The position numbers were made by a program, and so were the translations under genes. DNA of 20,854 nucleotides from Flavobacteriales bacterium (GTDB taxonomy: Bacteria; Bacteroidota; Bacteroidia; Flavobacteriales; PHOS-HE28). A model generated the notes under the pieces. That model did not search any database. It was not told the origin of the DNA and was given only the letters and a program-made list of their open reading frames with translations. How positions within the stretch are numbered: the stretch's first letter is position 1; every line of letters begins with the position of its first letter. This document shows, one piece after another, positions 1-20,854 of the stretch. The DNA lies in NCBI GenBank assembly GCA_008016945.1, contig SSGN01000214.1, forward strand, positions 1 through 20,854, given 5' to 3'.

Positions 1-402
1 GATGTTCAGCGGATCTTCCACAAGATGGAACCCCGTGACTTGAGCGCCGCAGTGAGGTTCTATTGTGGGAAGGAGCACGCGGGAGCCCATGATGCGTTGG
101 CCGATGTGGAAGCGACCGCCGACGTGTTGCTGGCCCAGCTCGAAAAATACCCGGAGGCCTTGCAGGGCGACGTGGGATTCCTTGGCGAATTCAGCGGCGA
201 CCGACAGCGCAGCCCGGATGCCGCAGGCAAGTTGAAATTCGATGAAAAGGGCACCATCTGCCTTTCCTTCGGGAAGTATGCGAACTGGCCCTTGGAGACC
301 ATCGGTCGCAACGACCCTGGCTACTTGCAATGGTTTATGACCAAGGCGGAATTGCCCGGTAGCACCCTCGCCATCATGCGCGACGTACTGGCCAGCGCGT
401 GA
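1..402 (+). CDS. DnaQ-like 3'-5' exonuclease, C-terminal part (cut by window start)
   Basis: The frame is open from base 1 to the TGA at 400-402, so the N-terminus lies outside the window. The visible part begins with an Ile-Phe-His-Lys-Met segment and runs into the motif HDALADVEAT. This is the H-x(4)-D exo III signature of DnaQ/DEDD exonucleases, the epsilon-type proofreading or repair nucleases that remove 3' nucleotides with two metal ions. After a linker there is a second small domain (FGKYANWPLETI... GYLQWF) that resembles the DUF3820 module often found behind DnaQ-type exonucleases in Bacteroidota. An internal ATG at 25 falls inside the exonuclease fold and is unlikely to be the true start. 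The next gene starts 60 bp downstream on the same strand. The family call is firm. Whether it is a replicative epsilon subunit or an accessory nuclease cannot be decided from this fragment. Confidence 0.85.
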   Translation, partial: DVQRIFHKMEPRDLSAAVRFYCGKEHAGAHDALADVEATADVLLAQLEKYPEALQGDVGFLGEFSGDRQRSPDAAGKLKFDEKGTICLSFGKYANWPLETIGRNDPGYLQWFMTKAELPGSTLAIMRDVLASA

Positions 403-462
403 CCCCCTCGGCCAGGCCTAAGATCCCACTGGTTGGAAGCCCCATACCACAGCACATTGAAC

Positions 463-1074
463 ATGAAGATCATCTGCATCGGACGCAACTACGGCGAGCA
501 CGCCAAGGAACTCGGTAACGCACTCCCCGAAGAGCCAGTGGTGTTCATGAAACCGCCGAGCGCGATGATCCCATTGCCAGGCCCCATCACGCTTCCTTCG
601 TTCAGCGATGACGTACACCACGAAGTGGAGCTCGTCTATGAGATCGGCAGGAAAGGAGGCAAGGCCATCGCCGCTAAGGTGACCCTCGGGCTGGACCTTA
701 CCGCGCGCGACGTTCAACAGCAATTGAAGGCCAAGGGCCTGCCATGGGAGAAGGCCAAAGCGTTCGATGGTTCGGTGTATGTGGCGGAGCTCCGACCATC
801 GATGGACTCCTTCCCCACAGGCCATCACATCGAATTCCTGTTGAAGAAGAATGGTCAGGTGGTACAGAGCGGGCACAGTGGCCAGATGCTCTTCGACGTG
901 AACACCTTGATCGCCCATGTGGAGCGCTATATGAGGCTGGATGCCGGTGATCTCCTCTTCACCGGAACCCCGGCGGGTGTAGGGCGACTATCGCCTGGTG
1001 ACCGGCTGGAAGGATACCTGCTGGGAGAATTGCTGTTCGATCTGGCGGTGGAGGCCGCGCCATCCGCTGGCTAG
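463..1074 (+). CDS. Fumarylacetoacetate hydrolase (FAH) family protein, acylpyruvase-like
   Basis: This 203-residue single-domain protein starts at ATG 463 (MKIICIGRNYGEHAKELGN). A TTG at 433 would add ten residues that do not look like the family. Hallmarks are the metal-binding HxExE (HHEVELVYEI, Glu54 and Glu56), the GLDLTARDVQ segment with a further acidic ligand, KGLPWEKAKAFDGS, and the C-terminal LLFTGTPAGVG. These are the FAHD1/YcgM-type features of small FAH enzymes, which hydrolyse acylpyruvates or decarboxylate oxaloacetate using Mg or Mn. The family also holds enzymes acting on 2-keto-3-deoxy sugar acids, so a link to the downstream 3-deoxy-ulosonate cassette (30 bp away) is possible but unproven. 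A promoter-like box lies in that gap, suggesting the cassette can also be expressed separately. Family assignment is strong; the substrate is unknown. Confidence 0.88.
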   Translation: MKIICIGRNYGEHAKELGNALPEEPVVFMKPPSAMIPLPGPITLPSFSDDVHHEVELVYEIGRKGGKAIAAKVTLGLDLTARDVQQQLKAKGLPWEKAKAFDGSVYVAELRPSMDSFPTGHHIEFLLKKNGQVVQSGHSGQMLFDVNTLIAHVERYMRLDAGDLLFTGTPAGVGRLSPGDRLEGYLLGELLFDLAVEAAPSAG

Positions 1075-1076
1075 GA

Positions 1077-1084
1077 TACCTTTG
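1077..1084 (+). promoter_or_regulatory. Bacteroidota -7-like box (TACCTTTG) before kdsA
   Basis: TACCTTTG matches the Bacteroidota -7 consensus TAnnTTTG and lies 20 nt before the kdsA-like ATG. I see no clear TTTG -33 element about 19 nt further upstream, so this is only a candidate. The same octamer occurs before the gene at 9094. Confidence 0.4.
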
Positions 1085-1104
1085 CAGCCATTCCTCGCGA
1101 ACGC

Positions 1105-1959
1105 ATGACCAAGATCGTCCACGTCGGCAACATCGCCTGCGGCTCCGACCAGCTCTTCCTCATCTCCGGTCCCTGTGTGATCGAGACCGAGGACGTGATG
1201 CTGCGCACCGCCGAGAAGCTCAAGGAGGTGAGCGAGCGCCTGAAGCTGCCCGTGATCTACAAGAGCAGCTTCACCAAGGACAACCGCAGCAGCGTGGACT
1301 TCTACCAGGGCCCCGGCCTGGACGAAGGCTTGAAGATCCTCGCCCGCATCAAGAAGGACTTCGGCTTCCCCATCCTCACGGATATCCACTACCCCAGCCA
1401 GGCCAAGCCCGCCGCCGAAGTGGTGGATGTGCTGCAGATCCCGGCCTACCTGGTGATGCAGACCACATTGGTCACCGAGGCCGCTAAAACCGGCGCCGTG
1501 ATCAACCTGAAACACGCGCAGTTCCTGGCGCCGGACAACATGATCAAGCCGGCCGAGAAGTGCGTGAGCGTTGGCAACGACAGGATTATCCTCACCGAGC
1601 GTGGCTACACCTTCGGCTACAACGACCTGATCGTGGACCCGCGCGCCTTCTACCACATGCGGAGGGCCGGCTATCCTGTGGTGTTCGACATCACGCACAG
1701 CATCCGCAAGTACGGCATCCCCAGCGCCGACCCGCGCGGTGGCAACCGCGACGTGATGCCCACCATCGCCCGGGCCGGTGTTGCCGCCGGTGTGGACGGT
1801 GTGTTCATCGAGACCCATCCCGACCCGAGCAAGGCCCTGTGCGACGCCGCCAGCCAACTCTGCGTGTACGACCTGGAGGAATTCATCAAGCCCCTGCTCG
1901 ATATCCACGCGGTGGAAATGAAGTACCGGCAAATCGCCGCAGAGCCGCAGAGTCGCTGA
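1105..1959 (+). CDS. kdsA: 3-deoxy-8-phosphooctulonate synthase (KdsA)-type enzyme, divergent substrate site
   Basis: This 284-residue TIM-barrel enzyme belongs to the family that condenses phosphoenolpyruvate with arabinose 5-phosphate to give Kdo-8-phosphate for lipopolysaccharide. Family motifs are FLISGPCVIE, KSSFTKDNRSS (the KdsA-type KANRSS loop rather than the KPRTS of DAHP synthases) and GPGLDEGLKIL. Cys24, His198, Glu236 and Asp247 align with the metal ligands of class II (metal-dependent) KdsA. The PEP-site lysine and arginine are kept (Lys136, Arg166). Two usually invariant stretches differ: RQTD reads MQTT (Met119, Thr121) and KKGQF/KKPQF reads KHAQF. The Arg lost at 119 corresponds to one I recall as contacting the arabinose 5-phosphate phosphate across the subunit interface. 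The last residues (AAEPQSR) are encoded by an inverted repeat that runs into the intergenic gap. The fold and KdsA-like chemistry are secure; the exact aldose substrate is open. Confidence 0.85.
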   Translation: MTKIVHVGNIACGSDQLFLISGPCVIETEDVMLRTAEKLKEVSERLKLPVIYKSSFTKDNRSSVDFYQGPGLDEGLKILARIKKDFGFPILTDIHYPSQAKPAAEVVDVLQIPAYLVMQTTLVTEAAKTGAVINLKHAQFLAPDNMIKPAEKCVSVGNDRIILTERGYTFGYNDLIVDPRAFYHMRRAGYPVVFDITHSIRKYGIPSADPRGGNRDVMPTIARAGVAAGVDGVFIETHPDPSKALCDAASQLCVYDLEEFIKPLLDIHAVEMKYRQIAAEPQSR

Positions 1960-2011
1960 GCAAACCCAAGAAGAACCGACCGCATCCTCCGCGCCTTTGC
2001 GCCTCTGCGGC
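1936..2011. repeat. Imperfect inverted repeat (CGCAGAG-type hairpin) between kdsA-like and transaldolase-CBS genes
   Basis: Arms 1936-1956 and 1991-2011 are 21 nt each and match at 18 of 21 positions as reverse complements. The repeated core is GCCGCAGAG / CTCTGCGGC, and the loop is 34 nt. The left arm codes for the last residues of the kdsA-like protein and carries the reading frame almost to its stop. The right arm ends 12 nt before the ATG at 2024. Repeats built from CGCAGAG words are, from memory, common as dispersed intergenic elements in environmental bacterial genomes. Copies elsewhere in this genome cannot be seen here. Confidence 0.7.
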
Positions 2012-2023
2012 AAACCAAACCCA

Positions 2024-3046
2024 ATGGAACTCTACCTCGACAGCGCCGACATCAAAGAGATCGACGAAGCCTTCAAGCTCGGCTTCCTCACCGGTCTCAC
2101 CACCACGCCCACCTTCATGCACCGCGGCGGCGTCACGGACATCGACAAGATGATCCTGGACCTGGCCAAGAAGGTGCCCATCCTGCAAGTGGAAGCCCTG
2201 GGCGAGACCGCCGAGGAAGTGGTGAAGGAGGCCAAGCGCCAGCTGAAGATGGGCTTGAAGAAGGACACCACCGTCTTCAAGATCCCCGTGAGCCTCGAAG
2301 GGCTGCGTGCATGCCGCATGCTGCGCAACGAGGGCATCATGGTGAACGTGCACCTGGTGTACACCCTGCAGCAGGCCTACATGGCCATGCAGGCCGGAGC
2401 CTCCTACGTGTGCCCGCTGGTGGGGCGCCTGCAGGACCAGGGCCACGACGCCCTCGCCCTCGTGGAGCAATGCGTGCGTGCGGTGAACTACTACGGCTAC
2501 GACACCAAGATCATGTTCAGCAGCGTGCGCACCGTGGAGCATGTGCGCAACGCCGTGGAGCTCGGCGTACACACCATCACCGTGCCCTGGAAGCTGATGA
2601 AGCAGCTTACCGACAACCACTTCACGGCCATCGGCACCAAGCAGTTCTACGTGGATACCCGCTTGATCACCATGAAGGTGAAGGACATCCTGACCCGCAA
2701 CAACCCCGTGGTGAAGGACAGCAAGACCGTGAGCGAAGCTTTGGTGGAGATGACCAAGCACGGCTTCGGCGCCGTAATGGTGGCGGATGCCAAGGGCAAG
2801 AACGTGGGCGTGTTCACCGATGGTGGCCTGCGCCGCGGGCTGGAGAAGGAGGGCAACAAGTTCCTCACCAAGAAGCTAAGCACCCTGAAGTTCAACGCAC
2901 CCTTCACCATTTCGCCGGAAGCCTTGCTGGACGAGGCTCAGAAGGCGTTCAAGGAACATAAGGTGGACACGTTGAGCGTGAGCGAGAACGGCAAGCAGCT
3001 CGGCATGCTCGACATCCAGGACCTGATCAAGGCGATCTCGGGGTAG
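2024..3046 (+). CDS. Transaldolase/fructose-6-phosphate aldolase-like domain fused to a KdsD-type CBS pair
   Basis: This 340-residue, two-part protein starts at ATG 2024; a TTG at 1997 lies inside the repeat. Residues 1-~213 are a TAL/FSA barrel: MELYLDSAD with Asp6, the Schiff-base lysine Lys86 in FKIPVSLEGL, and a GASYVCPLVGR segment. Residues ~214-340 are two CBS motifs (KVKDILTRNNPVV... VGVFTDGGLRR... VSENGKQLGMLDIQDLIKAI). These closely resemble the C-terminal half of arabinose-5-phosphate isomerase KdsD, including its FTDGDLRR signature. KdsD normally joins such CBS domains to a SIS isomerase domain, which is absent here. Active-site positions differ from ordinary small transaldolases: TTNPS reads TTTPT (Thr28 for Asn), NCTLVF reads NVHLVY (His110 for Thr), and SPF reads CPL. 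Its place between kdsA-like and kdsC-like genes suggests it supplies the aldose phosphate for the synthase. That role is inference. Confidence 0.85.
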   Translation: MELYLDSADIKEIDEAFKLGFLTGLTTTPTFMHRGGVTDIDKMILDLAKKVPILQVEALGETAEEVVKEAKRQLKMGLKKDTTVFKIPVSLEGLRACRMLRNEGIMVNVHLVYTLQQAYMAMQAGASYVCPLVGRLQDQGHDALALVEQCVRAVNYYGYDTKIMFSSVRTVEHVRNAVELGVHTITVPWKLMKQLTDNHFTAIGTKQFYVDTRLITMKVKDILTRNNPVVKDSKTVSEALVEMTKHGFGAVMVADAKGKNVGVFTDGGLRRGLEKEGNKFLTKKLSTLKFNAPFTISPEALLDEAQKAFKEHKVDTLSVSENGKQLGMLDIQDLIKAISG

Positions 3047-3067
3047 GCGGCGCACAACCCGGCGCAC

Positions 3068-3144
3068 GTTGCGTGTTGGCGTGTTACGTGTTGCGGGTTG
3101 GATCAAACCGCAACACGTAACGCGCAACCCTCACAACACGCAAC
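3068..3144. repeat. Nested inverted repeat (GTTGCGTGTTG-type hairpin) upstream of the HAD gene
   Basis: Two perfect arm pairs are nested: an outer 11-bp pair (3068-3078 with 3134-3144, GTTGCGTGTTG/CAACACGCAAC) and an inner 14-bp pair (3083-3096 with 3108-3121, GTTACGTGTTGCGG and its complement). The right side has extra unpaired bases. It would form a long stem covering almost the whole gap after the CBS fusion gene and ends 7 nt before the ATG at 3152. It is not followed by a T-run, so it does not look like a simple terminator. It shares no sequence words with the hairpin at 1936-2011. Confidence 0.75.
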
Positions 3145-3151
3145 GCATTCC

Positions 3152-3829
3152 ATGTCCCTCCTCCTTCCCTTCACCAGCCACGGCCTCCGCACCACCCTCT
3201 CGGAACCCGAACTCCAGGAACGGCTGGCCCGCATCAAAGCCGTGCTCTTCGATTGGGACGGCGTGTTCAACGATGGCTTCAAGGACGCGGAGGGCGGCAG
3301 CCCGTTCAGCGAGGTGGGCAGTATGGGCGTTAACCTGTTGCGGTTCGCGCTGTGGCTCCGGAACGGCGCCCTGCCCAAGGCGGCGGTGATCACCGGCCAG
3401 CACAACCCGTACGCGGAACGCTTCGCCCAGCGGGAGAAGCTGCACGGCCTGTACATGGGTTTTTCCAACAAGCCCGAGGCCTTCGATGCCTTCCTGAAGC
3501 AACACGACCTGCAGGCCGACGAGGTAGCGTTCTTCTTCGATGATGTGCTGGACCTGCCCGTGGCCGCGCGGTGTGGCCTTCGCGTGATGATCGGAAGCCC
3601 CGTGACCGCCTGGTTGGTGGGCAAGGCCATGGCCCGCGGAGAAGTGGACCTGGTGACCGGCAACAGCGGTGGCGCCAATGGACTTCGCGAAGCGACGGAC
3701 GTGATGATCGCGCTGCTGGGCAACGGCACCGAGGTGATCGCGCACCGCGCCGCGTACGCGGAGACCTACCAGCACTACCTGGAACAGCGTCAGCGGACGA
3801 TCCCGGAGGTGGTGCGGCACGCACGCTGA
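3152..3829 (+). CDS. KdsC-type HAD-family phosphatase
   Basis: This 225-residue protein starts at ATG 3152, just after a hairpin repeat. All four HAD motifs are visible: I, VLFDWDG (Asp34 nucleophile, Asp36 acid/base); II, VITG (Thr81); III, Lys107 in SNKPEAF; IV, FFDDVLDLPV (Asp130/131, Asp134). The pattern with no large cap, motif IV followed by LPVAARCGL, and a C-terminal NSGGANGLREATDVMI matches the tetrameric KdsC group, which removes phosphate from Kdo-8-phosphate; some relatives act on nonulosonate phosphates. It is longer than a typical KdsC (about 160-190 residues), with roughly 27 extra N-terminal and 30-35 extra C-terminal residues. As third gene after a KdsA-like synthase and an aldolase-CBS fusion it most likely dephosphorylates the synthase product. 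The last 40 bp overlap aat tail-to-tail. Confidence 0.85.
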   Translation: MSLLLPFTSHGLRTTLSEPELQERLARIKAVLFDWDGVFNDGFKDAEGGSPFSEVGSMGVNLLRFALWLRNGALPKAAVITGQHNPYAERFAQREKLHGLYMGFSNKPEAFDAFLKQHDLQADEVAFFFDDVLDLPVAARCGLRVMIGSPVTAWLVGKAMARGEVDLVTGNSGGANGLREATDVMIALLGNGTEVIAHRAAYAETYQHYLEQRQRTIPEVVRHAR

Positions 3830-4401
3830 TCCTCTAGCGCGGCGTACAGCCGCTGGCGGAACACCGACCGCGGCACCTCCACCGCTCCCAGCGATCGGGT
3901 GTGCGCATTGAGGTACTGCGTATCGAAGAGGTCATAGCCGTGCTCGCGCAAGTGATCCACCAGGTGGTAGAAGGCCGCCTTGCTGGCATTGGGTTTCCGG
4001 CTGAACATGCTCTCTCCGAAGAAGGCCCGTCCCAACTTCACCCCATACAGTCCGCCGACCAATACGCCTTGCTGCCACACCTCCACGCTAAGGGCGTGGC
4101 CCTGCTTGTGCATGTCGACATAGGCCTGGACCATGCCCTCGCTGATCCAACGTTCCGGCCTATCGGCACAGGCCCGCATCACAGCCTCGAAGGCGGTGTC
4201 CATGGTGCAGCCATACCCGTTGCTGCGGATGTAGCGACTCAACCGGGCGTTGGGGCGAAGCTGGTCCAGCGGGAAGATCGCACGTGGGTCGGGGTCATGG
4301 AGGTAGAGCCCATCGCCATGGTGCATGGGGAACCGGCCTGCACGATAGATCCGCCGCAGCTCCCCCACCGGGATCACGCTATCACCCGCAACACCGCTCA
4401 C
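3790..4401 (-). CDS. aat: Leucyl/phenylalanyl-tRNA--protein transferase
   Basis: This 203-residue protein matches Aat, which transfers Leu or Phe from charged tRNA to the N-terminus of proteins beginning with Arg or Lys, marking them for ClpS/ClpAP. Visible family features are AGRFPM near the start, LYLHDPDPRAIFPLD, RWISEGMVQAYVDMHKQGHALSVEVW, LVGGLYGVKLGRAFFGESMFS, NASKAAFYHLVDHL, DTQYLNAHTRSLGAVEVPR and a C-terminal FRQRLY. The start is GTG (4401-4399), which overlaps the TGA stop of the upstream protease gene as GTGA. That implies translational coupling. Downstream it overlaps the HAD phosphatase gene by 40 bp in convergent orientation. Identification is strong. Confidence 0.93.
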   Translation of the reverse strand: MSGVAGDSVIPVGELRRIYRAGRFPMHHGDGLYLHDPDPRAIFPLDQLRPNARLSRYIRSNGYGCTMDTAFEAVMRACADRPERWISEGMVQAYVDMHKQGHALSVEVWQQGVLVGGLYGVKLGRAFFGESMFSRKPNASKAAFYHLVDHLREHGYDLFDTQYLNAHTRSLGAVEVPRSVFRQRLYAALEDQRACRTTSGIVR

Positions 4402-6083
4402 GGCGCTTTGACCACCTTTTGTCGGTAAGTGGCACCATCTTGCTCCACCATGATCACGTACGTGCCGGGCATCAGATCCGCCAGCCCGGCAGGCTCCAGT
4501 TGGAGCCGATCATCGGCCAGGACCATGGTCCGTGTGAAGCGGACGACTCGCCCCTGGCCGTCGAAAAGAGCCACATGCGCCGTGCCCGGTCCGATGCCCG
4601 GTACCTGCACGTGGAGAACATCGTTGAAAGGCACAGGGTGGACACGCATGGCCGACTGGGGGGCCGGTCCATCGGATACCGTGGACATGGCGAGCCAGGC
4701 GGATGCCGCGCTGAAGTCGGGGATCCCGTAGCCCATGGAGTCGTTGGGGTGTTGGAAGAGCGACGCGCTTCGGCGCACCGCATCCATGATCTCGCTGGCC
4801 GTGCGTTGCGGATGGAGCTGCCACAGACACGCCACCAAGCCGCTGATGATCGGTGCGGCGAAGGACGTGCCGTTGGCGGCCACCACACTGTCCTGCCCCA
4901 TGTTGAGCACCCGGGTGCCCCAGCCCATGGCGCATACATCGGGCTTCACGCGGCCATCGGTGGTAGGCCCCCAAGAGCTGAAAGGTGCGTGCTCCTCCGC
5001 AGCACCCACCGCGCCCACGGCGAGCACATCGATGGCATCGGCGGGTGCGCTGATGTAGTGCCAGTCGTCGTTCCCTTTGTTCCCGGCGCTGATCACCGGG
5101 ATCATGCCCTTCTGTGCCGCGATGTTGGCTGCGATGCTGCACCGGAGGGTCTGCCCATCGAGCATGGCATGGGTATGATCCATGGTGCTATCGTCGAAGG
5201 TGGTGTACCCCAGGGAGGTGTTGAGCACATCACAGCCCAAGCTATCCGCCAGCTCCACGCCCGCCACCCAATCATCCTCCTCCACGGGGAACTCGCTGTG
5301 GATGTTCTCCGTGCGGATCAGCACGTAATCGGCCTCCGGAGCGGTACCGATCAGCATGGAATCCAACGTCCCGGCCATGCAGGAGAGCACACAGCGCCCG
5401 TGCCAATGATCCAGGTACACCTCGCCATCATGGTCCACCAGGTCGTAGGTACCCACGATGCCACCGCGTTGGCGCACGGGTTCGAAGGCCAAGGACATGT
5501 CCACTCCCTCGAAGCCGGAATCGAGCACCCCGATCAACATGCCCTGGCCTTTCGCCCCGGCACTGTGGAGCACCTCGCCGTGCAGCATGTTCAGCTGGCG
5601 GTAGGAGCCGCCGTAACGGGCGGTATCCAGGTCCCGGCCCGCACCGGTGGCCAGCTCATCGAATTTATGCCCAGGTTGTATGGTGGCCTCCCGCCCTCTT
5701 ACGCGCACCTCCTGCACGAAGGGCAGGCCTTGGATGGCGGCGAGCGCGGCGGAGTCGCTCACCCGAACGGTGACCCCGTTGAACCACTTGCTGCGGTTGT
5801 GTACGGAGACCCCTTCCAACGCCTCGATCGCCGCCACATACGCGGGATCCACGGGGAGGTCCAGTGGATCGATGGGGATGCCTTGTGCTGCCCGGCGCTG
5901 GATGGCCCTTGGCGAGAGGAAGGCTTCGGGTTCCGAAACCGTGTACGGCGTGCCGTTCTTATCCGAGAAGGCCACCCAGTACGTGTCCGGTGCGGTCTGG
6001 GCCCGAAGGTCGGATCGACCGAACCACAGAAGGCCGAGGAGCATGAGCACACGACCTGCGGATGTCCCTTTAGTCCACACCAT
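4398..6083 (-). CDS. Secreted subtilisin-like (S8) serine peptidase with T9SS type A C-terminal sorting domain
   Basis: This 561-residue protein has an N-terminal signal sequence (hydrophobic VLMLLGLLWF, cleavage likely after the Ala-Gln near residue 29). Residues ~30-135 form a propeptide-like region. The S8 domain spans ~175-465: Asp188 in GVLDSG, His228 in HWHGRCVLS, oxyanion-hole Asn335 in ISAGNKG and Ser407 in NGTSFAAP. The His motif is HGR instead of the usual HGT. Residues ~475-561 (VHPVPFNDVLHV... LFDGQGRVV... LMPGTYVIMV... QKVVKAP) are a classic Por/type A sorting domain, so the protein should be exported by the type IX system to the surface or medium. Its start overlaps the upstream lipoprotein gene by 14 bp and its stop overlaps aat. 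Substrate unknown; the catalytic triad appears intact. Confidence 0.93.
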   Translation of the reverse strand: MVWTKGTSAGRVLMLLGLLWFGRSDLRAQTAPDTYWVAFSDKNGTPYTVSEPEAFLSPRAIQRRAAQGIPIDPLDLPVDPAYVAAIEALEGVSVHNRSKWFNGVTVRVSDSAALAAIQGLPFVQEVRVRGREATIQPGHKFDELATGAGRDLDTARYGGSYRQLNMLHGEVLHSAGAKGQGMLIGVLDSGFEGVDMSLAFEPVRQRGGIVGTYDLVDHDGEVYLDHWHGRCVLSCMAGTLDSMLIGTAPEADYVLIRTENIHSEFPVEEDDWVAGVELADSLGCDVLNTSLGYTTFDDSTMDHTHAMLDGQTLRCSIAANIAAQKGMIPVISAGNKGNDDWHYISAPADAIDVLAVGAVGAAEEHAPFSSWGPTTDGRVKPDVCAMGWGTRVLNMGQDSVVAANGTSFAAPIISGLVACLWQLHPQRTASEIMDAVRRSASLFQHPNDSMGYGIPDFSAASAWLAMSTVSDGPAPQSAMRVHPVPFNDVLHVQVPGIGPGTAHVALFDGQGRVVRFTRTMVLADDRLQLEPAGLADLMPGTYVIMVEQDGATYRQKVVKAP

Positions 6084-6789
6084 ACGCCGTAGCGGTCATT
6101 CGTAAGCGCCAACCCGTGTACTTCAGCGTGATGCTCCCATCGGGGTTGTTCACCACCCGGTTGGAGCCTTCTTCCCAGTACTTCTGCACCATCCCCACAC
6201 CTTTGGCATAGCGTTCCTCGAACCTCCGCGTTTCAATGAAGTTCGGTGGCACGGTGTTCTTCACCAGTGCGGTCTTCGGAAAGCTCAGTAGGTCGGTGCT
6301 CCAGGGGGCATCCACCTCTGCGTAGCTCACCAAAAGCTGGTCGTCGCGGCCCGTATCTCCAGTGGCTCCTGTGCCATAGACATGGATATCCCACCGACGC
6401 GAGGCCCGTACGGGGAACGACAGCTTCAGGCGCCGGTAGTTCTCTTCGGTCATTTCGGCCGCGAACTCGTTCACGGTCGACGACCAGACGTCGCGCACCA
6501 CCCAATCGCCGTTCGCGTCGAGCACGTAGCGATGGATCTTCTGGCACGCTCGTCCTTCCAGGTCGGTGAAATGATCCACGATCCGTACGCGCACCGTGTA
6601 GCTCACACTATCGTGCACGTTGCTCAGGTCATCGCGCCACATCGAATCGACCTGGTACTCCACCCAGGTACCGATGGCCGTTGGGAAAAGATCATAGCCT
6701 AGGTCCGGAGCAGGAACCTCTTCCTTCTTGGTGCAGGCACCCAGGGAAAGCAAGCTGCCAAGGATGAGCAGAAGGAGTCCGGTCCTCAT
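6070..6789 (-). CDS. Hypothetical lipoprotein
   Basis: This 239-residue protein starts at ATG 6789, only 3 nt after the mnmA stop. It has a type II signal peptide with lipobox LGAC (Cys19) followed by TKKEE. The mature part (YDLFPTAIGTWVEYQVDSM... KIHRYVLDANGDWVVRDVWSS... GVGMVQKYWEEGSNRV) has the look of a mainly beta envelope lipoprotein; I do not recognise a named family beyond a general resemblance to Bacteroidota 'hypothetical lipoproteins' with a FP/IG-TWVEYQVDS opening. It overlaps the S8 peptidase gene by 14 bp, so the two are probably co-expressed and may both work at the cell surface. No enzymatic motif is visible. Confidence 0.82.
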   Translation of the reverse strand: MRTGLLLLILGSLLSLGACTKKEEVPAPDLGYDLFPTAIGTWVEYQVDSMWRDDLSNVHDSVSYTVRVRIVDHFTDLEGRACQKIHRYVLDANGDWVVRDVWSSTVNEFAAEMTEENYRRLKLSFPVRASRRWDIHVYGTGATGDTGRDDQLLVSYAEVDAPWSTDLLSFPKTALVKNTVPPNFIETRRFEERYAKGVGMVQKYWEEGSNRVVNNPDGSITLKYTGWRLRMTATAYGVD

Positions 6790-6792
6790 GGG

Positions 6793-7896
6793 CTAATGGC
6801 GCTCTCGATCGATGAAACCGCCACCGATCACATCATCACCTGCATAGAAGACGGCGCTCTGCCCCGGGGCGATGCCTGCCACCGGTGCATGGAACTCAAC
6901 TTTAACACGGTCACCGTCCATGGAAAGGGTGCTGTGGGTGCCTTTGTCCTTGTACCGGATCTTGGTCACGGCCTCGAGTTCACCGTTCAACGCATCGACC
7001 TGCTGGAAGTTCGGACGACGTACCCACATGGTGGTCTTCTGGAGGTCCTCCTTTCGTCCCAGCACCACGGTATTGGTCTCCGGCTGGATATCGGTCACGT
7101 AGAGTGGTTCGCCGGTGGCGATGCCCAGCCCCTTGCGCTGTCCGATGGTGAAGAACGGATAGCCATCATGTTCACCCAGCACATCGCCCCCCGCCCCGAC
7201 GAGCTTACCATGGGCCAGTTTGGCCGTGGCCTCGGGCTCCTTGCGCTTCAAGAAGCCTCTATAGTCGTTGTCGGGGATGAAGCAGATCTCGTAGCTCTCA
7301 CTCTTGTTGGCCAGTTCGGGGAAGCCGCTATCCATGGCTCGCTGGCGGATCTCGCTCTTATGGAAACCGCCGATGGGGAACCGGGTGCGTGCCAGGTTCT
7401 TCTGTTCCAGGCCCCAGAGCACGTAGCTCTGGTCCTTCGCGGGGTCGAGCCCCTTGCTCACCACCCAGCGACCGTTCCCGGCCAGCTGGCGCACTTGCGC
7501 GTAATGCCCTGTGGCGATCAGCTCACAATCCATCATATCGGCCCGTTTCAACAAAGCCTCCCACTTGATGAAGGTGTTGCACAACACGCATGGGTTAGGA
7601 GTTCGGCCGGCGAGGTACTCGCTGGTGAAGTTGCCGATGATGGCATCGCCGAACTCCTCGCGGATGTCGATGATCATGTGGTGGAACCCACGGCTCACGG
7701 CCATGTTCCGCGCATCGTTGATACTGTCCAGGTCGCAGCAGCCGGTGATGCGTTTCCCTCCGCTGGCATCGGCATAGTCCCAGGTCTTCATGGTCACACC
7801 GACCACCTCGTAGCCTTGGTCGTGCAACATCAGGGCGGTCACGGAGCTATCCACTCCACCGCTCATGGCCACCAGTATGCGTCCGTGTTTGCTCAT
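6793..7896 (-). CDS. mnmA: tRNA-specific 2-thiouridylase MnmA
   Basis: This 367-residue enzyme inserts sulfur at C2 of the wobble uridine (U34) of tRNAs for Lys, Glu and Gln. The PP-loop SGGVDSS (residues 12-18) binds ATP. The catalytic pair is Cys103 in RTPNPCVLCN and Cys205 in YEICFIPDNDY. Other family blocks are GHYAQV, KDQSYVLW, FTIGQRKGLG and the C-terminal beta-barrel (GQSAVFYAGDDVIGGGFI). Length is normal for the family. It is followed by the lipoprotein gene after 3 nt and preceded by a YwqK-repeat gene with a 57-nt gap. That gap holds a short GC-rich hairpin close to the start codon. Confidence 0.97.
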   Translation of the reverse strand: MSKHGRILVAMSGGVDSSVTALMLHDQGYEVVGVTMKTWDYADASGGKRITGCCDLDSINDARNMAVSRGFHHMIIDIREEFGDAIIGNFTSEYLAGRTPNPCVLCNTFIKWEALLKRADMMDCELIATGHYAQVRQLAGNGRWVVSKGLDPAKDQSYVLWGLEQKNLARTRFPIGGFHKSEIRQRAMDSGFPELANKSESYEICFIPDNDYRGFLKRKEPEATAKLAHGKLVGAGGDVLGEHDGYPFFTIGQRKGLGIATGEPLYVTDIQPETNTVVLGRKEDLQKTTMWVRRPNFQQVDALNGELEAVTKIRYKDKGTHSTLSMDGDRVKVEFHAPVAGIAPGQSAVFYAGDDVIGGGFIDRERH

Positions 7897-7908
7897 TTTC
7901 GTTCGGGT

Positions 7909-7923
7909 CGCCCCGTGGGGGCG
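7909..7923 (-). other. Short GC-rich stem-loop in the mnmA 5' leader
   Basis: CGCCCC and GGGGCG form a perfect 6-bp stem around a 3-nt loop. It lies 13-27 nt upstream of the mnmA ATG in the gap after the YwqK-repeat gene. It could dampen read-through or initiation; there is no T-run, so it is not a standard terminator. Confidence 0.4.
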
Positions 7924-7953
7924 CTGTTACCTGCTCCTTCCTGCCGGGTCCGA

Positions 7954-8958
7954 TCACTGGGCCACCCCACCAAGGTAGCGTGTCACCTTCAGCAGCTTCC
8001 CTTTTTCGTCATACTCCTTCACCTCTCCTTCGAGCAGATCGTTCACGTAGGTCCCTTCCTTCTTCTTCGTTTGTCCGATCAGCACCCGCTCCATATCGGC
8101 CGGGGTGCCCATCACCGGATCGGCCTTCATGGGTTTCAGTTCCCAACGGCCATTGGCGTAGTACTCGGCGAAGGGGCCTTCGCGCTTCCCCTTCTTGTAG
8201 GTGACCTCCGAAAGAAGCTGCTCATCATCGTAGTACTCATTGAACACGCCGTTCTCCTTCCGTTCCTTCACCAGGGTGCCACGGGCGTAGAGCACCTGCA
8301 ACTGCACCGTGCCATCCTTGTTGAAGTAGTACCAGGTGCCATCGCGGTCGCCATTCACCATGGTGCCTTCGATCTCCTTCTTGCCGTCGGGGAAATAAAA
8401 GACCATCTTCCCTTCCGGCTCGCCGTTGACGTATTCCGCTTCGGACTTCAGCTTACCGTTATCGAACCAGCTCTTGTGCGGACCGTGGAGCACACCGGCC
8501 TTGCGGTTCTCGCGCTCGGCCACACTCCCAGTGGTGTAATAAGCGACCTGCTCGCCGTGGAGCTTACCCTCGGCGTAACGCTCCACCTTGCGAAGCTTGC
8601 CATCGGCGCCGTAGTAATTCCAAGTGCTGTCCTTCTCCTGCCCCAGGTATTTGCCCGTGGCCAGCAAGGTGCCGTTGGGGTGGAAATGACGTGCACGGCT
8701 GGTCCTACCGTCCGGTGCATGGTCCTGGAGGGTGGTCAGCCGTCCCTCCTGGTCGTAGTGCTTGAAGGTGCCAACGGGCTTATCGTCCTTGAACTGGCCC
8801 AGGTACCTGGTCTTGCCATTGGGCCATGCTTTGGACCAGCTGCCTTGCTTGCGCCCTTTGGCATCGGTGGTGTTGAGATCCAGGCCCGTGGTGGGTTGGG
8901 CGCTGGCGAGCAGGAGCCACCCGAGGGCAACGGCGGAAAAAAGTGGGCGCAGGTACAT
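7954..8958 (-). CDS. Secreted YwqK/MORN_2-repeat protein
   Basis: The ATG at 8958 gives a 334-residue protein with a clear signal peptide (MYLRPLFSAVALGWLLLASAQ); an upstream TTG at 8988 would add ten residues before it and is less likely. The rest is a chain of roughly 22-25-residue repeats of the form G-K-x-x-G-x-W-x-x-Y/F-x-x-x-G-K-L (for example GSWSKAWPNGKTRYLGQFKD, KMVFYFPDGKKEIEG, GTWYYFNKDG, GEVKEYDEKGKLLKVTRY). This is the pattern of the YwqK antitoxin-like/MORN_2 family, common in secreted Bacteroidota proteins. Despite the 'toxin-antitoxin YwqK' label in databases, nothing here suggests a toxin partner. The likely role is structural or binding, in the periplasm or on the surface. 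A TACTTTTG box 9-16 nt before the start is a possible -7 element. Confidence 0.85.
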   Translation of the reverse strand: MYLRPLFSAVALGWLLLASAQPTTGLDLNTTDAKGRKQGSWSKAWPNGKTRYLGQFKDDKPVGTFKHYDQEGRLTTLQDHAPDGRTSRARHFHPNGTLLATGKYLGQEKDSTWNYYGADGKLRKVERYAEGKLHGEQVAYYTTGSVAERENRKAGVLHGPHKSWFDNGKLKSEAEYVNGEPEGKMVFYFPDGKKEIEGTMVNGDRDGTWYYFNKDGTVQLQVLYARGTLVKERKENGVFNEYYDDEQLLSEVTYKKGKREGPFAEYYANGRWELKPMKADPVMGTPADMERVLIGQTKKKEGTYVNDLLEGEVKEYDEKGKLLKVTRYLGGVAQ

Positions 8959-8966
8959 CGGTAGGA

Positions 8967-8974
8967 CAAAAGTA
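8967..8974 (-). promoter_or_regulatory. Candidate -7 box (TACTTTTG) upstream of the YwqK-repeat gene
   Basis: On the minus strand TACTTTTG fits TAnnTTTG and lies 8 nt before the ATG at 8958. The very short distance would leave almost no leader, so support is weak. No matching -33 element was found. Confidence 0.25.
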
Positions 8975-9067
8975 CGGGTGGTGGTCAAGCCTTGTGCCGA
9001 TCACGAAGCAACGGCACGTCCCCCTCGATCAGACGGCTTCGAAGGTGAACATCCGAGCCTGAGCATC

Positions 9068-9075
9068 TACCTTTG
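9068..9075 (+). promoter_or_regulatory. Bacteroidota -7-like box (TACCTTTG) before the transaldolase gene
   Basis: TACCTTTG matches TAnnTTTG and sits 18 nt upstream of the ATG at 9094, in the divergent gap between the YwqK-repeat gene and the transaldolase. It is identical to the octamer before the kdsA-like gene. No clear -33 TTTG is present. Confidence 0.4.
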
Positions 9076-9093
9076 GCCTCCCTAACCTCCGCC

Positions 9094-9759
9094 ATGAAAT
9101 TCTTCATCGACACGGCCAGTCTGGCACAGATCAAAGAAGCCCAAGCACTGGGTGTACTCGACGGTGTGACCACCAACCCCAGCCTGATGGCCAAGGAGGG
9201 GATCAGTGGCACCGATGCCGTGATGAAACACTATGTGGACATCTGCAACATCGTGGACGGTGATGTGAGCGCAGAGGTAATCGCCACGGACTATGAGGGC
9301 ATGGTGCGCGAGGGCGAGAACCTGGCTGCCTTGCATCCACGGATCGTGGTGAAACTGCCCATGACAAAGGAAGGAGTGAAAGCGATCAAGCACTTCAGTT
9401 CCAAGGGCATAAAGACCAATTGCACCTTGGTGTTCAGCGCCGGTCAGGCCTTGTTGGCGGCCAAAGCGGGCGCCACCTATGTGTCGCCCTTCGTGGGCCG
9501 GTTGGATGATGTGAGCACCGATGGCGTAGGGTTGATCGACCAGATCCGCACCATTTACGACAACTACGGCTATGGCACGGAGATCCTGGCGGCGAGCATC
9601 CGGCATCCCATGCACATCATCCAATGCGCGGAGGTAGGCGCCGATGTGGCCACCTGCCCGCTGAGCGCCATCGTATCCCTCTTCGACCACCCGCTCACGA
9701 CCATTGGTCTGGAGAAATTCCTGGCCGACCACAAGAAGGCAGCTCAGCCCAAAGCCTGA
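9094..9759 (+). CDS. Small transaldolase / fructose-6-phosphate aldolase-like (TalC type)
   Basis: This 221-residue single-domain protein starts at ATG 9094; an in-frame TTG at 9073 lies in the promoter-like region. It has all canonical TalC/FSA motifs: FFIDTASL (active-site Asp), GVTTNPSLM with the conserved Asn, [10 protein letters not shown] with the Schiff-base Lys, [29 protein letters not shown], and ILAASIRHP. Small transaldolases move dihydroxyacetone units between sugar phosphates in the non-oxidative pentose phosphate pathway; FSA members make or split fructose 6-phosphate. The Phe of SPFVGR (Tyr in E. coli FSA) favours transaldolase activity. It serves as an in-window reference for how far the CBS-fused relative at 2024 has diverged. 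The next gene follows after 9 bp. Confidence 0.92.
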
Positions 9760-9768
9760 CCGCTTCGA

Positions 9769-10389
9769 ATGCTGGTGGCCATACACCCGAAAGACCCCGA
9801 GCCGCGAAAGATCCGCACGGTGGTGGAGACCCTGCGCGATGGTGGGGTGGTGATTTGCCCTACCGACACCGTATACGCCTATGTGTGCAGCAGCGAGAGC
9901 GCCCGAGCGATCGAAGAGGTGGCCCGGCTCAAGGGGATCAAACCTCAAAAAGCGAACCTTTCGCTTATCTGCCAGGACCTGAGCCAGTTAAGCATCTATG
10001 CAAAAGCGGTGGACACCGCCTCATTCCGGATCATGAAGAAGGCCCTTCCCGGCCCCTACACCTTCATTGTACCGGCGAGCAACGAGATCCCGAAACTGTT
10101 CAAGAACAACAAACGCACGGTGGGTATTCGGGTACCCGACCATCCGATCCCGCAGGCTTTGGTGAAGGAATTGGGGCATGCCCTGGTGGTGGCCAGCGTA
10201 CACGACCCCGACAAGGTGGTGGACTACACCACCGACCCGGAGCGTATCCACGAGCACATCGGCCATCAGGTGGACCTGGTGATCGATGGCGGCATCGGCG
10301 GCTTGGAGGCGTCCACCGTGATCGACCTCTCCACGGGCGAGCCTGTGGTGCTGCGTGTTGGCAAGGGCGAGGTGGAAGAGCTGTTCTGA
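9769..10389 (+). CDS. Sua5/YciO/YrdC-family protein (YciO-type)
   Basis: This 206-residue protein has the YrdC fold: GGVVICPTDTVYAYVCS, LKGIKPQKANLSLIC, ALPGPYTFIVPAS, KRTVGIRVPDHPIPQALV and STVIDLSTGEPVVLRVGKG. The KxxR/SxxN nucleotide-binding pattern is only partly recognisable, and the overall form (YAYVCS, KANLSLICQDLS) is that of the YciO branch. TsaC/Sua5 members make threonylcarbamoyl-AMP for the t6A37 modification of ANN-decoding tRNAs; YciO proteins are paralogues whose role is less certain. It lies 9 bp after the transaldolase and probably shares its transcript. Family certain, precise role less so. Confidence 0.88.
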   Translation: MLVAIHPKDPEPRKIRTVVETLRDGGVVICPTDTVYAYVCSSESARAIEEVARLKGIKPQKANLSLICQDLSQLSIYAKAVDTASFRIMKKALPGPYTFIVPASNEIPKLFKNNKRTVGIRVPDHPIPQALVKELGHALVVASVHDPDKVVDYTTDPERIHEHIGHQVDLVIDGGIGGLEASTVIDLSTGEPVVLRVGKGEVEELF

Positions 10390-10492
10390 CCGGGTGGTCG
10401 GGCCCCGGAAGGCGGATTCAAGTCATTAACGCAATCGCGGGGTCGTCGTGTTAGTCGGTTGAACTGGTTGATCGGGGTGCCTCGAAGAACCT

Positions 10493-10550
10493 ATTGGGGA
10501 TCTCCTGACCTAAAAACAGCCTTGGGTTCCTTCGTTCAGGAGATCCCAAT
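10493..10550. repeat. Inverted repeat between convergent genes (possible bidirectional terminator)
   Basis: ATTGGGGATCTCCTGA (10493-10508) and TCAGGAGATCCCAAT (10536-10550) are complementary apart from one extra G, with a perfect 12-bp core and a 27-nt loop. It lies between the convergent YciO-type and nnr genes, 6 bp from the nnr stop. There is no T-tract on either side, so factor-independent termination is doubtful. A barrier between convergent transcripts or a small element remnant are alternatives. Confidence 0.6.
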
Positions 10551-10556
10551 CTGGCT

Positions 10557-12089
10557 CTAGGCGGGATCGTTCAACGGTCTTCTGAGTCGTACCCATGCCT
10601 CCGCCAGATGATCGGCCAGGTCGCTGGCCCGCATGGCATCCTGCCCCAACACCGAGGCGGCCAGATCCCCGGCAAGGCCGTGAAGGAAAACGGCTATCAA
10701 GCAGGCGTTCAACACATCGTATCCCTGTGCCAGCACACCGGCCAAGACCCCGGTCAGCACATCTCCGCTCCCGCCCTTGGCCATACCAGGGTTACCGGTC
10801 GAGTTGATGAACACCCTGCCGTCGGGTGCATGGATGGCCGTGAACGCTCCCTTCAACACCACGGTACACCCCGTGCGCATGGCAAACTCCCGGGTTCGCA
10901 GGTGACGATCATAGGAACTCAACGACTTGGAACCCAAGAGTCCATCCATCTCCTTGGGGTGCGGTGTCAGCACCACGTGCGGACCAAGAAGCTCCAACAA
11001 GTCACGTTCAACAGCGAGGACATTCAATGCATCTGCATCCAGAACCATCGGTCGTCTCCAGGTGGTGAGGAGTTGCCGGACACGGTCCATGGTGCGCTTC
11101 GTGCGCCCCATCCCGGGCCCAACACCAATGGCCATGAATTTCTCAGGATCAATAAGTTCAATATCTTCAATTAGACCATTATCACAAATTGTCATCACGT
11201 CCGGCCACAACACCATGGCTGGCTCACACACCTCATTAACCGCCCACAGGGTGATCAGTCCGACCCCGCTACGGGCACACCCCTTGGTAGCCAGCAACGC
11301 AGCACCGTAGCAACCAGGCCCTCCGGCCAGGAGCAGGGCATGGCCATGAGTGCCCTTATGACTGAAGCGCGACCTATGCTTAAGTAAGCCGCTGATATCC
11401 AGCAACTCCACCAACATCATGGCAGGCGCACACCCTTGGTACGCCCCCTCCGGAAGCCCAATTGGCACCACCTCCCATTGGCCGTAGACCTCTCCTGTCT
11501 CCGGAAAGAATAGCGGCGTTCTAAGCGCTTCCAGCACCAGCGTATGGTGGGCACGGACCATGCCCCCACCAGCTTGGCCCAAGGCGGGATCCAACACTCC
11601 GGAGGGTTGATCAATGGCGATCACCCTTCTTCCAGAGCGCCTCACCTTCTCCGCCACCCCAGCTATCCACTCCGCTATCGGGCGCTGCAAGCCAGAACCA
11701 AAAATACAATCTATTACACATTCATTATCAGCTATTTCAATGCCATCATTAAAACCACTGATCAAATCCAAACGAACGGCCATTTCCACCAGCCGCTCTC
11801 GATTGATCGCGTTCAATTCCGTCGGCTGGGAACCGTGGTCCACCAGTACGACCCGCACCTGCCTACCCGCCAGTGCCAGGTACCTGGCGATCACCAGGCC
11901 ATCACCACCATTGTTGCCCTGTCCGGCCAGGACCAGGAAGCGTGTCGCCGTTGGCAGGTCCATGGCCAGGATCCGATCGGCACATCCACGCCCCGCATTC
12001 TCCATCAGTTCATGTGCCACCACCACGCCACTGCCAATGGTATCCGACTCCGCTTTACGAAAGGTGGTGTTATCGTAGATCGGTCTCAT
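10557..12089 (-). CDS. nnr: Bifunctional NAD(P)H-hydrate epimerase / ADP-dependent NAD(P)H-hydrate dehydratase
   Basis: This 510-residue repair enzyme has the YjeF N-domain at residues 1-~215 (HELMENAGRGCADRI, VLAGQGNNGGDGLVIARYL, VIDCIFGSGL, IAIDQPSG), which epimerises damaged NAD(P)HX. The ribokinase-like C-domain at ~230-500 (GHALLLAGGPGCYGAALLA, VLDADALNVL, VVLTPHPKEMDGLLG, NSTGNPGMAKGGSGDVLTGVLAG) dehydrates the S-form using ADP. Both domains look complete, and the length is normal. It is transcribed away from the OmpA gene and converges on the YciO-type gene. Two short stretches inside (about 11131-11196 and 11697-11773) are strikingly AT-rich compared with the rest of the gene, encoding ICDNGLIEDIELIDPEK and NDGIEIADNECVIDCIFG. 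Confidence 0.95.
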   Translation of the reverse strand: MRPIYDNTTFRKAESDTIGSGVVVAHELMENAGRGCADRILAMDLPTATRFLVLAGQGNNGGDGLVIARYLALAGRQVRVVLVDHGSQPTELNAINRERLVEMAVRLDLISGFNDGIEIADNECVIDCIFGSGLQRPIAEWIAGVAEKVRRSGRRVIAIDQPSGVLDPALGQAGGGMVRAHHTLVLEALRTPLFFPETGEVYGQWEVVPIGLPEGAYQGCAPAMMLVELLDISGLLKHRSRFSHKGTHGHALLLAGGPGCYGAALLATKGCARSGVGLITLWAVNEVCEPAMVLWPDVMTICDNGLIEDIELIDPEKFMAIGVGPGMGRTKRTMDRVRQLLTTWRRPMVLDADALNVLAVERDLLELLGPHVVLTPHPKEMDGLLGSKSLSSYDRHLRTREFAMRTGCTVVLKGAFTAIHAPDGRVFINSTGNPGMAKGGSGDVLTGVLAGVLAQGYDVLNACLIAVFLHGLAGDLAASVLGQDAMRASDLADHLAEAWVRLRRPLNDPA

Positions 12090-12241
12090 GCGGAACGGGT
12101 TGGTTCACGGAACATACTACCGTGATCGCGGAACACACGGCTGCGAACGCGAAGCAGAACGCCATGGTCAACAAAGAAAAAGTACACATCGCACAACGGA
12201 AAACCACTGACCAAGGTCACCAACGAACGCCCGGTCAGTCC

Positions 12242-12249
12242 TACCTTCG
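12242..12249 (+). promoter_or_regulatory. Candidate -7-like box (TACCTTCG) upstream of the OmpA gene
   Basis: TACCTTCG differs by one base from TAnnTTTG and lies 58 nt before the OmpA ATG in the 218-nt divergent gap with nnr. That distance fits a leader for a highly expressed envelope protein. No -33 element is obvious. Nothing else is recognisable in the gap. Confidence 0.35.
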
Positions 12250-12307
12250 TAGCCTCTCCCGCACTTATTGACAACCACGACGACAAACCAACCACACTTA
12301 ACCCAAC

Positions 12308-13669
12308 ATGAAAGTAGCGCTACAAATCGCTCTGGCAGGTGCGCTTTTGCCAAGTCTGGCCTTGGCACAGGAGCCCGGCCCGAACTTGGTGAACAACGGC
12401 GGATTCGAGAGCCGCAGCCCCGAGGTGAATACCTGGGACCAACTGAGCCGCGCTTCCGGCTGGAGCAACGCCAACGGTGGTTCCGTTGATGTGTTCAGCA
12501 AACTCGGTTCGAAGAAGAACGTGGGTATCCCGGACAATGAATTGGGAACCAGCACGGCCCAGGAAGGAGAGAACTACGCCGGTTTCGTAGCGTGGAAGGA
12601 CGACCAACGCCCGAACTTCAAGCGCCTGGGTAATGGCCGCGACGAACAGCCGTACAAAGCCGCTTGGAACCAGTACAGTGAGTACCTGCAAACGGCGATC
12701 AGCTCGCCCTTGACGCCCGGACAGAAGTACGATATCTCGTTCTGGGTGAAGCTGGCCGATAAGAGCGACCGCGCGGTGAATGGCATCGGCGCATACTGCT
12801 CTCCCTCCCAGTTAAGCTACACCCACCGCCATCACCTGACGGAAATGGCCGACGTGAAGAGCGACGCGGTGCTGGACAACAAGAAGGACTGGGTTGAAGT
12901 GAAGGGCACCTTCGTGGCCGATGGCGACGAGAAGTTCCTGGTGATCGGAGCCTTTGGCCCGAACATGGAGAAGAAGAAGGCAGTGGAAGGCGCCGACAAC
13001 CAACGCGCCTACTACTACATCGACGGTATCAGCCTGCGCCTGCGTCCGGAGGACGACCGCGACAAGGACGGTGTCCCCGATAAGGAGGACAACTGCCCCG
13101 ATGAAGCAGGCGTGAAGGCCCTTGGTGGCTGCCCCGACCGCGATGGTGATGGTGTGGCCGACAAGATGGACGCCTGCCCCGATCTGGCCGGACCAGTGAA
13201 CCAGCAAGGTTGCCCCGACAGCGATGGGGATGGATTCGCGGATAACGTGGACAAGTGCCCTAAAGTGGCTGGTATCGCAGAAATGAAAGGCTGCCCCGGC
13301 ATCAAGGAGGAGACCAAGAAGCTCTTCGAAAAGGCCCTCACCGGCATCCAATTCGAGACCGGCAGCGCCGTGATCAAGAAGACCAGCTTCGGGATCCTGG
13401 ATCAGGTGGTGGCTGTGATGAACGAGAACCCGGCCTACAACCTGGAGATCCACGGCCACACCGACAGCCAGGGTGACGATGCCAAGAACATGAAGTTGAG
13501 CGATGACCGCGCTGCTTCCGTGCGCACGTACCTCACGAACAAAGGTGTTGCCGCTGCCCGCCTGCGCTCCGAAGGCCATGGCGAGACCGTGCCCGTAGCG
13601 GATAACAAGACCGCCGCTGGCCGCGCGAAGAACCGCCGTGTAGAGTTCAAAGTGATGTTCTGGGAATAA
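12308..13669 (+). CDS. OmpA-family outer-membrane protein with thrombospondin type 3 repeats
   Basis: This 453-residue protein has a signal peptide (MKVALQIALAGALLPSLALA, cleavage before QEPG). Residues ~25-240 form a jelly-roll-like region beginning NLVNNGGFES and ending AYYYIDGISLRLRP, typical of carbohydrate-binding-like modules. Next come three calcium-binding TSP3 repeats (DRDKDGVPDKEDNCPDEAG, DRDGDGVADKMDACPDLAG, DSDGDGFADNVDKCPKVAG; ~249-330). The C-terminal OmpA domain (~335-450) carries FETGSAVIKKTSFGILDQV, HGHTDSQGDDAKNMKLSDDRAASV, LRSEGHGET and KNRRVEFKV and should bind peptidoglycan. The protein likely anchors the outer membrane to the wall while presenting its N-terminal module. 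A perfect hairpin terminator follows 23 nt after the stop. Identification is secure; the ligand of the N-domain is unknown. Confidence 0.95.
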   Translation: MKVALQIALAGALLPSLALAQEPGPNLVNNGGFESRSPEVNTWDQLSRASGWSNANGGSVDVFSKLGSKKNVGIPDNELGTSTAQEGENYAGFVAWKDDQRPNFKRLGNGRDEQPYKAAWNQYSEYLQTAISSPLTPGQKYDISFWVKLADKSDRAVNGIGAYCSPSQLSYTHRHHLTEMADVKSDAVLDNKKDWVEVKGTFVADGDEKFLVIGAFGPNMEKKKAVEGADNQRAYYYIDGISLRLRPEDDRDKDGVPDKEDNCPDEAGVKALGGCPDRDGDGVADKMDACPDLAGPVNQQGCPDSDGDGFADNVDKCPKVAGIAEMKGCPGIKEETKKLFEKALTGIQFETGSAVIKKTSFGILDQVVAVMNENPAYNLEIHGHTDSQGDDAKNMKLSDDRAASVRTYLTNKGVAAARLRSEGHGETVPVADNKTAAGRAKNRRVEFKVMFWE

Positions 13670-13692
13670 GGAAGCCCACGAACCAGCTCGTA

Positions 13693-13726
13693 GAAAAGGG
13701 CCGTCTCGAAAGGGGCGGCCCTTTTC
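13693..13726 (+). terminator. Intrinsic terminator after the OmpA gene
   Basis: GAAAAGGGCCG (13693-13703) and CGGCCCTTTTC (13716-13726) form a perfect 11-bp stem with a 12-nt loop, and the 3' arm supplies the T-run. It starts 23 nt after the OmpA stop codon. Confidence 0.85.
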
Positions 13727-14336
13727 GCATTCCGCTGGGTAAAGACCGAGGAACAAGCGCACCGGAAATGCTCCCCATCGCTTTTACCAATTCGCACTAT
13801 GGAGTAGGCCGATCCACTCGGTCTTTTTCCGCATGACTTCTCCATCGTGATCGTACCGCAACCCATGCCCTCGGTAGCGTTGCTCCCTGCGGTCTACGCC
13901 TTCGGCCTTGCAACGGCCCCGCCGTATCGTCCTGCGAAAAGAGCCCTTCGCATCTTTAGCCTACGCCTTACTGAGACGGCATGAAAGAACCGATCGATCC
14001 AATGGTGAAAAGGTGAAAGGGTGAAAAGCGTGAGAAGGTGAAATGCCTCGCACCCTTTCACGCTATCACCCCAGTGGTCCAGATCGCTGAGCTCGGCCCG
14101 ATCTTCATCACCGGCTCAGTAATGGGAAATGGTATAACCTGCTTGGTCGTTGGATCCGTACACGACGACCAATGGAGATGATGCAGGACTGGTCTCCAAC
14201 GCCCCACGTAGAAAGTGTCAACCGGCCATGACCGGCTTTCATGCGGATCGGATCATTCGGTCCACCCGGACCGTGTGCACCTCGCTGCGGAAGAACGTTC
14301 TTGGTCCGAGTTTGGGCTACACACGTATGAAAAAGC
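13727..14336. other. Non-coding gap of about 0.6 kb with several inverted repeats
   Basis: I find no convincing gene here. The gap contains a perfect 10-bp inverted repeat (AAAGACCGAG 13741-13750, CTCGGTCTTT 13817-13826, the right arm continuing into more Ts). It also holds a CGTTGC/GCAACG pair around 13877-13918, a GTGAAAGG-word repeat at 14004-14070, a CGGTCC-ACCC-GGACCG hairpin (14258-14273) and a perfect palindrome AAGAACGTTCTT (14291-14302). Open frames across it are short and lack recognisable protein features. It could hold a small RNA (13741-13830 is the best candidate), repeat-element debris or both. Confidence 0.55.
14004..14070. repeat. GTGAAA-word repeat with imperfect dyad symmetry
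   Basis: The left half is built from GGTGAAA-like words (GGTGAAAAGGTGAAAGGGTG and onward through 14040); the right half contains CACCCTTTCACGCTATCACC (14051-14070), its partial reverse complement. The element resembles the two hairpin repeats at 1936 and 3068 in design (short words repeated on one arm, complemented on the other) but uses different words. Confidence 0.6.
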
Positions 14337-14364
14337 GAACGGGCCGCCCAAAGGCGGCCCGTTC
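14337..14364 (-). terminator. Intrinsic terminator of the outer-membrane barrel gene
   Basis: GAACGGGCCGCC (14337-14348) and GGCGGCCCGTTC (14353-14364) form a perfect 12-bp stem with a 4-nt loop. On the minus strand it is followed by GCTTTTTC and lies 21 nt after the stop of the gene ending at 14386. Confidence 0.9.
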
Positions 14365-14385
14365 TCATGCGAAGGTCGGAACTAC

Positions 14386-15234
14386 TTACTGAAAGTAGAA
14401 GTTCACGCCGATGCGAGCACCGCTAACGCCGGTGTCGAGGCTGAAGTTGTTACGCTTGGTGCCACCTTCCACGGTCGTGCTCACAACAGAGCCGCTACCG
14501 CTGGTGCCGATCACCCAAGCCTCGTTGGTGTTCTCCGTGTGACCTTCGCTGCTCATAGCGAGGCCCCAGGTGTATTCACCGCTGAGGGAGATCTTGGGAG
14601 CAGCGAACCACTCCACGCCCACGAAGCCGTTCAGGCCCACGCTGAAGAGGCTACCAGCCTTCTCTTCGGTCGGGCGGCTCACAGGGTTGTTGTCGCTCAG
14701 TGCGTTACCGTACTCATAAGTGGTCTTGCCGCTGCCGAGGCCGATGTTCAGCTCGCCACCGTACACACCTACTACGCGGGTGCTACCCACACGCTTCTCG
14801 ATGCCAGCGCCCAGTTGCACAGCCATGTAACCATTCTTGGTCACATCTTCAACTTGAGCAGGAGGGTTCGGAGCGGGGGTAGGCTGCGGGATCTGGTTCA
14901 CCAGGTCGGTCTCTTTCGTGCTGCCGAAGCCGATGCGCACACGACCACGGTAAGCCGTGTTGGCGTCGATGAGCTTCTTACCACCGATCACCACTTGGGA
15001 ACCGCGGTTGCTGGTGCTGTTGAAGAAATTGTTCAGGCCAACACCACCGTTGTTCGTGTTGCCGTTGAACAGGTTACCAGCGTAGTTCACCAGCGGGGTA
15101 GCGTCGAAGGTCAATCCCCAGTCGCCGCTTTGGCTGAGCCAGTTCTCTCCGCGGTTGCTGGTGATCTCCCCCGTCTGAGCGGAGGCCGTCATAGCAGCTA
15201 CCATGGCTGCCGAGAACAGTACATGCTTCTTCAT
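14386..15234 (-). CDS. Outer-membrane beta-barrel protein, family unknown
   Basis: The ATG at 15234 gives 282 residues with a signal peptide (MKKHVLFSAAMVAAMTASAQ). In-frame upstream codons back to 15336 precede it and look non-coding. The mature chain alternates polar and hydrophobic residues and ends GARIGVNFYFQ, an aromatic-terminated last strand typical of outer-membrane barrels inserted by BamA. Strand-like stretches include TAYRGRVRIGFG, GYMAVQLGAGIEKRV, VYGGELNIGLG, SLFSVGLNGFVGVEWFA and ISLSGEYTWGLAM. A proline-rich insert (PQPTPAPNPPAQ) probably forms an extracellular loop. It has its own strong terminator. A 216-nt AT-richer leader separates it from pcm upstream. I infer a small porin-like or structural barrel; no ligand can be proposed. 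Confidence 0.85.
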   Translation of the reverse strand: MKKHVLFSAAMVAAMTASAQTGEITSNRGENWLSQSGDWGLTFDATPLVNYAGNLFNGNTNNGGVGLNNFFNSTSNRGSQVVIGGKKLIDANTAYRGRVRIGFGSTKETDLVNQIPQPTPAPNPPAQVEDVTKNGYMAVQLGAGIEKRVGSTRVVGVYGGELNIGLGSGKTTYEYGNALSDNNPVSRPTEEKAGSLFSVGLNGFVGVEWFAAPKISLSGEYTWGLAMSSEGHTENTNEAWVIGTSGSGSVVSTTVEGGTKRNNFSLDTGVSGARIGVNFYFQ

Positions 15235-15450
15235 GGTTGATTGTTTAGGTCCGTGTTTTTGATTTCGTGTTTGGTCGACTTCGCGGGACGAAGATCTATG
15301 CGAAGCGCGGTGCAAGATTATGAACTTTTTCAACACTATGCACAGTGCTTTGTTGATCCAGCGATGCCGCTTGGATCCACCATGCCAATTTTCGTGCCGC
15401 GTTCATTTGAGGGTGCAAATATGGGTGATCCATCTGACATTTCACCTGAT

Positions 15451-16098
15451 TCATGCCTTATTCTTCAACATGGGCACGAACCTGAACACCCCCAGGTCGG
15501 TCATCGAAAGCTCGCCATCGGGCCGATGTACGAGTTTGAGCATGCGCTGCTGCTCCCCCTCGCCCACGGGCACCACCATCACGCCATCGGGTTTCAATTG
15601 TAGCGGCAGGTCCTCGGGCACATAGGGGGCCCCACAGGTCACCAGCACCCTATCGAAAGGAGCCTCCTTGGGCAGTCCGAGGTATCCATCTCCGTGGTAG
15701 AGGTTGGCCTTGAGCCCCATTTGGGCCAAGCGCTCCTTGGTGCGCAAATAGAGCGGACGGTGCCGTTCAATGCTAAAGACCTTACAGCCCATTTTCACCA
15801 GGACCGCGGTCTGGTATCCACTGCCGGTACCGATCTCCAGCACCTTCATTCCTGGCCGAATGCCCAACAGCTCGGACTGAAAGGCAACGGTATAGGGCTG
15901 GCTGATCGTTTGCTCACACCCGATGGGGAAGGCGATATCCTGATAGGCCAGTTCCAGGAAGGCACTATCATCGATGAACAGGTGGCGAGGCACCTCCCCG
16001 ATGGCTTTCAGCACCGCGGGATCCGATATCCTCTTTTCCTTAAGCAACTCCACCAAGCGCCTTCGGAGGCCTTGATGGCGAAAGTCATCCTTCACCAT
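15451..16098 (-). CDS. pcm: Protein-L-isoaspartate O-methyltransferase
   Basis: This 215-residue enzyme starts at ATG 16098 (MVKDDFRHQGLRRRLVELL). It methylates isoaspartyl residues in aged proteins using S-adenosylmethionine, starting their repair. Visible motifs are VPRHLFIDDSAFLELAYQD, PIGCEQTISQPYTVAFQSELL, motif I LEIGTGSGYQTAVL (residues 87-100), GDGYLGLPKEAPFDRVLVTCGA and LKPDGVMVVPVGE. In-frame sequence up to 16293 runs into the divergent dehydrogenase gene and is not needed. A TACCTTCG box lies 13-20 nt upstream of the start. Confidence 0.95.
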   Translation of the reverse strand: MVKDDFRHQGLRRRLVELLKEKRISDPAVLKAIGEVPRHLFIDDSAFLELAYQDIAFPIGCEQTISQPYTVAFQSELLGIRPGMKVLEIGTGSGYQTAVLVKMGCKVFSIERHRPLYLRTKERLAQMGLKANLYHGDGYLGLPKEAPFDRVLVTCGAPYVPEDLPLQLKPDGVMVVPVGEGEQQRMLKLVHRPDGELSMTDLGVFRFVPMLKNKA

Positions 16099-16110
16099 GG
16101 TTCTGCCGGG

Positions 16111-16118
16111 CGAAGGTA
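16111..16118 (-). promoter_or_regulatory. Candidate -7-like box (TACCTTCG) before pcm
   Basis: On the minus strand TACCTTCG ends 12 nt before the pcm ATG. A second copy on the plus strand (16150-16157) faces the divergent dehydrogenase gene, so the 110-nt gap carries one such box per direction. No -33 element is clear for either. Confidence 0.35.
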
Positions 16119-16149
16119 TCTTGATATGATCGTGGGCGAGGCTCCTTGT

Positions 16150-16157
16150 TACCTTCG
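16150..16157 (+). promoter_or_regulatory. Candidate -7-like box (TACCTTCG) before the dehydrogenase gene
   Basis: TACCTTCG lies 51 nt before ATG 16209 and is the plus-strand counterpart of the box in front of pcm. Confidence 0.35.
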
Positions 16158-16208
16158 CGGCCTTGTTGATAACCCTGCTGGGCGGTGCCCACCGCAATAC
16201 GAACGCGG

Positions 16209-17204
16209 ATGTCGAATAGGCTACGGATCGGAGTACTGGGAGCGGGTCATTTAGGCCGGATCCATGTGCAACAGTTGGCTGAACTGCCCGCATGGGAGGT
16301 CGTAGGCATATTCGACCCCCACGAGGAGAAGCGCAATGCCGTAAGCCGTGAGTTCGGCGTGAAGGCCTTCAGCAGTCGGGAAGACCTGCTCGCTGTGGTG
16401 GATGCGGTGGACATCGTGACCCCGACGGTGACCCACGCGGCCTTGGCAAAGGAGGCCCTCAGCCTGGGGCTGCATGCGTTCATAGAAAAGCCCGTGACCG
16501 AGACGGTGGACGAAGCGGAAGCGCTCCTGGAGCTGGCACGCACCACCGGGCTTCGGGTGCAAGTAGGGCACGTGGAGCGGTTCAACCCCGCCTTCCAAGC
16601 CGCCCTTCCCTACTTCGCCTCTCCGATGTTCATCGAAACGCACCGGCTGGCCCAATTCAACCCGCGGGGCACGGATGTGAGCGTTGTGTTGGACCTGATG
16701 ATCCACGACATCGACCTGATCCTGCATGTGGTGAAAAGCCCGGTGGTGGACGTTCAGGCCAGTGGAGTGGCCGTGGTGAGCACATCGCCGGACATCGCCA
16801 ACGCGCGGATCGCCTTTGCGAACGGCTGTGTAGCGAACCTGACGGCGAGCCGGATCAGTCTGAAGAACATGCGGAAGAGCCGGTTCTTCCAACGCGATGC
16901 CTACATCGCGGTGGACATGCTGGAGAAGAGCACCGAGATCGTGCGCATGCGGGATGTGATCGGCGAGCCCGACCCGTTCGCCGTGACCATGGACCTTGGT
17001 CCCGGAAAGGGGCTCCGCGAGATCAACTTCGAGAAGCCCGAGATCATTCCGGTGAACGCCATCCGCGAGGAGTTGCGGGCCTTCGCCGCAAGCATCGACC
17101 AGGGACACACCCCCTTGGTCCCGCTCGAGGATGGGACCGCTGCACTACGTGTGGCCCACACCATACTCGCCGAATTGGAACGCAGTGCATCGGCCACATA
17201 CTGA
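16209..17204 (+). CDS. Gfo/Idh/MocA-family NAD(P)-dependent oxidoreductase
   Basis: This 331-residue protein starts at ATG 16209; a GTG at 16185 would add eight residues. It has a Rossmann dinucleotide site GVLGAGHLGRIH, the family EKPVTETVDEAE motif (residues 93-), and the signature VGHVERFNPAF. That is followed by FIETHRLAQFNPRGTDVSVVLDLMIHDIDLIL, with His/Asp candidates for the active site. The VGHVERFNPAF and IHDIDL form is shared with sugar-nucleotide oxidases such as the UDP-GlcNAc 3-oxidase GnnA of lipid A synthesis and WlbA-like enzymes, so a nucleotide-sugar substrate is likely. The genes after it (a lipoprotein 24 nt on and an initiating sugar transferase) support a glycan role. The substrate is not established. 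Confidence 0.9.
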   Translation: MSNRLRIGVLGAGHLGRIHVQQLAELPAWEVVGIFDPHEEKRNAVSREFGVKAFSSREDLLAVVDAVDIVTPTVTHAALAKEALSLGLHAFIEKPVTETVDEAEALLELARTTGLRVQVGHVERFNPAFQAALPYFASPMFIETHRLAQFNPRGTDVSVVLDLMIHDIDLILHVVKSPVVDVQASGVAVVSTSPDIANARIAFANGCVANLTASRISLKNMRKSRFFQRDAYIAVDMLEKSTEIVRMRDVIGEPDPFAVTMDLGPGKGLREINFEKPEIIPVNAIREELRAFAASIDQGHTPLVPLEDGTAALRVAHTILAELERSASATY

Positions 17205-17227
17205 TCTCGCTGGAACCTCGTTGTTGC

Positions 17228-18094
17228 ATGCATAGCATGACCACCACCCTCGGCATTCTCATTGCGCTATTCCTGCTGGTCGGTTGTCGAAAGACCGAGG
17301 ATGTGCCCACGTACGTGGAGATACCGACGATCTCGGTATCGGCCACCAGCGAACAGGGCGGCGGCTCGAGCAAGATCACCGAAGCGTGGGTGACGGTGGA
17401 TGAGCGCAGCGTGGGCGTTTGGGAACTGCCGGCGCGGGTGCCGGTGATCGGAACCGGGAGCCACACGATCGGCGTAACGGCGGGTATCCGGCGCAACGGC
17501 GCCTATGACGACCGTGTCCGCTACCCGTACTACACCACGTGGCGCACCACCGTGGACCTGGAGCCCGCCGCCACGCGTGTGGTGGCGCCGCAGGTGCAAT
17601 ACACCTCGGCCACTTTCTGGAAGGAACAGTTCAACGAGGCCGAAAGCCAACTGATCCGCGGTTCGGGGAGCGACACCACCCTCCAACTGTATTCCGCTGC
17701 AGCGCGACCCGACGCCACGCTGGATGGCACGCAATGCGGAGGTTTCGTGCTGGATACGGCCCACGACCGGGTGATCCTGTACACGGAACAGGACTTCCCT
17801 GGTGAATCGGGACCGGTCTATCTGGAGATGGATTATAGCACCGACATCGAACTCACCATCGGCCTGCTGTATACCGAAGAGGGAACGGCCGTATCGGAGC
17901 CCTGGGTGGTGCTGGTCCCTACGGCCTCCATCGGCGCGATCAAGTGGAACAAGGTCTATATCGACCTGAGCGACTTCTTCTACCAGCCGGGGTTCAGTGG
18001 ACGTGACATCTACATCGGCGCTCAGCTCTCTGGAGGTCGTACTTCCGCAGCCGGTTATCTCGATAACGTCAAGATCATCCGTCCGGCATCATGA
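17228..18094 (+). CDS. Hypothetical lipoprotein coupled to a sugar transferase
   Basis: This protein is 288 residues from ATG 17228; a second ATG at 17237 gives an equally good signal peptide. The lipobox is FLLVGC followed by RKTEDVPTYVEIPTISV. The mature part reads as two beta-rich halves: an N-terminal ~100 residues (VWELPARVPVIGTGSHTIGVTAGIRRNGAYDDRVRYPYY) resembling a PEGA-like or Ig-like fold, and a C-terminal ~150 residues ending LDNVKIIRPAS in the style of a jelly-roll. I recognise no named family. The stop overlaps the start of the sugar transferase as ATGA, so the two should be translated together. A role in surface glycan assembly or export is a context-based guess. Confidence 0.85.
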   Translation: MHSMTTTLGILIALFLLVGCRKTEDVPTYVEIPTISVSATSEQGGGSSKITEAWVTVDERSVGVWELPARVPVIGTGSHTIGVTAGIRRNGAYDDRVRYPYYTTWRTTVDLEPAATRVVAPQVQYTSATFWKEQFNEAESQLIRGSGSDTTLQLYSAAARPDATLDGTQCGGFVLDTAHDRVILYTEQDFPGESGPVYLEMDYSTDIELTIGLLYTEEGTAVSEPWVVLVPTASIGAIKWNKVYIDLSDFFYQPGFSGRDIYIGAQLSGGRTSAAGYLDNVKIIRPAS

Positions 18095-19509
18095 TGGACC
18101 GCAGGGTGTTGGTGGCTTGGTACGTGCTCGCCGATCTGGTGAGCGGGGCCACGGCATGGACCCTGTTCTATCTCTACCGGAAAGCCGTGTTGGAGCCGGT
18201 GAAGTTCGGGTATGCGGTACCGGTGGACTTCGACGCCAACTACTTCAAAGGGCTGGTGCTGGTCCCCTTGTTCTGGTTCGGTCTGTACACGATGATGGGG
18301 GGCTACCGGGAGATCCATCGCCGGTACCGCACCATGGAGCTCGGGCAGACCCTGCTGGTCAGCTTCCTCGGAGTGGTGGTGATCTTCTTCGTGCTGCTCC
18401 TGGACGATGAGGTGGCCGACTACAAGGACTACTACCGCTCCTTCCTGGTGTTGTTCGGGCTGCACTTCGGTCTGAACTTCCTGCTTCGTTTCCTGCTCAC
18501 CAGTCGCACGGTACACCTGGTCCATCGCCGCCGGATCGGGTTCAACACGATCCTGGTGGGAGGCAACGAGAGCGCTTTGGCCATCCATGCGGAGATCGAG
18601 GGATTGCCCAAATCACCGGGCAACCGGTTCGTCGGGTTCGTGAACGTGAACGGTGGCGACCAGTTACTCACCTCGGTGGGGCTGCCCCGGTTGGGCAAGT
18701 GGAACGAACTGCGGCAAGTGATCGGGCAGCACGCGGTGGAAGAGGCCATCATCGCGGTGGACTCCAGCGAACACGCGCACATCAGCCGGATCATCAACGA
18801 GCTGGAAGGCACCGGGGTTCGGATCAAGATCATCCCCGACATGTACGATATCCTGGCGGGATCGGTGAAGATGACCAGCATCTTCGGTGCACCGCTGATC
18901 GAGGTGAATCCCTTGATCATGCCGGCCTGGCAGTTCAGTGTGAAGCGCGCCATGGACATCGCTGTGAGCGGCTTGGCGTTGATCTTGCTTACCCCGGTAT
19001 ACCTGCTACTGGCCATCGGGGTGAAACTCTCCTCGCCCGGACCGGTGTTCTTCACCCAGGAACGGATCGGCAAGCACGGCCGCCCCTTCCGGATCGTGAA
19101 ATTCCGCAGCATGTATTGTGGTGCCGAACAGAACGGGCCGCAGCTGAGCAGCAGTTCCGATGCACGGATCACCACGTTCGGGCGCTGGATGCGCAAGACC
19201 CGGATGGATGAGTTGCCGCAGTTCTGGAACGTATTGAAGGGCGACATGAGCCTGGTGGGGCCACGCCCCGAGCGCCAGCACTTCATCGATGCCATCATGA
19301 AAGTGGCCCCCCACTACCGCCACCTGCATAAGGTGCTGCCCGGTATCACCAGCTGGGGGCAGGTGAAGTTCGGCTATGCCGAGAACGTGGATCAGATGGT
19401 GCGGCGGCTGAAGTACGATGTGTTGTACATCGAGAACATGAGCATCGCCATGGACCTGAAGATCCTGGCGTACACCATCCTGATCGTCCTGAAGGGTGAT
19501 GGCAAGTAG
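18091..19509 (+). CDS. Polyprenyl-phosphate sugar-1-phosphate transferase (WcaJ/WbaP-type initiating transferase)
   Basis: This 472-residue membrane enzyme starts exploratory polysaccharide repeat synthesis by moving a sugar-1-phosphate from a nucleotide sugar to undecaprenyl phosphate. The N-terminal third has about four hydrophobic segments (LVLVPLFWFGLY, LLVSFLGVVVIFFVLLL, SFLVLFGLHFGLNFLLRFLL and an early one). The middle is a nucleotide/CoA-binding-like domain (TILVGGNESALAI, VEEAIIAVDSSEH). The C-terminal catalytic domain from ~287 has FSVKRAMDIAVSGLALILLTP, SPGPVFFTQERIGKHGRPF, KFRSMY, RKTRMDELPQFWNVLKGDMSLVGPRPE and the closing LKYDVLYIENMSIAMDLKI. It is translationally coupled to the preceding lipoprotein gene and follows a Gfo/Idh/MocA dehydrogenase. 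No other glycosyltransferases lie downstream; the next gene is metabolic. Confidence 0.93.
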   Translation: MMDRRVLVAWYVLADLVSGATAWTLFYLYRKAVLEPVKFGYAVPVDFDANYFKGLVLVPLFWFGLYTMMGGYREIHRRYRTMELGQTLLVSFLGVVVIFFVLLLDDEVADYKDYYRSFLVLFGLHFGLNFLLRFLLTSRTVHLVHRRRIGFNTILVGGNESALAIHAEIEGLPKSPGNRFVGFVNVNGGDQLLTSVGLPRLGKWNELRQVIGQHAVEEAIIAVDSSEHAHISRIINELEGTGVRIKIIPDMYDILAGSVKMTSIFGAPLIEVNPLIMPAWQFSVKRAMDIAVSGLALILLTPVYLLLAIGVKLSSPGPVFFTQERIGKHGRPFRIVKFRSMYCGAEQNGPQLSSSSDARITTFGRWMRKTRMDELPQFWNVLKGDMSLVGPRPERQHFIDAIMKVAPHYRHLHKVLPGITSWGQVKFGYAENVDQMVRRLKYDVLYIENMSIAMDLKILAYTILIVLKGDGK

Positions 19510-19530
19510 GGACGGATCCGGGATCCCCCC

Positions 19531-19538
19531 TACATTGC
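19531..19538 (+). promoter_or_regulatory. Weak -7-like box (TACATTGC) before the hydroxyacyl-CoA dehydrogenase
   Basis: TACATTGC resembles TAnnTTTG at 6 of 8 positions and lies 21 nt before ATG 19560 in the 50-nt gap after the sugar transferase. The position is like that of the better boxes in the window, but the sequence match is poor. Confidence 0.25.
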
Positions 19539-19559
19539 CGCGCTAAAAGATCGCATTCC

Positions 19560-20443
<884 letters not shown>

Positions 20444-20447
<4 letters not shown>

Positions 20448-20854
20448 ACCTGCGCGAAGCCACCGCCGCCGACATCCGGGTGATCCAGGCCCTTGCCCAC
20501 GCGACCTGGCCCGTGGCCTATGCCGACATCCTCAGCCACGCACAGATCGTGTACATGCTGGACCTGATGTACGGCACCCCGGCGCTGGAAGCCCAGTTGG
20601 GGCCGAAAGGGCACCGTTTCCTCCTGGCTGAAGCGGAGGGCACTGCCGTGGGTTTCGCCGGTTACGAGCGCGGGTACACGCCGGGCCGCTCACGGTTGCA
20701 CAAGTTGTACGTGCTGCCCGCCAACAAGGGCCAGGGCATTGGCCATGCCCTGCTCGAAGCCGTGCTGGTGGCCTGCATGAAGGCCGGGGACACCGCCGTG
20801 GAGCTGGACGTGAACAAACGGAACCCGGCCAAGGCGTTCGTAGAACGCCTTGGC
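20444..20854 (+). CDS. GNAT-family N-acetyltransferase (cut by window end)
   Basis: The frame opens with GTG 20444, overlapping the dehydrogenase stop as GTGA, and stays open to the last base (137 codons). The translation begins (M)NLREATAADIRVIQALAHATWP and contains FLLAEAEGTAVGFAGYERG, then the acetyl-CoA-binding motif A LYVLPANKGQGIGHALLEAV (Q/R-x-x-G-x-G/A), then VELDVNKRNPAKAFVERLG. This is the standard GNAT layout of RimI-like or YhbS-like acetyltransferases. Only the final strand or two should be missing. The substrate is unknown. The tight overlap suggests co-translation with the dehydrogenase, although a functional link is not implied. Confidence 0.88.

What the first reader, a model, noticed from the sequence alone, without database searches (positions are those of the whole stretch)
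1105..3829. Three-gene 3-deoxy-ulosonate cassette with an aldolase where KdsD is expected
Seen: a KdsA-type synthase, a TAL/FSA barrel with a KdsD-like CBS pair, and a KdsC-type HAD phosphatase lie in order on one strand. Known: in the Kdo pathway KdsD (SIS-CBS-CBS) makes arabinose 5-phosphate from ribulose 5-phosphate, KdsA condenses it with PEP and KdsC removes the phosphate. Inferred: the aldolase-CBS protein replaces KdsD. D-arabinose 5-phosphate has the same stereocentres as fructose 6-phosphate minus C1, so an FSA-like enzyme could in principle build it from glycolaldehyde and glyceraldehyde 3-phosphate. Alternatively the cassette makes a different 3-deoxy-ulosonic acid. I know of no published description of this gene set.
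Basis: partly seen in the sequence, partly recalled or inferred. Interest (0 to 1): 0.85.

Follow-up and report, generated by a model that had tools for sequence, protein, structure and literature searches.

The report
Aldolase-CBS replacing KdsD in Kdo synthesis
Many Bacteroidota seem to make the sugar phosphate needed for the Kdo of their outer membrane with an aldolase-like enzyme instead of the usual isomerase KdsD, while keeping KdsD's control domain.

Summary
In detail: kdsA, a TAL/FSA barrel fused to a KdsD-like CBS pair, and a divergent KdsC-like phosphatase lie in order on one strand, and 56 of 80 related loci keep this order. In one order sample (128 genomes) 45 have TAL-CBS only, 60 SIS-type KdsD only, 3 both, 20 neither; all 104 with a detected kdsA have one or the other. 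In the order taken as the window's, TAL-CBS is in 40 of 45 genomes, KdsD in 0, KdsB in 45. Three loci carry kdnA-kdnB-kdsA-TALCBS-HAD-kdsB, pointing to Kdo (and Kdo8N) as product. Two genomes keep that kdsA and HAD, lack TAL-CBS and carry KdsD: a natural swap. Best reading: TAL-CBS supplies D-arabinose 5-phosphate in place of KdsD, probably under CMP-Kdo feedback. The reaction is open: the Schiff-base lysine and phosphate-side residues are kept, the FSA donor-pocket residues replaced. Nothing was tested biochemically; 69 of 198 genomes of another order have neither enzyme; no description was found in the papers searched.

The parts
1105..1959 (+). kdsA, 3-deoxy-8-phosphooctulonate synthase of a distinct subfamily that travels with TAL-CBS
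   Evidence: TIGR01362 332.7 bits, over cut-off; one side of a 100/100 branch in the KdsA tree of 84 rows; two KdsA types, 76 and 33 rows, set apart by score
2024..3046 (+). TAL/FSA barrel fused to a KdsD-like CBS pair; proposed D-arabinose 5-phosphate-forming enzyme replacing KdsD
   Evidence: Pfam TAL_FSA + CBS; TIGR00875 164.3, under its cut-off 245.95; model's best fold matches are transaldolases 3r8r, 1vpx
2024..2660 (+). TAL/FSA barrel with Schiff-base Lys86, Asp6, Arg135, Ser167, Arg169; T28, H110, C130, L132, E57 at the donor-pocket and water-site positions of FSA
   Evidence: alignment with E. coli FsaA; same residues in 120 of 120 listed homologues, C130 in 119 of 120
2660..3043 (+). 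CBS pair with TDGxLRR motif, as in KdsD
3152..3829 (+). KdsC-like HAD phosphatase (FDWDGVFNDG), proposed Kdo8P phosphatase
   Evidence: TIGR01670 43.3 bits, under cut-off 106.95; PDB 3mn1, 7t35

Best explanation
The three genes are the Kdo 8-phosphate module of these Bacteroidota. TAL-CBS makes D-arabinose 5-phosphate (A5P) in place of the SIS-type isomerase KdsD; the neighbouring KdsA condenses it with PEP to Kdo8P; the HAD removes the phosphate; KdsB, nearby or elsewhere, makes CMP-Kdo. TAL-CBS is a domain-level replacement: a KdsD-type CBS pair, likely a sensor of CMP-Kdo, sits on an unrelated catalytic barrel. Inferred chemistry: Lys86 forms a Schiff base with the carbon that corresponds to C1 of A5P, and the barrel makes or breaks the C2-C3 bond (glycolaldehyde unit + glyceraldehyde 3-phosphate) or moves the proton at C2, so that the true substrates are either glycolaldehyde + G3P or a pentose 5-phosphate (ribose or ribulose 5-phosphate). 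Shown: gene content, conservation, exclusion, residues. Inferred: A5P as product, feedback, the exact reaction.
For: Order of G004, taken as the window's: TAL-CBS 40 of 45 (seven only as pieces or cut-off copies), KdsD over cut-off 0 of 45, KdsB 45 of 45. Order of G003: 5 of 198 have TAL-CBS and none of these 5 has a KdsD match at 1e-20. One-strand set kdnA-kdnB-kdsA-TALCBS-HAD-kdsB in L063, L067, L078; kdsB beside kdsA and TAL-CBS in at least 6 of 48 genomes (picked by eye; distances). KdnA and KdnB homologues: proteins of L151 give 430 and 429 bits to 5k8b and 5k8c. Swap: G189 and G217 have window-type kdsA and HAD with kdnA/kdnB and kdsB, no TAL-CBS, and KdsD elsewhere. CBS pair closest to KdsD's. 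A separate ordinary FSA/transaldolase lies at 9094-9759. FsaA can make A5P (PMC9947464 passages).
Against: No biochemical test. 69 of 198 genomes of one order have neither enzyme (kdsA not tested there), and 12 of 118 genomes with KdsB in the 128 sample have neither. 2 of 15 and 3 of 128 genomes hold both. Completeness of the searched genomes is not told, so single absences may be gaps, and the sample centres were chosen for having TAL-CBS. TAL-CBS is within 3 kb of kdsA in only 25 of 48 genomes of the 128 sample. Free glycolaldehyde has no known bulk source (own knowledge). KdsA subtype is tied to TAL-CBS, which would also fit another aldose, though the swap genomes argue against it. The window's own genome could not be searched.
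Confidence: 0.8

Rival explanations
1. A version of the best explanation: TAL-CBS is an A5P aldolase that joins glycolaldehyde and glyceraldehyde 3-phosphate, as FsaA can.
For: Lys86, Asp6 and the phosphate-side residues are kept; FsaA does this reaction and is said to give no ribose 5-phosphate (PMC9947464 passages). The donor-pocket positions Asn28, Thr109 and Ala129 (so named in PMC13259622 passages) are all changed here, as a donor without the hydroxymethyl of dihydroxyacetone might ask.
Against: No known flux source of free glycolaldehyde large enough for LPS (own knowledge); the catalytic-water residues Gln59/Thr109/Tyr131 are Glu/His/Leu here.
Confidence: 0.35
2. Another version of the best explanation: TAL-CBS interconverts a pentose 5-phosphate and A5P (ribose 5-P 2-epimerase through an enamine or retro-aldol/aldol, or ribulose 5-P isomerase) without releasing glycolaldehyde.
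For: Substrates are abundant (own knowledge); invariant His110 and Glu57 could serve as acid/base; the paper says that TalB F178Y forms ribose 5-P as by-product, so the scaffold can handle both epimers; epimerisation by an aldolase fold is precedented in AraD (recalled).
Against: No isomerase or epimerase is known to me in the TAL/FSA family; residue roles are by alignment only.
Confidence: 0.4
3. The cassette makes another 3-deoxy-ulosonic acid from another aldose phosphate.
For: The KdsA subfamily lies across a long branch (1.33) with changed positions, some in the loop at 201-215; the HAD is under the KdsC cut-off.
Against: kdsB in 45 of 45 genomes of the order of G004; Kdo 8-oxidase and Kdo8N transaminase homologues directly before kdsA in 9 of 80 loci; the same KdsA type goes with KdsD in G189 and G217.
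Confidence: 0.08
4. TAL-CBS is an accessory or regulatory protein and A5P comes from a third, unseen enzyme.
For: Active-site water residues are altered; 69 of 198 genomes in one order have neither enzyme, so a third source may exist.
Against: Lys86 and phosphate-side residues are in 120 of 120 listed homologues; exclusion with KdsD.
Confidence: 0.1

Closest known systems
KdsD / KpsF / GutQ arabinose 5-phosphate isomerase (SIS-CBS-CBS, TIGR00393)
   Same: same CBS pair type, same pathway slot, nearly exclusive distribution
   Different: catalytic SIS domain absent, a TAL/FSA barrel in its place; only the CBS part matches (58.9 bits, cut-off 203.7)
Fructose-6-phosphate aldolase / TalC (TIGR00875; E. 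coli FsaA 1l6w)
   Same: barrel fold, Schiff-base Lys, Asp6, phosphate-side residues; FsaA can make A5P in vitro
   Different: 27-30% identity to FsaA in the barrel, under the equivalog cut-off, N28T/Q59E/T109H/A129C/Y131L, CBS pair added, in the Kdo gene set
Kdo8N genes KdnA and KdnB (5k8b, 5k8c; Shewanella, recalled)
   Same: kdnA and kdnB homologues directly before kdsA of this cassette in 9 of 80 loci
   Different: A5P source there recalled as KdsD; no kdnA or kdnB was recognised among the window's genes that I examined
Single-domain SIS arabinose 5-phosphate isomerase of Bacteroides (recalled)
   Same: another departure from SIS-CBS-CBS KdsD in the same phylum
   Different: keeps SIS and loses CBS; here CBS is kept and SIS absent

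Membership tests
KdsA (TIGR01362) | curated score cut-off 314 | tested here: met
   332.7 bits
KdsD/KpsF (TIGR00393) | SIS catalytic domain and score over 203.7 | tested here: not met
   58.9 bits, CBS part only, residues 215-329
KdsD/KpsF (TIGR00393) | CBS pair of KdsD type | tested here: met
   KdsD CBS structures rank 1, 2 and 4 of 41 with the family's CBS profile
KdsD/KpsF (TIGR00393) | makes A5P | not testable with these tools
   inferred from gene context only
Fructose-6-phosphate aldolase (TIGR00875) | equivalog cut-off 245.95 | tested here: not met
   164.3 bits
TAL_FSA superfamily (PF00923) | gathering score and Schiff-base lysine | tested here: met
   130.2 bits, cut-off 27; Lys86 in 120 of 120 listed homologues
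Fructose-6-phosphate aldolase (TIGR00875) | Gln59-Thr109-Tyr131 water site and Asn28/Ala129 donor pocket | tested here: not met
   E57, H110, L132, T28, C130; roles from PMC13259622 passages
KdsC (TIGR01670) | cut-off 106.95 | tested here: not met
   43.3 bits
KdsC (TIGR01670) | Kdo8P phosphatase activity | not testable with these tools
   indirect: KdsC over cut-off in 7 of 45 TAL-CBS-only against 53 of 60 KdsD-only genomes

The most novel reading that the evidence does not exclude
An aldolase-fold enzyme working through a Schiff base, not an isomerase of the SIS fold, makes the arabinose 5-phosphate of Kdo in many Bacteroidota: from glycolaldehyde and glyceraldehyde 3-phosphate, or from ribose 5-phosphate as a 2-epimerase through the enamine or retro-aldol/aldol. 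It is probably held back by CMP-Kdo through a CBS pair shared with KdsD.
Probability: 0.5. Interest if true: 0.88.

Novelty: new variant of a known kind. Interest (0 to 1): 0.78.

Why it matters
Kdo is a nearly universal part of Gram-negative LPS, and its A5P is held to come from KdsD or SIS-only relatives (own knowledge). A replacement at the level of one domain, with the regulatory pair shared, would explain how Bacteroidota without kdsD still make Kdo, would add a new activity to the transaldolase/FSA family, and would correct the names 'transaldolase' and 'fructose-6-phosphate aldolase' given to some of these proteins (names seen). It is directly testable with three proteins and a laboratory E. 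coli strain.

Tried and rejected
Chance neighbours: rejected, 56 of 80 loci keep the order. Housekeeping transaldolase: rejected as the main role, since the window has an ordinary FSA/transaldolase at 9094-9759 over the TIGR00875 cut-off. Window-type KdsA needing TAL-CBS: rejected by G189 and G217, which pair it with KdsD. A third such case, G277, has its kdsA on a 10-kb contig and was not relied on. Second KdsD/KdsA sets: in G226 and G253 they lie among what look like polysaccharide-export and glycosyltransferase genes (my reading of ORF starts). In G001, G002, G189 and G217 KdsD lies beside a recQ-like gene (my reading).

Literature: (listings with starts of abstracts; one found none) showed no paper on a transaldolase-CBS protein in Kdo synthesis; the library lacks most subscription journals and all preprints. 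Passages were seen of PMC9947464, PMC13259622 and PMC7767278 (the last was not used); no paper was read whole. One search, for transaldolase residue roles, led nowhere. mostly returned kinetoplast DNA.

Not done: a survey of TAL-CBS outside Bacteroidota; a kdsA search in the orders of G003 and G004; waaA; structures of KdsA or HAD. KdsA type was read from sequence only for the loci held; other genomes of the 128 are known by TIGR01362 score alone. That 4o9k is a complex with CMP-Kdo is recalled; the tool gave only the name 'Arabinose 5-phosphate isomerase'.
Full report
What is there. The window (20,854 bases) holds, in order on the + strand, kdsA (1105-1959), a 340-residue TAL/FSA-CBS protein (ATG 2024, end 3046) and a KdsC-like HAD phosphatase (ATG 3152, end 3829). 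KdsA passes its curated cut-off; the HAD does not (TIGR01670 43.3 of 106.95), though its PDB hits are YrbI/KdsC-type phosphatases such as 3mn1 and 7t35. The middle protein passes Pfam's TAL_FSA and CBS, but not the FSA equivalog (164.3 of 245.95), and matches KpsF/KdsD over its CBS part only. A second, ordinary FSA/transaldolase, over the FSA cut-off, lies at 9094-9759.

Conservation. The protein search gave 3803 proteins at E 0.001 (all TAL/FSA kinds together); the 120 listed all carry TAL_FSA + CBS. In genome contigs 176 places encode a relative and the best 80 were kept, L001-L080; their titles name Bacteroidota groups, except two 'bacterium' (L035, L058) and one Saccharibacteria (L052). 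Of these 80, 58 have a kdsA that starts within 2.2 kb upstream, 67 the HAD within 3.5 kb downstream, 56 both, on the same strand; six of the missing flanks lie near a contig end. In the order sample of 128 genomes TAL-CBS is within 3 kb of kdsA in 25 of 48 and of kdsB in at least 6 of 48 (kdsB rows picked by eye), so the set is often broken up, by gene order or by assembly.

Exclusion with KdsD. In that sample (order of G001, the genome of L050, Chryseolinea serpens) TAL-CBS was found in 48 and SIS-type KdsD over the cut-off in 63 of 128 (the KdsD family also rang in 4 of 14 control genomes, over the cut-off in 3). KdsA was found in 104 of 128, and all of these have one or the other: 43, 58, 3, 0. 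TAL-CBS genomes without detected kdsA: G239, G267; KdsD genomes without: G173, G264. KdsB is in 118 of 128; 12 of these 118 have neither TAL-CBS nor KdsD, nor a detected kdsA. Completeness of these genomes is not told. All three 'both' genomes have two kdsA, one of each type. In the order of G004 (L005; its TAL-CBS is 96% identical to the window's, so I take this as the window's order): TAL-CBS in 40 of 45 (seven only as pieces or cut-off copies), KdsD over the cut-off in 0, KdsB in 45. Of 15 TAL-CBS genomes searched down to E 0.001, two (G001, G002) have KdsD; in the other 13 the best match is the CBS part of a 336-385-residue frame, taken as TAL-CBS, and matches to the SIS part reach 22.5 bits at most. 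In the order of G003, 5 of 198 have TAL-CBS, 110 KdsD over the cut-off (124 at 1e-20, among them SIS-only forms), no overlap. Against a simple picture: 69 of those 198 have neither. An even phylum sample, its centre G001 included, has TAL-CBS in 3 of 148, so the family is patchy.

What the product is. In L063, L067 and L078 one strand carries kdnA, kdnB, kdsA, TAL-CBS, HAD, kdsB; kdnA-kdnB stand directly before kdsA in nine of 80 loci (L049, L050, L051, L063, L066, L067, L073, L077, L078). The kdnA and kdnB homologues were identified on L151 by 430 bits to 5k8b (8-amino-3,8-dideoxy-alpha-D-manno-octulosonate transaminase) and 429 bits to 5k8c (3-deoxy-alpha-D-manno-octulosonate 8-oxidase) and found elsewhere by tblastn with these. 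Such a set makes Kdo first and then Kdo8N, so the aldose for KdsA should be A5P (pathway knowledge).

The natural swap. KdsA falls into two types: window type (76 rows) and the other (33 rows), after 18 near-copy loci of 127 hits were left out. In a tree of 84 of these rows a 100/100 branch of 1.33 parts them. Among the KdsA read from sequence, three come from genomes with KdsD and no TAL-CBS and are of window type: G189, G217 and G277. In G189 (7.03-Mb contig) kdnA, kdnB, kdsA, HAD and kdsB stand in a row, the set above without TAL-CBS; in G217 the same with a 3.5-kb frame of the other strand before kdsB. Their KdsD lies elsewhere, beside a recQ-like gene (my reading of the ORF). They sit inside the window-type side with five TAL-CBS rows (95/96). 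So the same KdsA and HAD types go with A5P from KdsD. Canonical KdsC is also split: over the cut-off in 7 of 45 TAL-CBS-only, 53 of 60 KdsD-only and 3 of 3 'both' genomes.

Active site. Against E. coli FsaA the barrel keeps Asp6, Lys86 (K85), Arg135 (R134), Ser167 (S166) and has Arg169 for K168; it has T28 for N28, E57 for Q59, H110 for T109, C130 for A129 and L132 for Y131. These hold in 120 of 120 listed homologues (C130 in 119). PMC13259622 (passages) calls N28/T109/A129 donor-pocket positions and Q59-T109-Y131 the catalytic-water site. So the phosphate side is kept and the donor side rebuilt, as expected if the donor lacks the hydroxymethyl of dihydroxyacetone; A5P is fructose 6-phosphate without C1. 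FsaA joins glycolaldehyde and G3P to A5P within an in vitro pathway (PMC9947464, passages). The same text says that TalB F178Y forms ribose 5-phosphate as by-product, which leaves room for ribose 5-P to A5P epimerisation on this scaffold. The model (mean pLDDT 85.8, pTM 0.57) matches transaldolases best.

Regulation. A profile of the family's CBS part ranks KdsD CBS pairs 1, 2 and 4 of 41 PDB hits and shares the TDG-x-[L/I/V]-RR motif with ten KdsD. That KdsD's CBS pair binds CMP-Kdo is recalled. Feedback on TAL-CBS is inferred.

Verdict. Which reaction it uses is undecided. It is a new variant of a known pathway; within the papers searched I found no description.

Noticed in passing
window 3079-3125 and about 1940-2016: Hairpin-forming repeats lie between the three genes: 22-nt arms, 91% complementary at 3079-3125, and a cgcagag/ctctgcg pair before TAL-CBS (the latter by eye).
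   Followed up: partly
window 25-402 and 433-1074: An ExoX-like frame and a fumarylacetoacetate-hydrolase family gene upstream of kdsA are both kept in 24 of the 30 closest loci (L001-L029, L037); the other six begin near a contig end.
   Followed up: no
order of G003: 69 of 198 genomes have neither TAL-CBS nor KdsD at 1e-20; they lack Kdo, have gaps, or have a third A5P source.
   Followed up: no
L161 4195-4788, L162 5059-5670: A roughly 200-residue frame starting with an ATPase/zeta-like P-loop (by eye) stands between kdsA and TAL-CBS in two closely similar loci.
   Followed up: no
L154 and L157: Second KdsD and KdsA copies of G253 and G226 stand among what look like capsule or O-antigen export genes (by eye); L157 also holds a KdsC-type phosphatase.
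   Followed up: partly
KdsA alignment: Window-type KdsA differs from the other type at places at least 90% conserved in each, among them D59A, Y96E, M118R, H137K and R201Q, and in the loop at 201-215.
   Followed up: partly
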